A stretch of DNA of 64,000 nucleotides from Fidelibacterota bacterium. GTDB taxonomy: Bacteria; Fidelibacterota; UBA8477; JABMPR01. This document shows positions 1 through 64,000 of the stretch, one piece after another. How positions within the stretch are numbered: position 1 is the stretch's first letter; each line of letters begins with the position of its first letter. A model generated the notes under the pieces. It saw only the letters and a list, made by a program, of their open reading frames with translations, did not search any database and was not told the DNA's origin. The stretch spans positions 1 to 64,000 of the forward strand of contig JADHVL010000015.1 of assembly GCA_016784025.1 (NCBI GenBank). The letters run 5' to 3'. Position numbers and translations under genes: made by a program.

Positions 1-117
1 CTGGTTGAAGTAAGCTTCAGCCAATAAGGGAGTTAGATTAAAGTCTTCAGCCATGCGATTAATAATGGCATTCTTAACAGACTTTGATTTAAGTCTTTTC
101 TCAAGTTGTTGGTCCAT
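1..117 (-). CDS. Partial hypothetical protein (N-terminal 39 residues)
   Basis: Open frame running off the left edge of the window; it starts with ATG at 117-115 on the minus strand and is preceded by a strong ribosome-binding site (GGAGG, 5 nt before the ATG). The visible residues begin MDQQLEKRLKSKSVKNAI and continue with an amphipathic, charged, probably helical segment ending LTPLLAEAYFNQ. The pattern of a basic helix followed by LTPLLAEA recalls the start of DUF1670-type proteins, but the fragment is too short to assign. No function is claimed. Confidence 0.6.
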   Translation of the reverse strand, partial: MDQQLEKRLKSKSVKNAIINRMAEDFNLTPLLAEAYFNQ

Positions 118-212
118 GATACCTCCGGGGTTCTGGCAGCTAAATTACTGCCATTTTCCTTTGGTGTCATATGATACTAACTAAAAGTAAGTCCTACGTA
201 CACTGTTAAATC

Positions 213-247
213 AAAGCCCCTGACCTCAAAAATCGGGGGCTTTTTTT
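213..247. terminator. Hairpin with T-run, possibly bidirectional terminator
   Basis: An 8-bp stem (AAAGCCCC at 213-220 pairing with GGGGCTTT at 236-243) encloses a 15-nt loop and is followed on the plus strand by a run of T. No plus-strand gene ends here; the minus-strand gene ending at 246 runs straight into the hairpin, with a weaker TTTGATTT tract on that side. It most likely ends that gene's transcript. Confidence 0.55.
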
Positions 248-497
248 ATGTTGTTTTTGTATTTCTAGTCCGATTGATCGTCAATTGATATAGGGAAAAA
301 GAGCCCCAGACAAATTCCAGGATGATGAAGGGTGTATTACCAAGCACAATGGCATAGTAAGTCAATATATATGCACCTAGTAAATTGAAAACGTGGTATG
401 CTACTGAATCATTTGCAAAATAATTAATTTGATTTAGCAGGAAGGCAGCGAGCAATAAAATCATTCCTGAAAAACCAAACAGATCCAATAAACTCAT
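246..497 (-). CDS. Small membrane protein, CBU_0592-like family
   Basis: 83-residue protein almost entirely made of hydrophobic segments: FGFSGMILLLAAFLL, then AYHVFNLLGAYILTYYAIVL, then FIILEFVWGSFSLYQL. Three membrane helices with a loop carrying NLLGA and an FIILEFVWG segment match the pattern of the small CBU_0592-type inner-membrane proteins of unknown role. I chose the ATG at 497 because AGAAGG lies about 8 nt upstream; an in-frame ATG 33 nt further upstream (530) would add an unlikely polar extension. It stands alone between a divergent gene and a terminator hairpin. Function unknown. Confidence 0.6.
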   Translation of the reverse strand: MSLLDLFGFSGMILLLAAFLLNQINYFANDSVAYHVFNLLGAYILTYYAIVLGNTPFIILEFVWGSFSLYQLTINRTRNTKTT

Positions 498-658
498 AGC
501 AATTACCCTTCTAGATTCTTGATCCCACATGCAAAAACGACTCGACCCAATATGGATGTGTACTCATATATCCCAACTTCTTTATAACAGGTAGTTTAGT
601 CTTGAGGCGGTGAATTGATTCTGTATATTATACTTTTACAAGGGGGCTGGAGGGAATC

Positions 659-1030
659 ATGGTCAAGACCTCGTTTGATCAGCACACTGGTATACTCCAT
701 TCAACATTTGATGGCAATGTCACTATAGTTGAAATAGTGGATTATATCAGAGCCACCAAGAACAACTCAGAATATCCTCGCAAGCTAAAGATCTTAACGG
801 ATTCAGAACATGCAGAGATGAATTTCTCCCCGACTGATTTGAATTTGATTGTGGAAGAGAATTACAAGTCACTTGAGCGATATACTTTCATCCATGATGC
901 CATTGTAGTGGAAAGTCCCAGGGTAACAGCTATCACCATGTTGTATCAGGAGCTGGCGAAAACAAATAAGTATCGATTTGAAGTATTTTCATCCCGTGAA
1001 ACTGCCTTACAGTGGCTAGTAGAACAATAG
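659..1030 (+). CDS. STAS/SpoIIAA-like domain protein
   Basis: 123-residue soluble protein with no signal peptide. It shows the alternating strand/helix pattern of SpoIIAA-like (STAS) proteins: an initial strand pair (TGILHSTFDGNVT), a helix (IVEIVDYIRATKN), a strand with KLKILTDSEHAEM, and a C-terminal helix ending RETALQWLVEQ, which is characteristic of the single-domain SpoIIAA-like family common in FCB bacteria. AGGG precedes the ATG closely. It lies just upstream of a large sensor kinase but 250 nt away, so shared transcription is uncertain. The molecular role of this family is not known; a link to signalling or lipid binding is inference only. Confidence 0.55.
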   Translation: MVKTSFDQHTGILHSTFDGNVTIVEIVDYIRATKNNSEYPRKLKILTDSEHAEMNFSPTDLNLIVEENYKSLERYTFIHDAIVVESPRVTAITMLYQELAKTNKYRFEVFSSRETALQWLVEQ

Positions 1031-1282
1031 TGAGTGATAGCAATTATTCTATCCTCCTGAAGGAGTATTTTTAATCATGAATAAAAACTATAAATGCAAG
1101 CTGTTTAAACATATATTCTAGCCATAATGTACAATTATAATGTGGTTAGCTGTTTGGGGGCAGATCGGAGAAAAGATTTCTTCCAACTTCTCATCGTCTG
1201 GCAGAATCACATTTGCTCTGACCAACTTTCAAATCAAAAAATTCCTCTTACTAAATCACCAGTGAGGGAATAAAGACATTAT

Positions 1283-3931
1283 ATGAAATCGGATTCAGAG
1301 AAAAATTTATTTCACGCTCAGGAATTCTCAATTCACAAGGCAGTACTTGACCAATCTGCCGAAGGCTTCTCCCTCTTGGATTCAGCTGGTCGATATGTCG
1401 GTGTGAATCAAGCATTCTGCGAGTTGACGGGCTATTCTGAGTCTGAACTACTTTCAATGAAAATAGTTGATTTAGTCCCCTCTGGTACTCCACTCAAATT
1501 GTTTCCAAAGCTGCTTGAAGGACACAATGGAGAACAGCGAATCCAAATTCTAAAAAAGAGCGGTGATCTTTTACAAGCCCATGTAAAGGGCAGCTCCATT
1601 ACCTATAAGGATCAGAAATATTTTATGGGAATTGTGAGTGATATTAGCTCTCAATTTGAAGCTGAAGATAATTTCAAGCATAGTGAAGAGAAATATCGGC
1701 TTCTTTTTGAGTCAGCTCCCGATCCTATTGTGATCCATAATGGTAAGAAAATTCTTGATCTAAATCTGGCTGCTCTAAAAGCACTTTCCTTCACCAATAA
1801 AAAGCAATTAATCGGGCAGGATCCCTTTGCTTTCCTCCATCCTGATGACAGAAAACTCGCCAGGCAGCGATTAAAGCAGCTTCTGAAGGATGGCAAAAAA
1901 GCAAAACCTGCTGAATTCCGTATGGTTTTGAAATCTCAAGAAGTGCGTACCGTCGTTGCCACACCCATACCCATCGAATTCGATGGGCAACAAGCGATTA
2001 TGGTTAATTACCATGACATCACAGATCGAAAAGCGACGAATGAGGCATTGCTCAGCTCCAGGCAATTTACTGAGAATCTCATGGAGACAGCCAATACCAT
2101 GGTCGTTGCTTTTGATTCCGAGGCGAGAGTAACAACGTTTAACAAATTTGCTGAAGAATTAACTGGTTACAAAAAAGCCGAGGTGATTGGTAAAAACTGG
2201 TTCGACCTTTTTATCCCTCCTCGTGATAGGACAGCCATTCCGAAACTCTTTTCTGAAGTTCTTCAACAAATGCCAGAATCATCTCAGAATGAGAATCACA
2301 TTCGTCTTAAAGGGGGAGGAGAGCGTTTAATCCGCTGGAGCAATAATGTGATGCTTTCCGGGTCAGGTGAGCCTCAGGGGGTATTGAGTATCGGTATGGA
2401 CATCACCGAGAGGAAAGAGGCAGAAGAAGCTCTAAAATTGAGCGAAGAACACTATCGCAGCGTTGTTCAGGATCAAACTGAATATATCATGCGATACCTT
2501 CCTGACGGGTCAATCACCTTTGTAAATGATAGTTTTTGTCGTGCTTTTAACACCAACCTCGAACAAGCAATTGGTAAAAATATTACCCATAAGAATCTTG
2601 ATTCGGAGGTTGAGAGAATTACCAGGAAAATTGAGGCACTTAGCCTGGAAAATCCCATTATCACTGATGAGCACATTTCAATAACTCCGTCAGGGGAAAA
2701 GGTATGGCATCTATGGGTTGACCGGGGCATTTTTGATGAAAACGGCATCCTCAAGGAAATACAGGCGGTAGGTCGGGATATTACTTCTCGGAAGCAAATG
2801 GAGGAATCTCTCCATGCGAGCTCAACTCAACTTCAAGAAGCACAAAGACTGGCTAAAATGGGACCATATTCCCTGGATATAACAACCAGCATGTGGCTCA
2901 GTTCACCGGTTTTGTCGGACATATTTGGAATTGACGATAACTATATCTGCGATATTGAGGGATGGTTGAATCTGATTCACCCCGAAGATTTGGACAAAAC
3001 GCGTGATTACTTCCAAATGTGCGTGCACGAAAAACGCTCCCATTTTGATACAGAGTATCGCATTGTGCGGAATAGCGATAAATCAGAGTGTTGGGTTCAC
3101 GGTATCGGGGAGTTTGTTTTTAACACTGAAGGTAATCCCATTAAAATGATTGGCATGATTCAAGATATTACAGAACGAAAATTAGCTGATGACGAACGTG
3201 AAAAGGCACTTATGGATGCACGTACTGCAAATGAGGTAAAGGATCAATTTATTGCCAATATTTCCCATGAAATTCGCACCCCCTTGAATAGCATTCTTGG
3301 GTTCTCTGACATCTTAAACATGAGGTACAGTGAGTCTCTACAAAAGAGAGACGAGAATATCTTTGATTATATAAATAGCGCCAGTAAGAGACTTATGCGC
3401 ACGGTGGATTCCATATTAAACATCTCTCAACTTGAAGCTGGTACGATAAAAGTTTATCCCAAAACCATTGATTTAGTTCCCCTAGCTATTCTTGTTATCG
3501 ATGAGCTGCGTCCAATTGCCGAAGAAAAGGGCTTAAGAATTCACCTAAGCACTGCATTTAAAGAAGCAAAAGTTTTTGCAGATGAATATTGTATCCATCA
3601 AGCCCTCATCAATCTGACTGAAAATGCAATCAAGTTTACACCTGAAGGAAGCATTGACATTGATATCACTCAAAGACAGAATCAAATCGCACTTTCAGTG
3701 ACTGATTCTGGTATTGGTATCTCAGAAGACTATCAGGAACGCATATTTGAACCCTATACCCAGGAGAGTGAAGGCTTTACAAAAATTTTCCAGGGAGTAG
3801 GTCTGGGAATGGCTTTGACAAAACGTTTTGCTGATCTGAACCATGTCGAAATAAAACTAAAAAGTGAGGGTGGTGTTGGGACCACATTTACTCTGATTTT
3901 CCCACCACAGGAAGGGACACCTCATGTCTAA
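1283..3931 (+). CDS. Multi-PAS sensor histidine kinase
   Basis: 882 residues, no transmembrane segment, hence probably a cytoplasmic sensor. Five consecutive PAS/PAC modules occupy roughly residues 18-125, 130-250, 256-378, 382-502 and 510-628; the repeated PAC endings (GIVSDISSQ, NYHDITDRK, GMDITERKE, GRDITSRKQ, GMIQDITERK) mark them. A HisKA domain follows (about 645-715) with phospho-acceptor H662 in ISHEIRTPLN, then a HATPase domain (about 760-875) with N-box NLTENAIKFT, G1 DSGIGIS and G2 GVGLGM. The stop codon overlaps the next gene, a receiver-only regulator, so the two should form a two-component pair. The input signal is unknown; multiple PAS domains could bind haem, flavin or small ligands. 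Confidence 0.92.
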   Translation: MKSDSEKNLFHAQEFSIHKAVLDQSAEGFSLLDSAGRYVGVNQAFCELTGYSESELLSMKIVDLVPSGTPLKLFPKLLEGHNGEQRIQILKKSGDLLQAHVKGSSITYKDQKYFMGIVSDISSQFEAEDNFKHSEEKYRLLFESAPDPIVIHNGKKILDLNLAALKALSFTNKKQLIGQDPFAFLHPDDRKLARQRLKQLLKDGKKAKPAEFRMVLKSQEVRTVVATPIPIEFDGQQAIMVNYHDITDRKATNEALLSSRQFTENLMETANTMVVAFDSEARVTTFNKFAEELTGYKKAEVIGKNWFDLFIPPRDRTAIPKLFSEVLQQMPESSQNENHIRLKGGGERLIRWSNNVMLSGSGEPQGVLSIGMDITERKEAEEALKLSEEHYRSVVQDQTEYIMRYLPDGSITFVNDSFCRAFNTNLEQAIGKNITHKNLDSEVERITRKIEALSLENPIITDEHISITPSGEKVWHLWVDRGIFDENGILKEIQAVGRDITSRKQMEESLHASSTQLQEAQRLAKMGPYSLDITTSMWLSSPVLSDIFGIDDNYICDIEGWLNLIHPEDLDKTRDYFQMCVHEKRSHFDTEYRIVRNSDKSECWVHGIGEFVFNTEGNPIKMIGMIQDITERKLADDEREKALMDARTANEVKDQFIANISHEIRTPLNSILGFSDILNMRYSESLQKRDENIFDYINSASKRLMRTVDSILNISQLEAGTIKVYPKTIDLVPLAILVIDELRPIAEEKGLRIHLSTAFKEAKVFADEYCIHQALINLTENAIKFTPEGSIDIDITQRQNQIALSVTDSGIGISEDYQERIFEPYTQESEGFTKIFQGVGLGMALTKRFADLNHVEIKLKSEGGVGTTFTLIFPPQEGTPHV

Positions 3932-4295
3932 AAAAAGCAAAAAAATTCTAATCGTTGAGGATGATATCTCGTCCCAGCAATACTATTCATTCATATTTGC
4001 TGATAAGTATGAAATAAGAATGGTGTCCACCATAACCGAGGCAAAAAAGGCTCTTGAGGAAGAAAGCTTTGGGATTGCACTCATAGACTTCTCTTTGCCT
4101 GGTGGTGAAAATGGTCTGGATCTCATAAGATTTCTGCAACAGGAGTACCCTGAAGGTAATCCTGTTGCTATAGCCCTGACTGCGCATGTCTTTCCACAAA
4201 ATCAAGTAGAGGCGCTGGAAGCGGGGGCAGCGGAGTTTCTTACCAAACCTATCATGAGTCGGGTTTTACTTGATATAATTGCCAAGTATATATAG
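3924..4295 (+). CDS. Single-domain response regulator
   Basis: 123-residue CheY-like receiver with no output domain. The acidic pocket E12-D13-D14, phospho-acceptor D55 in ALIDFSLPGG, switch residue T86 in IALTAH and conserved K108 in FLTKP are all present, so it should be phosphorylatable. The ATG overlaps the end of the preceding histidine kinase by 8 nt, indicating translational coupling and a cognate relationship. With no DNA-binding or enzymatic domain it must act through protein contacts or as part of a phosphorelay. Confidence 0.9.
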   Translation: MSKKSKKILIVEDDISSQQYYSFIFADKYEIRMVSTITEAKKALEEESFGIALIDFSLPGGENGLDLIRFLQQEYPEGNPVAIALTAHVFPQNQVEALEAGAAEFLTKPIMSRVLLDIIAKYI

Positions 4296-4562
4296 GATTA
4301 TTCAACATAAACACTTGACTGGTTGATAAAATAATCATCAAGTATGCAGTCCTTAAGAACAACAAAACTTCATAAATATTGTCATTTAGCCGGCTAATTC
4401 CTTTCGAGATATCCTAAAAAGAGAGTAATAAAAACGATACAGGACCAAATCAATCGTCTCATATTAGTTACACTGATATAAACCCGATTTATCAAAAAAT
4501 AATTGTAAATAGAGTAATAACAGATAGATAAGAAAATGGCATGTCATTTGAAGCTAAGTTGT

Positions 4563-4598
4563 CACAAGCTTCGAACCGATAGTGGTTCAAATTGTGTG
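4563..4598 (+). promoter_or_regulatory. Imperfect inverted repeat upstream of a sensor kinase
   Basis: The 345-nt stretch between 4296 and 4640 has no gene. It is AT-rich and contains a two-part inverted repeat: outer arms CACAA / TTGTG and inner arms GAACC / GGTTC around a 6-nt centre. It ends about 40 nt before the ATG at 4641, so it could be an operator or a hairpin in the leader RNA. The TTC-like arm resembles part of a tRNA T-arm but no tRNA fold surrounds it. Confidence 0.35.
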
Positions 4599-4640
4599 AA
4601 GAAAGATCATTGATCGATATCCACGATGAAGGAAAATTAA

Positions 4641-6095
4641 ATGGCAGAGCTAAAAAGGCATTTTACTGATACCCTTGAGTTTCTTCCTGGTGCTTTGATC
4701 GAGATTGATTTTTCAAATCAGCTGGTCACCTATATGAATCGTATGGCATTTTTTCTTTTTGGATATAGGCCTACAAAAGAACCATTGGCCATACCGATAA
4801 AAGATATTTTTCTCAATGAGGTCGAATATCAGCGAGCCAAAAAATTAACTGAATCTTTTGCTCTTGATAGCTATGAAAAAAAAATTCCCTATACACGTTA
4901 TGAAAAACAAGAACTTCACGATTTCTGGTTTAAAAAGATAGACGGTGAACCTTTTTGTGGTGGTAGTCAAGGCTCATTTATTTTGGATGATGCTCAGCTT
5001 CCTGTTGGCGTTCGCCTTTACATTCGTGATCTCACCGATCAGCGAGAAACTGAGAATGCACTTCAAGAGAGCGAAGAAAAATATCGAACATTGGTTGAGT
5101 TCTCAACGGATCTGATTTTTCTAGTGGATGAAGAGGGTCTTGTCCTCTCAGTGAATAAAGCTGCTGCAAAATCTGTGGGTGGGGCACCTGAGCAAATCCA
5201 GGGCAAACAGCTCTCCCAATTATTCCCCCCTCATATTGTTGATAATTATCAAGAGAGCTTAAAAGCAATATTTCAAAGTGGAAAGGGCTCTAGCTATGAG
5301 TCCAGCTTCAAATTGGGGGAACGGACGGTCTGGATTGATACATCGCTAAATCCTGTCAAAGGTAGCTCAGGTGAAGTGTCAGCTGTCCTGGGAGTGAGTA
5401 GAGATATTACAGAGCGAAAACTCGCCGAAATCAAGATAGAGGAATCCGATAGTTTACGCGAGCTGCTGCTTGATGTGGTGACCCATGATCTAAAAACTCC
5501 AGCCGGTGTTATCTATGGTCTGGCAGACATGGCTCGTGAGTACTTACCAGATGATGAAATTGTGGAAAGTATCTTTTTGAGTAGCCAGCGTTTGCTGGGA
5601 GTCCTGGAGAACACATCCCTATTAAGTCAGGCGGTATTCGGAGAACAAATTCCCAAATCTGTTTTGGTGCTAAATGAACTTATGTTGGAGATTGGGCATG
5701 AGTTTACCTCGCAACTTGAAAGTACAGAAATGTCTCTTGAAATACAGATACCCCCAGAAATAAAAATCACTGCAAATCCTTTAATTGCCGAGGTTTTTAA
5801 GAACTATATCAGCAATGCTATTAAGTATGCTCACGATGGTAAGAGAATTATTATTGAAGCTATTGAGGGAAAGGATTCGGTCTTGATCGGCATTAAAGAT
5901 TTTGGGCGCACAATTCCGGCCGAGAACCGTAGCCTCATTTTTGAACGTGGCTCTCAACTTTCACATGCAAAAAAAAGTGGTCGAGGTCTTGGTCTCGCCA
6001 TTGTGAAGCGTATTGCCAAGGCTCATAATGGCGATGTAGGAGTTGAACCGAATCAGCCCTCTGGAAACATCTTCTATATACGATTACCCCAGTAA
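4641..6095 (+). CDS. PAS-domain sensor histidine kinase
   Basis: 484 residues, cytoplasmic. An N-terminal PAS-like region (about 5-135, ending LYIRDLTDQRE) is followed by a canonical PAS/PAC (about 142-262, ending GVSRDITERK). The HisKA region carries H282 in VVTHDLKTPAG, the variant of the H-box with an aspartate instead of glutamate after His. The HATPase domain has N-box NYISNAIKYA, G1 KDFGRTIP (first glycine box degenerate) and G2 SGRGLGLAIVKR. AGGAAAA lies 6 nt upstream of the ATG. No regulator gene is adjacent; it is separated from the upstream kinase/regulator pair by 345 nt containing an inverted repeat. The partner could be one of the two receiver proteins in this window. Confidence 0.88.
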   Translation: MAELKRHFTDTLEFLPGALIEIDFSNQLVTYMNRMAFFLFGYRPTKEPLAIPIKDIFLNEVEYQRAKKLTESFALDSYEKKIPYTRYEKQELHDFWFKKIDGEPFCGGSQGSFILDDAQLPVGVRLYIRDLTDQRETENALQESEEKYRTLVEFSTDLIFLVDEEGLVLSVNKAAAKSVGGAPEQIQGKQLSQLFPPHIVDNYQESLKAIFQSGKGSSYESSFKLGERTVWIDTSLNPVKGSSGEVSAVLGVSRDITERKLAEIKIEESDSLRELLLDVVTHDLKTPAGVIYGLADMAREYLPDDEIVESIFLSSQRLLGVLENTSLLSQAVFGEQIPKSVLVLNELMLEIGHEFTSQLESTEMSLEIQIPPEIKITANPLIAEVFKNYISNAIKYAHDGKRIIIEAIEGKDSVLIGIKDFGRTIPAENRSLIFERGSQLSHAKKSGRGLGLAIVKRIAKAHNGDVGVEPNQPSGNIFYIRLPQ

Positions 6096-6105
6096 AATAT
6101 TACCG

Positions 6106-6129
6106 GATGAGGAGCAGTTGCTGCTCATC
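6106..6129. terminator. Hairpin between convergent genes
   Basis: GAGCAG TTG CTGCTC forms a 6-bp stem with a 3-nt loop, extended after one mismatch by GAT/ATC. It lies between the ends of two convergent genes. There is no U-tract, so termination activity is uncertain. Confidence 0.35.
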
Positions 6130-6181
6130 ACAGAAGACCCCTGCAACAATTCCACATATGTACATCCCAGCATGTAAATCC

Positions 6182-8278
6182 CTATGCCAACTGACTCTTT
6201 AAAGGTAAGCGCAATATCCTTTTCCCAGTCAGGGCTGCGATAGCATTTATAAGTGCAGGCGGTGTAGGTGGCACTGGGGGCTCGCCGACACCGGTGGGCG
6301 GTTCCGTGCTTTCTACAATATGGATATTGATCTCAGGCATTTTATCCATCTTGAGCAAGCGATAGTTGTGGAAGTTTGTCTGTTTCACTTCACCCCTATC
6401 TATGGTTATTTCACCATACAGTGCAGCGGTTAAACCCATGACTACTCCACCTTCAACCTGAGCTCTGACACCGTCAGGATTAATTACTGTCCCACAATCA
6501 ATGGCCGCGGTGACCCGCTCCACATTGATTCCTTTTTTAGCTTCAGATATTTCAATGACGATAGCGACATAGCTATTGAAGGAATAATGAACTGCCAGAC
6601 CCCGAGCCCGGGTATCCTTGAGGGGCTTACCCCACTTGGAATGCTTCTCCACCAGGTTAAGTACACCAAGATGTCTAGGTCGATTTTTGAGCAATTCGCG
6701 ACGAAAAACCAGAGGATCACGCCCGGTCTTGCGTGCTACTTCATCTATCATGCTTTCATGGACAAAGGCATTCTGTGTATGAGCAACCGATCGCCAGGCT
6801 CCAATGGGAATGGGTTGCGCTGTCATGACGCAGGAAACTTTTTGATTGGCAATGTCATAAGCTAATTCATCAGCACCACCGGTTATGATAGGTGCCCAAC
6901 CATCTTGAGGTCCAGATAGTTTGTGAATCCAGCTTATTGGCTTTTTGTTACGATCAAGTCCCACTTTCACCTGATGTACTGAGCTGGGGCGATAAAAGCC
7001 ATTTTTCAGGTCTTCGGTACGGGTTCGAATGACTTTGACAGGCAACTTTGTGAGCTGAGCTACTTCAACAGCATCCCGTACATAATCACTCTGCAATTTT
7101 CTACCAAAAGCGCCACCCATACGGAGCGTATGGACCTTGATATTTTCATCGTCAAACTGAGTCACACTTTTTGCAGCCCACCAGGCCGCACCTGGACTTT
7201 GGGTAGGTACCCAAATTTCACATATCCCATTGTGGATATGGGCCGTACAATTGTTTGGCTCCTGGGGAGCATGATCCAGATATGGAACTTCGAAGGTTAA
7301 ATCAATTTGTCGTGAAGCTGTTTCGAGGGCTTTGTCTGCGTCACCATCGGAGCGAATAATGGTTCCCTCTTGCTCAAGGGCTACATGTAAGTCCTCCGAT
7401 ATTTTTTTACTGTTTATTTTAGCATGCGAACCATCATTCCACTTCACTACTAGTTTTTTTCTTCCCTGAAGGGCTGCCCAGGAATTTTCAGCCAAAACTG
7501 CCACACCAGCTGAGATGGGTGCTATCTTCGTCACCCCAGGTACCTTTAAAGCCTCGGTGGCATCAAAAGTGTCTATGCTACCCCCGTATTTTGGAATTCG
7601 TGCCACAACTGCTGTAAGCATTTCAGGGAGTTCAAAATCGTAACCAAATTTGATGCTCCCATCCACTTTTCCACCACCATCCAGACTCTTATGATCTTTG
7701 CCAATGATACGGAATGCTTTGGGGTCTTTCAGGGTCACATTTTTCGGGACTGGTAGTGTATTTGCCAGCGCAACCAGCGATCCATAGTTCAGCTTGCGAT
7801 CTTTGCTAAGGTGGTGGACATAACCAGATTCAGCATGGCATTCTGAGACAGGGACATTCAGTGTGATGGCAGCAGCCTGGATAAGCATGGCTTTGGCCGT
7901 GGCACCAGCTTCTCTCAATCGATCATATTGGGTCCGCACACTGGCACTTCCGCCAGTGGTCTGTGACCCATAAACTTGATTCAAATCTCCCTGGAGTACT
8001 TTAATTTTGCTCCAGTCTGCTTCCAATTCTTCAGCCACAATCTGGGGTAGGGCGGTATAGATTTTCTGACCCATTTCGCTACGGGGCATGATGACAGTCA
8101 CCGTATTATTGGCATGAATTTCCAAATAGGCGTTGGGTACAAAGATGCCATCCTCACCTGACACTGAATCTTTCCCGCTCAACGGCCAGCAAAACCCAAG
8201 GACAAGAGCTGCAGTACTGCCTGTACTGAGTTTTAGAAATTGTCTGCGATCAAGGAGTTTGCTTTCACTTGAATTCAT
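6182..8278 (-). CDS. Molybdenum hydroxylase large subunit, IorB/aldehyde oxidase type
   Basis: 698-residue molybdopterin-binding subunit of the xanthine dehydrogenase superfamily, closest in layout to isoquinoline 1-oxidoreductase beta subunits. The N-terminus has a twin-arginine signal (LLDRRQFLKLSTG then a hydrophobic stretch), so it is exported folded to the periplasm. Conserved cofactor-site segments include RMGGAFGRK, QTTGGSAS, YLDHAPQEPN and, near the C-terminus, GVGEPPVPPTPPALINA with the catalytic glutamate. The ATG at 8278 is 1 nt past the stop of the iron-sulfur subunit and its GGAGG lies inside that gene; a longer frame to 8335 lacks support. There is no FAD subunit nearby, so electrons probably pass to a cytochrome. 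Substrate unknown (an aldehyde or N-heterocycle is likely from the family). Confidence 0.88.
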   Translation of the reverse strand: MNSSESKLLDRRQFLKLSTGSTAALVLGFCWPLSGKDSVSGEDGIFVPNAYLEIHANNTVTVIMPRSEMGQKIYTALPQIVAEELEADWSKIKVLQGDLNQVYGSQTTGGSASVRTQYDRLREAGATAKAMLIQAAAITLNVPVSECHAESGYVHHLSKDRKLNYGSLVALANTLPVPKNVTLKDPKAFRIIGKDHKSLDGGGKVDGSIKFGYDFELPEMLTAVVARIPKYGGSIDTFDATEALKVPGVTKIAPISAGVAVLAENSWAALQGRKKLVVKWNDGSHAKINSKKISEDLHVALEQEGTIIRSDGDADKALETASRQIDLTFEVPYLDHAPQEPNNCTAHIHNGICEIWVPTQSPGAAWWAAKSVTQFDDENIKVHTLRMGGAFGRKLQSDYVRDAVEVAQLTKLPVKVIRTRTEDLKNGFYRPSSVHQVKVGLDRNKKPISWIHKLSGPQDGWAPIITGGADELAYDIANQKVSCVMTAQPIPIGAWRSVAHTQNAFVHESMIDEVARKTGRDPLVFRRELLKNRPRHLGVLNLVEKHSKWGKPLKDTRARGLAVHYSFNSYVAIVIEISEAKKGINVERVTAAIDCGTVINPDGVRAQVEGGVVMGLTAALYGEITIDRGEVKQTNFHNYRLLKMDKMPEINIHIVESTEPPTGVGEPPVPPTPPALINAIAALTGKRILRLPLKSQLA

Positions 8279-8279
8279 C

Positions 8280-8738
8280 TTAAGCCTCCTCTGCTGCCGT
8301 GTGGATGGCTTTCTTGATGCGTTGGTAAGTCCCACAGCGACAGAGGACCCCTTTCATAGCAGCTTCGATATCAGAATCAGTGGGGTGGGTATTTTTATCT
8401 AACAAGGCAACAGCAGTCATGATCTGACCAGGTTGACAATAACCGCATTGGGCGACCTCATCTTCGATCCAGGCCTTCTGTACGGGATGAAGACCTCTTT
8501 CACCCAAACCTTCAATAGTTAGGACTGTTTTCCCTGCAACTTTGGAGATAGGGAGATTGCACGATTTGCGTGGTTTTCCATCCACATGTACGGTGCAACT
8601 GCCACATAGCCCCTGACCACAGCTGTACTTTGTCCCTGTGAGTTTCAGCGTGTCTCTCAAGACCCAGAGCAGGGGCGTCTCTGGAGCGGCATCAACAGTT
8701 TGCTTTTTTCCGTTCAGGGTAAAGGTGAACAGTGTCAT
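8280..8738 (-). CDS. (2Fe-2S) subunit of molybdenum hydroxylase, IorA type
   Basis: 152-residue small subunit with two [2Fe-2S] clusters. The N-terminal plant-ferredoxin-like cluster ligands lie in [14 protein letters not shown] plus a later cysteine in RKSCNLP; the second cluster ligands are in CGYCQPGQ and LCRCGTYQ. This is the standard layout of CoxS/IorA-type proteins. AGGGG precedes the ATG. It is the first gene of a two-gene operon with the molybdopterin subunit. It has no export signal, consistent with hitch-hiking through the Tat system in complex with its partner. Confidence 0.92.
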
Positions 8739-8891
8739 TGAGGGTCCCCTTATATGAGTCGTTTTGGAGCGTGGGCAAATCTAAGCGGAAATCCGGTGGG
8801 CAGGAATTAAAATTCCTGTTGAAACGTGGCGATTGAGAGAAACTCATGTTAGTTTAAGCAGAAGTCAATTCGATACAATTTTGAGGCTCCT

Positions 8892-9776
8892 ATGAAAAAA
8901 ATGGTATTCCTTCTCGTAGTTTTGATAATGACCAGTCTATCAATGTGTAAGTCTGCGGAATGGACAGCGGTGTCTGGAGGGCAGCTTACCATTCAAAGCA
9001 GTTCCAATAGTCCCTTCCCGCATCCCCAAAGAGCCCAGGGTCATATTTACAATGACATTCAATTCAGTTTTGAAGAACACTATAATGATTCTTCAGTCGC
9101 TATTTTTATTCCTGATCATTTTGTTCAGACTGAAACAATGGATCTGGTGTTTTACTTTCATGGCTGGGGCAATAGCATTCAAGAATCAATGGAGAAGTTT
9201 GAACTCCTTCAACAGTTTTCAGGCAGCAAAACAAATGCTGTCTTCGTCTTCCCTCAAGGACCCAAAAATGCATCCGATTCTTTCGGTGGCAGGTTGGAGG
9301 AGCCAGGGATATTTAAAGCTCTGGTAGAGGATGTATTGGCTTTTCTCCAGCAAGAAAAAAAGATAAAGATCCTGACTCCAGGTAAAATCATTCTAGCCGG
9401 GCATAGTGGAGCCTATCGGGTTATCTCTTTTATTCTGAATCGAGGAGGGTTAACAGAAAATATATCTGAAGTTTATCTTTTTGATGCTCTGTACGGTCAG
9501 GTCGAAAATTATACGCACTGGCTGGAAAAGTATGAGGGCAGGTTGATCAATATTACCACGCCGAATGGGGGGACCATGCGGAATGGTGTTGATTTAATGG
9601 ATGATTTGGATGATTGGGGAATGCCAAATCAAAGGATTGAAAAGGATACTGTTTCTGTAGAAGAGTTAAGGTCAGTCAAAATTGTATCAATTTTCACCAC
9701 AATGGGACATAGTGAAGTGATCAATCCATTTTTCAAGCTCTCATTAATGTCAAGCGGTTTACAAAAACTGGACTAG
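8892..9776 (+). CDS. Secreted alpha/beta-hydrolase-like protein
   Basis: 294 residues with an N-terminal signal peptide (MKKMVFLLVVLIMTSLSM). An alpha/beta-hydrolase fold is suggested by an oxyanion-type HG segment (FYFHGWGNS), a nucleophile elbow GHSGAYR with S172, and a late GHSEV histidine; a candidate acid is in LFDALYG. This resembles putative esterases or PHB depolymerase-like enzymes, but the substrate cannot be told. It is transcribed divergently from the molybdenum hydroxylase operon across a gap of about 150 nt. Confidence 0.6.
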   Translation: MKKMVFLLVVLIMTSLSMCKSAEWTAVSGGQLTIQSSSNSPFPHPQRAQGHIYNDIQFSFEEHYNDSSVAIFIPDHFVQTETMDLVFYFHGWGNSIQESMEKFELLQQFSGSKTNAVFVFPQGPKNASDSFGGRLEEPGIFKALVEDVLAFLQQEKKIKILTPGKIILAGHSGAYRVISFILNRGGLTENISEVYLFDALYGQVENYTHWLEKYEGRLINITTPNGGTMRNGVDLMDDLDDWGMPNQRIEKDTVSVEELRSVKIVSIFTTMGHSEVINPFFKLSLMSSGLQKLD

Positions 9777-10064
9777 CAATTTGTCGAAGCGCCCAACCTG
9801 GATTCTTGGGCATCCCCGCTATAATTACTGTTATAAAAATCCTACAATATCCATGAGATTGTAAGCGTTCTTTGACAATTTATATTTTCATTCTCTTGAG
9901 GAAAATTTCATAAGATCAAATAATACATGTATTTATGATTGATGATAAAAACTGGCTTAATCTTTGAACTAATAGGAGGTGAAAGATATTTGAGTTTTAG
10001 TACACGAGAACGCAGTTCGTTGCCAGGATAGCGATTTCATGGGGGTTTAAAGGATAGGTGAGAT

Positions 10065-10439
10065 ATGTCGAATATACTCGTAATAGAAGATGAAGAATCC
10101 ATGGGTGAATTTATGGTGACCATGCTTGAGATGGAGGGTTACAATGTGGACTTGGCTTCAGATGGCATTAAGGGTATGGATCTTTACCGCCGCGAACATC
10201 ATGAACTGGTAATTACAGATATGATTATGCCAAGAAAAGAAGGCTTTGAGGTGTGCATGGAACTCTTGAAGTCCCATCCTGCGCCAGAAATAATTGCCAT
10301 GTCGGCTGGATTTCCAGAGTATTTAAAGTTTGTAGCTGCGTTGGGGGTTAAGTACACCTTTGAAAAACCCTTTGATGTTTCAGAATTTCTAAAATCAGTT
10401 AGTAAAGCACTCGGTAGGAGCAATAAAAACCTGAACTGA
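10065..10439 (+). CDS. Single-domain response regulator (receiver)
   Basis: 124-residue CheY-like receiver with acidic residues E8-D9-E10, phospho-acceptor D52 in VITDMIMP, S80 in AMSAG and K101 in FEKPFD. No output domain. AGGTGAG lies close before the ATG. No kinase gene is adjacent, so it is an orphan; the PAS kinase at 4641, which also lacks a partner, is one possible donor (inference). The 288-nt upstream region shows no feature I can name. Confidence 0.88.
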   Translation: MSNILVIEDEESMGEFMVTMLEMEGYNVDLASDGIKGMDLYRREHHELVITDMIMPRKEGFEVCMELLKSHPAPEIIAMSAGFPEYLKFVAALGVKYTFEKPFDVSEFLKSVSKALGRSNKNLN

Positions 10440-10596
10440 TAACCCCTTCTCCAGTGCAAATGACCAATTGAACTACATGACTTATTGAGATTACAATCCA
10501 AGTATCTTGGGAACTAAAATTTCAATTTTTTTAATAAGAACAAGCCAGGACAAATCGACAAATTCATCCTGACTGATTCTCCAAGTATTAACGTGT

Positions 10597-10959
10597 CTAG
10601 TCGAGACAGAATTTGAAGGGGAGTTGGAAAAGAACGGAATAGTTCTGATTGTTATGAGACGCTGGAATCCATTCAGTACGTGACACTGCTGCCATGGCTG
10701 CTTCATCAAGTAAATAACCTCCACTTCGAATAACCTGGATATTGGAAACATTCCCAAATTCATCTACCCTAAATCTGAGAGTTACATTTCCTTCCAAACC
10801 CATATCCACTGCGAGATCAGGATAGATTACTTGTTCACACACTGCTGGTATGCCACCCACGGGTTGTGGCCTTGTAACAATTTCGGCCTCCATGGGCAAT
10901 GCATTCAAAACAAGTGCTGATGCTAAAATAATAAGACCTGATTTCATCCATGCTTTCAT
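10597..10959 (-). CDS. Secreted TonB C-terminal domain protein
   Basis: 120-residue protein with a signal peptide (KSGLIILASALVLNALPMEA) and a TonB-family C-terminal fold: YPDLAVDMGLEGNVTLRFRV, then a GNVSNIQVIRSGGYLLDEAAMAAVS segment and WIPA. It lacks the membrane anchor and proline-rich spacer of a true TonB, so it is a free periplasmic TonB-C domain, as often seen in FCB genomes. A start at 10959 is preferred because AAGGAGA sits 7 nt upstream; a start 15 nt further upstream lacks one. Two cysteines (in AVCEQV and FKFCLD) could form a disulfide. Confidence 0.75.
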   Translation of the reverse strand: MKAWMKSGLIILASALVLNALPMEAEIVTRPQPVGGIPAVCEQVIYPDLAVDMGLEGNVTLRFRVDEFGNVSNIQVIRSGGYLLDEAAMAAVSRTEWIPASHNNQNYSVLFQLPFKFCLD

Positions 10960-11238
10960 GATGGTCTCCTTCATCGGCGAATTTTGTTAAGAAACGTTTG
11001 TCAACATGCATAATTGTCAATCTCCATGCCACTCTTTGAAGGAAGCGGATATAAATGCTTGTAAAATATAATCTTAGGAAAATATGATGCTTGGCATGAG
11101 TTGTTAATGCACAACTAAAATATTATGGTTGTGATATAGAGCTATATGCAAATGATATAGCCTAAACTGTTGGTTTTAAACAACTATTAACTTAGTAAGT
11201 GCTAAAGTGTTGAGTCCGTTTGGAACTCATTTATTTTT

Positions 11239-12120
11239 TTAGCCTGGGTTGCCCACCAGCTTTACATGAACCCATTTGACGTATCCAAAAACGATGGGCA
11301 GACAAACAAGGTACATGAGAATTCCATATACACCAGAGGGTAGGCTTAGAAGGGATAAACCTTCGCCGGAGGGGAGAATAAGGTTTCCAACTGTGATACC
11401 TACAGTAGCATTCTGAATACCGGTGGCTATGGCGACTGAAACTGCTTGAGCCTCATTCATTTTAAAAAGATGAGCACTGCTATAGCCCATGAGTAACATG
11501 ATGATGATAAGGGTTACAATGCCAGGACCCAGGATGGTGACATTATTCACAAAGGTATCCCATTCGCTGGAGAGGGCGCCAATCACAATGATGACAAATA
11601 GGATTGCAGATATTTTACTGGCTTTGGGTTCAAATCTATGGGTGAAATCTTCAGCTTTATGATGAACCAGTAATCCAATAGCGACGGGGATTGCAGTGAT
11701 GAGAAACATCGTAATGCCCAGAGACAGAACGCTGATTTCCGGAGCCTCAGCACCCATGAAATAGGCAATTGAAAACCCCGTGATGATGGGTAGGGTGATG
11801 ACGCTTACGATGCTGACTACTGCCGTATATGAAATGGAGAGGGCGGTATCTCCTTTGGCCATTTTAGTCAAGATGTTTGAAGTCACGCCACCTGGGCAAC
11901 AGGCAAGTATCATGAGTCCCACAGCCATTTCCTTAGTTAACCCAAACAATAGAATGATTCCAAATGCAACCAGAGGAAGCAGCACCATCTGGTTCAGGAT
12001 ACCCACAGCAAAGACCTTTGGCTGCTTCGCCACATTCTTGAAATCATTGATGGTGAGACTCAGACCAAGACTGAACATGATAAAGACAAGCGATAGGGGT
12101 AAAATGATATCAATAATCAT
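11239..12120 (-). CDS. Bile acid:sodium symporter (BASS) family transporter
   Basis: 293-residue integral membrane protein with about nine or ten hydrophobic segments. The family hallmark GLTKEMAVGLMILACCPGGVTSNI and the later IATGIQNATVGI segment match the two sodium/substrate-binding core motifs of BASS transporters (SBF family). GGAG precedes the ATG by 8 nt. Members carry organic anions such as bile acids, pantoate or 2-keto acids with sodium; the actual substrate cannot be told. It is transcribed alone, divergent from ddaH. Confidence 0.88.
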   Translation of the reverse strand: MIIDIILPLSLVFIMFSLGLSLTINDFKNVAKQPKVFAVGILNQMVLLPLVAFGIILLFGLTKEMAVGLMILACCPGGVTSNILTKMAKGDTALSISYTAVVSIVSVITLPIITGFSIAYFMGAEAPEISVLSLGITMFLITAIPVAIGLLVHHKAEDFTHRFEPKASKISAILFVIIVIGALSSEWDTFVNNVTILGPGIVTLIIIMLLMGYSSAHLFKMNEAQAVSVAIATGIQNATVGITVGNLILPSGEGLSLLSLPSGVYGILMYLVCLPIVFGYVKWVHVKLVGNPG

Positions 12121-12397
12121 TGAAGTACTCCATTCTTTGTTAGTTTTCTATTGGTTGAATAGTGGATCACATACATGAGCAGCCGGACAAAAGTCTGCCT
12201 GTTCATCTGTTTCCCATTTGTTTGATTCAATTTAAAATAGACCATTCTTGAAATATTGATACTCTTTTTCAAGAGTAACTATTGTGAGTATCATCTATTC
12301 CAATGAGATAGCTTTGAGACCTTGTGACCAAATATGAATCGGTTATTTTCAAACTGCAAATATCTCTCGTCTAAACTTTGAAGATCTGGAGCAGGAA

Positions 12398-13159
12398 ATG
12401 TTCACCAAAGCCATCGTTCGAACCCCAGCACTTAGTATGATCAACGGGCTCACATCTGCCGATCTGGGAAAACCAGACTTTGATCTGGCTCTCAAACAGC
12501 ATGCTGCATACATCCGTGCGCTTGAATCCTGCGGTTTGGAGGTAACCTGCCTGGAAGCGAATCCTGAGTTTCCTGACTCAACCTTTGTCGAGGATGTGGC
12601 TTTGCTCACAAAAAAATGCGCCATTATCACCAACCCCGGAGCTCCCTCTCGGCGTGGGGAAATTGAGGGGATGCAAAGTGTACTGCAGGAACACTACGAG
12701 AATGTTGAGGAGATCCAATCTCCTGGCACCCTGGAGGCAGGAGATGTGATGATGGTGGGCGAGCATTTTTATATCGGCCTTTCTGCACGAACCAACCAAT
12801 TGGGAGCCGATCAACTCATAGCTTGTCTTCAAAAATATGGACATACAGGATCTGTGGTTGAGTTGCAGGAAGTTCTACATCTGAAGACAGGGGTGGCTTA
12901 TCTGGAACACAATAATCTCCTGGCCTGCGGTGAATTTCTCACACATCCAGATTTTCTGAATTTCAATATCCTGCCCATCAAGCAATCTGAAAGTTATGCC
13001 GCCAATTGTATCTGGGTGAATGATAGGATTCTTGTTCCCCACGGATATCCCCAAACCCTCCAAACTATCACAGCTGCAGGATATGAAGTCCTGGAAGTTG
13101 ATGTGTCTGAATTCAGGAAACTGGATGGTGGGCTGAGCTGTCTTTCCCTAAGATTTTAA
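12398..13159 (+). CDS. ddaH: Dimethylarginine dimethylaminohydrolase (DDAH)
   Basis: 253-residue member of the guanidino-group-modifying superfamily, the usual length of bacterial DDAH. The substrate-binding segments FVEDVAL and LEAGDVM, catalytic histidine in LHLKTGVAYL, and catalytic C248 in GGLSCLSLRF at the very C-terminus are all in place. The enzyme hydrolyses N-omega-methylated arginines to citrulline and (di)methylamine in the cytosol. GGAG is 8 nt before the ATG. No arginine-catabolism genes adjoin it. An arginine deiminase-like specificity cannot be fully excluded, but the length and C-terminus favour DDAH. Confidence 0.88.
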   Translation: MFTKAIVRTPALSMINGLTSADLGKPDFDLALKQHAAYIRALESCGLEVTCLEANPEFPDSTFVEDVALLTKKCAIITNPGAPSRRGEIEGMQSVLQEHYENVEEIQSPGTLEAGDVMMVGEHFYIGLSARTNQLGADQLIACLQKYGHTGSVVELQEVLHLKTGVAYLEHNNLLACGEFLTHPDFLNFNILPIKQSESYAANCIWVNDRILVPHGYPQTLQTITAAGYEVLEVDVSEFRKLDGGLSCLSLRF

Positions 13160-13305
13160 GATAATTAAAAATTAGGTGCTAATTCGCGTCTACTGCTTGA
13201 CATAAATCGTTTAAACATGACCATTTATATCTCAAAATAGATATTGCATTTTGTAGGCCTCCAGACCATTTTCAGCCATTCTAAAAGAAACCTGATGGGG
13301 AAATC

Positions 13306-15333
13306 ATGAGCGAGCAAAAAAACGGTCCTGGCGGAATTATTCAAGAACTTCGAAATCGAAGGGTCTTCCGAGCCGTTGCAGTATATCTAGGGGTGGGTTT
13401 TGCTCTCCTGGAAGCAGCAGATATTGTCGTACCAATGCTAGGGTTGCCTGGTTTCGTGGTGAAGGCAGTATTTTGGTTGCTGATTGCCGGTTTTCCAGTA
13501 GCTATTGGTTTGGCATGGACCTTCCAGTTTACCCCTGAAGGTTTACGCCGTTCACCTACATCGGGCGAAAAACAAACAGAAGAGCAGAAACCCTTCACTG
13601 GGAACTCTGTCATCATTGTCTTGCTTCTGATTATTGTGGGACTCCTGGCCTATCCCAGGATACAGTCTCCACCACCAACAGATATGGCTGCCCAGAACAA
13701 ACAGGCTGATTCACTTGATGCTAAGGCCGTGGCTGTATTGCCCTTCACAAATTTTTCTGCCTCAGAAGAGGATGCCTATTTTGCCGATGGAATTCATGAT
13801 GATATCCTGACTCAATTATCCAAGATCAGGGACCTGCGGATAATTTCTCGAACCACTATGATCAAATACAAATCCTCCGATCTCAGCATTAGTGAAATTG
13901 CCAAAGAAGTGGGTGCGGCAAATATTCTTGAGGGGAGTGTACGTCGAGCCGGTGACCAGGTTCGAATCGTTGCTCAGTTGATTAAAGCCAAATCTGATGA
14001 GCATCTCTGGGCTGAGACTTATGATCGAGAATACGCCGATATCTTTGCTATTCAGACCGATGTTGCCAGGAAAATTGCTTCAGCATTAAAATCAGCTCTG
14101 ACTCCTGAAGAAGAGCAGCAGTTGGAGAATATCCCAACTTCAAATATGGCTGCGTATGATTACTTCCTGAAGGGCAACCACTTCTGGTATACCAAGACCA
14201 CCGAAGAGGGCAACCTGAAAGCCGTAGCCATGTATGAAGAAGCCATCAAGCTGGATCCAGATTTTGGTTTAGCCTATGCCCGTCAATCTGTAGCTCATTC
14301 CGTACTTTTTCAGTCTCCGGACTGGGATCCAAGTCTTGAGAGAAAAGAGTTGGCCCGGAATACTCTGGAACGAGCAAAACTATTAATCCCGAATCATCCG
14401 GAAGTCCATTTTGCCCAGGGTATCTTTTACCAATGGTGTCTGGATGACCCGGCGTCAGCTATTTTGGAATTTGAGATTGCCGCTGAAGGGCAACCTGGAA
14501 ATGGCGAGACAACCAGGCACCTGGGAGAACTTTATGCCAGAGCTGGAAATTGGCTTAAAGCAAAGATTTATTTAGAGAGATCATATGAACTTGAACCGGA
14601 TGGAATTGGAAATGCAGGGTGGTTAGCTGGATATTACTCCCTAGTGGGTGATAACAAAACAGCGGATATCTATTATAAGCTGGCCATTCAATCTTATCCG
14701 GAGAATGCCACCGCCTATCGATTCTACGCTAACCAGCTAAAAAATGCATATGGCGACTTGGATGGGGCACGACGAATCTTTAACGAGGGTGTTTTAAATT
14801 CTGATAATCCTTCATTGCTGGCGTCCCATAGAGCTCAGCTGGAAATTGAAGTAGGTGATTATGAAGCTGCATTGAAGATTATCCAGGAGGATTATAGTGG
14901 GGAGTTCTCGGCTTTCCATAAAAGCAAGATCTACTATTTGCAGAAGAACACAAGTGGGTTATCTATTGAACTTGAACACTCCCGCAAAAATATTGAAAGT
15001 AAACTAGAAGAGAAACCGGATGAGGCCTTTCTTGTCAGCAGCTTGGGTCTAATTCATGCAATGGCAGGAGATAAGGCTAATGCAATTGATGCAGGCAAAA
15101 GGGCAATTGAATTGGAACCGGTTTCTAAAGATGCTCTCAATGGACCTGATCATCACTTTAGGCTGGCAATTATTTATAATTTCGTGGGTGAAACTGAATT
15201 GGCTATAGATGAACTGGAATATTTGCTTTCATTCAAAAGTGGATATACAAAATGGCAATTCAGACTGAATCCAGCTTTTAATTCGCTTCACGATCATCCC
15301 CGTTACCAAAAGCTCATTATAAGCAACATCTGA
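13306..15333 (+). CDS. Membrane-anchored FlgO/TolB-like TPR protein (paralogue 1)
   Basis: 675 residues. The N-terminus has an amphipathic start (IIQELRNRRVFRAVAVYLG) and two membrane segments (residues about 22-65), then a third near 100-117 that places the rest outside the cytosol. Residues about 135-285 form the FlgO/TolB N-terminal-like domain: AVAVLPFTNFS, FADGIHDDILTQLSKI, ILEGSVRR, HLWAETYDREYADIFAIQ. The remainder is a series of TPR helices (for example GLAYARQSVAH, TTRHLGELYARAG, ATAYRFYANQ). First of three tandem paralogues. Similar proteins are common in FCB and acidobacterial genomes; their role is unknown, with a scaffold in the cell envelope likely. Confidence 0.8.
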   Translation: MSEQKNGPGGIIQELRNRRVFRAVAVYLGVGFALLEAADIVVPMLGLPGFVVKAVFWLLIAGFPVAIGLAWTFQFTPEGLRRSPTSGEKQTEEQKPFTGNSVIIVLLLIIVGLLAYPRIQSPPPTDMAAQNKQADSLDAKAVAVLPFTNFSASEEDAYFADGIHDDILTQLSKIRDLRIISRTTMIKYKSSDLSISEIAKEVGAANILEGSVRRAGDQVRIVAQLIKAKSDEHLWAETYDREYADIFAIQTDVARKIASALKSALTPEEEQQLENIPTSNMAAYDYFLKGNHFWYTKTTEEGNLKAVAMYEEAIKLDPDFGLAYARQSVAHSVLFQSPDWDPSLERKELARNTLERAKLLIPNHPEVHFAQGIFYQWCLDDPASAILEFEIAAEGQPGNGETTRHLGELYARAGNWLKAKIYLERSYELEPDGIGNAGWLAGYYSLVGDNKTADIYYKLAIQSYPENATAYRFYANQLKNAYGDLDGARRIFNEGVLNSDNPSLLASHRAQLEIEVGDYEAALKIIQEDYSGEFSAFHKSKIYYLQKNTSGLSIELEHSRKNIESKLEEKPDEAFLVSSLGLIHAMAGDKANAIDAGKRAIELEPVSKDALNGPDHHFRLAIIYNFVGETELAIDELEYLLSFKSGYTKWQFRLNPAFNSLHDHPRYQKLIISNI

Positions 15334-15339
15334 TCTAGT

Positions 15340-17358
15340 ATGTCCAAATCACAAAATAGCGTAAGCCGTTTTATCCAGGAGCTCCGCAACCGCCGAGTGT
15401 TTCGAGTTTCTGCTGTGTACTTGGGTGTGGGCTATGCCATTCTGGAGGCCTCATCTATTATTGTCCCCATGCTCAACCTCCCGGGGATTATTGTCAAAAT
15501 TGTCCTGGGATTACTGGTAGCTGGCTTCCCCATCGCCGTACTCCTGGCCTGGATATTTCAAATGACACCAGAAGGATTACGCCGTTCACCTAAATCAGGG
15601 GAGAAACAATCGCAGACAGAGAAACCGCTTACTGGTAATGCTACAATAATTGTTTTGTTGGTCATCATCGCAGGGTTGCTTGTCTACCCACAGTTCACCG
15701 ATTCAAACTCCTTTGGACAGGACACAGTGTCGCTTGTAGATTCTAAATCAATCGCTGTATTGCCTTTCACACCTTTTACCAAAACTGATGATGATCAGAG
15801 TTTCGCAGATGGTATGCATGATGATATTCTCACCCAGCTCTCCAAAGTCGCTGATCTCAAGGTGATTTCCAGAACCTCAGTTATGCAATACAAAGAAACC
15901 ACCATGCTCATTTCAGATATTGCTAGAGAGTTGGGAGTTGCACACATCCTTGAGGGCAGTGTCCGTCGGGCTGGGGATCAGATTCGTATCGTGGCTCAGT
16001 TAATCAATGCTGAAACCGATGAACATCTCTGGGCTGAGACCTTTGATCGTGAATACGCTGATATCTTTAGCATCCAGAGCGATGTGGCTCAGAAGATTGC
16101 CAGGGCGTTGAAGGCCGAGCTGACGCCCAAGGAAAAACATTACATTGAAACTAAACCCACAGAAAATCAGGAAGCCTGGGAACTCTATATCATGGCAGAA
16201 TTGCTTTGGGATGCTGATATAATTGAAAGGGACTCAATAGCAGTGATTTATGAACAGGCTATTGAGCTTGATCCTAACTTTTTACTGCCATATACGATGT
16301 TAAGTATAATTCATGCTAATGCCTATTTTGATGGATCAGGTCTTGATCCAAGACTAGAACGATTTAAAAAAGCAAAAGAAGCTCTGTCTGAAGCATTACG
16401 GATCAATCAAGATGCACCCGAAACCCATTTGGCCCTGGGATATTTCTATTACTATGGCTCTCGTGACTATCAGCGTGCATTGGAAGAGTTTTCTATAGTT
16501 CAACAATCCCAACCCAATAATAGTGACCTGCTGGCTGCAACGGCATTTGTACAGCGCCGTCTCGGTCAATGGGATGAATCACTGGAGAATCTTCAAAAAG
16601 CAGTCTCCCTGGATCCCAATGATGGAAATAAGGTGGGGCAGATGCGGGATATGGCTTACATGATGCGCTTATGGGACCTTTCTGAACGCTATCAAAGGCA
16701 ATTATCTGCAATTCACAGCGGCAATGAATCGGGCACAGAAAGTGGCTGGTATTATATCGAGTTGGCTCAATCTGGAGATTTGGAAAAGATGCAAGCCATC
16801 CTGGATCAACTAATGACCAAGTTTGACCCTGAAGATCTGCTCGAAATCAGGGTGATGCATGCTGAATTCACAAGGGATTATGAAAATTGGCTGGCAATAG
16901 AATTGGCTGATACATCAGGATCCTATTTTACAATCGGAAATCTGCTGCAATGGACAGATCAGGCTGACAGGGCACAAAGTTATTTTGATTCAGCCAGAAT
17001 AGACGCTGAAGAAACGATTCAGGAAAATCCTCAGGATTGGGAAATTTATGGGGAGTTAGGGGTTGCCTTAGCCAAGCTGGGTCGATTTGAGGAAGCCATT
17101 GACTGGGGTAAGCGGGAGGTTGAGTTAATGTCCCTAGCGCGAGATAGATTGTCAGGACTAATAGCCCTCGAAGACCTGGCAGAGATATACATGATTTGTG
17201 GTAAGCTTGATGAATCGATTGATATTTATTCGCAAATTTTGAGCATGCCGGGATGGTTATCGGTCAATTGGCTAAAATTGTCCCCCCTCTATGACCCGTT
17301 AAGAAGTAGCCCTCGTTTCCAGAAACTGCTTGATCAATATTCTGGTCAGAATGGCTAG
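15340..17358 (+). CDS. Membrane-anchored FlgO/TolB-like TPR protein (paralogue 2)
   Basis: 672 residues, starting 6 nt after the previous stop and built the same way: RFIQELRNRRVFRVSAVYLGVG start, membrane hairpin, a further helix at about 104-120, FlgO/TolB-like domain (SIAVLPFTPF, FADGMHDDILTQLSK, ILEGSVRRAGDQ, HLWAETFDREYADIFSIQ) and C-terminal TPR repeats. The first 300 residues are strongly similar to paralogue 1 while the TPR half has diverged, which suggests duplication followed by change of binding specificity. Its stop codon overlaps the third paralogue by 8 nt. Confidence 0.8.
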   Translation: MSKSQNSVSRFIQELRNRRVFRVSAVYLGVGYAILEASSIIVPMLNLPGIIVKIVLGLLVAGFPIAVLLAWIFQMTPEGLRRSPKSGEKQSQTEKPLTGNATIIVLLVIIAGLLVYPQFTDSNSFGQDTVSLVDSKSIAVLPFTPFTKTDDDQSFADGMHDDILTQLSKVADLKVISRTSVMQYKETTMLISDIARELGVAHILEGSVRRAGDQIRIVAQLINAETDEHLWAETFDREYADIFSIQSDVAQKIARALKAELTPKEKHYIETKPTENQEAWELYIMAELLWDADIIERDSIAVIYEQAIELDPNFLLPYTMLSIIHANAYFDGSGLDPRLERFKKAKEALSEALRINQDAPETHLALGYFYYYGSRDYQRALEEFSIVQQSQPNNSDLLAATAFVQRRLGQWDESLENLQKAVSLDPNDGNKVGQMRDMAYMMRLWDLSERYQRQLSAIHSGNESGTESGWYYIELAQSGDLEKMQAILDQLMTKFDPEDLLEIRVMHAEFTRDYENWLAIELADTSGSYFTIGNLLQWTDQADRAQSYFDSARIDAEETIQENPQDWEIYGELGVALAKLGRFEEAIDWGKREVELMSLARDRLSGLIALEDLAEIYMICGKLDESIDIYSQILSMPGWLSVNWLKLSPLYDPLRSSPRFQKLLDQYSGQNG

Positions 17359-17722
17359 CAAGCCTTCAAAACTAGCCTCATTTTACTCTGAACTGCGGCG
17401 CAGACGTGTCCTTAGGGCAGCAACTGATTATCTGCTAATAGGCTTTGTGATTCTGCAAGCTTGCCATATAATTTTCCCCGAGCTGGGTATCCACGATTGG
17501 ACCATATCACTTATTTTGGGCATGCTGGCGGCTGGTTTTCCTGCTGCCCTGTTTTTATCCTGGCACTATGAGATTAGCCCTGATGGAATGGACAAATCCC
17601 AAGCTTCTGAAATCCCCCAGACAGTGAGTCAGAAGCCCTTGACCAGCAACATCATCATTGCGGTTCTGGCAGGTATTATACTCGCCCTATTAGTGATCCC
17701 AAATATATGGGAAGCCAAATAA
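17351..17722 (+). CDS. Truncated paralogue: membrane anchor only
   Basis: 123 residues matching only the N-terminal part of the two upstream genes: SFYSELRRRRVLRAATDYLLIGF start, membrane hairpin, the LMLAAGFPAALFLSWHYEISPDGM-like region and a third helix (IIIAVLAGIILALLVIP), ending where the FlgO/TolB domain would begin. The start used here (ATGGCTAG overlapping the previous stop) is preferred over an upstream in-frame codon at 17330. Either a degenerate duplicate or a deliberate small membrane subunit; the intact frame and the overlap favour translation. Confidence 0.7.
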   Translation: MASKPSKLASFYSELRRRRVLRAATDYLLIGFVILQACHIIFPELGIHDWTISLILGMLAAGFPAALFLSWHYEISPDGMDKSQASEIPQTVSQKPLTSNIIIAVLAGIILALLVIPNIWEAK

Positions 17723-17867
17723 CTAGTTCAGAGCCACATTTCAATGCCCTCAAGGAACATTCCCATCATTCTGCCAAATTCCTAAATCTTACATTCCATG
17801 CAATAGAATCGTTGCCCTGAAGCCTGCTATCTGACATATTTAGTTTTAACCATTTATAGGGGGCTCT

Positions 17868-18887
17868 ATGCAGAATGAGATTCTCAAATCATCAAAATTA
17901 CTCAACCAGCAAGGTGAGCTTGTACAGCGTGGCTGGGCCAGAGATATGATCCTGGACTATCATCGGAAGGATATTACCGCTCCTGCTTTTAAGATCAAGG
18001 AGTGGGATTATTACGCTGTTCTATCTGATAATCAGGGCATTTCATTTACCGTTTCAGACATGGGCTACATTGGCTTTATCGGTGCTACGTTGTTCGATTT
18101 CGCAAGTGGGCAGGAAATTTCAAATTCAGTAACAACTATTTTACCCATGGGTGGCTTTAAGATGCCTGAAACCAGTAAGCATGGGGATGTAGTATTTCAG
18201 AATAAAGATCTTCAATTACGCGTTATTCGAAAGGAGCATTCCAGGGTGCTTGAGCTAAACTGGAAAAATTTTCATCCGGGACAAGATTTACAGGGGAGTG
18301 TGGAGCTCTCCCAGCCAGAGGATGATTCCATGCTCATCGCTACACCCTTTGCCGGGAATCCCAGAGCATTTTATTATAACCACAAGATTAACTGTATGCC
18401 TGCTCAAGGTAGCTTTACACTGGGTGAGCGACAGCTGGAGTTCTCGCAACAAGACGCATTTGGTGTACTGGATTGGGGCCGGGGTGTCTGGACCTATTCC
18501 AATACCTGGTATTGGGGTTCTGCCTCGGGGATGGTCGGTGAACAGCGGTTTGGACTGAATATTGGCTATGGCTTTGGAGATACATCAGCCGCCAGTGAGA
18601 ACATCATTTTTCTTGATGGTCGAGGTCACAAATTAGACGCTGTAAGTTTTCACATTCCTGAAGATGATTTTTTGAATCCCTGGCAGTTTTCCAGCAATGA
18701 TGGTCGTCTAGAATTGGATTTTGCTCCCATACTTGATCGTTACTCAAATACGAACCTGTTGGTGGTCCAATCCTGGCAGCACCAGGTTTTTGGTCGTTTT
18801 TCAGGGGAGGTCATCCTTGATGATGGAACCGTTTTACAGATTGAAAACCTGCTGGGCTTTGCCGAAAAGGTGAAGAATCGCTGGTGA
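17868..18887 (+). CDS. DUF2804 domain protein
   Basis: 339 residues, no signal peptide. The whole length fits the DUF2804 family: an N-terminal GWARDMILDYHRK segment, KEWDYYAVLSDN, a mid-protein FYYNHKINCMP, and the signature DWGRGVWTYSNTWYWGSASG followed by GLNIGYGFGDTSAASEN. The strand-rich sequence suggests a lipocalin/AttH-like beta-barrel pair. Function is unknown; a lipid- or hydrophobic-ligand role is sometimes proposed from the fold. GGGGG lies just before the ATG. Single gene, followed by 180 nt with no recognisable feature before greA. Confidence 0.82.
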   Translation: MQNEILKSSKLLNQQGELVQRGWARDMILDYHRKDITAPAFKIKEWDYYAVLSDNQGISFTVSDMGYIGFIGATLFDFASGQEISNSVTTILPMGGFKMPETSKHGDVVFQNKDLQLRVIRKEHSRVLELNWKNFHPGQDLQGSVELSQPEDDSMLIATPFAGNPRAFYYNHKINCMPAQGSFTLGERQLEFSQQDAFGVLDWGRGVWTYSNTWYWGSASGMVGEQRFGLNIGYGFGDTSAASENIIFLDGRGHKLDAVSFHIPEDDFLNPWQFSSNDGRLELDFAPILDRYSNTNLLVVQSWQHQVFGRFSGEVILDDGTVLQIENLLGFAEKVKNRW

Positions 18888-19067
18888 TAACATGGATTTG
18901 AGGGAATAAGTCCGGTTAGAATCTTCATGACAAGCAGACTCCTAATTACTGGACTGATGCATGCCTGTCGATTATACTGGTGACCCGGCAACATATACCA
19001 TTTCAGAACTGAGATTTATAATGGACCGGATGGACAAAATTCGCAGAAGATAGAAGGCTAAAAAAAA

Positions 19068-19526
19068 ATGATATACCGTAGTACTTATAATATGATTGTC
19101 GAGAAAATTCATGAGATTAATGATGAAATCAAACAGAATACAAAAGATATCAAAAGAGCAGCTGATTTCGGAGATTTGAAAGAAAATGCTGAATACCATG
19201 CTGCCAAGGACAATCAGGCACATTTGCACAATAAGCGCCATCGTTTTGAAAAGCATCTGGATGAAGAAGTTGTAGAACCTGGGGATGTTAAGGCTGATCG
19301 CGTATCCTTCGGAACTCAGGTTACCTATACAGATGGTGAAAATCCAATTACCGTATCCATGGCTGGTGCAGCAGAGTATGAATTGGAACTTTACGAAAAT
19401 ATTGTCACAACGGCATCCCCCTTTGCACAGCGGGTTCTGGGCAAAAAAGTTGGCGATACGCTCACTCTTGATCTGCCCGATGGCATAAAAACCCTGACCA
19501 TTCTGGATATTCAACCACTGCAATAG
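19068..19526 (+). CDS. greA: Transcription elongation factor GreA/GreB family
   Basis: 152 residues, close to the usual 158. The N-terminal coiled coil carries the catalytic tip in AADFGDLKENAEYHAAKD, with the acidic residues that position magnesium in the polymerase secondary channel; the C-terminal FKBP-like domain ends SPFAQRVLGKKVGDTLTL. It stimulates transcript cleavage in backtracked RNA polymerase. AGAAGG precedes the ATG, and a clear terminator follows. The C-terminal half lacks the usual VSxxSPIG wording (here TTASPFAQ) and the coiled coil is slightly short, so it may be a paralogue rather than the main GreA. Confidence 0.88.
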   Translation: MIYRSTYNMIVEKIHEINDEIKQNTKDIKRAADFGDLKENAEYHAAKDNQAHLHNKRHRFEKHLDEEVVEPGDVKADRVSFGTQVTYTDGENPITVSMAGAAEYELELYENIVTTASPFAQRVLGKKVGDTLTLDLPDGIKTLTILDIQPLQ

Positions 19527-19546
19527 GGTAGAATTCCTCCATATAC

Positions 19547-19583
19547 AAAATTCCCCCGTCTCCAGGGGGATTTTCTTTTTTTT
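19547..19583 (+). terminator. Intrinsic terminator after greA
   Basis: A short GC stem (CCCCC at 19553-19557 with GGGGG at 19565-19569, 7-nt loop), flanked by AAAA/TTTT that extends it, followed by a T-rich tract. Confidence 0.85.
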
Positions 19584-19632
19584 CCAAGCTTGGATGCCCT
19601 GCAATTACACCATCTTTTTATAGGGAGTAAAT

Positions 19633-20793
19633 ATGCTAGCTAATCTCAGATCAGAATTCCTCCTGGATGCAGATATACACTATCTGAATCACGGATCATT
19701 TGGTGCCTGTCCTCGCGAGGTGTTTGAAGACTATCAAAACTGGCAGCGTATCCTGGAGAGAAATCCCATAGATTATTACACCCGGCAGCTGATGGGATTG
19801 TTTGGCAAGGAAGCCAGTGGTCCTTTGGAAAAGTCTAGAACAGATCTGGCTCAGTTTGTCAGTGCAGATGCTGAAGGGTTGATTTTCACTCCCAATGTGA
19901 CGGTGGCTCTGAATGCCATTGCCAATTCGATTCCACTGAAAGCCAATGATGAAGTCCTGACCACAGATCATGAGTATGGCACCATAGTGGCCACCTGGGC
20001 TCGAAAATGCGCCCAGAACGACGCTGTGCTGACTAAAGTAGCAATTGATCTACCAGTGTCGACACAGGCTGAATTTGTCCATCATTTCTGGAAACAAGTG
20101 ACACCTCGTACAAAAGTGATCCTAATGAGTCATATCACCTCGGCAACTGCACTGGTTTTGCCTGTCAAGGAGATTTGCAGACGAGCCCGCAAGGCCGGAA
20201 TAATAACCGTTATTGACGGTGCCCATGCTGTAGGGCAAATCGATTTGGATGTTGAAGATATCGATGCTGATTTTTACACCAGTAATTGTCATAAGTGGTT
20301 ACTAACTCCCAAGGGCACAGCTTTCTTGCATGTGCATAATAGTCAGAGGGAGGCTTTCGAGCCTCTGGTAATAAGTTGGGCAGAGATCAATCAACCCTCC
20401 TTTTCATTGCGACATGAGATGTGGGGAACCCGAGATATGGCGGCGTTTCTGAGTATTCCAGCTGCACTCAAATTCCGTGAAAAACATAATTGGGGGACTC
20501 GCAAATCAGAAGCTCAAGTGCTTCTTCATGATTATCGCGATATCTTCTCAGATTCCTTTGGACGAAAAAAGATTTGTGATCGTACCTGGCTGGCTCAAAT
20601 CGCTAGCGTCCTTTTACCACAAGAAACCAAACCTGGTGACCTATGGCGTTATTTGTGGGAACAGCATCGGATTGAGGCTATGATCACAGGTTGGCGGGAT
20701 GAAAATATTCTACGGCTTAGTTTCAATGCCTACAATACCCGGGATGAGCTTGATTTATTGCTGTCAGCCATACAAAAGTTCAGCATCAAATAA
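19633..20793 (+). CDS. Class V aminotransferase-fold PLP enzyme, isopenicillin-N-epimerase-like
   Basis: 386 residues, cytoplasmic. Begins with the typical YLNHGSFGACP of CefD-like class V enzymes, has SHITSATALVLPV, the PLP-nitrogen aspartate in VIDGAHAVGQID and the Schiff-base lysine K221 in TSNCHKWLLTPKG. These residues support a working PLP site. CefD-like proteins act as epimerases, cysteine desulfurase-like lyases or kynureninase relatives; substrate cannot be assigned. GGGAG lies 5-9 nt before the ATG. The gene sits between a terminator and a convergent regulator gene, so it is a single-gene unit. Confidence 0.82.
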   Translation: MLANLRSEFLLDADIHYLNHGSFGACPREVFEDYQNWQRILERNPIDYYTRQLMGLFGKEASGPLEKSRTDLAQFVSADAEGLIFTPNVTVALNAIANSIPLKANDEVLTTDHEYGTIVATWARKCAQNDAVLTKVAIDLPVSTQAEFVHHFWKQVTPRTKVILMSHITSATALVLPVKEICRRARKAGIITVIDGAHAVGQIDLDVEDIDADFYTSNCHKWLLTPKGTAFLHVHNSQREAFEPLVISWAEINQPSFSLRHEMWGTRDMAAFLSIPAALKFREKHNWGTRKSEAQVLLHDYRDIFSDSFGRKKICDRTWLAQIASVLLPQETKPGDLWRYLWEQHRIEAMITGWRDENILRLSFNAYNTRDELDLLLSAIQKFSIK

Positions 20794-20813
20794 TTCATCT
20801 CTCACCTGTTTAT

Positions 20814-21011
20814 TCAATCCGCCCCCATAAGAAAAACTTCTTCAACAGGTAGAGAGAAAACCTGGGCGATCTCATAGGCTAGCTTGAGAGAGGGATTGTA
20901 TTTTCCTTTCTCGAGAAAAACGATGGTCTCCCGGCGTACCTTAACCAGGTTGGCCAATTGTTGCTGAGTAAGCCCATCACGAGCCCTTAGTTCCTTAATC
21001 CTGGTTTGCAT
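20814..21011 (-). CDS. XRE-family transcriptional regulator (pair A)
   Basis: 65-residue single-domain helix-turn-helix protein: [49 protein letters not shown], then LPVEEVFL. This is the YozG/compact Cro-type family of 65-75 residues. The ATG at 21011 overlaps the end of the upstream membrane protein gene by 17 nt, so the two are translationally coupled; a start 12 nt further upstream is possible. It probably binds the three operator-like repeats at 21435-21499 and controls its own operon (inference). A second, similar pair is at 28327-28973. Confidence 0.85.
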
Positions 21012-21411
21012 CAGGAATTCCATTGAGTCTAAAGTAGACCCAGGTTAGACCAAAAATTGCTGCAGAGGCCATGATCCCTATCCCAAGCATTTCCTCTGAA
21101 TCTGGAAACTTTCCACGAAAGATGAATATTAAGAACCAGGACATCATGGAATAACGAAAAGCATATGCTCCAGCATAAATCTCAAGAACTCTACTCATTT
21201 CATCCTCAAGGGGAATATTTTTTTTCTTATCCTTAGCATTTTGAATGCTCCGATACACAGGAATGGCTAACATGACCAAAGAAAGAATAATGATGGTTAT
21301 CATCTTCCAGCTCATCATGGGCTCATAATTCAAGAAATAAAATGCGAATCCACCAATGACGCATGCTGCTAAAATGGGCACTATTAATATGCTTCGATTT
21401 AAATATGACAT
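20995..21411 (-). CDS. Membrane protein partner of XRE regulator (pair A)
   Basis: 138 residues with four hydrophobic segments arranged as two pairs ([38 protein letters not shown], then [12 protein letters not shown] and [17 protein letters not shown]) around a charged cytoplasmic loop with [21 protein letters not shown]. The EDE(R/M)...I...A...A motif is typical of the DUF2178-like proteins encoded with compact XRE regulators. It is the first gene of a two-gene operon. Role unknown; membrane sensing that alters the regulator is an inference from the pairing. Confidence 0.7.
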
Positions 21412-21434
21412 ACAATCCTCCAGTTAGGTAATTC

Positions 21435-21499
21435 TAACATAAAGTAATATATATCTAACATAATGCAATCAAAAGTTATATATATCTAACTAATTGAAT
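21435..21499. promoter_or_regulatory. Operator-like direct repeats upstream of XRE pair A
   Basis: Three related elements: TAACATAAAGTAAT at 21435, TAACATAATGCAAT at 21456 and TAACTAATTGAAT at 21487. Start-to-start spacings are 21 and 31 nt, that is two and three helical turns, so all lie on the same DNA face. They lie 24-88 nt upstream of the membrane-protein start and also upstream of the divergent secreted enzyme. The same motif with the same 21-nt spacing precedes pair B. Confidence 0.65.
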
Positions 21500-21633
21500 G
21501 ATCCACTCATCATATGATGCTAGAATAGAAATCATAATCTCGTCCGCAAATACCCGTCTTTTCATAGTGTATTTAATGGATTTGACCCAATATTATCAGA
21601 CTTTTGAAATTCATGGCATTTGGAGCCAAAATC

Positions 21634-22743
21634 TTGAAAAAAATAGTACTCATTCTTCTGGTCACCCTATTGACCCTCCCAAATCTTTATGGACGTTGGG
21701 GTTGGAGCTCACACCGCTTTATTAATGATAAGGCAGTTGACTATCTTCCAAAATCTATGTCCATATTTTATGAGAATCGCGATTATTTATCTGACCACTC
21801 TGTGGATCCCGATACGGATAATGATCCTGGATACTATCATTACATCGATATTGACTATTATCCTGAATTTTTTGCTGGCACCCTTCCACATATATGGCAG
21901 GACATGGTCGATTTATATGGCCAGGGTACAATGGAGGACAACGGTCTGATACCCTGGGTGATAGAATGGTGGTTAGAGGAATTAACGATGTTGATTGAGA
22001 ATGAGAAGTGGAACGAAGCTATGCAAATAGCTGCAGAGTTGGGCCACTATGTAGCTGATTCGCACCTGGCCTTACACCTTACCCTAAACTACAATGGGCA
22101 ACTCACCAATAATTATGGCATTCATTCACGATATGAGACTCAGATGGTAAATCCTCATCTTGACGAGATTGCCTTTCCTGATTCAACCGCTCATTATTGG
22201 GAAAGTCCCATTGATTCAATTTTTGCATATATCGAAGATATCTATCCCTTGGTAGATCTGATTTTGGAAGCTGATGATAGGGCCTATCAGGAGGACCCAA
22301 ATCATAATAACACATATTACTCAATGATGTGGGAAGATCTTGGAAACACAACCATCTGGAGCTTGAATCGTGCGGCTGTTGATCTTGCCAGCATCTGGTA
22401 TACAGCCTGGGTTAACGCTGGACCTCCACGCCCTGAGGTTCTATATATCGATGAAATGCAGCTTCCAGAGCATCCTGAAATCATTACATTCCCAAATCCA
22501 TTCAATGCGGAGATCTCATTCGTAATTAATTTGGATCAAACCACCAATGCCAGTTTGAAGATCTTCGATATTAATGGAAATTTGATAACCACACTCATTC
22601 AAAGCAATTTTATACCGGGAGAGTACACATTCCATTGGAATGGAACTGATAGAAATGGTGTGAAGGTGAGTTCAGGTGTATATCTAATGGAGCTTAATAC
22701 ATCTGAATTGCGTAGCGTGAAAAAAATAACTTTACTAAAATAA
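21634..22743 (+). CDS. Secreted zinc-dependent phospholipase C / S1-P1 nuclease-like protein with sorting domain
   Basis: 369 residues from a TTG at 21634, chosen because GGAG lies 8 nt upstream and the product then begins with a clean signal peptide (KKIVLILLVTLLTLPNLYG); ATG 21613 and TTG 21604 are in-frame alternatives. The mature N-terminus WGWSSHRFINDKAV, HYIDID, the helix AAELGHYVADSHLALHLTLN and GIHSRYE give the W/H/D/H/H/E zinc-ligand pattern of the trinuclear-zinc phospholipase C and S1/P1 nuclease fold. The C-terminal 80 residues (FPNPFNAEISF ... FHWNGTDRNGVKVSSGVYLMEL) are a FlgD-like type IX sorting module, so it should be exported to the cell surface or medium. Lipid versus nucleic-acid substrate is undecided. 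Confidence 0.75.
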   Translation: MKKIVLILLVTLLTLPNLYGRWGWSSHRFINDKAVDYLPKSMSIFYENRDYLSDHSVDPDTDNDPGYYHYIDIDYYPEFFAGTLPHIWQDMVDLYGQGTMEDNGLIPWVIEWWLEELTMLIENEKWNEAMQIAAELGHYVADSHLALHLTLNYNGQLTNNYGIHSRYETQMVNPHLDEIAFPDSTAHYWESPIDSIFAYIEDIYPLVDLILEADDRAYQEDPNHNNTYYSMMWEDLGNTTIWSLNRAAVDLASIWYTAWVNAGPPRPEVLYIDEMQLPEHPEIITFPNPFNAEISFVINLDQTTNASLKIFDINGNLITTLIQSNFIPGEYTFHWNGTDRNGVKVSSGVYLMELNTSELRSVKKITLLK

Positions 22744-22771
22744 TAAGATTCCAACCTGGGAGGGTAGAGAC

Positions 22772-23203
22772 ATGAATCAGGATTTTTATCAAAAAATGAG
22801 ATCAGACATTCGGGAATGGGTAAAGACCAAGATCGGCAAAGAAAGTCAATGGTCAGAATATCTTTTGCTCGCCCCGGATCTTTTTCATCTGCTAGCGAAA
22901 TTGGCTTTGGATAAGGACGTCCCCAGTAACGAGAAAGCTAAAATCGCTGGAGCCCTGGCCTACTTCATTTCACCCATCGATCTTTTTCCTGAAGCGCTTA
23001 TTGGACCCCTGGGCTATCTAGACGATGTAGCCTTGGCGGCTTATGTCATTAATTCTGTTATGAAGAATTGTGATCCAGCTATTGTAACCAGGCATTGGGC
23101 TGGAGAGCAAAATATCCTTGATTTGGTACAACAGATTGTCGATGTGGCTGCAGATATGTTGGGCAATAAAATTTGGGACAAACTCAAGAGGATGGTGAAG
23201 TGA
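22772..23203 (+). CDS. DUF1232 (YkvA-like) protein
   Basis: 143 residues. The DUF1232 core is unmistakable: KAKIAGALAYFISPIDLFPEALIGPLGYLDDVALAAYVIN. Family members carry one or two membrane-associated helices and have no proven function; some relate to membrane stress. GGGAGGGTAGAGAC precedes the ATG. Stop overlaps the next gene in a TGATG arrangement, so the two are coupled. Confidence 0.85.
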   Translation: MNQDFYQKMRSDIREWVKTKIGKESQWSEYLLLAPDLFHLLAKLALDKDVPSNEKAKIAGALAYFISPIDLFPEALIGPLGYLDDVALAAYVINSVMKNCDPAIVTRHWAGEQNILDLVQQIVDVAADMLGNKIWDKLKRMVK

Positions 23204-23817
23204 TGAAACCTAAAATTGATCTAAAAAGCATTCTCATTGGGGTTTTGGCAACTCTGTTGTTCATGTCACTCATATCAGCCAGGCAATCTGAAGCTGAGAT
23301 GGGTGATCTTAGTGTGGGTTCCATAACCATACGTGATGGAGGTGGACTCAGAATTCTCTCCCGCGCCGGTGAGAATACAGTCCTAATTTCTGGATCTGGT
23401 CAAGGTGGTGGCACTATCATGCTTAAAAATGCTCTGGGAGCTGCTTCTATGACTCTTGGTTCAAATGAGGATGGACAAGGTGGTTTCGTTGCCTATAATC
23501 AGGAAGGGCAGATGAGCGCTCATCTTGGAACGGGCGAGATGGGTGGTGGATTTATTCGAACCTTTGACAAACATGAAACTCCTACGGTATATCTCGGGAC
23601 CAGTGAGAAAGGTGGCGGTCAACTCACCACCTACAATGAAGTTGGAAATGAGACTGCATTTCTTGGCACAGGCACGGCGGGGAACGGATTTCTCCGGACA
23701 GCCAATGAATATGGGAAAATGAGCGCTTACCTGGGGACAGGCAATTCCAGTACAGGAATGGTGCTACTGTGTGACCGCGAAGGTAAAACCAAGTGGGTCG
23801 AAAAGGTGGATGAATAG
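23203..23817 (+). CDS. Membrane-anchored glycine-rich repeat protein
   Basis: 204 residues starting at the ATG that overlaps the DUF1232 stop. One N-terminal membrane helix (SILIGVLATLLFMSLISA) anchors a repeat domain: units of about 24-25 residues of the form (M/T)(S/A)AxLGTGxxGGGFI(R)TxxxxG occur four to five times (HLGTGEMGGGFIRT, YLGTSEKGGGQLTT, FLGTGTAGNGFLRT, YLGTGNSSTGMVLL). The regular Gly/Thr strand-turn pattern suggests a beta-solenoid. I know no characterised relative. The coupling to DUF1232 suggests a shared envelope role. Confidence 0.65.
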   Translation: MKPKIDLKSILIGVLATLLFMSLISARQSEAEMGDLSVGSITIRDGGGLRILSRAGENTVLISGSGQGGGTIMLKNALGAASMTLGSNEDGQGGFVAYNQEGQMSAHLGTGEMGGGFIRTFDKHETPTVYLGTSEKGGGQLTTYNEVGNETAFLGTGTAGNGFLRTANEYGKMSAYLGTGNSSTGMVLLCDREGKTKWVEKVDE

Positions 23818-23877
23818 CGAAGGCGGATATTCACAATTCATTTTGATGCATAATGTCGTTGTAAACGGGGAACCTGA

Positions 23878-25932
23878 ATGAATAAAGCCCTCATTCTTAT
23901 TATACTATTTGTATACTCTTGTAAATCAGAGATTTCCGATAACATCGTTGTGATCAGCCCGGATGATAAAATTCAAGTCGAGCTGAAACTGGATCAGGGC
24001 ATGCCCCAATACGCCATCCATGTTGATGGAAAAAAAATATTCAGACCCTCAGTCCTGGGCTACCGGTTCCGAGATCAACCAGATCTGGTGGGTCCCTTCC
24101 AACTGGTAAATTCAAATACAGACATGATTGAAGAAGACTGGGAACCAGTCTGGGGACAGGAAAAGTCAATCCATTCCTTGAGCAAGATGATCAAGCTTGA
24201 GCTGAGAGAACGGCTTGTTCCACATAGGCAGCTCAATCTATATTTTCGTGTTTTTAATGATGGTGTGGCCTTTCGCTATGAGATCCCCGAACAGGCCAGT
24301 CTTGATTCTCTCTTTATCATAGAAGAACTATCAGAGTTTAGATTTGCCCGTGATGGAAAATCCTGGTGGATACCGGGTAGTCACGCGTTTGACTCCTATG
24401 AACAGTTGCACCAAGTCTCTCTATTAAGCGAGATTGATTCAGCGAACACACCTCTCACATATATCAGCGAGGATGATCTTTTCATCAGTATCCATGAGGC
24501 CAATCTGACTGATTATGCTGGCATGACATTAAAAAGATCCAGGTCTGATTCTTTGAATTTTCTGAGTAATCTCGTTCCCTGGCCTGATGGTGACCTTGTG
24601 AAGACCACAGCACCAATGCATTCACCCTGGCGAACAATCTGTATAGGAAGATCAGCCACTGATCTCCTTAGATCACGCATGATTTTGAATCTGAATGAGC
24701 CAAATCAATTGTCAGATGTTTCCTGGATCAAGCCCATGAAGTATGTGGGTATCTGGTGGGGTATGCATATTAACAAATACACCTGGGTTCAGGGAGACCA
24801 GCACGGTGCCACAACAGAGAATGCCAAGAGATACATCGATTTTGCATCAGAACATGATATTCAAGGAGTCCTGGCAGAAGGTTGGAATCGAGGCTGGGAG
24901 GCCTGGGGGCAAGAGGGGGCACTCCAATTAACCGAAGCCTACGATGATTTTGATATTGTAGAAGTGGTTGAATATGCAAAAGAGAAGAATGTTACCTTTA
25001 TTGGCCATCATGAAACCACTGCCAATGTCGCTGCTTATGAACACCAACTTGAATCTGCCTTTGCCTACTATGACAGTCTTGATATATCAGCCATCAAGAC
25101 AGGATATGTGGGGGCAATCAAGCCCAGCGGTCAATTCCACTATGGACAATGGATGGTTGAACACTTTAGAAGGGTGGTAAAATTGGCTGCTACCCATCAC
25201 ATTTCCCTTGATGTCCATGAACCTGTGAAGGGCACTGGAATTGAACGCACCTGGTCAAATATGATGACCCGTGAAGGGGCACGGGGACAGGAATGGAATG
25301 CCTGGAGTGAGGGTAACCCCCCTGATCATACGACCATTCTTCCATTCACTCGCCTGTTGGCTGGTCCTCTGGATTACACACCTGGGATTTTTGATATTCG
25401 ATTCGATGACTATAAACCTGAAAATAAAGTTCATTCAACTTTGGCCAAACAGTTGGCACTTATGGTAGTTCTGTACAGCCCGCTTCAAATGGCTGCAGAT
25501 CTGCCTGAAAATTATGAAAACCAGCCTGCCTTCCAGTTTATCCAGGATCTGGAGGTTGACTGGGATGAAACGCTTTATCTGGAGGGTGAAATCGGTAAGT
25601 ATGTCACCATTGCCCGCCGTCACGGCAGTGAATGGTTCCTGGGTGCCATTACCAATGGGGATGCCCGAGAAGTAGAAATTTCGATGAACCAGATGGTTGG
25701 GGGAGACCAGATTGCGGAATGCTATGTGGATACTGAAGATGCGCATTGGGATGACAACCCTTATCGAATCTGGATAGGGTCATATAAAGTGTCTCCAACC
25801 GACACCCTAAAAGCAAGGTTGGCTCCCGGCGGGGGAATGGCTATCAGGTTAAGGCCGCTTACTGAGGAAGAGATGGAACATGAACTGCTTTCCATTTCAG
25901 ATCTGCGTCAAGACCAGGGAGCAAGAGAGTAA
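23878..25932 (+). CDS. Glycoside hydrolase family 97 lipoprotein
   Basis: 684 residues with a lipoprotein signal ending VYSC (C15). It has the three GH97 parts: an N-terminal beta-sandwich (ISPDDKIQVELKLD ... VLGYRF ... GVAFRYEIPEQ), a catalytic barrel with KYVGIWWGMHINKYTW, GVLAEGWNRGWE, IKTGYVGAIKPSG, LDVHEPVKGTGIERTWSNMMTREGARGQEW, and a C-terminal beta domain. GH97 enzymes are alpha-glucosidases (SusB, inverting) or alpha-galactosidases (retaining); which type cannot be settled from motifs alone. It should act in the periplasm or on the outer membrane. Next gene, 21 nt on, is a GH20 hexosaminidase. Confidence 0.9.
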   Translation: MNKALILIILFVYSCKSEISDNIVVISPDDKIQVELKLDQGMPQYAIHVDGKKIFRPSVLGYRFRDQPDLVGPFQLVNSNTDMIEEDWEPVWGQEKSIHSLSKMIKLELRERLVPHRQLNLYFRVFNDGVAFRYEIPEQASLDSLFIIEELSEFRFARDGKSWWIPGSHAFDSYEQLHQVSLLSEIDSANTPLTYISEDDLFISIHEANLTDYAGMTLKRSRSDSLNFLSNLVPWPDGDLVKTTAPMHSPWRTICIGRSATDLLRSRMILNLNEPNQLSDVSWIKPMKYVGIWWGMHINKYTWVQGDQHGATTENAKRYIDFASEHDIQGVLAEGWNRGWEAWGQEGALQLTEAYDDFDIVEVVEYAKEKNVTFIGHHETTANVAAYEHQLESAFAYYDSLDISAIKTGYVGAIKPSGQFHYGQWMVEHFRRVVKLAATHHISLDVHEPVKGTGIERTWSNMMTREGARGQEWNAWSEGNPPDHTTILPFTRLLAGPLDYTPGIFDIRFDDYKPENKVHSTLAKQLALMVVLYSPLQMAADLPENYENQPAFQFIQDLEVDWDETLYLEGEIGKYVTIARRHGSEWFLGAITNGDAREVEISMNQMVGGDQIAECYVDTEDAHWDDNPYRIWIGSYKVSPTDTLKARLAPGGGMAIRLRPLTEEEMEHELLSISDLRQDQGARE

Positions 25933-25953
25933 GAAACCAAGAGGGGGATTCCT

Positions 25954-28293
25954 GTGAAAATTGTTTTAAGAGGGACCATCGTTTTATTGATATGTATGCA
26001 GGTCTTTCTGGCCTGTTCAACTCCAAGAGCACCAAAAACTGAGAGTATGGATATGAATATTATACCTAAGCCACAAAGCATAATGGCGCAAGAGGGCGAG
26101 TTTATTTTTGCTCAAGCCACATCCATTTGGATTTCTGATGAAATTGCCAATAAGGCATTTTTCATAGATTATTTACGTTCAATGATTCCAAATATGAGCG
26201 AAGGTACTCAGGGAGAAGCGGATATTGAATTTGATCTCATCCAAGATGTTGACTTGCCGGAAGAAGGCTATCATTTACAAGTGAGCAGTCAGGAAATCAG
26301 AATCATAGCAAAGGATGATCCCGGCTTATTCTATGGCATACAAACATTGCGTCAGCTCCTGCCACCTGCAATTGAGCAAGGTGTCAACACGCTGGTTGGT
26401 CACAAGATTCAAGCGGTGAATGTTGAAGATTACCCACGGTTTGGATGGCGTGGTATGCATCTGGATGTCTCACGCCATTTTTTCCCTTTGGAATTTGTAA
26501 AAAGATACATCGATATGATTGCCCTCCACAAAATGAATGTGTTTCACTGGCATCTCTCTGATGACAATGGGTGGCGACTTGAAATAAAACGCTATCCCAA
26601 ACTTACTGAAATTTGTGCCTGGCGTGTGGATCGAGAGCATGAGGATTGGCGCAAATGGTCTCCCATTGAAGCAGGTGAAAAAAGTACATATGGCGGTTTC
26701 TATACTCAGGACGAAGTTCGGGAGGTCATAGGATATGCGGCTTCCAGGCAGATAACAGTTATCCCCGAGATTGAAATGCCAGGACATTCCTCTGAGATAT
26801 TCGCGGCTTATCCTGAATTGTCCTGTAAAGGTGAAACACTGCCCGTCCGTCCAGGGAGTTATTGGCCCAATGAAGATATTTTCTGTGGTGGTAACGATTC
26901 TGTATTCGTTTTCCTGGAAAACATCCTGGATGAGGTGGTTGAATTGTTCCCCGCTGAGTACATTCATATTGGAGGGGACGAAGCCCGCAAAACTTACTGG
27001 AAAACCTGTGAGAAATGCCAGAATCGAATCAAGACTGAAGGGCTGACGAATGAGCATGAATTGCAAAGCTGGTTTATCCAGAAAATGGAGAAGTATATCC
27101 TCTCCAAAGGCAAAAAACTTATCGGATGGGATGAAATACTTGAAGGTGGTTTGGCCGAAGATGCGACTGTCATGTCATGGAGAGGTGTGGCAGGTGGAGT
27201 AGCAGCAGCCAAGGCAGGCCATGATGTGGTTATGACACCAACATCACATGTTTACTTTGACTATTATCAGGGTGATCCCAAAACCGAGCCCCAGGCCATT
27301 GGTGGATACACACCCCTCAAAAAAGTTTATAGCTATGAACCCATCCCGAAAGAACTAGACGCCGATGAGGCGAAATATGTCCTGGGATCACAGGCAAATT
27401 TATGGACAGAGTTTATCAAAACCACCTCACATGCGGAATATATGGTGCTCCCGAGGATGACTGCTTTATCCGAGGTGCTGTGGTCTTCAAAAGATCAGCG
27501 GGATTGGCCAGATTTTCAGAAACGCTTACAGGCTTTATTGCCCAGATTTGAGTCGCTGGGATGGAATTACAGCCCAGGTACCTTTCTGGTAGATATTTTA
27601 CCAGGACAGCCAATAAAAACGGATGAATTAATCGTCGAATTGATTTCAGAACAGTCTAATTACGAGATTCGCTATACACTCGATGGTACAGATCCTGACG
27701 TTAGTTCTCATCTTTACATGGGGAAGCTGCTTCTGAGGCAGGATGCAAAAGTTAGAGCAGGTATTTTTGATGGACCGGTGGGGAAGGGTCGCATTGCAGA
27801 AAGGGATTTCTCCTTTCACCAAGCTCTGGGAAGCACCACAGCATATAAGTTGAAATATCATGTGCGCTACACTGGAGGGGGCGATCAGGGGCTGGTTGAT
27901 GGAATCCTGGGTTCAGATAACTCAAAAGACGGCACATGGCAGGGTTTTGAAGGCAATGATCTGGAGCTTACACTTGACCTGGGAGAGAGTAAGGAAATCT
28001 TTCGGACCGAGATGAATTTTCTGCAATCAACCAAAGCATGGATTTTTATGCCGCAGTATCTGGAAGTAAGCTTCTCACCCGATGGTGAAGCCTGGAGAGT
28101 TATTCAGCGAGTGGATAATGAGGTGTCTGATACGAGAGAGGATGTTTCAATTAATCGCTTAACTGCTGATTTTCCTGCGGAGACAACGCGTTACATACGG
28201 ATTCTGGCTAAAAATCGAGGGGTTTGTCCAGATTGGCATCCAGGATCTGGTGAAAAATCATGGATATTTTGTGATGAGGTTGTCGTACGATAA
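25954..28293 (+). CDS. Beta-N-acetylhexosaminidase (GH20) lipoprotein
   Basis: 779 residues from a GTG start with GAGGGGG upstream; lipoprotein signal with C21 in VFLACSTP. Domains: GH20b N-terminal alpha/beta domain (about 35-165), GH20 barrel (about 168-520) with HWHLSDDNGWRLEIKRYP, PEIEMPGHSSE and the catalytic D342-E343 pair in IHIGGDEARKTYW, then a chitobiase-type Fn3 domain (YEIRYTLDGTDP) and a C-terminal discoidin (F5/8C) carbohydrate-binding domain. The enzyme removes terminal beta-GlcNAc/GalNAc by substrate-assisted catalysis. Paired with GH97 upstream, it implies periplasmic trimming of mixed glycans. Confidence 0.93.
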   Translation: MKIVLRGTIVLLICMQVFLACSTPRAPKTESMDMNIIPKPQSIMAQEGEFIFAQATSIWISDEIANKAFFIDYLRSMIPNMSEGTQGEADIEFDLIQDVDLPEEGYHLQVSSQEIRIIAKDDPGLFYGIQTLRQLLPPAIEQGVNTLVGHKIQAVNVEDYPRFGWRGMHLDVSRHFFPLEFVKRYIDMIALHKMNVFHWHLSDDNGWRLEIKRYPKLTEICAWRVDREHEDWRKWSPIEAGEKSTYGGFYTQDEVREVIGYAASRQITVIPEIEMPGHSSEIFAAYPELSCKGETLPVRPGSYWPNEDIFCGGNDSVFVFLENILDEVVELFPAEYIHIGGDEARKTYWKTCEKCQNRIKTEGLTNEHELQSWFIQKMEKYILSKGKKLIGWDEILEGGLAEDATVMSWRGVAGGVAAAKAGHDVVMTPTSHVYFDYYQGDPKTEPQAIGGYTPLKKVYSYEPIPKELDADEAKYVLGSQANLWTEFIKTTSHAEYMVLPRMTALSEVLWSSKDQRDWPDFQKRLQALLPRFESLGWNYSPGTFLVDILPGQPIKTDELIVELISEQSNYEIRYTLDGTDPDVSSHLYMGKLLLRQDAKVRAGIFDGPVGKGRIAERDFSFHQALGSTTAYKLKYHVRYTGGGDQGLVDGILGSDNSKDGTWQGFEGNDLELTLDLGESKEIFRTEMNFLQSTKAWIFMPQYLEVSFSPDGEAWRVIQRVDNEVSDTREDVSINRLTADFPAETTRYIRILAKNRGVCPDWHPGSGEKSWIFCDEVVVR

Positions 28294-28326
28294 TCTACCT
28301 CAGATGATTAATTCTGGAGTTTCTTA

Positions 28327-28545
28327 TTAATTCTCCGGCTTGTACTGGAAAATCTCTTCCAAAGGGACTTGAAACACCCCGGCAATCTTAAAAGCCAACT
28401 CCAGTGTGGGAGAATATTTCCGGGACTCAATGGCAATAATCGTTTGTCTGGTTACACCGATATTTTTGGCAAGTTCCTGCTGAGTCATTTCATCATGATT
28501 AAATCTTAGCTTCCTCATATTGTTCTGAATACTGCAGAGTTCCAT
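28327..28545 (-). CDS. XRE-family transcriptional regulator (pair B)
   Basis: 72-residue HTH protein: NNMRKLRFNHDEMTQQELAKNIGVTRQTIIAIESRKYSPTLELAFKIAGVF, then VPLEEIFQY. The ATG at 28545 overlaps the stop of the preceding membrane-protein gene by one base (TAATG) and GAGGTG lies just upstream; the frame stays open to 28677 but that part overlaps the other gene. Same architecture as pair A at 20814-21411. Confidence 0.87.
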   Translation of the reverse strand: MELCSIQNNMRKLRFNHDEMTQQELAKNIGVTRQTIIAIESRKYSPTLELAFKIAGVFQVPLEEIFQYKPEN

Positions 28546-28973
28546 TACACACCTCGCTGGTAGTAGATAAGCTGGGTTACAAATCCTACAATCTCTGAGA
28601 CCACAAAGAAGACGATAAATACATTCATCAACATGAGCGCTGATGGATTGAGATAAAAACTCATACAGGCAATCCATACCCCTGAAATAAGGACGTAATG
28701 TGAGATGCTGGTTGCTTTCAATCTGATGAGAGTTTCCCGCTCATCTCCTCCATCTTTTACTTCATCTCTATATATGATAGCCATAATGCTTTGAATCACG
28801 ACTTGAGCAAATATGGTGACTGTTATAACCCCAATGAATACGACGATGAGACTTGTCTCAGGAATGTCTGGATTCTCAATAACACCTAAGACACGACTGA
28901 AATAGTAGATAAACATGATGGATGTTATGATGAGGGATGCCCAGATGCTTTTTTCCTGGTATGATAAATTCAT
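28545..28973 (-). CDS. Membrane protein partner of XRE regulator (pair B)
   Basis: 142 residues with four membrane helices in two pairs (IWASLIITSIMFIYYFSRV, LIVVFIGVITVTIFAQVVIQ, YVLISGVWIACMSFYL, MLMNVFIVFFVVSEIVGFV) and a cytoplasmic loop YRDEVKDGGDERETLIRLKATSIS, with the DER..LI motif of DUF2178-like proteins. Sequence has diverged from the pair A protein but the layout, operon order and upstream repeats are the same, so the two loci are paralogous regulatory modules. Confidence 0.72.
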   Translation of the reverse strand: MNLSYQEKSIWASLIITSIMFIYYFSRVLGVIENPDIPETSLIVVFIGVITVTIFAQVVIQSIMAIIYRDEVKDGGDERETLIRLKATSISHYVLISGVWIACMSFYLNPSALMLMNVFIVFFVVSEIVGFVTQLIYYQRGV

Positions 28974-29006
28974 GTTAAGATTCCTTTACTAGATGTTAAT
29001 TAATAC

Positions 29007-29041
29007 AGACATAATGTAAAAGATTATTAACATGATGCAAT
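29007..29041. promoter_or_regulatory. Operator-like direct repeats upstream of XRE pair B
   Basis: Two elements, AGACATAATGTAAA at 29007 and TAACATGATGCAAT at 29028, again 21 nt apart, lie 34-68 nt upstream of the pair B start. Both contain the core dyad CAT-N-ATG on either strand and match the motif upstream of pair A. A further ATGTTAAT in inverse orientation is at about 28993. Confidence 0.65.
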
Positions 29042-29075
29042 GCCTGATTTGTAGGAATTTTTAGAATCGTTTCTT

Positions 29076-29513
29076 TTACTGTGAAGCAGTAGGTTTAAAG
29101 TAGAATATCTCTCGATGGGGTTGTGGCAGGTTATCCAGCCAGCCACTTTCCTTGAATCCATGGCGTATGTGCATATGGATAGAGGGCTCATTATCTGCCT
29201 CAGTTGAGCTGAAAAATTTGCCTGAAGGACAATGATTTGCTTCAATATATCCAATGAGCTTGGAGGCCAGACCCTGCCTACGGAAAGCCTCATCGGTGAC
29301 AACCAGTTTGAGGAATGTGGTACCAAACCAATCTGAGTCAAAAGTAGAGTATGCAACGATTCTGGAATCCATTTCCAGGACCAGCATCATTTCCCTGGGA
29401 ATCATATAAAGAAAATGTTTTCTGCGTTTTTCTCGATCAAAGATATTGAAATTGGGAGCATCGATGGCGACGCATGCCTCAAGATAACTCATTTGTGCTA
29501 TGCGGATTGTCAT
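29076..29513 (-). CDS. GNAT-family N-acetyltransferase
   Basis: 145 residues covering one GNAT fold: MLVLEMDSRIVAYSTFDSDW (strands 2-3), FLKLVVTDEAFRRQGLASKLIGYIE with the acetyl-CoA pyrophosphate-binding R/Q-x-x-G-x-A-type loop (RRQGLAS), and the later NEPSIHMHIRHGFKESGW motif for strand 5/helix. Substrate unknown. No ribosome-binding site is visible before the ATG. It is 25 nt upstream-oriented from butyrate kinase on the same strand, so both may share a transcript. Confidence 0.85.
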   Translation of the reverse strand: MTIRIAQMSYLEACVAIDAPNFNIFDREKRRKHFLYMIPREMMLVLEMDSRIVAYSTFDSDWFGTTFLKLVVTDEAFRRQGLASKLIGYIEANHCPSGKFFSSTEADNEPSIHMHIRHGFKESGWLDNLPQPHREIFYFKPTASQ

Positions 29514-29538
29514 TGATTATCGAAGTGGGAGGAGATTA

Positions 29539-30618
29539 TCAATTTTGGGTATATTGTTTTACTGATTCTGCCCCTGAAAGAATGCGGAGACCTGCCTGAG
29601 CCAATGCTTCCATTTCATTCTCCCCTGCTTCTACGAAGATTGACGTTAGTGACTGAACTCGTTCTGTGATAGAAGAGCATAACAATTTCGAATTTGCCAT
29701 ACCGCCAGTAAGTAAAATTCCATCCAACTCAAATTTGAGCACAGAAGCCATGGCAGCTATTTCTTTGCAAATCTGATATACCATAGCTTGAAAGATGAGC
29801 TCAGCCTCAGAGTCACCCCCTTGAATTCTCTCTTCAACCTTCTGGAGGTCAGCCGTACCAAGATACCCCTTCAGACCGCTTTCCTTTGAGAGTAACTCCT
29901 CAATCGAAGCACGGTCATGATTTGCCTCAAATACCAGGTCAAGAATACCAGAAGAAGGCAGTGCACCAGCTCGCTCGGGACTAAATGGACCCATACCCAG
30001 GAGGGCATCATTGACATCAATCATTTGCCCCTTGTGAAGAGCAGCCACCGAGATACCACCCCCCATGTGGCAGATAACCCAGGCACTTTCCAGATAATTT
30101 TTGTTCAGTCGTGAGCAGAGTTTTCTCAAACTAGACTTTATGTTGAGGGCATGGCTGCGAGATTTCCGCTCTATTCCTGGCACTCCGGATATTCTGGCGA
30201 TGGGTTCAAACTCATCTGAAGTGATTGGATCTGAGATATAGACGGGGATATTATACTTCCTGCCGATTCTCTCACCAATCAAAGCTGCCAGATTGCTGGC
30301 ATGCTGGGAATATTTGTGTGTTATGAGATCATCCAACATGAGGTCATTGACCTGATAGCTACCGCCACTCAGGGGACGCAAGGGGGCACCTCTGGCCATA
30401 ATAATATGAAGGTCAATATTGGCTGAAGCCACAAAACGTTCTACATCTTCAAAGCGAGTATCCAATTGTTCAGCAATGCTGGTATCCAAACCTGAATGAA
30501 CCATGAGCGTTTCATCCACGACTCCTATTTGCTCATTTTCTAAATCAAAACTGTAGATGGCCAGTTTGGTAGAGGTCGAGCCAGGATTGATGATCAGAAT
30601 GTGACCGTGGTTAATCAT
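29539..30618 (-). CDS. buk: Butyrate kinase
   Basis: 359-residue ASKHA-superfamily kinase of the acetate/butyrate kinase group. Signature segments: IINPGSTSTKLAIY at the N-terminus, SGGSYQVND, ARISGVPGIERKSRSHALN, VICHMGGGISVAALHKG and LTGGMAN. Length matches butyrate kinases (about 355-360) and not acetate kinases (about 400). It interconverts butyryl- (or branched-chain acyl-) phosphate and ADP with the acid and ATP. The usual partner phosphotransbutyrylase is not adjacent. One variation: the conserved GRGG of the family reads ARGA here. Confidence 0.9.
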   Translation of the reverse strand: MINHGHILIINPGSTSTKLAIYSFDLENEQIGVVDETLMVHSGLDTSIAEQLDTRFEDVERFVASANIDLHIIMARGAPLRPLSGGSYQVNDLMLDDLITHKYSQHASNLAALIGERIGRKYNIPVYISDPITSDEFEPIARISGVPGIERKSRSHALNIKSSLRKLCSRLNKNYLESAWVICHMGGGISVAALHKGQMIDVNDALLGMGPFSPERAGALPSSGILDLVFEANHDRASIEELLSKESGLKGYLGTADLQKVEERIQGGDSEAELIFQAMVYQICKEIAAMASVLKFELDGILLTGGMANSKLLCSSITERVQSLTSIFVEAGENEMEALAQAGLRILSGAESVKQYTQN

Positions 30619-30758
30619 ATGTGTACTCTTTTATTGTTAGGTGCCGAAATTAAGTCTCTGAACTCACAAAGCACGGAAATCTTAACGAGATTTTAAGTTT
30701 TAGCATTGAGGATTTTGATATGAGTATGACCTTCTATTGAAGCCCACTATATTGAGGA

Positions 30759-31136
30759 ATGGAAGTCTCACAAAAGATATGGTTGAAGCCTCTTATCCAA
30801 TTGTATGTGGCTTCATTGATATCACTTATCACCGCTATTGTGTCTTTTCGATCTGAAGAGTTTGATCAACAAACTATGATCACCTTTATGGCCTATTATT
30901 TCATCCTGGGGTCCATGACATTCATGTTCAGATTAAGAATGAAACTTATCAATCCCAAAACGAAACAACTTCTTCAATTCAGTTTCTTTCTGTTGGGTTT
31001 CGTTCTCATGTTGACAGGTGTGCTTGGTATGCTGTCAGGAAATTTTAATATGGCTATCGTCTTTCTGTTAGTACTATTTTCACCGGGTCTGGCAATTTTG
31101 AGAGCCGGTCTACATTTCAACAAAACTGGAGAATAA
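30759..31136 (+). CDS. Small four-helix membrane protein
   Basis: 125 residues with four hydrophobic segments (LIQLYVASLISLITAIVSF, FMAYYFILGSMTFMFRL, FSFFLLGFVLMLTGVLGML, MAIVFLLVLFSPGLAILRA). No recognised family. The GAGGA directly abuts the ATG, too close for a normal ribosome-binding site, so initiation may be weak. The stop is immediately followed by the next ATG (31137), so it forms an operon with the lipoprotein hydrolase. Confidence 0.6.
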   Translation: MEVSQKIWLKPLIQLYVASLISLITAIVSFRSEEFDQQTMITFMAYYFILGSMTFMFRLRMKLINPKTKQLLQFSFFLLGFVLMLTGVLGMLSGNFNMAIVFLLVLFSPGLAILRAGLHFNKTGE

Positions 31137-31964
31137 ATGTCCCTTCAAGCAATTATATACCGCCTTTCAATTGCATTTTACATCCTGTTCATACTTGTGG
31201 CCTGTGGAGGGAACGCTACCAGTGTTTCAGAGACCTCAAAAACTTCACAAAATATTCGCGGTGAATTTGTAAGTCTTGACGTACACGATTTTGGAGAGGG
31301 GACTGAAATAACAACTGCCGGGCAGCACCTCATGGAGCAGCCATTGGGGGTCATCGAATTAAGAGATGGTGACCAAAGGAATGATAGTGTACTGGTCATG
31401 GCAGTTCACGGATATGACTCCAGGGGTTATGAGTGGATTATCGGTTTAAAGCATCTGGCAGATCATTACGGTTCGGTTTTCTTCTTTAGATATGATTGGG
31501 AGCAATGTCCAGACCAGATAGCTACGAAGTTTGCCTCTGAGATTAAAAAGATAGAGAAGGGTGGCAAATATCAGAGGTTAGTCATTTTTGGTCACTCTTA
31601 CGGAGGTATGGTTGTGACCTACGCAGCGTCGGGACTCGGGAAACTAAAGGCCGATATTCATGTCATTGCAGCACCCCTGAGTGGTTTTCCCAAACTATTG
31701 GATGAGTGTGATAAATTGAACTACGATGCTGGCGATAAGCTGAAGTACCCGGAGTGGAATAAATCGGTACGTCTCATTCAACATAGAACTGTCCATGCTC
31801 AGGACGGAGCGTTCAGAGAATTGGCCAGTGATCCTCAAGAAGTGGATTTGCCCTTCTATCAATCCCATGAATTGCCACCAACCATGGATGGACATCGCCT
31901 GGGGCACAACTGGTCGGTCACATGGGTCCTTGACAAACATGTTGGGAAACCCCACCGCCTCTAG
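31137..31964 (+). CDS. Alpha/beta-hydrolase lipoprotein
   Basis: 275 residues, lipoprotein signal with C23 in ILVACGGN. Alpha/beta-hydrolase features: VMAVHGYDSRGYEW (oxyanion HG), nucleophile S154 in IFGHSYGGMVV, and a late histidine in MDGHRLGHNWS. Likely a lipase/esterase-type enzyme anchored to the inner or outer membrane; the substrate is unknown. It directly follows a small membrane-protein gene without a gap. Confidence 0.68.
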   Translation: MSLQAIIYRLSIAFYILFILVACGGNATSVSETSKTSQNIRGEFVSLDVHDFGEGTEITTAGQHLMEQPLGVIELRDGDQRNDSVLVMAVHGYDSRGYEWIIGLKHLADHYGSVFFFRYDWEQCPDQIATKFASEIKKIEKGGKYQRLVIFGHSYGGMVVTYAASGLGKLKADIHVIAAPLSGFPKLLDECDKLNYDAGDKLKYPEWNKSVRLIQHRTVHAQDGAFRELASDPQEVDLPFYQSHELPPTMDGHRLGHNWSVTWVLDKHVGKPHRL

Positions 31965-32079
31965 TCATTGCCCACTTGTTGTGCAATCAGTACTTGCGGA
32001 AAATCTTACAGAGCATATTTTTAGCCCTTAGTTATCAAACATTGAATGCGTTTGGCTTTAAGCTGGTAGGAGGCTCGCC

Positions 32080-32613
32080 GTGAATAAAAAAATCTTAATC
32101 TCTCTGATCCTTGTCGTTGGATTCACATTGCCAGCCCTTTCACAAACACCTGACGTATACTGGGGTGTGAATTGGTCCATGACTGAGGCTCAAATTGATT
32201 CCGCTCTCCAGGATGTATTCAAAGATAAGAAGTTAGCCACCAAGACGAACTATACAGACAATCGCCAATTGTCTGGGTATTCATATCGCATTGGAGAGAA
32301 GGGGATTGCAAAAATCTATGTTTGGTTCAACATCAAAGCTGATGTAAAAGTGTCGATCCACTCCATCGAAGTGCTTTATAATTTTGATTATCCCTATGAT
32401 GCCAAGCGTTTTAAACAGGCCTACTTTGAAAAATATGGGCACGCATTTGAAGAAAATGCCGTTCCCTATCAAACGGCTGAAGGCACGTCTGTGGTGCTCC
32501 GTAGTGTGAAAGAACCTACCCCTGGAGTTTTGGGTCAGACCGTATTCCAGGTCAGCATGTTAAGTCCCAATCCGTTTGAGATGACGGAAGAAAATATGGA
32601 TTTTCTGTTCTAA
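32080..32613 (+). CDS. Secreted protein of unknown function
   Basis: 177 residues from a GTG start with TAGGAGG 6 nt upstream. A cleavable signal peptide (KKILISLILVVGFTLPALS-Q) precedes a mixed alpha/beta domain: DVYWGVNWSMTEAQIDSAL looks like the opening of the small periplasmic domains in which a WGMS-like strand is followed by a helix that covers the sheet; later LSGYSYRIGEKGIAKIYVWF and KRFKQAYFEKYGHAF follow the same pattern. No catalytic motif seen. Followed by a probable terminator. Confidence 0.6.
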   Translation: MNKKILISLILVVGFTLPALSQTPDVYWGVNWSMTEAQIDSALQDVFKDKKLATKTNYTDNRQLSGYSYRIGEKGIAKIYVWFNIKADVKVSIHSIEVLYNFDYPYDAKRFKQAYFEKYGHAFEENAVPYQTAEGTSVVLRSVKEPTPGVLGQTVFQVSMLSPNPFEMTEENMDFLF

Positions 32614-32672
32614 TACACGCCATAGACTTCACGATTTAACTCTCATCAATTTTAATTTTACTCCGGGCAGTA

Positions 32673-32696
32673 CCATCCCCATCATGGGGGTGTTTC
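32673..32696 (+). terminator. Probable intrinsic terminator
   Basis: CCATCCCCA TCA TGGGGGTG forms an 8-bp stem (one G-T pair) with a 3-nt loop, followed by TTTCTC. The T-tract is short, so efficiency may be modest. Confidence 0.6.
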
Positions 32697-32787
32697 TCTA
32701 ATTCCATAGCTAGAATTTGACATCGGCATATTTTTTGCCCCTCCGCCTTTTAGGAAAGATGATAAGTAGAGGGAAGCAGAGCAGACG

Positions 32788-33408
32788 ATGATCGCACAAT
32801 ACAGTCAAATTTTAGGAGCAATCATTTTGATCGTTTCTGCTGTCATCGGGGGGATACTTATCCTCGCCCCTGGCTCTATTCGTTTACAACGCCCTGAGTG
32901 TGGCTGGGAGGGGTGGACATTCAACATTATAAATCTGTTATTTTTTCTGGTTTTGATACCCCTGTGCGGTGCCACAATGCTCCTCGATATTTATGTCCCC
33001 ATTTTCATTTGCATCAAATTACAGTTTACACCGTTGAATATCATTTTTGAATCCCTGGGGTTGGTGTTTTTTCTGTTTGGCAGCATTCTGCTTCTCTGGA
33101 GTCGACTTTCCCTGCGTCGAAGTTTTCGTCTGGCAGGTGTAAAACCAAGTCAGACTGATTATCTCACCCTACATGGTCCCTACAAAAATATCAGACACCC
33201 CATGTATTTATCAGCTCTCATGGTTCTATTTGGTCTGACATTTATTCTTTCATCCATCTTAATGGCAATCATGTTTATAGTGATGTTCTGGTTGATCAAG
33301 AGACTTATCCCCAGAGAAGAGATCCAACTTGATCAAGCTTATCCCATCGCCTATTCAGAATATTGTCGTAGAGTGCCGGGAGCCATGTTTCCATCAAGAA
33401 AAAAATAG
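32788..33408 (+). CDS. Isoprenylcysteine carboxyl methyltransferase-like membrane protein
   Basis: 206 residues with five hydrophobic stretches. The C-terminal half holds the family signature of ICMT/PEMT-like membrane methyltransferases: HGPYKNIRHPMYLSALMV (SAM-binding region) and, after another helix pair, RLIPREEIQLDQAYPIAYSEYCRRVP. In bacteria such proteins methylate lipids or small molecules; the substrate is unknown. Single gene between a terminator and the dppA-like gene. Confidence 0.8.
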   Translation: MIAQYSQILGAIILIVSAVIGGILILAPGSIRLQRPECGWEGWTFNIINLLFFLVLIPLCGATMLLDIYVPIFICIKLQFTPLNIIFESLGLVFFLFGSILLLWSRLSLRRSFRLAGVKPSQTDYLTLHGPYKNIRHPMYLSALMVLFGLTFILSSILMAIMFIVMFWLIKRLIPREEIQLDQAYPIAYSEYCRRVPGAMFPSRKK

Positions 33409-33537
33409 CTGATTCATTTCTACAGACTATTTACTCATTTTCTGACAATTAAAGATTTACTTCGTGCATTTATCATGGATTCATGTTTATTTGAAATTAG
33501 TTCAAAAAATCACCTCAGCTGAATGATAGGAGTTGAA

Positions 33538-34341
33538 ATGAAGATTTTTATTTCTGCAGATATTGAAGGTATTACAGGCATTGGACATTGGAATGAAACG
33601 GACAAGGCCTTCCCCAATGAATATTCCTGGTTTCAAAAACAAATGACCGCAGAAGTTGCAGCAGCGGCGGAAGCAGCCATTGAGGGTGGAGCCACAGAAA
33701 TTCTAATTAAAGATGCCCACGATTCGGGAAGAAATCTCATTCTGGATGAATTACCCGAACTGTGTAAAGTTGTGCGGGGTTGGGCGGGGCATCCCCTGTC
33801 CATGGTTCAAGAGGTAGATGAAAGTTTTGATGCTATTATGTTTGTTGGTTATCATTCCAGAGCCGGACAGAATACCAACACATTGGCCCACACTATGTCC
33901 TCAGCTCGAATTGCCAGAATGACCCTGAATGGTCTGGATATGTCAGAATTCTACGTACACGGTCTGGCTGCTTCATACTATGGTGTGCCCTCAATTTTTG
34001 TTTCAGGAGACGAAGGACTATGTCAGGAGGTTTCCCAGCATAATTCGAACATTCAGACAGTGGCCACCATCCGAGGTGTGGGGAGCTCGGTGATTTCACA
34101 ACATCCTGCCCAATCTTTGAAAATGATCAGAGCAGGAGTCGCGAAAGCCATAGGAGGAGATTTTTCCAAAGGTTTGCTTCCCATCCCGGAAAAACTTGAA
34201 TTCTCAATTGAGTTTAAAAAACATCAGGAAGCTTATCGTGCATCGTTTTACCCCGGAGCCTATCTCATTAATCCGGTTTTAGTAGGTTTTAAAACTGAGG
34301 ACTATTTTGAACTTCTGAGATTTAATCTCTTCGCATATTAG
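33538..34341 (+). CDS. dppA: M55-family D-aminopeptidase
   Basis: 267 residues; start at 33538 chosen because TAGGAG lies 6-7 nt upstream and the product then begins MKIFISADIEGITGI, the standard DppA start with zinc ligands Asp and Glu. Further conserved segments: KDAHDSGRN, the GYHSRAG loop with catalytic histidine, NTLAHTMSS, YGVPSIFVSGDEGLC. Active enzymes form cytosolic decamers cleaving D-amino-acid dipeptides, probably in peptidoglycan turnover. Length matches the family. The next gene begins 14 nt downstream. Confidence 0.92.
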   Translation: MKIFISADIEGITGIGHWNETDKAFPNEYSWFQKQMTAEVAAAAEAAIEGGATEILIKDAHDSGRNLILDELPELCKVVRGWAGHPLSMVQEVDESFDAIMFVGYHSRAGQNTNTLAHTMSSARIARMTLNGLDMSEFYVHGLAASYYGVPSIFVSGDEGLCQEVSQHNSNIQTVATIRGVGSSVISQHPAQSLKMIRAGVAKAIGGDFSKGLLPIPEKLEFSIEFKKHQEAYRASFYPGAYLINPVLVGFKTEDYFELLRFNLFAY

Positions 34342-34355
34342 GATAAAGGTAGCTT

Positions 34356-36245
34356 ATAAAACCAATACGTTTCAAAGCCCCACTCACGCTTTTACTCATC
34401 TTCCTGGCAGTTTCGCTGGCAGCTCAATCAAACACACCTGATTCAACCGGTGCTCCTGTTCATCCACTTGATCTCTACCTCGATGAAATCGATGAGATGG
34501 GACGCACCTTGAGTAATTGGGAAGGGGATTCTCTGGATCAGGGTTCATGGTTTTTTGGTTCTTATGCCATGTTACTCCTGAGCAATAATGGGAGGGGTGA
34601 AAACGTTCCATACGCAGGACTAGAAGCAGCAATTCCAGCACTCTGGAGTGATTTTAAATATCTAACTCCACGATATCTGATAGAATTGGCAGGTGGTACA
34701 CTTTCCAATGGAAATCTAATGTCCATCAGGAAAGACCTGGTCTTTAATAAATTACGCACAGAGGAACGCTTTATCCTGGTGGTGGCTGGTTTTGGCTACT
34801 TACGCATGCTTCAAGGTACTGTTGGAGATTCCCTCTTCTCTGTGTTGGTGAAAGATGCCATTCAATTTTCTGCCGAGCCTACCTGTATCACAGATGAACT
34901 CATTAATAGTATGTCAACCCATTGCTGTGAAGATCTCGCCTTTCAATTTGAAAAGGCCCTCACCAGTTCACGCTGGAGCGATGTCAATCTGGATTATGTC
35001 AGAACCAGACAGGATTCAATTGAGATTGGTATCGAACATCTCGGGGTCTGGCATTTCCCCGTACAAGTAAGGGTAATTTCCGCTAGAGGGGACAGTACAT
35101 TTTACACGTATGGATTGAATCAAACCACACCCCTAGTGATACCAAAGATTGATGTAGCTGAAGTCGTACTGGATGCGGATCATCTCCTGGCCGAGTATTA
35201 TAGATACAATAACCGCTGGCCCCGTTTGAACAATAACATACATATCCAGCCCTTTGGAGCATTACCGGATTGGACCAACTATCGCATCACAATTAATCCC
35301 AGTTATTGGTCTGATTGGGATGGGGAAAAACGGATTGGGCTAAAATTGACCTCTGGTTTTGGTGTGGACTTATGGCCAGCCTATCCCAGTGATTATCGTC
35401 ATCGCATCAGCATGGAGCTCAATTGTCACACCCCCTATGATTCAAGCTTCAGTTGGGGTGGGCGAGTAAGTTATAGTCATCCCATAAATCTGGATAAACG
35501 CCTGTTTTCACATCTCAGGGCTCATACCTACGATGATTGGTCAGGTGTCAGTATGGGATTTACCCGTTATGTGGGTAAACAAACTTTCCTGATTCAGGGA
35601 CCACGGCTGATATATCAAAGAGTGGGGCTGGCTTTTGAGTATGATCAATACGGTGACAGCTTGATCTGGAAACAAAATCAAAACATTCATATTGTCAAAG
35701 GATCCTATTCAGGACTGTCACTGACCAAACAGGGAGACCGGGTTTACATCAGGGTCAAGCTTGCCTCTGGTGAAGGTCCAGAGGGTAATTTTTCCATATT
35801 TAAGGCACAGACAGACCTCTCAGGTGTGTTCTGGGGTTGGGTTGTGGGAGGCGTCCAATTTGAAACCGGTTTCCAGAGTGAATCTACACCAGATCCATAT
35901 CAATTCACCCATCAATATGCCTGGCAGGATGGATTGGCAGCTATACCAACCTTTCGAGGTCAAACCAAGTTGACTGAAAATACCAACGAGTATATGGGCT
36001 TGAGTATTTCAGGAGGTTATTGGTTGAGAGGTATTCAGTTGAAAGTATTCACAAGCAGCCTGATTGTGGATATGGATGAGTTGGGTTGGGACGGAGTTAA
36101 ACCTCACTATGCTGCTGGATTTGGATTTGAGCACAAATCTTTTTTCACAGCGGGTCTTTATTTTCCAATCTGGCAATCTCATCCCCTTGACGGTGAAGAA
36201 CCCTGGGCCTGGCGCAGTCAAGCGCGTCTTGTGTGGAATTTGTAA
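34356..36245 (+). CDS. Secreted M1-peptidase-like/beta-barrel protein with apparent ATA start
   Basis: The first ATG in this frame is at 34497, but the frame is open from 34353, and from ATA at 34356 it encodes a textbook signal peptide (KPIRFKAPLTLLLIFLAVSL-AAQ). AAAGGT lies 5 nt before that ATA and no ATG/GTG/TTG is available. I therefore place the start at ATA: about 629 residues. The N-terminal half (about 60-290) resembles the C-terminal helical and Ig-like parts of M1 aminopeptidases (FGYLRMLQGTVGDSLFSVLV; GVWHFPVQVRV; LLAEYYRYNNRWPRL) but there is no HExxH zinc site. The C-terminal half is rich in alternating aromatic strands ending QARLVWNL, as in outer-membrane barrels. Function unknown. 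Confidence 0.65.
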   Translation: MKPIRFKAPLTLLLIFLAVSLAAQSNTPDSTGAPVHPLDLYLDEIDEMGRTLSNWEGDSLDQGSWFFGSYAMLLLSNNGRGENVPYAGLEAAIPALWSDFKYLTPRYLIELAGGTLSNGNLMSIRKDLVFNKLRTEERFILVVAGFGYLRMLQGTVGDSLFSVLVKDAIQFSAEPTCITDELINSMSTHCCEDLAFQFEKALTSSRWSDVNLDYVRTRQDSIEIGIEHLGVWHFPVQVRVISARGDSTFYTYGLNQTTPLVIPKIDVAEVVLDADHLLAEYYRYNNRWPRLNNNIHIQPFGALPDWTNYRITINPSYWSDWDGEKRIGLKLTSGFGVDLWPAYPSDYRHRISMELNCHTPYDSSFSWGGRVSYSHPINLDKRLFSHLRAHTYDDWSGVSMGFTRYVGKQTFLIQGPRLIYQRVGLAFEYDQYGDSLIWKQNQNIHIVKGSYSGLSLTKQGDRVYIRVKLASGEGPEGNFSIFKAQTDLSGVFWGWVVGGVQFETGFQSESTPDPYQFTHQYAWQDGLAAIPTFRGQTKLTENTNEYMGLSISGGYWLRGIQLKVFTSSLIVDMDELGWDGVKPHYAAGFGFEHKSFFTAGLYFPIWQSHPLDGEEPWAWRSQARLVWNL

Positions 36246-36325
36246 TTAGAGGTCAAAGGTCTGAATGTCCAAGGTCTGAAGGTAAAAACGGTTAAAATCA
36301 GGGCTAAGGCAGCGCTTTTCTTAAA

Positions 36326-36402
36326 ACGAATCTGACGAAGTCTACGAACTCATTTTTTAATTTGTGTCAATTCGTCCCATTCGAGCAATTCGTGTCCAAA
36401 AA
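36326..36402 (+). repeat. Intergenic 77-nt direct repeat, copy 1
   Basis: Begins ACGAATCTGACGAAG, continues through TACGAACTCATTTTTTAA and ends ATTCGTGTCCAAAAA. About 80% identical to copy 2 325 nt downstream. Confidence 0.8.
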
Positions 36403-36650
36403 TTTGACTCCTCAATATTCGCAGCGCTACTCTCTTATATACTTTAGGGAGAGCTACTTCTTGCGTGATCAAATAAGAGTACGGTGAAATTCATTGGGCT
36501 ATAGACACGAATGACACGAATGACCACGAAAAAAACCACAAATATTATTTTATAGCCCATGCGGGAGTAGCAGTAGGTATAATTATTCACTTTAAGAGTA
36601 GATCGGAATCCAAACGCGAAACTAGCGATATGAGCGACTCTTTTTTTACA

Positions 36651-36728
36651 ACGAATCTGACGAAGTTTACGAACTCATTTTTTAAATTTGTATCAATTCA
36701 TCGCATTTGTGCTATTCGTGTCAAAAAA
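36651..36728 (+). repeat. Intergenic 77-nt direct repeat, copy 2
   Basis: Begins ACGAATCTGACGAAG and ends ATTCGTGTCAAAAAA, same orientation as copy 1. It may belong to a family dispersed elsewhere in the genome. Confidence 0.8.
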
Positions 36729-36871
36729 ACATAACTTATCAATACATCCTCACTCCGCGGTTTCTGCAAGAGCAGGTCAAAAGAGTCCTTTGTAAAATTC
36801 TTCAATTATATAGTTTGATCACAATCCAATTACTAAGTTAGTTCCATATTCAGAATCAACAGGAGGATGCT

Positions 36872-37723
36872 ATGGAGTGGGTTTTATCAGTACGTGCTGA
36901 ATGGCTAACACCAATAATGAAAATTTTTACCTTCCTCGGTGATGAGGAATTTTTCCTGCTCTTTCTACCACTGGCATACTGGTTGTGGAGAAAGCGGGTC
37001 ATGGGTCGCGTAGGTATGGTGCTGCTTTTTACATTTGTTCTGAATGCAGTCATTAAAGGTATCTTTCAAGTACCCCGACCCGATGTAATTGAGCATCTCG
37101 TGCATGCAGATGATTGGTCATTTCCCAGCGGTCATTCTCAGGGAGCTATAGTATTATGGGGTTGGCTGGCTTATGAGCTCAAGGACAAGCGTGCTTACAT
37201 TGTTGCTGCCATTCTCATAGCTGGTGTTGGCTTCTCGAGGATATATCTTGGGGTTCATTACCCAACAGATGTTCTGGGCGGATTCCTGATTGGATTTACT
37301 ACTCTATTTGTCTATTCCTGGTTATTGAAATTATCACCTCCGGCTTGGATGCATCTCGGACCAACTCGCCAGAGTCTGATCATTTTTGTACTTCTCATGG
37401 GGTTGTTTATGCTTGTTCCTGAGCTGTCAGAGGTGGCCATCAAGGGTGGTGCGGCATTTATCGGTTTTATGACAGGTTATCTGCATGAGAAAAAATATCT
37501 AAATTGCAGCCTAAAACCTGGTATGAACCTGGTCATCTCCAAACTTGTCCTTGGTCTGGTAGGTATCGTTCTAGTCTGGATGGGTTTGAAACAGGTGTTC
37601 ATATCCATCGGTTACATAACAGACATGGCCATGTTTATTCGCTACACACTTCTGGGTGGCTGGATCAGTTTTGGAGCCCCTTATCTGTTCTGTCAGTTTG
37701 GTTGGAATTTAGAGAACAAATGA
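36872..37723 (+). CDS. PAP2-family membrane phosphatase
   Basis: 283 residues with six or more membrane helices and the full three-part phosphatase signature: KGIFQVPRP, PSGHSQGA and SRIYLGVHYPTDVLGG, giving the catalytic histidines and arginine facing the periplasm. Such enzymes dephosphorylate undecaprenyl pyrophosphate, phosphatidic acid or related lipids. The C-terminus has extra helices (LVISKLVLGLVGIVLVWMGL) beyond the core. AGGAGG is well placed before the ATG. Convergent with the endonuclease gene. Confidence 0.9.
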   Translation: MEWVLSVRAEWLTPIMKIFTFLGDEEFFLLFLPLAYWLWRKRVMGRVGMVLLFTFVLNAVIKGIFQVPRPDVIEHLVHADDWSFPSGHSQGAIVLWGWLAYELKDKRAYIVAAILIAGVGFSRIYLGVHYPTDVLGGFLIGFTTLFVYSWLLKLSPPAWMHLGPTRQSLIIFVLLMGLFMLVPELSEVAIKGGAAFIGFMTGYLHEKKYLNCSLKPGMNLVISKLVLGLVGIVLVWMGLKQVFISIGYITDMAMFIRYTLLGGWISFGAPYLFCQFGWNLENK

Positions 37724-37731
37724 TTGGGCAA

Positions 37732-39780
37732 TTATTTCAAATACGACACTTTTATTGTTTGACTTAATTTTCCCAGCTTGAGTTGTACAAAATATACCCC
37801 AGTAGCCACCTGAGTCCCTGAATGATTTAGGCCATCCCACTGGACGCTATGGTTGCCCTGTGGCGTTTCGCCCCATTTTAACTTGACGACCTCATGTCCC
37901 CTGAAATCAAATATTGTTAATTGAATATTTGCACTCTCATGTAATGCATAGCGGATCGTTGTACTTGGATTGAAGGGATTAGGATAGTTTTGTTGCAACA
38001 AAAATCCAGATGGAATAGCAGGTGCGTTATTCAAGCTGACTGGTTCACTCTCATAGTCATGTATCCCTGGAGTCAAGTAATTATGCAAATTACCTTGCTG
38101 GTTATCCAACGCATCAACGGCACCAATTGTCCACTCGGAAGGGTTAAAGCCATCTGTACCCGTAATAACATCTGCGTTTCTATAGGCATACGAATCAAGA
38201 TATTCCCATACGAGTCCCGTTCCGTCAACCCCCACATCACCGTAATAATCGAGTATCGTACCCGTGTCGTCTTTTAATTCATAGGTATCATCACCATTCC
38301 CAATAATGGGACCAAAGCCATAATCGAGATCGAAAATGACATATTCGGGCATAGATAATTCTGTAATAGTTGAGTTCCATTCAACTTCTGAAGTGTTTGT
38401 CAGAACAACTGATTTTCCAAATGGGAGGATAAATTCTGGGAAGGTATAATGAGTCTCGTCTGGCGTCGAACTACCCCCGCTGAAGCGGCTGACAGTATAC
38501 CCAGTCAAGGGAGAATCCTCGGTTCCAGTATTTGTAATTTCAACTATTTTTGGTTTACCGCCGGAATAAGGTCCATCAACTATTTCTGAAATAATGATAT
38601 TCCCCGTTCTTCCATCACCAGCAATTTCGTTGTCCAGAATGACAAGTTGAAATAATGATGGATTTCCTATAGTCGTGTTATTCCCACCACTTACATTCGA
38701 TAGTTCAAATAGGAGTGTATCTGGTCCATCTATCTCTGTGTCATCAAGTACTAGAAACGAAAAGGATTGCTGTTCGTAGGACCCAGCAGGAAACGTCAAG
38801 GTTTGAGGTGTGGTCATTTCATAATCGATCCCAGGTATCGCATTCGTGTATTGTAGGTCTACATCAACGGATGTCGCAGAAATCGAATCAGGATAATCGA
38901 TGGTCACATCTACATTAAATGTTCCGTTATCCTCGTAAACAGCAGTTGCTGAGACATCGAAACTGACAACGGTTTCTCCATTCCAGAGTAGGTTTACATA
39001 TTCAGGATGGTCTATAAAGGGATTCCTGTTTCCTTGATATCCATAAATGACATTATTTCGATTTTGCTCAAATTCGTCAACAGGATCAATAGAATGCCAG
39101 GCTAGCAAGGTGGACAATTTTGCAAATACAGGCTCATTTGTGTATCGGTCATTTGGGAAATAATTGATTAGTTCAAGATCAGGTTCAGAATCTACACCTT
39201 CGTAACGTGTTGCCATATAAAACATCATACGGGCGACATCGCCAACAACCTCAGCGCGTGGTTGCCACACCCATTCTTGATCCGTGCTGGTAAAAGATCC
39301 CGTTGTATCACCGTCATCAATGTATGGGATTGAACAATAGTCAAACCAACGATTGTTCCGCGCAGAGTTAACGGTAATATCAGCAGGTCGCAAGTGATGG
39401 ACATCTGTAGCGGCTACATCATCCTCAGAGCCAAAACCAGTGTAATAAATGCCCCTTGATTTCGCCCAAACATGTTCTCGACTCCAACCATTTTCATTGT
39501 TGTATTCTTGAGCTGCGTTGACTGACCATCCTGTATAGAGCAGGATGACATTATCGGGATTATTTGGGTCTTTGTCAGTTTCCTTGAGTATGTCCCAACA
39601 GTCCGTTTGAAAATCTGTATATGGAAAGCTCGTATGTCCGCTGATAATACTGTTTAAGGCAGCCTTTAAGCTTGGGCCATTTAATCCTTCTGCCGGAGTG
39701 TAATAACCATCAGGAATCTGAGAAAAACCTATTGAGGTGAGAAGAAGCAGTGCGATTACATTTGGTTTTAGAAATCTCAT
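37732..39780 (-). CDS. Secreted endonuclease I with Calx-beta, lamin-tail and sorting domains
   Basis: 682 residues from ATG 39780 (AAAGGTG 9 nt upstream; a frame to 39870 adds an unlikely leader). Signal peptide KPNVIALLLLTSIGFS, then an endonuclease I domain (about 22-265) with the beta-beta-alpha-metal motif NGWSREHVWAKSRG and ATDVHHLRPADITVNSARNN. Next a Calx-beta-type domain (about 275-385, ending DDTEIDGPDTLLFEL), a lamin-tail domain (about 400-545, GNIIISEIVDGPYSGG ... IVEITNTG), and a C-terminal FlgD-like sorting module (NYPNPFNPSTTIRYALHES ... GVYFVQLKLG). A nonspecific secreted nuclease exported through a type IX-like route is the best reading. Confidence 0.88.
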   Translation of the reverse strand: MRFLKPNVIALLLLTSIGFSQIPDGYYTPAEGLNGPSLKAALNSIISGHTSFPYTDFQTDCWDILKETDKDPNNPDNVILLYTGWSVNAAQEYNNENGWSREHVWAKSRGIYYTGFGSEDDVAATDVHHLRPADITVNSARNNRWFDYCSIPYIDDGDTTGSFTSTDQEWVWQPRAEVVGDVARMMFYMATRYEGVDSEPDLELINYFPNDRYTNEPVFAKLSTLLAWHSIDPVDEFEQNRNNVIYGYQGNRNPFIDHPEYVNLLWNGETVVSFDVSATAVYEDNGTFNVDVTIDYPDSISATSVDVDLQYTNAIPGIDYEMTTPQTLTFPAGSYEQQSFSFLVLDDTEIDGPDTLLFELSNVSGGNNTTIGNPSLFQLVILDNEIAGDGRTGNIIISEIVDGPYSGGKPKIVEITNTGTEDSPLTGYTVSRFSGGSSTPDETHYTFPEFILPFGKSVVLTNTSEVEWNSTITELSMPEYVIFDLDYGFGPIIGNGDDTYELKDDTGTILDYYGDVGVDGTGLVWEYLDSYAYRNADVITGTDGFNPSEWTIGAVDALDNQQGNLHNYLTPGIHDYESEPVSLNNAPAIPSGFLLQQNYPNPFNPSTTIRYALHESANIQLTIFDFRGHEVVKLKWGETPQGNHSVQWDGLNHSGTQVATGVYFVQLKLGKLSQTIKVSYLK

Positions 39781-39967
39781 AGATGAACACCTTTCATAAA
39801 TTGGCAGTCTCTGGCAAAATACCGGAACTCTGATCTTTAAGGTAATTCCAGACCCGCGCAGAGAAAGCAAAACAAACCATTACATAGTGGAAAAGATAGA
39901 TTCGTTACTGTGTTGCGATTATATACTCACTTTTGATCCCTGGTCAGCCCGAATATGAGGAGTGTTC

Positions 39968-42900
39968 CTAATCATCAAAGTTTGGGTGAATGGGAAACTC
40001 GATGACAAAATGGGCACCGGGTGCGTCTTTTAGATTGACGGTCCCCATGAGCTGTTGCTCAGACAAAATTTTAAGTAGATATAAGCCCAGCGAATGAATT
40101 GAATCCCAGACCACGGGTTTTTGAAGACCGATCCCGTTATCAATGACTTCCAGGCGTAGACAGTCATCTTCATATTCGGTAAATTGTATGGTGATGAGTT
40201 TGCCCTGCTTGGCAGGGTCGGGGAAGGCATACTTCAATGCGTTGGTCACCATTTCATTGATCATCAATCCACAGGGTACAGCGATATCTACGGGCAAACT
40301 TATCTCCGGTATCTTTGTCCTGATCTCAATAGGTGCAGCTTGTCTACCAAAAGCAGCATGGAGAGTATCGGTTAGATCCTGGATGTAGGTGGATATGTCA
40401 ATATTATCGAATTCAGGTGACCGATAGAGTGCATCGTGCACCAGGGCCATAGAATTGACTCGATTTTTTATGTCATCGAGAGTTTGAAGTGTTTTATCGT
40501 TTTCAGTACCGGCCTTTTGCAATCCCAGCAGACTGGCAACAAGCTGCAGATTGTTTTTTACACGATGATGGACCTCCTTAAGTAGTATATCTTTTTCGAG
40601 AATAGATTTTTCCAGAAGACTTCTCTGGCGGACGATTTCTGTAACGTCTTCAAGAGATATCATGACCTGATTCGTCATTCCAACTATGTTTTTGAGAGGA
40701 TAAAGGAGCATTTGAACCACCTTCGTACTTCCATTATCAGCTATGAATTTAACTTCAGGAATTTCTATGATGTTGCCCTCTACAGCTTTTCTGAAGCTTA
40801 TACCCAAAGACAACTTGTTTGCCAGCTCGTCTTCTTCCACATGATAATCCTTGATAATATCCTCAGGACTATCAGCTCCCCAAAGTTCTACCCAACCAGA
40901 ATTAAGATGTGTGATGTTTCCTTCAGAATTGTGGATAGCCATGGGAATAGGGGACTGGGCGATTACGGCGCGAAAATAATTTGCTCTTTCACTGGCCTTT
41001 ACGTGAGCTTTACGACGAGATTCAATTTGAGCATTGAGCTGTATGTTGTGTTTTTCCAGTTCCAATCCATGTTTAACTAGAAAATTAGTACGCAGGCGAA
41101 AGGCTACCACGATAATGAGAATGAGTAAAAATATACTGCTGGAAATAAACCACCATGTTTCATAGAATTCCGGATGGATAATCAGATGAAGAGAAGGACC
41201 ATTGTTATTCCAAACCAAATCATTGTTACTGCCCTTGAGATGAAAAGTATAATTCCCAGGGGGTAGATTGGAAAAAGTTACTTCTCTTTGAGTACCAAGT
41301 TGCCTCCACTGTTCATCAAAACCTTCCATAAAATATGCATATTTATTGCTGCTAGGATGGTAATAGTCCAGGCTGGCAAAGCTCAGACTGAAAAATAAAT
41401 CATCTGGATACAACTCCAACTGGGGGGTGGTGGTGATAGATTTTTCTAAGACGACTCGATCTTTGAATTTTTGGTTGATACCTATGGGTACATTCATGAT
41501 AGATAATTCTGTAAACCTCACAGGTGGAATATGACGATTATCATGAATCTGATTCGGGTGGAAATAAGTGATTCCCCTGACACCACCAAAATATAGCCAC
41601 CCATTATCAAGTTGGCACCCTGCCGGGTTGAACTCTTTGCTTAATACGCCATCAGCAGTACCATATGTTTTAAGTATTTTTTTCTTAGGATGATATTGTG
41701 CCAGACCATTATTAGTGCTCATCCACAACCATCCATGGGTGTCCTGGAAAATGCTGTAAACCGCACTACTTGGTAATCCATCTTCAGTAGAATAGTTCTC
41801 GAAGGTACCATTGCGTGGATTAAAACGGCTTATCCCACCACCGTAGGTCCCCAACCATAGATATCCATCCTCATCCTCAAAGAAACACATCACATCATTA
41901 TTTGGTAATGTAGTCGGGTTACCTGGGGAGGCTTTAAATTGTTTTAGCGTTTCGGTATTACGATCAAATCCGATCAATCCTTCGTTTTCGGCTCCAATCC
42001 ATAATCTTCCTCGAGAATCTTCGAACATGACGTAATATGCAATGTTACCAAGATTTATCTCATCAGTTCCAAATGTTTGAAAGGTTTCAAATTCCATGCT
42101 TTTTGGATCAAGACGAAAAAGACCTTCATTCCAGCTACCCAACCAGATACTTCCCTCACTATCCTCAAGCATGGATAACAAGTACTCACTTTGAAGGCCT
42201 TTAGGATTGCCGATATCGGGTTCAATATGTATGAAAGCATCGGAATTCTTTCTCAGGAGATCAAGACTGGTACTTGCACTAATAACCCAAAGATTGTCAT
42301 GTTGATCTACCAGGATATCCTGAATTCCGTTGTCACTAATACTTCCCGGGTCATCTGGATCGTGTTGATACTTTTTAAATGTATTTGTGTTGGTGTTATA
42401 ATAGGTGAGACCAGTTGACCAGGTAGCAATCCAGAGGTTCCCCTGGCTGTCGTTTTCAATTTGAAGTATGCGATTGTCATGCAAGCCCTCAGGATTAAGG
42501 GGATCGTAACTCAGAGCATGGAATTTTTTTCTATTGCGAACGTATTTACCAACTCCGCCAACTGATGTCCCTACCCAGATAATATCCCCATCATCATAAA
42601 ATGATTGGATTGCATCATCATTTAAAGCGGTTTCATCGTAGACCTTTTTGCCGATAATTTCTATGAGTTTGCCATTTAAATCCAGGATCAGAATGCCTTT
42701 GGAATCTGTGCCAACCCATATGCGATCATCTCCAGTTTGTACCATACTGCTTACGCTGGTTTCGGGATAGTCGGGGTTGATAGTAGAAGTATACCCGTGG
42801 TGAATGAAACTATCGGTTTCAGGGTCATAACAATCCAGACCGCCCCAGGTTGTTCCCACCCAAATTCGATAATTTTCGCCATCAAAGGTTTCATAGATAT

Positions 42901-43594
42901 AATTTACGTTGTTGTCAAAAAGAGATGATGGATCATCCTTATTGTAACGGTAGGTTCTCATGGCATAGGTTTTCAAGTCCAGAACATTCACTCCATTCCG
43001 CGTTGAAATCCAAAGCTGGTTCTCATGATCCTCAAAAAGACCATAGATCACGCGATCTGCAAGCGTATCTGCATTTGTAATAAGGGTCTCTACGGGTATA
43101 GATATCCCCGTTTCGGGATTGAATCGGAATAGGCCACCCCCTGAAGTACCTATCCAGATATAACCTTCACTATCTTCTTGCAATCCCCAAATTGTTCCAT
43201 CACCTAGTGAAAGACTGTCATTGGGATCGTGGGGGTAGTGAACAAATGATTCAGTCTCATCTATATACTTATTCAAACCTGAAACGTAGGTGCCTATCCA
43301 TAGATTGCCCTTACTGTCCAGGAGACTTGAATAGATAGAATTTGAATTGATGGATGATGAATCCATGGGGTCGTGTCGGAATTTCTTGAAGGTGACCCCA
43401 TCATAGCGGTTTAAACCGTCTTCGGTACCAAACCACATAAAGCCATTTATATCCTGGGCGATTGTCATCACACTATTTTGAGAGAGACCCTGGTTAATAT
43501 CAATGGTTTCAAATTGATAGGAGTGATGGTCATTCGCCATGGTGAAACTGACCAGGAAAAGAAGCACAAGGATTGATTGAGATATTTTCTTCAT
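39968..43594 (-). CDS. Two-component propeller sensor histidine kinase
   Basis: 1208 residues. After a signal peptide come 14 Reg_prop repeats (G-x-(L/I)-W-(I/V)-G-T form, e.g. GFMWFGTEDGLNRYDG, GYIWIGTSGGGLFRF, GYLWLGTYGGGISRF), enough for two seven-bladed propellers in the periplasm. A Y_Y_Y domain (YAYFMEGFDEQW ... LPPGNYTFHLKG) leads to one membrane helix (about 813-833), then a cytoplasmic PAS domain and a HisKA_2-type kinase with H1009/H1010 in EVHHRVKNNLQ and a HATPase domain (NEMVTNALKYAF). It lacks the AraC/receiver part of Bacteroides hybrid systems, so a separate regulator is needed. Such sensors often detect glycan breakdown products; GH97/GH20 genes are in the window but not adjacent. 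Confidence 0.92.
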   Translation of the reverse strand: MKKISQSILVLLFLVSFTMANDHHSYQFETIDINQGLSQNSVMTIAQDINGFMWFGTEDGLNRYDGVTFKKFRHDPMDSSSINSNSIYSSLLDSKGNLWIGTYVSGLNKYIDETESFVHYPHDPNDSLSLGDGTIWGLQEDSEGYIWIGTSGGGLFRFNPETGISIPVETLITNADTLADRVIYGLFEDHENQLWISTRNGVNVLDLKTYAMRTYRYNKDDPSSLFDNNVNYIYETFDGENYRIWVGTTWGGLDCYDPETDSFIHHGYTSTINPDYPETSVSSMVQTGDDRIWVGTDSKGILILDLNGKLIEIIGKKVYDETALNDDAIQSFYDDGDIIWVGTSVGGVGKYVRNRKKFHALSYDPLNPEGLHDNRILQIENDSQGNLWIATWSTGLTYYNTNTNTFKKYQHDPDDPGSISDNGIQDILVDQHDNLWVISASTSLDLLRKNSDAFIHIEPDIGNPKGLQSEYLLSMLEDSEGSIWLGSWNEGLFRLDPKSMEFETFQTFGTDEINLGNIAYYVMFEDSRGRLWIGAENEGLIGFDRNTETLKQFKASPGNPTTLPNNDVMCFFEDEDGYLWLGTYGGGISRFNPRNGTFENYSTEDGLPSSAVYSIFQDTHGWLWMSTNNGLAQYHPKKKILKTYGTADGVLSKEFNPAGCQLDNGWLYFGGVRGITYFHPNQIHDNRHIPPVRFTELSIMNVPIGINQKFKDRVVLEKSITTTPQLELYPDDLFFSLSFASLDYYHPSSNKYAYFMEGFDEQWRQLGTQREVTFSNLPPGNYTFHLKGSNNDLVWNNNGPSLHLIIHPEFYETWWFISSSIFLLILIIVVAFRLRTNFLVKHGLELEKHNIQLNAQIESRRKAHVKASERANYFRAVIAQSPIPMAIHNSEGNITHLNSGWVELWGADSPEDIIKDYHVEEDELANKLSLGISFRKAVEGNIIEIPEVKFIADNGSTKVVQMLLYPLKNIVGMTNQVMISLEDVTEIVRQRSLLEKSILEKDILLKEVHHRVKNNLQLVASLLGLQKAGTENDKTLQTLDDIKNRVNSMALVHDALYRSPEFDNIDISTYIQDLTDTLHAAFGRQAAPIEIRTKIPEISLPVDIAVPCGLMINEMVTNALKYAFPDPAKQGKLITIQFTEYEDDCLRLEVIDNGIGLQKPVVWDSIHSLGLYLLKILSEQQLMGTVNLKDAPGAHFVIEFPIHPNFDD

Positions 43595-43827
43595 AAGCTT
43601 TTCCTGACGGTTCTTGCGTTTATGACGCTAACAAATATTCAGAGAAAAAAATCAAATATTTTTGAGTAAAGATAAGTCAAGAAATATAGTGTGAATCCAA
43701 AGACCTACAAAGGGTAGAAACGATATCTGGAAGGTTTCAAGAAGACCAGCTTAGGCCAGTATTTTGGGTTGATCTTTTGGCAGTGTATGCAGTCGAGTTA
43801 TTGAGTGGCCTACTGGGTTGTGCTACA

Positions 43828-44589
43828 TTATTTATCGGAAAAAAATACGTCCCAGTTTTTCAAGGTATCCTCAGAGGCGTGTTGGCTCGCGTCCTTTTTA
43901 TTGCGTCCCTCCCCAAATCCTACGACAGCGCCATCGATGATAACCTGGATCATATAAAGTGGATCATGGTCTGGTCCAGTCGTTTTAGTCACCTCAAAAG
44001 CAGGATTACTCATCTTCAAGCGTTGGCATTTTTCAGCTAACTGACCTTTATAGTTAAAGGACTGTAATTCAGCAGCATAATCAGCCTTGCCAGCGATCAC
44101 ATGTTTTTTGACCCAGATGGCAGCCGGTTCATACCCACCATCCATATAGATGGCAGCTATGAGCGATTCAATAACGTCAGCCATGATGGAATCATTGTCT
44201 CGTTGACCTCCACGACGGCTAGAGTCACTGAGAAGAATCCATTTTCCCAGATCCAGACGAAGCGCACATTCCGAGAGATAGTTCCCATTTACCAGAATGG
44301 TTCGATATTTAGTAAGGGTTCCCTCATTAAGATGAAGGTGTGTTTTGAACAGATAATCTGACACAACCAGTTGGAGAACTGCATCCCCGAGGAACTCAAG
44401 ACGCTCATATGAGTAACGAATATTGTTCTGGCTGGCAAATGAACTGTGGGTTAAAGCACGCTCCAGTAAATGAGGTTGGGCAAATGAATAGCCCAGGGCT
44501 TTTTCAATTGCAGAAAGATTTTTTGCAAAGTGGTCAGAGACCACCGGCTTCGAATCATCTTTCCTGAAGAGTTTCCCCAAAATCCTCAT
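43828..44589 (-). CDS. rnc: Ribonuclease III
   Basis: 253 residues. RNase III domain with signature YERLEFLGDAVLQLVVSDYL, second acidic patch in ADVIESLIAAIYMDGG, followed by a double-stranded RNA-binding domain (NYKGQLAEKCQ ... VGFGEGRNKKDASQHASEDTL). The start at 44589 (MRILGKLFRKDD) is preferred; an upstream in-frame ATG at 44646 lies inside fabF. Last gene of the lipid-synthesis operon, 10 nt after fabF, a common location for rnc. It processes rRNA precursors and other duplex RNA. Confidence 0.95.
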   Translation of the reverse strand: MRILGKLFRKDDSKPVVSDHFAKNLSAIEKALGYSFAQPHLLERALTHSSFASQNNIRYSYERLEFLGDAVLQLVVSDYLFKTHLHLNEGTLTKYRTILVNGNYLSECALRLDLGKWILLSDSSRRGGQRDNDSIMADVIESLIAAIYMDGGYEPAAIWVKKHVIAGKADYAAELQSFNYKGQLAEKCQRLKMSNPAFEVTKTTGPDHDPLYMIQVIIDGAVVGFGEGRNKKDASQHASEDTLKNWDVFFSDK

Positions 44590-44599
44590 AAGTGTTTGA

Positions 44600-45841
44600 T
44601 TAGGCCTTATATTCCTTAACCGCCAACACGGCATTGTGACCACCAAAACCGAAAGAATTACTAATTCCCGCTCTCACCTCACGTTGAACGGATACACCAG
44701 GTGTATAGTTCAAATCGCATTCATCACAGGGATTCTCGTGGTGAATAGTAGGAGCAATTGTGTTGGTCATAACTGTTTGTACAAGAGCCGCCAGTTCAAT
44801 TCCACCTGAAGCACCGAGGAGGTGACCCGTCATGGATTTTGTTGAACTTACTGAAAGCTTATAGGCATGATCGCCAAAGACATTTTTAATAGCAATGGAC
44901 TCGTTTTTATCATTGGCTGGTGTGGAAGTGCCATGGGCATTTATATAATCAATATCCGTGGGATTAAGATCGCCATCTGATAGTGCCATTTTCATGGCGC
45001 GATTGGCACCTTCACCACCTGAAGCAGGGCTGGTGATATGGTAAGCATCTGCAGTCATTCCAAAACCAGACAACTCAGCAAGGATGTTAGCACCCCTGGC
45101 CTGAGCATGTTCAAGACTTTCCAGAACAAAGACACCGGCTCCTTCGCCCATAACAAAGCCATCTCGTGCTTTATCAAAGGGTCTGCTGGCAGAATCTGGA
45201 TCAGGATTAAATGTGAGGGCTTTCATGTTGGCAAAACCAGCAAAGCCCATATGGGTAAGGGCAGCATCGGAACCACCACAAACCATGACATCTGCATCAC
45301 CATAACGGATGGCCCGCATGCCAAGCCCAACTGCATGAGCAGCTGTGGCGCAAGCTGAGTTTACTGAAAAGTTTGGTCCTTTGAGTCCCCAGATAATTGA
45401 AACATATCCTGCAGCAATATCTGGAATCATCATGGGAATAAAGAAGGGGCTGACCCGTCGATGTCCACGTTTAATTAGCATGGCATGTTGTTCTTCAAAA
45501 GTGTACAGACCACCAACACCACTTCCGATGATGACACCCATTCGTGTAGGATCTTCATTAGCAGTATCCAGACCACTTTGTGCAATAGCAGCCCTGGCTG
45601 AATGCACAGAATAGCGAGTAAAGGGATCCATACGACGTGCTTCTTTAAAATCAACTACATCATCTATGTGAAGTTCGTCTTTTGCAGTGGCTGCTACAGT
45701 AGCATTGTAACCTTCATCCACCAACCAATCCTGGGTGGTTACTCCATTCGTTCCTGCAACCAGATTGTTCCAGAATTTATCGATTTCATTCCCCAACGGT
45801 GAAACGATCCCCATTCCGGTAATAACAACACGCTTTTTCAT
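44600..45841 (-). CDS. fabF: 3-oxoacyl-ACP synthase II
   Basis: 413 residues, the usual length. Catalytic triad: C164 in NSACATAAHAVG, histidines in NAHGTSTPANDK and STKSMTGHLLGASGG. It elongates acyl-ACP with malonyl-ACP. TTATAAGGGAG precedes the ATG. Separated from acpP by a strong hairpin/T-run, so its expression may be lower than that of acpP. Confidence 0.97.
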   Translation of the reverse strand: MKKRVVITGMGIVSPLGNEIDKFWNNLVAGTNGVTTQDWLVDEGYNATVAATAKDELHIDDVVDFKEARRMDPFTRYSVHSARAAIAQSGLDTANEDPTRMGVIIGSGVGGLYTFEEQHAMLIKRGHRRVSPFFIPMMIPDIAAGYVSIIWGLKGPNFSVNSACATAAHAVGLGMRAIRYGDADVMVCGGSDAALTHMGFAGFANMKALTFNPDPDSASRPFDKARDGFVMGEGAGVFVLESLEHAQARGANILAELSGFGMTADAYHITSPASGGEGANRAMKMALSDGDLNPTDIDYINAHGTSTPANDKNESIAIKNVFGDHAYKLSVSSTKSMTGHLLGASGGIELAALVQTVMTNTIAPTIHHENPCDECDLNYTPGVSVQREVRAGISNSFGFGGHNAVLAVKEYKA

Positions 45842-45854
45842 GGTACTCCCTTAT

Positions 45855-45913
45855 AAAAAAACTGGATTCACTGTAAAGCCGGGATTCAACCCCAGACCCC
45901 TCAGTGAACCCAG
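45855..45913 (-). terminator. Intrinsic terminator/attenuator between acpP and fabF
   Basis: On the minus strand CTGGGTTCACTG pairs over 12 bp (one G-T) with CAGTGAATCCAG; a small GGG/CCC hairpin sits in the loop and seven T follow directly. Placed between acpP and fabF, it would stop part of the transcription and give more ACP than FabF/RNase III. Confidence 0.8.
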
Positions 45914-45941
45914 CTTTATTTCAGAATATTTTGACTACAGC

Positions 45942-46175
45942 TTATCCAAGCTTACTGTCAACGTACTGAACGGCCTTCCCAACAGTTGTGATGGTCTCAG
46001 CATCTTCATCGGGAATTTCAATATCGAAAACTTCTTCGAACTGCATAATGAGTTCAACAGTATCTAGTGAGTCTGCACCCAGATCATCAATAAATGAAGC
46101 ATCCTCAGTGATCTTTGCAGCATCAACACCTAATTTCTCGACAATAACGTCTCGTACTTTTTCAAAGGTTGACAT
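45942..46175 (-). CDS. acpP: Acyl carrier protein
   Basis: 77 residues, highly acidic, with the phosphopantetheine attachment S36 in [19 protein letters not shown]. Carries growing acyl chains in fatty-acid synthesis. AGGAGG is located before the ATG. Lies 27 nt after fabG, and is followed by a terminator-like hairpin. Confidence 0.98.
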
Positions 46176-46202
46176 ATAATTCTTTCCTCCTAACGTTCAA
46201 TT

Positions 46203-46952
46203 CTATCCTTGCATGACCAGGCCGCCATCAACATTGAAGACCTGACCTGTGATATATCCAGCTTGCTCGGAACCCAAAAAAGCTACCAGATTGGCAACAT
46301 CTTGAGGTTCTCCAATACGACCCAGTGGGATCTGTGCGAACATTTTTTCCTTGGCATCGTCTGTGATCGATTCTGTCATATCGGTGGCAATATAACCAGG
46401 TGCAACGGCATTCACAGTGATTCCTCTTGACCCAACTTCCTTAGCCAGAGACTTGGTAAACCCAATAATACCAGCCTTTGAAGCTGCATAATTGGCTTGT
46501 CCAGCATTACCCATTTGTCCAACTACAGAAGTAATATTTATAATGCGACCCCCTCGCAATTTCAAAAAATTTCTTAATAAAGCCTGAGACATATTGAAGA
46601 CACTTTTAAGATTGATATTCATGATATCATCCCATTGCTCTTCCTTCATACGCATCATGAGATTGTCTCGAGTAATTCCAGCATTGTTAATTAATACATC
46701 TACTTGGCCAAAGGCTTCCAAAGCAGCCGCACTCAAAGCTTTACAATCATCCATGGATGAAACATCAGCAGCAACACCCAAACACGTATATCCCTGAGCT
46801 TCAAATTCTTCCTGAACTTGTTGACAATCCTCAGCTTTACGACTGCTGACTACTACTTTTGCTCCTAGTTCGGCTAAGGCCAGGGCTATCTGGTGGCCAA
46901 TACCTCTGGTTGATCCTGTGACGACGACTACTTTTCCCTGATAATCGATCAT
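46203..46952 (-). CDS. fabG: 3-oxoacyl-ACP reductase
   Basis: 249-residue short-chain dehydrogenase. Cofactor motif TGSTRGIGHQ, NNAGITRD, catalytic serine in NITSVVGQMG and YAASKAG with the Tyr/Lys pair; VNAVAPGYIATDMT is typical of FabG. NADPH-dependent reduction of 3-oxoacyl-ACP. Start overlaps the end of fabD by 4 nt (ATGA). Confidence 0.96.
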   Translation of the reverse strand: MIDYQGKVVVVTGSTRGIGHQIALALAELGAKVVVSSRKAEDCQQVQEEFEAQGYTCLGVAADVSSMDDCKALSAAALEAFGQVDVLINNAGITRDNLMMRMKEEQWDDIMNINLKSVFNMSQALLRNFLKLRGGRIINITSVVGQMGNAGQANYAASKAGIIGFTKSLAKEVGSRGITVNAVAPGYIATDMTESITDDAKEKMFAQIPLGRIGEPQDVANLVAFLGSEQAGYITGQVFNVDGGLVMQG

Positions 46953-47863
46953 GATATTACCTCCAATTGTTCCTGGGTTGCGATACCGCCCGTTGCAATA
47001 TCCCGGTGGATACGTTTAACCAATCCCTGAAGTACTTTTCCAGGTCCTATTTCCACTATTTCTTCAACGCCATCCCCAACCATGTATTGAACTGTATCCT
47101 CCCAAAGAACAGGATTTTCTAGCTGCTCAATCAGATTGTTTTTGATTTTTTCAGGATCCGTTGTTGGCTTGGCATCAACATTGGCTACCACTGGAACTTT
47201 AGCTTTGTTAAATTTAGTATTCTCTATGATGACACTCAGGCCATCTTTGGCTGGCGACATGAGGGGGGAGTGGAAAGCACCACTCACATTCAATGCCAAG
47301 GCTTTGCGTGCTCCTAGATTTTTGGCAATTTCCATGGCGAAGTGAACGGCTACTGTCTCACCTGAGATGACAATTTGTCCAGGTGAGTTGTAATTTGCAG
47401 CCTGCACGATACCCCTTGAAGCAGCATGTTTGCACACCTTGGTAATATCTTCGCGAGACATATTCAGAATGGCTGCCATGGTTCCAGTTTGACTTTCTCC
47501 TGCAGCCTGCATTCCTTCTGAACGTACCTTTACAATTGCCAGAGCATCTTCAAAACTGAGTACATCTGCTGCGAAAAGGGCTGAGAATTCACCAAGACTA
47601 TGACCTGCAGTCATTGAAAATTCGTAGGATTTTGGCAGGAGTGTAAACAGAGCCGCTGATGCAACAAACAAAGCGGGCTGGGTTACCCTGGTTTCTGTCA
47701 AATCTTCCAGAGGGCCATTGAAACTGACATTAGCTACATCAAAGCCAAGAATTTCGTTAGCATTAGCATACATATCTTTTATTGATTGATGTTTGTCAAA
47801 TATATCCTGTCCCATTCCAACATACTGGGAAGCCTGTCCTGGAAAAACGAGAGCACGTTTCAT
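46949..47863 (-). CDS. fabD: Malonyl-CoA:ACP transacylase
   Basis: 304 residues. FPGQASQYVGMGQ at the N-terminus, nucleophile S89 in TAGHSLGEFSALFAA, arginine in VKVRSEGMQ and a later histidine in VSGAFHSPLM. Loads malonyl groups onto ACP. Starts 3 nt after fabH stops. Confidence 0.96.
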   Translation of the reverse strand: MKRALVFPGQASQYVGMGQDIFDKHQSIKDMYANANEILGFDVANVSFNGPLEDLTETRVTQPALFVASAALFTLLPKSYEFSMTAGHSLGEFSALFAADVLSFEDALAIVKVRSEGMQAAGESQTGTMAAILNMSREDITKVCKHAASRGIVQAANYNSPGQIVISGETVAVHFAMEIAKNLGARKALALNVSGAFHSPLMSPAKDGLSVIIENTKFNKAKVPVVANVDAKPTTDPEKIKNNLIEQLENPVLWEDTVQYMVGDGVEEIVEIGPGKVLQGLVKRIHRDIATGGIATQEQLEVIS

Positions 47864-47866
47864 GAA

Positions 47867-48865
47867 TTACCCTTTCTTGCTGGGTCCATAGCGCAGTAAA
47901 ATACTGCCCCAGGTATACCCTGCACCAAATGCGGCAAAAAGAACAAGATCGCCATCTTTTATACGCCCATTACGGACAACTTCATCCAATCCCAAGGGAA
48001 GTGTACCAGCAGTGGTATTGCCGTATTTATCGATGTTAAGTAAGACTTGTTCATCTTTAAAGCCTGCCTTACGAGCTGCAACGTCGATGATTCGTTTATT
48101 CGCCTGATGCGGAATGAAGATTCCAACATCTTCTGCTTTTAAATTATTTTTCTCAAGAATTTCAGCACTGACGTTGGCCATATCGTTGGAGGCACGTTTG
48201 AACACACTGCGTCCATCCTGATAGATATAGTGTTCCCTTGCATCAACTGTTGCATGGGTGGCTGGTTTCCGACTTCCACCAGCTTTCATGTGTAATGCAT
48301 CTGCACCACTACCATCAATCCGGAGGATATCATCAATCATTCCAAAATTTTCATCTTCAGTAGGCTCAAGCAGAACTGCGCCACCACCATCACCAAAGAG
48401 AATACAGGTATTACGATCAGTATAATCTAGAATAGAGCTCATGGTATCCACACCCACTACAATCACCTTTTTTGAACCGGTCTGGATGAGTGAGGAACCA
48501 GATTTTAGAGCAAAAAGAAAACCTGAGCAGGCTCCAGATAGATCATAACCCCAGGCGTTGACCGCACCGATTTTTTCCTGAATCAAGGCAGCTGTTGACG
48601 GGAAGAGCATATCAGGAGTGACGGTTGCCACGATAATGGCATCAATCTCTTCTGCTTTGGTTCCTGTTTCAGCCAGTAACTTGGTTACGGCGCTTACACT
48701 CATATCAGAACTGGCTTCACCTTCAGCAGCTACTCGTCTTTCTTTAATGCCTGTTCGACTGACAATCCATTCATCATTGGTATCCACCATTTTTTCCAAA
48801 TCAAAATTTGTAATTACTCTTTTTGGTACATAGGAGGCAACTCCAGTTATTGCAGCACGAATCAT
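47867..48865 (-). CDS. fabH: 3-oxoacyl-ACP synthase III
   Basis: 332 residues. Catalytic C113 in DLSGACSGFLFAL, histidine in FIPHQANKRII and asparagine in DKYGNTTAGTLP. Starts fatty-acid synthesis by joining acyl-CoA to malonyl-ACP. Conserved ITGVASYVPKRVITN N-terminus. Lies 17 nt after plsX. Confidence 0.97.
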   Translation of the reverse strand: MIRAAITGVASYVPKRVITNFDLEKMVDTNDEWIVSRTGIKERRVAAEGEASSDMSVSAVTKLLAETGTKAEEIDAIIVATVTPDMLFPSTAALIQEKIGAVNAWGYDLSGACSGFLFALKSGSSLIQTGSKKVIVVGVDTMSSILDYTDRNTCILFGDGGGAVLLEPTEDENFGMIDDILRIDGSGADALHMKAGGSRKPATHATVDAREHYIYQDGRSVFKRASNDMANVSAEILEKNNLKAEDVGIFIPHQANKRIIDVAARKAGFKDEQVLLNIDKYGNTTAGTLPLGLDEVVRNGRIKDGDLVLFAAFGAGYTWGSILLRYGPSKKG

Positions 48866-48882
48866 ATTATTTCCCTGATTGG

Positions 48883-49923
48883 TTAGTGGTGGATGATTTG
48901 TTCGTCCATATCCGTATATACGATGTTGGATAGGGATTTTGTAATTTCCTGTTCAATGGCATCGATCATATTCGATTGAATGAGGCTTTGGGCTTCAAAA
49001 AGAGCGGCCTTAATGGCTTTCTCGTTTGAGGATCCGTGAGCGATGAGCGAAATACCCTTAATGCCAAGTAAGGGTGAACCCCCATAATTGTTGGGGTCAA
49101 AAATGCCCATCAGCTCCGTAAATACTGGTTTGATAAGGCGGGCACCTAAAAGTCTGCTGGGACGATCTATTCTTCGCTTGATCATACTAAACAGAGTCTT
49201 GAAAGTACTCTCGGCTAACTTTAATGATACGTTGCCTGTAAACCCATCGGTTACGATCACATCGAATTTATCGAAAAAGATGTCTCGACCTTCAGCATAG
49301 CCTATAAAATTTAAGCTGGAATCTTCCAGGAGTCGCTTGGCTTCTCTCACAAGTGAGGTGCCCTTTTCAGCTTCCTCACCAATACTCATAAGCCCCACTC
49401 GGGGTTTTTCTGTTTTGGTTAGATAGCGGTGCACGATGCTGCCCATGATTCCGTATTGAAGCAAGTTTTTTGGTTTGGCTTGAGCAGTTGCGCCTACATC
49501 CAGCAATAGGGTAGCACCTTCTTCATGGGGCATAAAAGCTCCAACTGCAGGACGATCAACTCCAGGAATGCGACCCAGGGTGAGAAGGGAATAGGTCATG
49601 ATAGCACCAGTATTCCCTGCAGAAATAAAAGCATCGGCATCATTTGACTTAACCAACCCAATACCAACTCGCATTGAGGAATCTTTTTTTTCTTTATAGG
49701 ATCTGGTTGGTGATTCATCCATGGCTAGTACCTGGGAGGCATGCTGAATATGTAAGCGAGGACTTTTAAAAGATCTGTTTTGAAGCTCGTGGCGGATAAG
49801 GTCTTCCTTACCAACCAGTATGACTTCACCAATACTTCTAGGATCATTCAAATATTGAATGGCCCCATCGATATTGATAAAAGGGGCATTATCGCCCCCC
49901 ATACTATCAACCACGATTTTCAT
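48883..49923 (-). CDS. plsX: Phosphate acyltransferase PlsX
   Basis: 346 residues from ATG 49923 (MKIVVDSMGGDNAP, the standard PlsX start); an upstream TTG at 49935 is in frame but would overlap rpmF. Conserved segments include SAGNTGAIMTYSLLTLGRIPGV, LLDVGA and VVTDGFTGNVSLK. Makes acyl-phosphate from acyl-ACP for phospholipid synthesis. Confidence 0.96.
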   Translation of the reverse strand: MKIVVDSMGGDNAPFINIDGAIQYLNDPRSIGEVILVGKEDLIRHELQNRSFKSPRLHIQHASQVLAMDESPTRSYKEKKDSSMRVGIGLVKSNDADAFISAGNTGAIMTYSLLTLGRIPGVDRPAVGAFMPHEEGATLLLDVGATAQAKPKNLLQYGIMGSIVHRYLTKTEKPRVGLMSIGEEAEKGTSLVREAKRLLEDSSLNFIGYAEGRDIFFDKFDVIVTDGFTGNVSLKLAESTFKTLFSMIKRRIDRPSRLLGARLIKPVFTELMGIFDPNNYGGSPLLGIKGISLIAHGSSNEKAIKAALFEAQSLIQSNMIDAIEQEITKSLSNIVYTDMDEQIIHH

Positions 49924-49931
49924 TTTTGGAA

Positions 49932-50114
49932 TCAAACTTCTTTAGGAATGGTAACCTGTTTTCCCTTGTAATATCCGCAATGGGGACAAACACGGTGTGG
50001 TAATTTTGGTTCACTGCAGTTTGTGCAGGTGATAAGACCAGCAAGAGTCGCCTTCCAGTGAGTGCGACGTTTATCCCTTTTGGCCCGTGAGGTTTTTCTT
50101 TTTGGTACAGCCAC
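49932..50114 (-). CDS. rpmF: 50S ribosomal protein L32
   Basis: 60 residues: [20 protein letters not shown] start, then a zinc-ribbon with two pairs of cysteines (CTNC and CPHC), so it is the zinc-binding (C+) form. In the conserved yceD-rpmF-plsX order, 13 nt after yceD. Confidence 0.97.
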
Positions 50115-50127
50115 GAGTTGAAATCTC

Positions 50128-50610
50128 CTATTCGTTGAACAAATCTTTTAGCTTAGCCCAGCGTTCATCCGGTTTCTCATCTGATCTGATTATCTTTTGC
50201 AGTTTTTCTCCTGCCTTGCAATCAGTACCACATCGATGTGAAATGGGGATGGCTAACAACACAGCATCATGGACAAGAGGATAGAGATCATATTCTGCCT
50301 GGTGAGCGGGAACATGAAATATCTCATCTCCTTCATAAGACTCCAGATACCTGGAATCAAAAGTTAGCATGACGTCAATTTCACTCTTCAGGGTGTCTTC
50401 AAACTCCTCCATGCCGGTCTCACAAATAAAGAGACCCGTACAAGAAATATTCCCGTGTAGATAAAAATTTTGACCCTGTCGGTCGATGCCTAACTTCAAT
50501 TCAAACTGGAGTGGTTTCCACTCAATGCTTTTATCTTGTTGTAGCTGTGCTACGCTGTCAAAGACCTGCTCTGATTTGCCTCTCGGCAATGTGTTCAGTA
50601 CTATCTTCAT
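50128..50610 (-). CDS. yceD: YceD/DUF177 family protein
   Basis: 160 residues of the YceD family that sits directly upstream of rpmF in most bacteria. Features: early [44 protein letters not shown] with the paired cysteines of the family, and a C-terminal [12 protein letters not shown] ... [11 protein letters not shown] ending. In E. coli it has been linked to 23S rRNA accumulation. ATG 50610 is used; an upstream TTG at 50616 is also in frame. No strong ribosome-binding site. Confidence 0.88.
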
Positions 50611-50684
50611 TGTCAAAGCCGCGCAATATAGATGGGAGTTATTCGCATGTCAAACGTTTAACTTATTGAGAAATCAGCAGCCTA

Positions 50685-52070
50685 TCAGGGCTGCATCAGA
50701 GCCTCAATCTCTTGAATAGTTTTGGGTATAGACTGGCTTAAAACACGGTGTCCCTTTTGTGTTACCAGTACATCGTCCTCAATGCGCACACCAATATTCC
50801 ACCATTTGGCATCCACATCTTCGGACTCGCTAATATAAATTCCCGGTTCTACAGTAAGAACCATCCCGGTTTTTAATTGATGCGCCTTGCCATTGTCACC
50901 CAGCCAACCACCAACGTCGTGGACATCTAAACCCAGCCAATGTGAGGTACCGTGCATGAAAAATTTACGATAGCCCTTTTCCTGAATGAGAGTGGTTGGA
51001 TCTCCTTGGAGCAAACCCAGTTCCACTAGTCCGGTAGTAACAACCTGTATAGCAGTATCATGAGGTTTGCGCCAGGAAACTCCTGGTTTCACAACTTCAA
51101 TGGCAGCAGTCTGGGCATCAAGCACGAGTTGATAGATAGCGCTCTGTTCAGAGCTAAATTTACCAGAGATAGGAACAGTTCTGCTGATATCAGCAGAATA
51201 GTAATTCCACTCAGCTCCAATATCCATCAACAAAAGTTCTCCTTCAATGAGTTCGCCGTGATGGTCTTCATAATGCAGGTATGTAGCATTTTTGCCTGCT
51301 CCCACGATGGATGGAAACCCCATACGTTCAGATCCACGCTTTGCGAAACCATATTCAATAGCCGCTTGCACCTCATATTCAAATTCTAATGATGGAATCA
51401 ACGGTAAAACTTCCTGCAGTGATTGATGAGTCACATCAATAGCTTTTTGCAAAGCATTAATTTCACTTTCGGATTTGATCAGTCGATGTGATTTAAGCAG
51501 TGAAGCAGCCTCCTGCACAATGCTGGGACGACTACTGATGGATTCAAACTTTTCCTCAAACCCATCCTCAAAAACTATGTTGCTGCCGTGTGAAATGACC
51601 AATCGCTGGTAGCCCTTGATCAGTTTTTCCAAATGGGTGTAAAAATCCCCGTAATCATACGCTTGATCAATACCTGGTAAAACCATGGCTTCATCAATTC
51701 CAGATTTGGGACCTGTCCACACCTCCTTTTTTGGGTTTCTGGGTGTCACAAAGAGTGAAACCTCTGCGCCATCTTCTGGATTTTCTTGTGGTGTGAGGAC
51801 CAATACGCCCTCCATTTGGGTCCAGCCTGTCAAATAAAAGAAGTCCGAATCCTGTCGATAGGGATGTTCAACATGGTGATTGCGTTCGTATTGTGGGGCA
51901 GTATGAAAAATGGCACAGGCGTCCAATTCACGCAATTCTTCCAGAAAAATGGCTCTACGTCTGGCGAATTCATCACTTGGCAGACTCTCCTTTTTTGACA
52001 TGCTGTTGGCAGTTGTTCCACATGCAAGCACCAGGATAAGAGGGACAATCAATTTTATTTGGGGAAGCAT
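50685..52070 (-). CDS. Xaa-Pro aminopeptidase-like M24B lipoprotein
   Basis: 461 residues from ATG 52070 (AAGGAAA 6 nt upstream). A lipoprotein-type signal (KLIVPLILVLACG) is unusual for a PepP-like enzyme, which is normally cytosolic. N-terminal creatinase-like domain (RRAIFLEELRELDACAIFHT ... QDSDFFYLTGW), then the pita-bread domain with metal ligands in LLMDIGAEWNYYSADISRT, HGTSHWLGLDVHDVGG, TVEPGIYI and GVRIEDDVLV. All five metal ligands appear present. It should remove N-terminal residues before proline from periplasmic peptides. Sits in an operon with a VanX-like peptidase. Confidence 0.88.
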   Translation of the reverse strand: MLPQIKLIVPLILVLACGTTANSMSKKESLPSDEFARRRAIFLEELRELDACAIFHTAPQYERNHHVEHPYRQDSDFFYLTGWTQMEGVLVLTPQENPEDGAEVSLFVTPRNPKKEVWTGPKSGIDEAMVLPGIDQAYDYGDFYTHLEKLIKGYQRLVISHGSNIVFEDGFEEKFESISSRPSIVQEAASLLKSHRLIKSESEINALQKAIDVTHQSLQEVLPLIPSLEFEYEVQAAIEYGFAKRGSERMGFPSIVGAGKNATYLHYEDHHGELIEGELLLMDIGAEWNYYSADISRTVPISGKFSSEQSAIYQLVLDAQTAAIEVVKPGVSWRKPHDTAIQVVTTGLVELGLLQGDPTTLIQEKGYRKFFMHGTSHWLGLDVHDVGGWLGDNGKAHQLKTGMVLTVEPGIYISESEDVDAKWWNIGVRIEDDVLVTQKGHRVLSQSIPKTIQEIEALMQP

Positions 52071-52080
52071 TGAGATTTCC

Positions 52081-52755
52081 TTATTCAATAATTTGATATT
52101 GAGAACGAGCAACTTTGACAGGCACGGCATTGAAGTGCCACCATTCAATGGAGATAGACAGAAAGCCAGCTTGAGTCATTACATCTCTCAAGAGGTGACG
52201 GTTATCAATATGTTCCTGAGTCAGCTTTTTTTCTTTCAGGAAGCGAGCTTCATGGCGGGGTTGGGCCAACTCACCAAAATAATCAAATGCAGTCCCCATA
52301 TCCAAAGGGACGCCATCATTGGTGGCAATGGTAAGATCCACCGCAGAACCAAAATTATGGACTGATCCTCTATCAGGATTTGCCACATAGTCCTGGGAAG
52401 GCGTATTCATCACCAAAGTCCACATCTTACGCTGTATGGAGCGAGGGCGAGCACCATCATTGACCAACAGGGTTAATTCAGGGTGTGATTTCTTGAGTAA
52501 GTCCTGGGCTTGTTTAAGCATAGCGGCTGCCTTGGGTTGGAGATAGCAGTTTTCCAATTCACCATAAGTGTCCGCTGAAAGGAAATTGTCTGAAGTAGAG
52601 TACTTCAACTCAACCAGAATATCTGGAGCCAGTGTGTGAATGTTCACCAGACCTTGTTTTTGAAGCTGCTCCTCCAATGACAAATCTTGACCTGCAAGCA
52701 GGGGCAAGAGATAAATGAGAATGATCAGGAATATGTATGCGATTCGATTTTTCAT
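52081..52755 (-). CDS. D-Ala-D-Ala dipeptidase, VanX-like (M15D)
   Basis: 224 residues with signal peptide (AYIFLIILIYLLPLLAGQ), so periplasmic. The M15D zinc site is complete: SVHNFGSAVDLT (SxHxxGxAxD) and, near the C-terminus, IEWWHF with the catalytic glutamate and third zinc ligand; the conserved DGARPRS arginine is present. DdpX/VanX-type enzymes split D-Ala-D-Ala; a periplasmic form fits peptidoglycan recycling rather than vancomycin resistance, since no vanH/vanA-like genes are nearby. Start overlaps the mpg stop by 4 nt. Confidence 0.9.
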   Translation of the reverse strand: MKNRIAYIFLIILIYLLPLLAGQDLSLEEQLQKQGLVNIHTLAPDILVELKYSTSDNFLSADTYGELENCYLQPKAAAMLKQAQDLLKKSHPELTLLVNDGARPRSIQRKMWTLVMNTPSQDYVANPDRGSVHNFGSAVDLTIATNDGVPLDMGTAFDYFGELAQPRHEARFLKEKKLTQEHIDNRHLLRDVMTQAGFLSISIEWWHFNAVPVKVARSQYQIIE

Positions 52756-53441
52756 GGCTGCAAGATAGTGTAATCTCTCCCCATCTGAAAGTTTCGAACT
52801 CGAAGTGGATTATTTGTACAGAAATCTGCATAGGACATGTCAATAAACCGATAAGGTAAATGAGTATCACGGCCAGGTGGTATTCCGAGCCGTAGAGTCT
52901 GAATGATCTTCTCAGGCGTGTAGGTGTCATCCCAGAGTTCCAGGGAGTGAGGTGTCAATTGTTTAGCATCCCATTCACTTACTTTGAGGTTAAGCGATTT
53001 GCACAACAGGGTTTGTCCTGCACAAAGTTTGGCAATGGAGCGTCTGCTGCCACTTCGATTTGGATTATTGCCCTGCATGACAGCCAGGGTGTCGATGGCA
53101 TCGCCTTCCAGGGTGATGGGGTATCCTGATTTGATAAGGACAGCATTTCCCTCACCCCGACATGAAAAATTAAGAGAATCACCCCCTCTAGCATAATACA
53201 TATATATAGTGCCGGGAGACATGAAGAGAGCTTTTCGCTTTTCAGTATATCCTAGAGAAGAGTGACTGGCTTTCTCTCTGCGATAATAAGCCTCTGTCTC
53301 AATGATTCTAACCATTAACCAACTGGAGGAGTGGGGGACAGCAATGATTTTTCCCAGGAGAGACTGAGCCACTTGAGTAGGCTCCCGGTCAAAAAAGTTC
53401 GAGTCTATTGGTTCCCTTGTGAACTGGTTGAGATGTTCCAT
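52752..53441 (-). CDS. mpg: 3-methyladenine DNA glycosylase (AAG/Mpg family)
   Basis: 229 residues, the usual AAG length. Conserved: VAQSLLGKIIA, VRIIETEAYYRREKASHSS with the catalytic glutamate, GTIYMYYARGG, and GNAVLIKSGYP; a PNRSGSRRSIAKLCAGQTLLCK segment replaces the usual LTNGPGKL stretch. Excises alkylated purines from DNA. First gene of the long minus-strand operon that continues into lipid synthesis. Confidence 0.88.
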   Translation of the reverse strand: MEHLNQFTREPIDSNFFDREPTQVAQSLLGKIIAVPHSSSWLMVRIIETEAYYRREKASHSSLGYTEKRKALFMSPGTIYMYYARGGDSLNFSCRGEGNAVLIKSGYPITLEGDAIDTLAVMQGNNPNRSGSRRSIAKLCAGQTLLCKSLNLKVSEWDAKQLTPHSLELWDDTYTPEKIIQTLRLGIPPGRDTHLPYRFIDMSYADFCTNNPLRVRNFQMGRDYTILQP

Positions 53442-53752
53442 GCTTCAATATTTACCCCAAATCAGGTTCTGGCAAATGATTCCAGGCTGGAGGACAGAGA
53501 TAAATATTACCATTTTTGTCACTCTCAGATGCGAGAACTATTTCTCGAAATTCAGAGAAATGTAATGGATTAACTAGTTAACTGAATAAATACTCGCCAA
53601 AATCAGCTTATTTGAAGCGCGGCAATTGTTTTGCTAAGCTTTTTATTTGCGACAGCTCTCTCTAATTAGCCTAAATGCGAGTCATTAGCAGTTACTCCAG
53701 TCTTTTGGCACAGCCTTTGTAAATACCGTATTTGAGAATACAGAAAAATTTA
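53442..53752. promoter_or_regulatory. Divergent regulatory region of mpg operon and cytochrome locus
   Basis: 311 nt with no gene. From left to right: an inverted repeat TTTCTC/GAGAAA at about 53540-53559, a perfect 12-bp palindrome TTAACTAGTTAA at 53570-53581, a dyad GAGT-N11-ACTC at 53679-53697, and a sigma54-like promoter at 53705-53720 (separate entry). The two dyads are candidate operators for the adjacent MerR-type regulator or for a sigma54 activator. Confidence 0.5.
53705..53720 (+). promoter_or_regulatory. Sigma54-like promoter of the cytochrome locus
   Basis: TTGGCACAGCCTTTGT fits the -24/-12 consensus TGGCAC-N5-TTGC: the -24 TTGGCAC is perfect and the -12 TTG is present with T in place of the final C, at correct spacing. 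The start site would be near 53732, about 21 nt before the ATG of the regulator gene. Confidence 0.6.
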
Positions 53753-54223
53753 ATGAGCATAAATCCAAATACTGAGCCCTCAGCCACACCTCCCAAAGGT
53801 GAAGAAATCTATACACCAAGGGAAGTAGCTCACAGGCTGAACCTTTCTGTAGAGAGCCTTCGTTTGTATGAGCGTGAGGGTTTGCTCGTTCCCCTCAAGT
53901 TGGACTCCGGTCACAGACGCTATACTGATTCTGATATTGAATGGATCACTTGTATTCAAAAACAGATTCATGAGAACAAACTAAATTTTGCAGGCATTCG
54001 CTACATTCTTTCAATGTTGCCCTGTCACGAGATGAAGCCCTGTTGCCTGGAAGACTATCAAACATGTCCTGCTGGAGATAGAAGTTGTAGACCCTGCTGG
54101 GACTTTGATGATACGCCTTGTCGGAATAAAGGAGAAAATTGCAGAACCTGTGTGGTTTACCAGCAGGTCCTCAATGTTGAAAACCTAAAAAAAATATTAT
54201 CGGTGAAATTTAAATGCGATTAA
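53753..54223 (+). CDS. MerR-type regulator with cysteine-rich C-terminus
   Basis: 156 residues. The N-terminal winged HTH is of MerR type (YTPREVAHRLNLSVESLRLYEREGLLVP, then HRRYTDSDIEWITCIQKQI). The tail holds ten cysteines, with CCLEDYQTCPAGDRSCRPCW and CRNKGENCRTCVVY resembling two-CW-type motifs; such a cluster could bind an iron-sulfur centre, haem or metal and sense redox state. An upstream TTG at 53732 is in frame but coincides with the predicted transcription start. The last 10 nt overlap the first cytochrome gene, so regulator and cytochrome are coupled. Its likely target is this locus. Confidence 0.82.
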   Translation: MSINPNTEPSATPPKGEEIYTPREVAHRLNLSVESLRLYEREGLLVPLKLDSGHRRYTDSDIEWITCIQKQIHENKLNFAGIRYILSMLPCHEMKPCCLEDYQTCPAGDRSCRPCWDFDDTPCRNKGENCRTCVVYQQVLNVENLKKILSVKFKCD

Positions 54224-55782
54224 TACAAAAAATATGGATTACCACACTTCTGGTGTGGAGTTTCTCCTTTTTGAGCTGTGATGCGATCAATCCTACCAGT
54301 GAGGGAGATTTGACGGATTATACCTGCGAGGGTTGCCACACAAATCGATCAACACTGGATGATGTTATTGAAACGCTGAATCTGGAACCACCAGACGAAG
54401 GTCCTGAAGCGCCTGGCTGAGGCGGTGGAGCAGTACCGTTGGTACTATCGGAAAAAGTGTGGATACGTTTGAATGCTATTCGTGGAGTTGAATCCTTTTC
54501 GGATATTGATCCCGTGCATGCAGCCATTGGTTGTGCCGGTTGTCATGGTGGATCCTCCTCAGTAGATGCTAAAGATGATACATCCGCATATCGCGAGGCT
54601 CATACTGGTATGATGCGCGACCCTTCTGCCGTCGGTGAATTGGGTTGTAGTGGCGGAAGCTGTCATGCTGATATTGTCGCTCGTAATGAGACCAGTATGC
54701 ACAGTAACCTCTGGGGTGAAAAAGCACATGTGGCCCTGAGAAATGGGTATGAAACATTTGAAGAATGCCCCTCTGATATTAAAGATGGCTTTGCCAAAGA
54801 TTGCAATAGCTGTCACACGACTTGTGGACAATGTCATATCAGTCGTCCACATGCCGCAGGTGGTGGCTTCCAAAAACAACTTGTAGGCTTTAGCCACAAA
54901 TTTATGCCAACCCCCAGCGAAGAAAATGTCTGTACAGCCTGTCATGGATCACGGGTAGGTGATGATTGGAATGCCAACCAGGAACGACTTCCTGGAAATG
55001 TACCTGATGTGCACAATGATTATGGCTATACCTGTCTGGATTGTCATACTGAAGATATGCATGGTGAAGGGGAAACAGATGCCCAGTACACTTCTCGTTA
55101 TCAGGTTGCTGATTTACCCAAATGTATTGATTGCCATCAGGTAGACAATGATGATAACGCCTATCACGTCAGGCACTGGCCAAATGCCGATTCCTCTGAT
55201 GGATCGGATCTGGCCTGTTTTGTCTGCCATTCACAGCAATATAATAATTGTAATACCTGTCACGCCGGAACTTGGAAGGACGAGTACAATGAGCACAATA
55301 CAGATGAGTATCGTGTTTATCCTCAGTTCAAGATTGGTCGCAACCCCTATTATGGTGAAGTGGGTCATCCACATACTGAATCGGCCTGGATCACCGTGAG
55401 ACACGTACCTGTTTCTCCTGATGCTTTTAAAAACTGGAATATTGATCCCTGGGATATGCAGGATTTATCCATGACAAAGAATATGGAGACCTGGAAATAT
55501 ACCAGCCCTCATAATATTCAACGCTGGACAGAAAGAACCTTAGTTGATAGTGCCTGGGCAAATAGTTCAACCCAGGATTATACAACAGATGATTGCTATA
55601 CGAATTGCCATATGCACGGAGACATTGGAGCATATACAGCAGTTAATGATGCGCTTTATTTAATAGATGAAAATATGGAGAATGATATTACCAATGATGA
55701 TTTGATGGACGAGATCCCATTCAATACTCTTACGAGTTTGGGTCGTCTCTCAAATGGTAATTATTGTTCTGCCTGTCATTAG
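54214..55782 (+). CDS. Dodecahaem lipoprotein cytochrome c with in-frame TGA (predicted selenocysteine)
   Basis: One frame of 522 codons interrupted only by TGA at 54418-54420 (codon 69), between EAPG and GGGAVP. Before it: lipoprotein signal with lipobox FLSC and haem motif CEGCH. After it: CAGCH, CSGGSCH (CX4CH), CNSCH, CGQCH, CTACH, CLDCH, CIDCH, CFVCH, CNTCH, CYTNCH (CX3CH), CSACH. That makes ten canonical and two unusual motifs. The downstream part begins with no ATG, ribosome site or export signal, so it cannot be a separate secreted cytochrome; readthrough is needed. A hairpin with SECIS geometry follows the TGA, so I predict Sec69. The alternatives are a nonsense mutation or sequence error. 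Probably on the outer-membrane surface, acting as the terminal or bridging cytochrome. Confidence 0.75.
54418..54446 (+). promoter_or_regulatory. Putative bacterial SECIS element following in-frame TGA
   Basis: AGTACC (54432-54437) pairs perfectly with GGTACT (54441-54446) around the loop GTT. The loop G is the 18th base after the TGA. Bacterial SECIS models ask for a stem with a small loop carrying G in its first positions about 16-37 nt from the UGA, and the E. coli fdhF element has its loop G at the same distance. The stem is short (6 bp, no extension). Confidence 0.6.
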
Positions 55783-55828
55783 TAAATAGTCAATTGAAAA
55801 CAAGTTAACAAAGCCACGAGGAGGTAAG

Positions 55829-56830
55829 ATGAAACTTGATTGGAGACTAGTAATGGTTTTAGTGTTGTCACTAGGACTGATGGTTGGATGTGAAAAGGAC
55901 GATGAAGAAGATGCAGTAGTGGGGACATTCAGTGATTTGTCAACCTACATGCAGGATAATGGGCTTGATTTGCCAGCTCAGGTCGCATCAGGTTGGGTGA
56001 AGGCAGCAAATGCGATTGTAGATACCAACACCTACACGATTCCTGGATATACTGTTCTAGATATTCGTGCAACAGCTGATTATAACGCTGGTCATATCGA
56101 CGGCGCTATTGATGCCAGTCTTGGAAATATCCTGGCTGATGCTGAAGCTAATGCAGCTGGCACAAATGGCTATCTGATTGTATGCTACTCAGGTCAGTCT
56201 GCAGGTCATGCATCCATGGCATTGCGCTTGATGGGTTACACATCAACCGTCCTCAAATGGGGAATGTCTGGTTGGAATGCAGATTTTGCAGGCTCATGGA
56301 ACAATAACGCAGGTCATGACAATGGCAATAACGCAGCTGGCAATGCTAACTGGGTTACAACTGCGGCTCCAGCTCTTGAAACCTATGATTATCCTGATTG
56401 GGAATCTGAAACAACAGAAGGCGCGGCTCTACTCGTTGAGCGTGTAGAAGCAGCACTTGCTGATGGTTTCCAGGCAGTTGCCGGGTACGGAGCAGAAGGT
56501 GTGATGGAGAATTTAGCTAACTATCAAATCATCAACTTCTGGCCTGAGTCAGATTATCTTGCATTTGGTCATTTTGATGGTGCATATCAAATGAAACCTA
56601 TCTCATTGGCAGATGATGAAGTTGCTGCTTTTGATCCAGATATGACAACTGCTCTCTATTGTTACACTGGACAAACATCATCAACAGCAACATTCTGGTT
56701 TAACGTGCTCGGTTATCAAGTTAAGAGTGTGAAATTTGGTGTAAATACACTTAATTATGATGCTCTCTATGATGCTGGAAAACCAACCTGGCATGGACCT
56801 GAAGATTATGATTATGTTGTAGAAGGTTAA
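55829..56830 (+). CDS. Lipoprotein with two rhodanese domains
   Basis: 333 residues, lipoprotein signal (VLVLSLGLMVGC, C21). Two rhodanese-like domains: the first (about 55-155) with VLDIRATADYNAGHIDGAI and active-site loop CYSGQSAGH, the second (about 195-320) with NFWPESDYLAFGHFDGA and CYTGQTSS; both retain the cysteine. The domains are separated by an Asn/Gly-rich linker. Geobacter extracellular electron conduits include a rhodanese-like lipoprotein too, so a role in sulfur, selenium or tellurium oxyanion handling, or in conduit assembly, is plausible. GGAGG precedes the ATG; a terminator follows. Confidence 0.85.
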   Translation: MKLDWRLVMVLVLSLGLMVGCEKDDEEDAVVGTFSDLSTYMQDNGLDLPAQVASGWVKAANAIVDTNTYTIPGYTVLDIRATADYNAGHIDGAIDASLGNILADAEANAAGTNGYLIVCYSGQSAGHASMALRLMGYTSTVLKWGMSGWNADFAGSWNNNAGHDNGNNAAGNANWVTTAAPALETYDYPDWESETTEGAALLVERVEAALADGFQAVAGYGAEGVMENLANYQIINFWPESDYLAFGHFDGAYQMKPISLADDEVAAFDPDMTTALYCYTGQTSSTATFWFNVLGYQVKSVKFGVNTLNYDALYDAGKPTWHGPEDYDYVVEG

Positions 56831-56856
56831 GACCAAGGGAAAGAATATTTAGTACT

Positions 56857-57717
56857 TTGAAATTATATTTCAATATAGTCTTTACCGGAGGGAGCCGAAT
56901 TCTATTCGGCTCCCTTTTATTGACTAGCTTTCTTTTTGGACAGCTCACATTTCCTGATGTGCAAAATCCACACGGGAGTGAGGACTGTTCTTTTTGTCAT
57001 ACTGCACCACTTGAAGCAGACGCAACCAATCTTAAAAAAGATGTCTGCATTCAATGCCATTCTGCAGCTTCAGTAAATGATATGATCCATCCGCTTCAAA
57101 ACATCAATCCCAAAGCTAAAAAGATGTCCATCCCTGCCAGCTTTAAACTGGATGCTGATGGAAGTTTGGGATGCCTGACCTGTCACCAGGTCGCCTGCAA
57201 AATTGATCGCTCCAACAGGACCTTTTTACGAGGGGGACCCTATAAACGAGAGATCGATTTTTGTTATAATTGTCATAGCAAAGCAGACTACAGAAAAATG
57301 AATCCCCACAAACAGGTTCAAACTGATGGTAGTATTGACAATTCAACCTGTTTGCAGTGTCATGTGAAACAGCCCAGTAAAGATGATCACCCCACTATAG
57401 CCCGAGAGATGCAGCTGGATATGGCTGCAACCTGCAACAAATGCCATTCTCTCCATTCCCATGAACAAAATCATCAGGGCAAGAATATCGAATTATCCAA
57501 AAAAGCGACTGTAAAGCGCTTTAATGAAACACAACAAAAATTTGGGCTCACCTTGCCCCTTTCTCAGGATAATCTTATTCAATGCAATACCTGTCACTAC
57601 ACTCATAACCGGGGGACCCTCGCTGCCGATCAGGTGGTCTACGAGGGTGACGGAGAGAACCAGCGTTTCTTACGCCTATCAAAAGAGAACTTGTGCTATG
57701 CCTGCCACGATCTATAG
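56857..57717 (+). CDS. Periplasmic octahaem cytochrome c (c3-like)
   Basis: Up to 286 residues; eight CXXCH motifs (CSFCH, CIQCH, CLTCH, CYNCH, CLQCH, CNKCH, CNTCH, CYACH) with histidines spread as in c3-type bis-His cytochromes. The start is uncertain: the frame begins at TTG 56857 and contains a signal peptide (ILFGSLLLTSFLFG-Q) whose codons include the terminator hairpin at 56890. No ATG is available before the mature part. GGAGG at 56887 lies 7 nt before an ATT in frame. The motif NPHGSEDCSFCHT resembles cytochromes paired with b-type cytochrome modules. The last 20 nt overlap the next gene. Confidence 0.8.
   Translation: MKLYFNIVFTGGSRILFGSLLLTSFLFGQLTFPDVQNPHGSEDCSFCHTAPLEADATNLKKDVCIQCHSAASVNDMIHPLQNINPKAKKMSIPASFKLDADGSLGCLTCHQVACKIDRSNRTFLRGGPYKREIDFCYNCHSKADYRKMNPHKQVQTDGSIDNSTCLQCHVKQPSKDDHPTIAREMQLDMAATCNKCHSLHSHEQNHQGKNIELSKKATVKRFNETQQKFGLTLPLSQDNLIQCNTCHYTHNRGTLAADQVVYEGDGENQRFLRLSKENLCYACHDL
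56890..56920 (+). terminator. Perfect intrinsic terminator inside the start of the next cytochrome gene
   Basis: An 11-bp perfect stem GGGAGCCGAAT / ATTCGGCTCCC with a TCT loop, then TTTTATT. It lies 60 nt after the rhodanese stop and inside the region that encodes the signal peptide of the next cytochrome. It would separate the first two locus genes from the rest, or act as an attenuator. Confidence 0.85.
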
Positions 57718-58714
57718 ACATTCAATCCTAGTACTTTTGCTTGTAGTGCTCACTGCACTTTCTGCACCGGCACAACAGGCCGATGCTGAAAACTGCAATC
57801 TATGCCACAGTCTGGCATTGTTAGGAATTGCAACACCTTCAGAAGGGTTGCGAAGTTTCGAAGTTACGGCCAACGCTTACCGTCATTCAACCCACAGAAA
57901 TGTCATCTGTAGAGATTGTCATACTGATATCAACGTCTTTCCTCATCCACAAGAGGTTGCCAAGGTTGAATGTTACAAGGCCTGTCACATTACCAAACCA
58001 TTCGCCCTCACAGGCTACTCCCATGCTGAGCAGGCAGATGCTCATGCTATTAGTGCTCATGGTTTCAATTCTGAATATTCAGCTGAAAAAAATGAGGCTA
58101 AACCTGATTGCAAGTACTGTCACTCCAATACATTTCGGAATGTTGTCAATGATGAGGCGTTACAAGAGAGTAGTCAACACTGTGTTCGTTGCCATGAAGG
58201 AGAAGGTCTTGCAGGTGTGATCCTTCATGTGAGTTCCCATTCTGGGCACAGGACAGCTGAGGCTTCTATAGATGTTGTAGAATTATGTTCATCCTGCCAT
58301 GCTGATCAGGGACATATGAAGCAATTTGACGTCAATCTGACTCAAGTTGGCGGTTATGAAAGACACTTCCATGGCAAGGCTCTGAAACGCGGTCTGAATG
58401 AAGTCGCCAATTGCATGGATTGCCACCGCAACCACTTAAATCTTCCTGCCGAAGATCCCAATTCAAGTATTCACCCGAATAATATTCAACAAACTTGTAG
58501 TGCAAACACCTATTGTCATTCAGATGTATCCAGTAAGTTTGCTGCTTCTGCAATTCACTCCGAACCTACCACTCAAAACAATCCCATCCTCTTCTATGTC
58601 GAATGGGGATTCATCATATTAACCGCTGGTACCATGGCTTTACTCTTTGCCCATATTTTTCTCGATTTTGGACGCTGGGTTGGTGATATCTGGTTGCGGA
58701 GGAAAGAGAAATGA
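57698..58714 (+). CDS. Membrane-anchored octahaem cytochrome c
   Basis: 338 residues from ATG 57698, inside the end of the preceding gene. Signal peptide (SILVLLLVVLTALSAPAQQ), periplasmic domain with CNLCH, CRDCH, CYKACH (CX3CH), CKYCH, CVRCH, CSSCH, CMDCH and CSANTYCH (CX5CH), then a C-terminal membrane helix (VEWGFIILTAGTMALLFAHIFL) and a basic cytosolic end. This layout (periplasmic multihaem head and C-terminal anchor, followed by a b-type cytochrome overlapping by 4 nt) fits a quinol dehydrogenase complex that takes electrons from the b haems. Confidence 0.9.
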   Translation: MPATIYRHSILVLLLVVLTALSAPAQQADAENCNLCHSLALLGIATPSEGLRSFEVTANAYRHSTHRNVICRDCHTDINVFPHPQEVAKVECYKACHITKPFALTGYSHAEQADAHAISAHGFNSEYSAEKNEAKPDCKYCHSNTFRNVVNDEALQESSQHCVRCHEGEGLAGVILHVSSHSGHRTAEASIDVVELCSSCHADQGHMKQFDVNLTQVGGYERHFHGKALKRGLNEVANCMDCHRNHLNLPAEDPNSSIHPNNIQQTCSANTYCHSDVSSKFAASAIHSEPTTQNNPILFYVEWGFIILTAGTMALLFAHIFLDFGRWVGDIWLRRKEK

Positions 58715-59403
58715 GTCGAGACTACACGCGTTTTTCACTGAGTCAACGTTTACAGCATGTATTCATGTTTGTGCCCTTTATCATTTTGGTATTGACTGGA
58801 TTCCCCATCAAATTTCCTGAAAGCGAGTTTTGGAGTTTCATTATGTCAGCCGCCGGTGGGATTGAAAATGCTCGTATCATCCATCGTTTCGCTGCCGCAG
58901 TCATGATTCTTGATTTCGCCTTTCATATTCTTTATGTCGGCTACAATCTCATCAAGCAAAGACCCTCCCTGGCCGATATGCATCTCGTGCCCAATGGAAG
59001 AGATGGTAGGAATATCATAGAAAATTTGAAGTATTTCCTGTTTCTGTCGGATGAGCGCCCCAGGTTTCATAAATTCTCATATCTTGAGAAATTTGATTAC
59101 TGGGCAGTGTTCTGGGGTATGTTTATCATGGCAGGAAGTGGCATCATTTTGTGGTTTCCCGTTCTATTCAGCAAGTTTTTACCAGGAATTGTGATTCAGA
59201 TCGCCTACATCGCCCATAGTGATGAAGCAATGTTGGCACTCCTGGCCATCATTATCTGGCATTTTTATAATGTTCATTTCAATCCTCGCATCTGGCCTGC
59301 AAATAAGGTCTGGTATAAGGGAACTTTATCTGAGGAAGAAATGGAGTATGAGCATCCTCTTGAATTAGAGGAAATCAAAGCCAGAGAGGAGGCTTCAAAA
59401 TGA
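58711..59403 (+). CDS. Four-helix b-type cytochrome (cytochrome b561 / FdhG-like)
   Basis: 230 residues with four membrane helices (FMFVPFIILVLTGFPI; ARIIHRFAAAVMILDFAFHILYVGY; FWGMFIMAGSGIILWFPVLF; AMLALLAIIIWHFYNVHF). Histidines in QRLQHVF, IIHRFA, FAFHIL and WHFYNVHFNP are placed for two b haems, as in formate dehydrogenase gamma and hydrogenase b subunits. It probably oxidises menaquinol and hands electrons to the membrane-anchored cytochrome encoded just before. GGAGG precedes the ATG; it overlaps both neighbours by 4 nt. Confidence 0.9.
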   Translation: MSRDYTRFSLSQRLQHVFMFVPFIILVLTGFPIKFPESEFWSFIMSAAGGIENARIIHRFAAAVMILDFAFHILYVGYNLIKQRPSLADMHLVPNGRDGRNIIENLKYFLFLSDERPRFHKFSYLEKFDYWAVFWGMFIMAGSGIILWFPVLFSKFLPGIVIQIAYIAHSDEAMLALLAIIIWHFYNVHFNPRIWPANKVWYKGTLSEEEMEYEHPLELEEIKAREEASK

Positions 59404-60197
59404 AAAAAGCCTTGAAACTCCTTTATGGGCTTCTCGCATTGGTTCTGGGTACCTTTGTTTCAGTAACTCTCATCAAGGCAGTGGTCTCTCATGATACCCC
59501 ACTTGAAGTTGAAGTTCTTTCTGAATCCCGCTTCCCCGATTATGTAGAGCAGCTCAATAGCCATTATGACAGTTACGAGAACCGTCAGAGCCATTTTCAC
59601 CAGACCAAGGAACGCTATTTTCTGCCAATGGAACGGCAGGAAAATTGTTTGAACTGCCATTCGCTTTGGCCACACAAAAAAGACCTGAGAACACGGGCTT
59701 TTAATAACCAGCACTCCAGATATATGTCATGCATGAGTTGTCACATTGATGATCAACCCGGTCGACCTGTAAAATTTGAATGGTATAACTTTGGTGTGGA
59801 TAATTCCATTACTCGCCAGGGTGCCTATGGCTTGGTCCGCGATGCCAATGAAAAACTTTCCGGTCCAGACAACTTTATCAGCAAAATTATTCCTGTCATC
59901 TCTGATGGTGAGATCAAAACCCGTCTATTTACTTCATACAGTTCTGAACAAGCAGTCGCGTATCGAAACTCAGTAGATGCAGGGAACTACGTGGATGAAG
60001 TCCAGGCCAGGAAAGATGCTGAAGCTCTGGTGGGTGAGAAGGCATTGACCTGTTCGAACTGTCATTCAGAATCTGCCTCATTCCCATGGGAGACCCTGGG
60101 TTTTAAGGGCGATAGATTAAATGAAATGCGGCATTCGGCAGTCGTGGGTATGGTTGAGAAATACGAATCATTCTATTTCCCTCCTGTTTTTGAGTAA
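59400..60197 (+). CDS. Trihaem periplasmic cytochrome c
   Basis: 265 residues. N-terminal uncleaved or cleaved signal (KLLYGLLALVLGTFVSVTLI), then three CXXCH motifs (CLNCH, CMSCH, CSNCH) separated by long haem-free segments, which is a sparse layout compared with its neighbours. AGGAGG lies before the ATG, which overlaps the b-type cytochrome by 4 nt. Likely a subunit or electron shuttle of the membrane complex. Confidence 0.87.
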   Translation: MKKALKLLYGLLALVLGTFVSVTLIKAVVSHDTPLEVEVLSESRFPDYVEQLNSHYDSYENRQSHFHQTKERYFLPMERQENCLNCHSLWPHKKDLRTRAFNNQHSRYMSCMSCHIDDQPGRPVKFEWYNFGVDNSITRQGAYGLVRDANEKLSGPDNFISKIIPVISDGEIKTRLFTSYSSEQAVAYRNSVDAGNYVDEVQARKDAEALVGEKALTCSNCHSESASFPWETLGFKGDRLNEMRHSAVVGMVEKYESFYFPPVFE

Positions 60198-60219
60198 ATC
60201 AGAGATATCGAGAGCATTC

Positions 60220-61095
60220 ATGAGATTTAAGAAGCTGCTAATTGTTGTTCTGGCGACCAGCTTTGGCCTGGTACAAAGTCTTATTGCCCAGGAAGTAAGC
60301 TTCTCACTTGTCAGGACCCTTGAAGCTGATTTTAATTTTCCCACAGATCTCTGTGGAAATGATCGAGGTGATGTCTTTGTTCTGGATGGCATGAATGATC
60401 GAGTCGTTCAGCTCAAAACCAGCGGTGAAGTGGTTGAAATCAGACCTCAACGAGAATCTATTTACAAAGCAGTAGGAATCGCCTGGATTAATGGTGATCT
60501 CTGGATTGCCGATACGCCTCGTTCACGTCTTCTGAAAATGGAGATGAATGGACGCATTAGCCAGATTGTCAAGCTGGATCATCAAACTGAACCTGTGGAT
60601 GTTGCTGATATGGGTGATAATATGGTTGTGACAGACCGCCTGAATCATACCATCACAGTTCTGGATAAAGATTTCAAAGAAAAATATTACTGGGGGAAAA
60701 GAGGAGAGAAGGTTGGCGAATTTATCAATCCTGGCTTTCTGGCTTCCGGTCCTGAAAATAGAATCCTTATCGGAGACATACTTAACCGCAGGGTTGTTTC
60801 CTTTTCACCCAGTGGACGCTACCCGCAAATCATTGCCAAACCAGGTGTTGAAAAAGGCCAAATATTCAGACCTAAAGGGATTGCTCTCGATTCACAAAAA
60901 CGTATTTGGGTAGCTGATGGCTATACAGGTGCTCTTCAAGCCTTCTCTATTTCCGGGAAATATCTGGGGATAGCCACCAGCGAGGGTAAAAGTCTCGCCT
61001 TGTCAGCTCCCATGGGAGTTTTTATAGACAAACAGGATCGTCTGTGGGTGGTGGAGTCATTCGCAAGCAAAGTCAGCGTTTGGCGGATCAAATGA
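60220..61095 (+). CDS. Secreted NHL-repeat beta-propeller
   Basis: 291 residues from ATG 60220 (an earlier in-frame codon at 60121 lies within the preceding gene). Signal peptide KKLLIVVLATSFGLVQSLIA-Q, then about six NHL-type blades (NFPTDLCGNDRGDVFVLDGMNDRVVQL; AVGIAWINGDLWIADTPRSRLLKM; VVTDRLNHTITVLD; FRPKGIALDSQKRIWVADGYTGALQAF; SAPMGVFIDKQDRLWVVESFASKVSV). No catalytic site visible. NHL proteins next to multihaem cytochromes may act as scaffold for the complex. Stop overlaps the 18-haem gene by 4 nt. Confidence 0.85.
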   Translation: MRFKKLLIVVLATSFGLVQSLIAQEVSFSLVRTLEADFNFPTDLCGNDRGDVFVLDGMNDRVVQLKTSGEVVEIRPQRESIYKAVGIAWINGDLWIADTPRSRLLKMEMNGRISQIVKLDHQTEPVDVADMGDNMVVTDRLNHTITVLDKDFKEKYYWGKRGEKVGEFINPGFLASGPENRILIGDILNRRVVSFSPSGRYPQIIAKPGVEKGQIFRPKGIALDSQKRIWVADGYTGALQAFSISGKYLGIATSEGKSLALSAPMGVFIDKQDRLWVVESFASKVSVWRIK

Positions 61096-63170
61096 TGAAC
61101 ACCTCAAAAAGGTTAATCGTCGTTTTCGCTATTCTGTGTTTGATGGGTGCTTTTGCCCAGGGGCAACATAACCCGGATGGTCGCAAAGTGAGTCTGGATT
61201 GTGTCACCTGCCATGTCACCTGGCATGACAATATCGATCCCCAGAAATCATTGCTCCCCAAAATGGATGCACCCATTCAGATTCAAGGTATGCCTGCTCG
61301 CATTGCCACAGCAGCAATGTGTTTTACCTGCCACGATGGAACGGTAAAGGATTCTCGTCAAACTTTCGCGTCCAGCAACCATCAGATGGATATGGATGTA
61401 AAGCATGCAAATATTAAAGATCTACCACTTGATAAGAACGGTAAGATCTATTGTGGTACCTGCCACACTCCCCATAGTCTGAAACCTACACGAAATGGAG
61501 GTCTGGCGCCCTTCTTACGAATGGAAAAGATGAATTCTGCGATATGTCTGGATTGTCACTCCAATCAAGCCAAATCTCATAAAAATCACCCCATCAAGGT
61601 GAAAGTCTCACCTGACAATACCATGGCGGAAAACACCTTCTGGGGTAAAGACGGCACTATGGAATGTATGACCTGTCATCCCATTCATGGAACAGAATCC
61701 GTGGTAGGCGTGACTGGAAATGACCGCAGTGAACTCTGCTCCTCATGTCATGAAGCCTATTTTAACATTAAGCTTACTGATCATGATCTCACCAGCTCCT
61801 TGATGAATAAATCAAGCGATATAGGTCCTGATTTTGGTGGCCATGATCCATGTGCAGCCTGCCATGTCAGTCACGGCGGTCAAGCCGAGCATATGTGGGC
61901 CATGGAAATTGATCCGAAAGCAGGGGAGAATGGCTACTGTATTGGTTGTCATAGCGATAACGGTCTGGGTCAGGAAAAAACATTTTCACATGCCGGTCAC
62001 CCCGTATCAAAAATTAAGCTGAGAAAAAATATTCCTGCCCTGGGAATTAAAGCAGGTGACAAATTACTTTGTAAATCCTGTCACGATCCGCATCAATGGG
62101 AATTCTCAAACAAACACGCTGTGAATGTCAGCAATGAAGAAGGCACTGAATATACCTCCTTTTTGCGTTTGCCTGATGATGCCCAGGGACAGTTATGTGT
62201 GGCCTGCCACGCAGGACAATCCAGCATGTTCAATTCTGACCACAGTGTAGCCCGAGAAGGTTTCCAACAGTTATTCAGAGAATCAAACACATTAAACGGT
62301 CAGTGTACAGTTTGTCATGGGGCTCATACGGATGCTCTGGATGGATCCACAGAAGATGATCCCTATACTGTCCTGTGTATGCGCTGCCATGATGGTCAAC
62401 ATTTCGCCACATCAGTGGTTCATAATAACCATCCCATCGGTGTACCCTTTGAATCAAAAAGCAATCTCCATGGGTATAATAAGGATAGTCAAACTTTACT
62501 GAGCTGCAATACCTGTCATGATCCGCATAAGTGGGGTCAGACAGTGGAAAAATCTCAAACGGTGGATTTAAAGGGAGACGATAGAAACTCATTCCTCACC
62601 ATTTCAAACTGGCCGGAACCCAAGCTCTGTCTCGATTGTCATCCTGAGCAAGGGACTATCTTAAATTCAGATCATGATTTGACAGAAGAAGATAGAAGTG
62701 CCTGTAGTCTTTGTCATGCTCCCCACAATGCTGAAACAGAATATGGAATTTTAGCGAAATGGGGCGATGCTCCTGGTGCCAGTTTTAATGAAAAACATTG
62801 TTTCAGCTGTCATAGTGAACAGGGCTCAGCCTCAGCCAAACTGGTAGAGGGGTATAGTCATCCACGAGAATTCGGCATCCTGACTCCACCGGCAAGAGGA
62901 ACTGGAGATTGGTTGGATTTCCCCCTCTTTACGGAAGCGGGACCAAGCATGACCGTGGGTCATATCGATTGTTTCACCTGCCACAATCCCCATTCCTGGT
63001 CTTATAAAACCAAATTTCAAGAGCTGGGCTCTGAAAACGAAGAAGGAAATGATCTCACATCATTTTTACGCAATCCCAGTCAGTTGACACTTTGTACTGA
63101 TTGTCATGGCGAAAGCACACTCTGGAAATACAATTACTACCATGATCCAGTTAAGAGAAAGAGATACTAA
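61092..63170 (+). CDS. Secreted 18-haem cytochrome c
   Basis: 692 residues, start ATG 61092 overlapping the previous stop. Signal peptide (RLIVVFAILCLMGAFAQG-Q). I count 18 CXXCH motifs (CVTCH, CFTCH, CGTCH, CLDCH, CMTCH, CSSCH, CAACH, CIGCH, CKSCH, CVACH, CTVCH, CMRCH, CNTCH, CLDCH, CSLCH, CFSCH, CFTCH, CTDCH). Internal repeats are clear: blocks with C-x-x-C-H-(D/N)-P-H-x-W followed by (T/N)SFLR and L-C-x-x-C-H recur at three places (near residues 340, 490 and 640), each with an NSDH or similar histidine. This is the doubled-CXXCH type, suggesting growth by module duplication. Periplasmic or extracellular electron wire. Confidence 0.93.
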   Translation: MMNTSKRLIVVFAILCLMGAFAQGQHNPDGRKVSLDCVTCHVTWHDNIDPQKSLLPKMDAPIQIQGMPARIATAAMCFTCHDGTVKDSRQTFASSNHQMDMDVKHANIKDLPLDKNGKIYCGTCHTPHSLKPTRNGGLAPFLRMEKMNSAICLDCHSNQAKSHKNHPIKVKVSPDNTMAENTFWGKDGTMECMTCHPIHGTESVVGVTGNDRSELCSSCHEAYFNIKLTDHDLTSSLMNKSSDIGPDFGGHDPCAACHVSHGGQAEHMWAMEIDPKAGENGYCIGCHSDNGLGQEKTFSHAGHPVSKIKLRKNIPALGIKAGDKLLCKSCHDPHQWEFSNKHAVNVSNEEGTEYTSFLRLPDDAQGQLCVACHAGQSSMFNSDHSVAREGFQQLFRESNTLNGQCTVCHGAHTDALDGSTEDDPYTVLCMRCHDGQHFATSVVHNNHPIGVPFESKSNLHGYNKDSQTLLSCNTCHDPHKWGQTVEKSQTVDLKGDDRNSFLTISNWPEPKLCLDCHPEQGTILNSDHDLTEEDRSACSLCHAPHNAETEYGILAKWGDAPGASFNEKHCFSCHSEQGSASAKLVEGYSHPREFGILTPPARGTGDWLDFPLFTEAGPSMTVGHIDCFTCHNPHSWSYKTKFQELGSENEEGNDLTSFLRNPSQLTLCTDCHGESTLWKYNYYHDPVKRKRY

Positions 63171-63171
63171 G

Positions 63172-64000
63172 ATGAGCGTCATCAAATCTTTTAAACCTTA
63201 CTTAACAGTTTTATTGCTCATATCAGTGGTTTTCATGTCTGGACTTGTTGGATGTGCTTCAAGCAACAAGATCAGCGAGGCTATAAATTACCCTGCTGAT
63301 ATCCCGCAACCCTACTTGACCCTGGAGCAAGTGATTGAAGGTGCTCAGGATTCTCCTGAGGGGTTGTTTAGTCGTTTTCTGGGTATGATCGTGGGACCAG
63401 AGAGAAAATTCACCTTAAATCAGCCCACCGATATGGTCGTTGATCAAAAGGGACGTTTACTCATCGTTGAGTCTGAAGCCGGATATATCTCTATTTACAA
63501 CGAAGTTGAAGGGGAATGGGTGAATAGTGAAAGAGTTCGTCTTTCAGAAATCCTGCATCCCACTTCTATCGCTGCCGGACCAGATAAAATATTTGTTAGT
63601 GATTTAATGGGTGGCACCGTTCACATCCTGGATTATGAGTTCAATTTAGTGGGGACAATGAATCATGCTGACATGCAGAGGCCTGGCGGTCTTTGTTATG
63701 ATGGTCATTCCAACCGTTTGCTCATTGCCGATCCCCCTGCTAATAGGGTATTTGTTTTTTCACCTGGAGGTGAATATCTCGCTCAATTGGGTCGGGGTGG
63801 ACACTCCCAGGGTATTTTGCAAAGTCCCATTGCCATAACTGTAGATGCTGCCAATGGGGATATATATGTTTTAGATGGGATGGCTCGCAAGGTCAAACAA
63901 TACAATCCTGACTTCCAGTTTATCAATAGTTTTGGTGAATATGATCAGGTCCCAGGAAGTTTTGCTTTTCCCAAAGGCATTGCCCTGGCAGTGGATGGTA
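63172..64000 (+). CDS. NHL-repeat lipoprotein, partial
   Basis: Starts at ATG 63172, one base after the 18-haem stop, and runs past the right edge (276 codons seen). Lipoprotein signal with FMSGLVGCAS (C28). Blades follow: LNQPTDMVVDQKGRLLIVESEAGYISIY, HPTSIAAGPDKIFVSDLMGGTVHILD, RPGGLCYDGHSNRLLIADPPANRVFVF, SPIAITVDAANGDIYVLDGMARKVKQY, FPKGIALAVDG. Second NHL propeller of the locus, here lipid-anchored; probably part of the same outer-membrane complex. Confidence 0.85.
   Translation, partial: MSVIKSFKPYLTVLLLISVVFMSGLVGCASSNKISEAINYPADIPQPYLTLEQVIEGAQDSPEGLFSRFLGMIVGPERKFTLNQPTDMVVDQKGRLLIVESEAGYISIYNEVEGEWVNSERVRLSEILHPTSIAAGPDKIFVSDLMGGTVHILDYEFNLVGTMNHADMQRPGGLCYDGHSNRLLIADPPANRVFVFSPGGEYLAQLGRGGHSQGILQSPIAITVDAANGDIYVLDGMARKVKQYNPDFQFINSFGEYDQVPGSFAFPKGIALAVDG

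Follow-up and report, generated by a model that had tools for sequence, protein, structure and literature searches.

Multihaem cytochromes that contain selenocysteine (Sec) have been predicted before, and the parts of the literature available to us describe one of them in some detail. In ExtKL of Geobacter sulfurreducens, a predicted c-type cytochrome with several haems, an in-frame TGA is predicted to encode a single Sec; its cluster, extHIJKLMNOPQS, also encodes a rhodanese lipoprotein (ExtH), other multihaem cytochromes and a cytochrome of the b type (PMC5877670, PMC6148476). ExtKL has five haems and a mass of 49.5 kDa and is called periplasmic (PMC6148476). The same cluster encodes a twelve-haem cytochrome, ExtM (PMC5877670), and loss of extI impairs the reduction of selenite and tellurite in Geobacter (PMC5877670, PMC6148476). 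The only Sec multihaem cytochromes in the available sections of a 2026 review are ExtKL and an octahaem form (PMC13188914); the latter belongs to the tetrathionate reductase family octahaem cytochromes (TIGR04315) and is a Sec form by GenBank annotation (PMC13188914, Table 1). Those sections give no chemical role for the Sec of either protein, nor do they count ExtM among the selenoproteins. A reactive residue flanked by glycines is known from another system, SoxYZ, where the cysteine of the SoxY GGCGG motif binds sulfur substrates (PMC6067878).

The gene described here lies in a window of 64,000 nucleotides, the whole stretch analysed, from a Fidelibacterota bacterium (GenBank assembly GCA_016784025.1, contig JADHVL010000015.1). 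Its product is very probably a twelve-haem cytochrome, anchored by lipid, with Sec on a flexible glycine-rich arm. The reading frame runs on the forward strand from 54214 to 55782 (522 codons including a TGA at codon 69, then TAG) and, as the preliminary description of this DNA had claimed, that TGA (54418-54420), which we take as Sec, is its only interruption. The export signal and first haem that the description placed ahead of the TGA are also present, as a signal peptide with the lipobox FLSC (54214-54279), whose cysteine at codon 22 is invariant across a 68-member alignment, and as haem motif 1, CEGCH (54325-54339, codons 38-42). Its count of eleven haem motifs beyond the TGA (54532-55779) stands if two variants are admitted, one CX4CH (codons 145-151) and one CX3CH (codons 461-466); the strict CXXCH motifs there number nine, which gives 10 for the whole protein and 12 with the variants. 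Several CXXCH motifs together with a lipobox signal mark the product as a multihaem c-type cytochrome lipoprotein, and the Pfam model PF14522 matches it at 26 bits (cut-off 24.8). The proposed Sec sits in the linker between haem motifs 1 and 2, within the glycine-rich arm APG-U-GGG (54409-54429). This linker varies in length among members of the family, most of which carry the pattern G-x-G-U-G-G, and G68, residue 69, G70 and G71 are each conserved in at least 90% of 68 aligned members.

This protein shares with ExtKL, as described in the available parts of its sources, a multihaem c-type cytochrome character, one Sec, and clustering with a rhodanese lipoprotein, other cytochromes and a b-type cytochrome. 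Because ExtKL had already been predicted, the present family is not the first Sec multihaem cytochrome, and the earlier suggestion that described examples are lacking does not hold (PMC5877670, PMC6148476, PMC13188914). The two differ in haem number, five in ExtKL against 12 motifs here, and in that the present protein has a lipobox and bears its Sec in a glycine-rich arm just after haem motif 1. The ExtKL model NF040886 (cut-off 250 bits) finds nothing over its cut-off in any of 23 genomes and does not match at the present gene, and it is not among the NCBIfam families matched by the 68 members at E up to 0.001. ExtM resembles the present protein in having twelve haems, and 21 of the 68 members weakly match its model NF040943 (best E 2.3e-9). 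These matches are confined to short haem-motif stretches, the highest score among ten members scored singly is 33.9 bits, where the cut-off is 800, and the window protein itself does not match at E up to 0.01. The octahaem Sec form shares the combination of multihaem cytochrome and Sec, but TIGR04315 is likewise absent from the families matched by the 68 members at E up to 0.001.

SoxYZ is the nearest working model, in that a reactive chalcogen residue is flanked by glycines (PMC6067878); unlike the C-terminal GGCGG arm of SoxY, the arm here is internal, carries Sec and belongs to a cytochrome. No SoxY model occurs among the Pfam matches of the 68 members, which are to general cytochrome models. 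Given these profile tests, we rejected membership in ExtKL, ExtM, SoxY and TIGR04315. Neither the window protein nor the 68 members match an NCBIfam model naming this family, the phrase "selenocysteine-containing cytochrome" retrieved no literature, and no family with this motif was found in the available parts of eight papers (PMC5877670, PMC6148476, PMC13188914, PMC9312934, PMC11976967, PMC10553843, PMC6067878, PMC9012183). From these comparisons of sequences and profiles we rate the family as new and unnamed and as distinct from ExtKL, within a kind of protein, the Sec multihaem cytochromes, that has already been predicted.

The TGA is a nearly constant feature of the family. A scan of genome contigs gave 176 relatives, from which 79 distinct loci were kept; 78 of these are readable at codon 69 (L073 is incomplete), and 71 of the 78 have TGA there. 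The remaining seven have His (L070), Asp (L071), Cys (L072, as TGC), Ala (L081), Tyr (L087), Trp (L105) and Arg (L116), so that cysteine replaces Sec in one locus of the seven. The preliminary description had taken TGA or cysteine in relatives as a sign of Sec, and tryptophan or arginine as a sign against it: both of the latter do occur, each at a single locus, but TGA dominates the column. The records carry labels that include Neomarinimicrobiota, KSB1, Calditrichota, Electryonea, Krumholzibacteria, Eisenbacteria, Gemmatimonadetes, Latescibacterota, Deltaproteobacteria and Dehalococcoidia, among others, some of them doubtful. Some lineages retain the cytochrome without Sec, an observation that, like the scarcity of cysteine among the non-TGA loci, counts against the reading.

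Two further searches cover the surroundings of this organism, although the three sets overlap in many genomes and their counts are not additive. A search of 40 genomes, its own included, gave family matches in 22. Besides the window, 12 loci of the same genus (L003-L010, L012-L015) have one TGA in the same column, as do two from another family (L019, L020) and one that is cut by a contig end (L025), and a second paralogue (L022-L024) also has the TGA. Other residues in this set are Cys (L011), His (L016), Asp (L017) and, in a shortened linker, Ala (L021); three loci (L018, L026, L027) are cut short of the position and give no residue. Across 245 genomes of the phylum the family occurs in 42 at E up to 1e-20, with 49 match rows, 37 of which have TGA (four of them also TAA or TAG) and 12 no stop, two of the 12 being fragments that fall short of the position.

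The genome of the window (3.52 Mb, 86% complete) holds the machinery for Sec insertion. The search of the genome that the preliminary description had proposed recovered all four components: selA (contig C23, 4274-5362, E 1.8e-131), selB close to it (C23, 6949-8775, 343 bits, over the cut-off), selD on C42 (371 bits; this gene, too, contains one in-frame TGA) and, for selC, a tRNA-Sec on C16 (72 bits) with the anticodon UCA. Across the 40 genomes, a tRNA-Sec exceeds the gathering score in 31 and SelA is found in 34. Against Sec, two incomplete draft genomes with the TGA gene each fall short in one component: G013 has no SelA match and G011 no tRNA-Sec over the gathering score. SelA is retained in the genomes with Cys, His and Asp at position 69 (G002, G005 and G019), of which G005 has no tRNA-Sec over the gathering score. 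Reassignment of the codon was considered and rejected: TGA is the stop codon of 6 of the 17 listed neighbouring open reading frames (ORFs) and is therefore not generally read through. The genome's own SelA, SelB, SelD and tRNA-Sec very probably decode the TGA at codon 69 as Sec, with insertion directed by a hairpin 3' of the codon.

A bacterial SECIS is a hairpin shortly 3' of the TGA with a G early in its loop. The candidate here, AGTACC-GTT-GGTACT (54432-54446, loop 54438-54440), is the perfect 6-bp hairpin that had been noticed earlier, and 17 bases separate the TGA from its loop. Hairpins of this type recur throughout the family, with loops of GTT or GGA in most loci. The 71 TGA loci divide into 44 with a first register (class A, 45 sequences with the window included, L083 having been placed there by hand after the script had assigned it to the second), 26 with a second register (class B) and one, L123, with neither. 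In class A six pairs enclose a three-base loop, mostly GTT; in class B eight pairs enclose a loop with the letters GGA in 25 of the 26 sequences.

The stems of both classes covary above shuffled controls, although both registers were derived from the same data that were used to test them. In class A, 93.3% of cells are paired, against 71.6% in shuffles of the 3' letters and 31-49% when the arms are slid; double-change cells number 49 against 13.6 in shuffles, with none of 500 shuffles as high, and two pairs each show three Watson-Crick types with zero exceptions. Two weaker measures lie nearer the controls: 5 pairs show a double change against 3.8 (28 of the 500 shuffles reach this value), and the count of further pair types is 9 against 8.9. 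For class B the corresponding values are 96.2% pairing against 90.6%, 9 double-change cells against 3.2 (none of 500 as high), 1 double-change pair against 1.1 and 5 further pair types against 5.1, and at one pair every one of the 26 sequences has C-G or A-U. A joint criterion, at least 5 of 6 pairs in the first register or 7 of 8 in the second, is passed by 67 of the 71 TGA loci, against 1,280 of the 28,492 windows taken in frame from these genes, and by one of the seven non-TGA loci, which is the Cys locus. Folding, which had been suggested as a check, is divided: the 21-base hairpin alone folds at -6 kcal/mol (z -2.66), but in its 51-base context folded alone the hairpin is not preferred (z 0.27) and another fold is favoured.

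Sec decoding has to be set against two other accounts of the stop. One is that the TGA is a true stop ending a short haem lipopeptide, and that translation restarts as a second gene. The preliminary description had stated that the second half has neither a start nor a ribosome site, which goes too far: an in-frame TTG (54439-54441) opens a mechanically called ORF of 447 aa, with GGTGGAG upstream. That stretch is the glycine codons themselves, and the TTG, which lies within the hairpin and which we judge not to be a real start, is replaced by CTG in the second hairpin class. The second product would also have no signal peptide, which is required for c-type haem attachment, and a restart leaves both the TGA in 71 of 78 loci and the covarying hairpin unexplained. 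We accordingly rejected two genes with a TTG restart, and consider it very improbable. The other account, a pseudogene or an error of sequencing or assembly, is suggested by a lone stop in a draft genome, yet the identical TGA recurs in many separate assemblies. Close relatives preserve the reading frame, and dN/dS 3' of the TGA, between the window and four of them, is 0.095, 0.070, 0.057 and 0.053 (two of the four dS values being about 1.6, near saturation), values of 0.05-0.10 that indicate that this part is constrained as protein; 5' of the TGA the three computable comparisons give 0.301, 0.176 and 0.158. The decay that had been named as a possible objection is thus contradicted by the data, and we regard this account as having a negligible chance of being right. 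The earlier selenocysteine interpretation is supported, and, judged from the sequences, codon 69 is almost certainly decoded as Sec.

A conserved neighbour of the cytochrome, just downstream, is a lipoprotein gene (55829-56830, forward strand) with two rhodanese domains (Pfam PF00581, E 6.2e-17, two stretches) bearing the loops CYSGQS and CYTGQT. In most relatives each domain has an active-site loop of the type C-[YW]-x-G. By tblastn a rhodanese relative adjoins 70 of the 71 TGA loci; the sole exception is L098, where the contig stops 31 bases past the gene. Clustering of ORFs gave this neighbour at only 60 loci, the window included, whereas tblastn at the same loci found it at all 70 TGA loci with room for it, in the window and at the Cys locus. 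It lies upstream instead in L123, L132, L136 and L138, and also beside the Sec paralogue L022-L024, and it is present at the Sec locus L185.

Where Sec is absent, so generally is the rhodanese. None was found in the flanking DNA available for L070, L071, L081, L087 and L116, all with room downstream (and with 528 bases upstream for L081), or in the 2.1 kb downstream and 3.0 kb upstream of L184, which also has no Sec. L105 and L183 (no Sec), with 116 and 252 bases downstream respectively, were left out of the rhodanese count, and L181, L182 and L186-L188 are repeats or near copies of loci already counted. No rhodanese was found at L025 (Sec, cut) or at L021, which is on the same contig as L081. 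Two paralogues without Sec (L028, L029), each located after a Sec copy on its contig, have rhodanese sequence upstream, beside that Sec copy. At the Cys locus the rhodanese ORF is shortened to 142 aa and has an altered loop, CVAGQT. A Fisher test of 70 of 70 Sec loci against 0 of 6 loci with neither Sec nor Cys gives 4.6e-9, kinship ignored. On the tree, the 11 rows without Sec (those with Cys included) call for at least 8 changes, 6 of them forced by well-supported branches, and the six non-Sec, non-Cys loci without the neighbour fall in six separate places. On this tree, loss of Sec coincides in seven lineages with a missing or decayed rhodanese gene: six have no such neighbour and one retains the 142-aa remnant. 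Six of the 78 loci carry His, Asp, Ala, Tyr, Trp or Arg at the position; since they are so few, and since the rhodanese neighbour is lost wherever this can be judged, we read them as secondary losses. The genetic association is strong, and makes it quite likely that the cytochrome is functionally coupled to this putative partner.

The other genes of the locus all lie on the forward strand. A MerR-type regulator (53732-54223) overlaps the cytochrome start by 10 bases, and ORFs of its cluster occur at 28 loci, the window included. Past the rhodanese come a multihaem cytochrome of the same gene run (56857-57717), a multihaem cytochrome ORF which, as listed, overlaps the preceding gene in its first part (57524-58714), a membrane subunit resembling cytochrome b561 and formate dehydrogenase gamma (58711-59403, PF01292, E 6.5e-14), a small multihaem cytochrome (59400-60197), an NHL-repeat protein (60121-61095) and a large multihaem cytochrome (61044-63170). 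As to an extI-type porin, the ExtO Rieske protein and the other ext components, three ORFs with a barrel-like look gave no NCBIfam match, and seven of the eight window neighbours (all but 57524-58714), when scanned, matched no Ext family at E 0.01.

We propose that the glycine-rich arm would act as a swinging carrier of a chalcogen atom, and that the cytochrome would work with the adjacent two-domain rhodanese lipoprotein. The active-site cysteine of the rhodanese would hand sulfane sulfur (or selenium) to Sec, yielding a selenyl sulfide or diselenide-like adduct, and the haem chain would then supply electrons, releasing sulfide (or selenide). Alternatively the direction may be the opposite, with the haem chain gathering electrons from oxidation. 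Both as nucleophiles and as leaving groups, selenolates generally surpass thiolates, which would account for the choice of Sec. By analogy with SoxY, a carrier role of the arm for sulfane sulfur or selenium seems to us to fall just short of an even chance; the full explanation, a selenoprotein cytochrome with a rhodanese-fed, chalcogen-carrying Sec arm coupled to haem, is the one we favour, with some reserve. The broader suggestion that these proteins form a widespread enzyme class, in which a SoxY-like Sec arm is charged by an obligate rhodanese and exchanges electrons with a haem wire, is offered more tentatively than either.

Two other roles for the Sec deserve comparison with this proposal. 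Since thiolate-ligated haems exist and the residue lies in a multihaem protein, in the stretch that joins haem motifs 1 and 2, Sec might be an axial ligand, giving a selenolate-ligated haem and no chalcogen carrier. Two proteins of the family, that of the window and a KSB1 homologue, were modelled with AlphaFold (mean pLDDT 82.6 and 72.5), in both cases without haem; in each model Sec falls in a stretch of pLDDT below 50, in a linker of variable length. Some members have Ala or Tyr at its position, and ligation leaves the tie to the rhodanese unexplained; together these points make this role distinctly improbable. Neither model has a Foldseek match in the PDB at E up to 10, and profiles against PDB chains give weak, partial matches, the best to NrfB (E 3.7e-5). 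A more serious competitor is the reduction of chalcogen oxyanions such as selenite or tellurite, as in the ext system of Geobacter, with Sec binding reduced selenium or tellurium. As there, a rhodanese lipoprotein lies near a Sec multihaem cytochrome, ExtH and ExtKL sharing a cluster in which loss of extI impairs selenite and tellurite reduction (PMC5877670, PMC6148476), and the weak ExtM matches of the 21 members are joined by a weak ExtH match of one of three partner rhodaneses scanned (E 1.2e-5). Yet no Ext cut-off is reached among the matches listed with scores, the ExtKL model finds nothing here, and the resemblance to ExtM is limited to haem-motif stretches. We consider such oxyanion reduction unlikely, though clearly less so than axial ligation, and retain the chalcogen-carrying arm as our preferred explanation.

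The presence of a rhodanese beside nearly every relative that keeps Sec points to a widespread selenium-dependent transfer of sulfur or selenium outside the cell membrane. When TGA is taken as a stop, as in the ORF listing, these genes are split in two, and an apparently common selenoprotein is thereby easily missed; overlooked with it is a part of the electron-transfer capacity of uncultured bacteria. With Sec almost invariant in many bacterial groups and a rhodanese neighbour at 70 of 71 loci, the role of Sec in a haem protein becomes directly testable. If our proposal is true, sulfur or selenium chemistry would be coupled directly to long-range electron transfer.

Three genomes of the same genus as the window's genome carry a second, diverged selenocysteine (Sec) paralogue of the cytochrome (L022:1016-2446, L023:934-2379 and L024:1000-2403), in which the Sec lies in the context GEGUGGSVAQL and a rhodanese gene lies upstream. 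In another TGA-bearing member (L185:6043-7512) the surroundings of the Sec read STUGDAG rather than the common GxGUGG, yet a rhodanese gene still adjoins the cytochrome gene. In the sole lineage with Cys in place of Sec, the rhodanese reading frame (L072:7593-8018) is shortened to 142 aa and its active-site loop is altered, as if the gene were decaying.

The KSB1 loci of the family contain the conserved TGA and hairpin, whereas PMC9012183 reports selA, selB and selD in KSB1 without selC. Three closely similar loci (L096, L097 and L098) come from records labelled Latescibacterota, Gemmatimonas and Fibrobacter, and some record labels are therefore untrustworthy.

Within the window, a further in-frame TGA at 15331 is flanked by long open stretches of 682 and 675 codons. 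Because an ATG follows three codons downstream, this arrangement is likely two tandem genes sharing one frame.

The gene run continues beyond the window end (G000:C26:64188-67474) with a 554-aa reading frame lacking haem motifs and another containing 11 CXXCH motifs, perhaps an outer-membrane conduit. Elsewhere in this genome, the SelD match (G000:C42:55748-56671) contains an in-frame TGA, and this SelD is therefore probably itself a selenoprotein.
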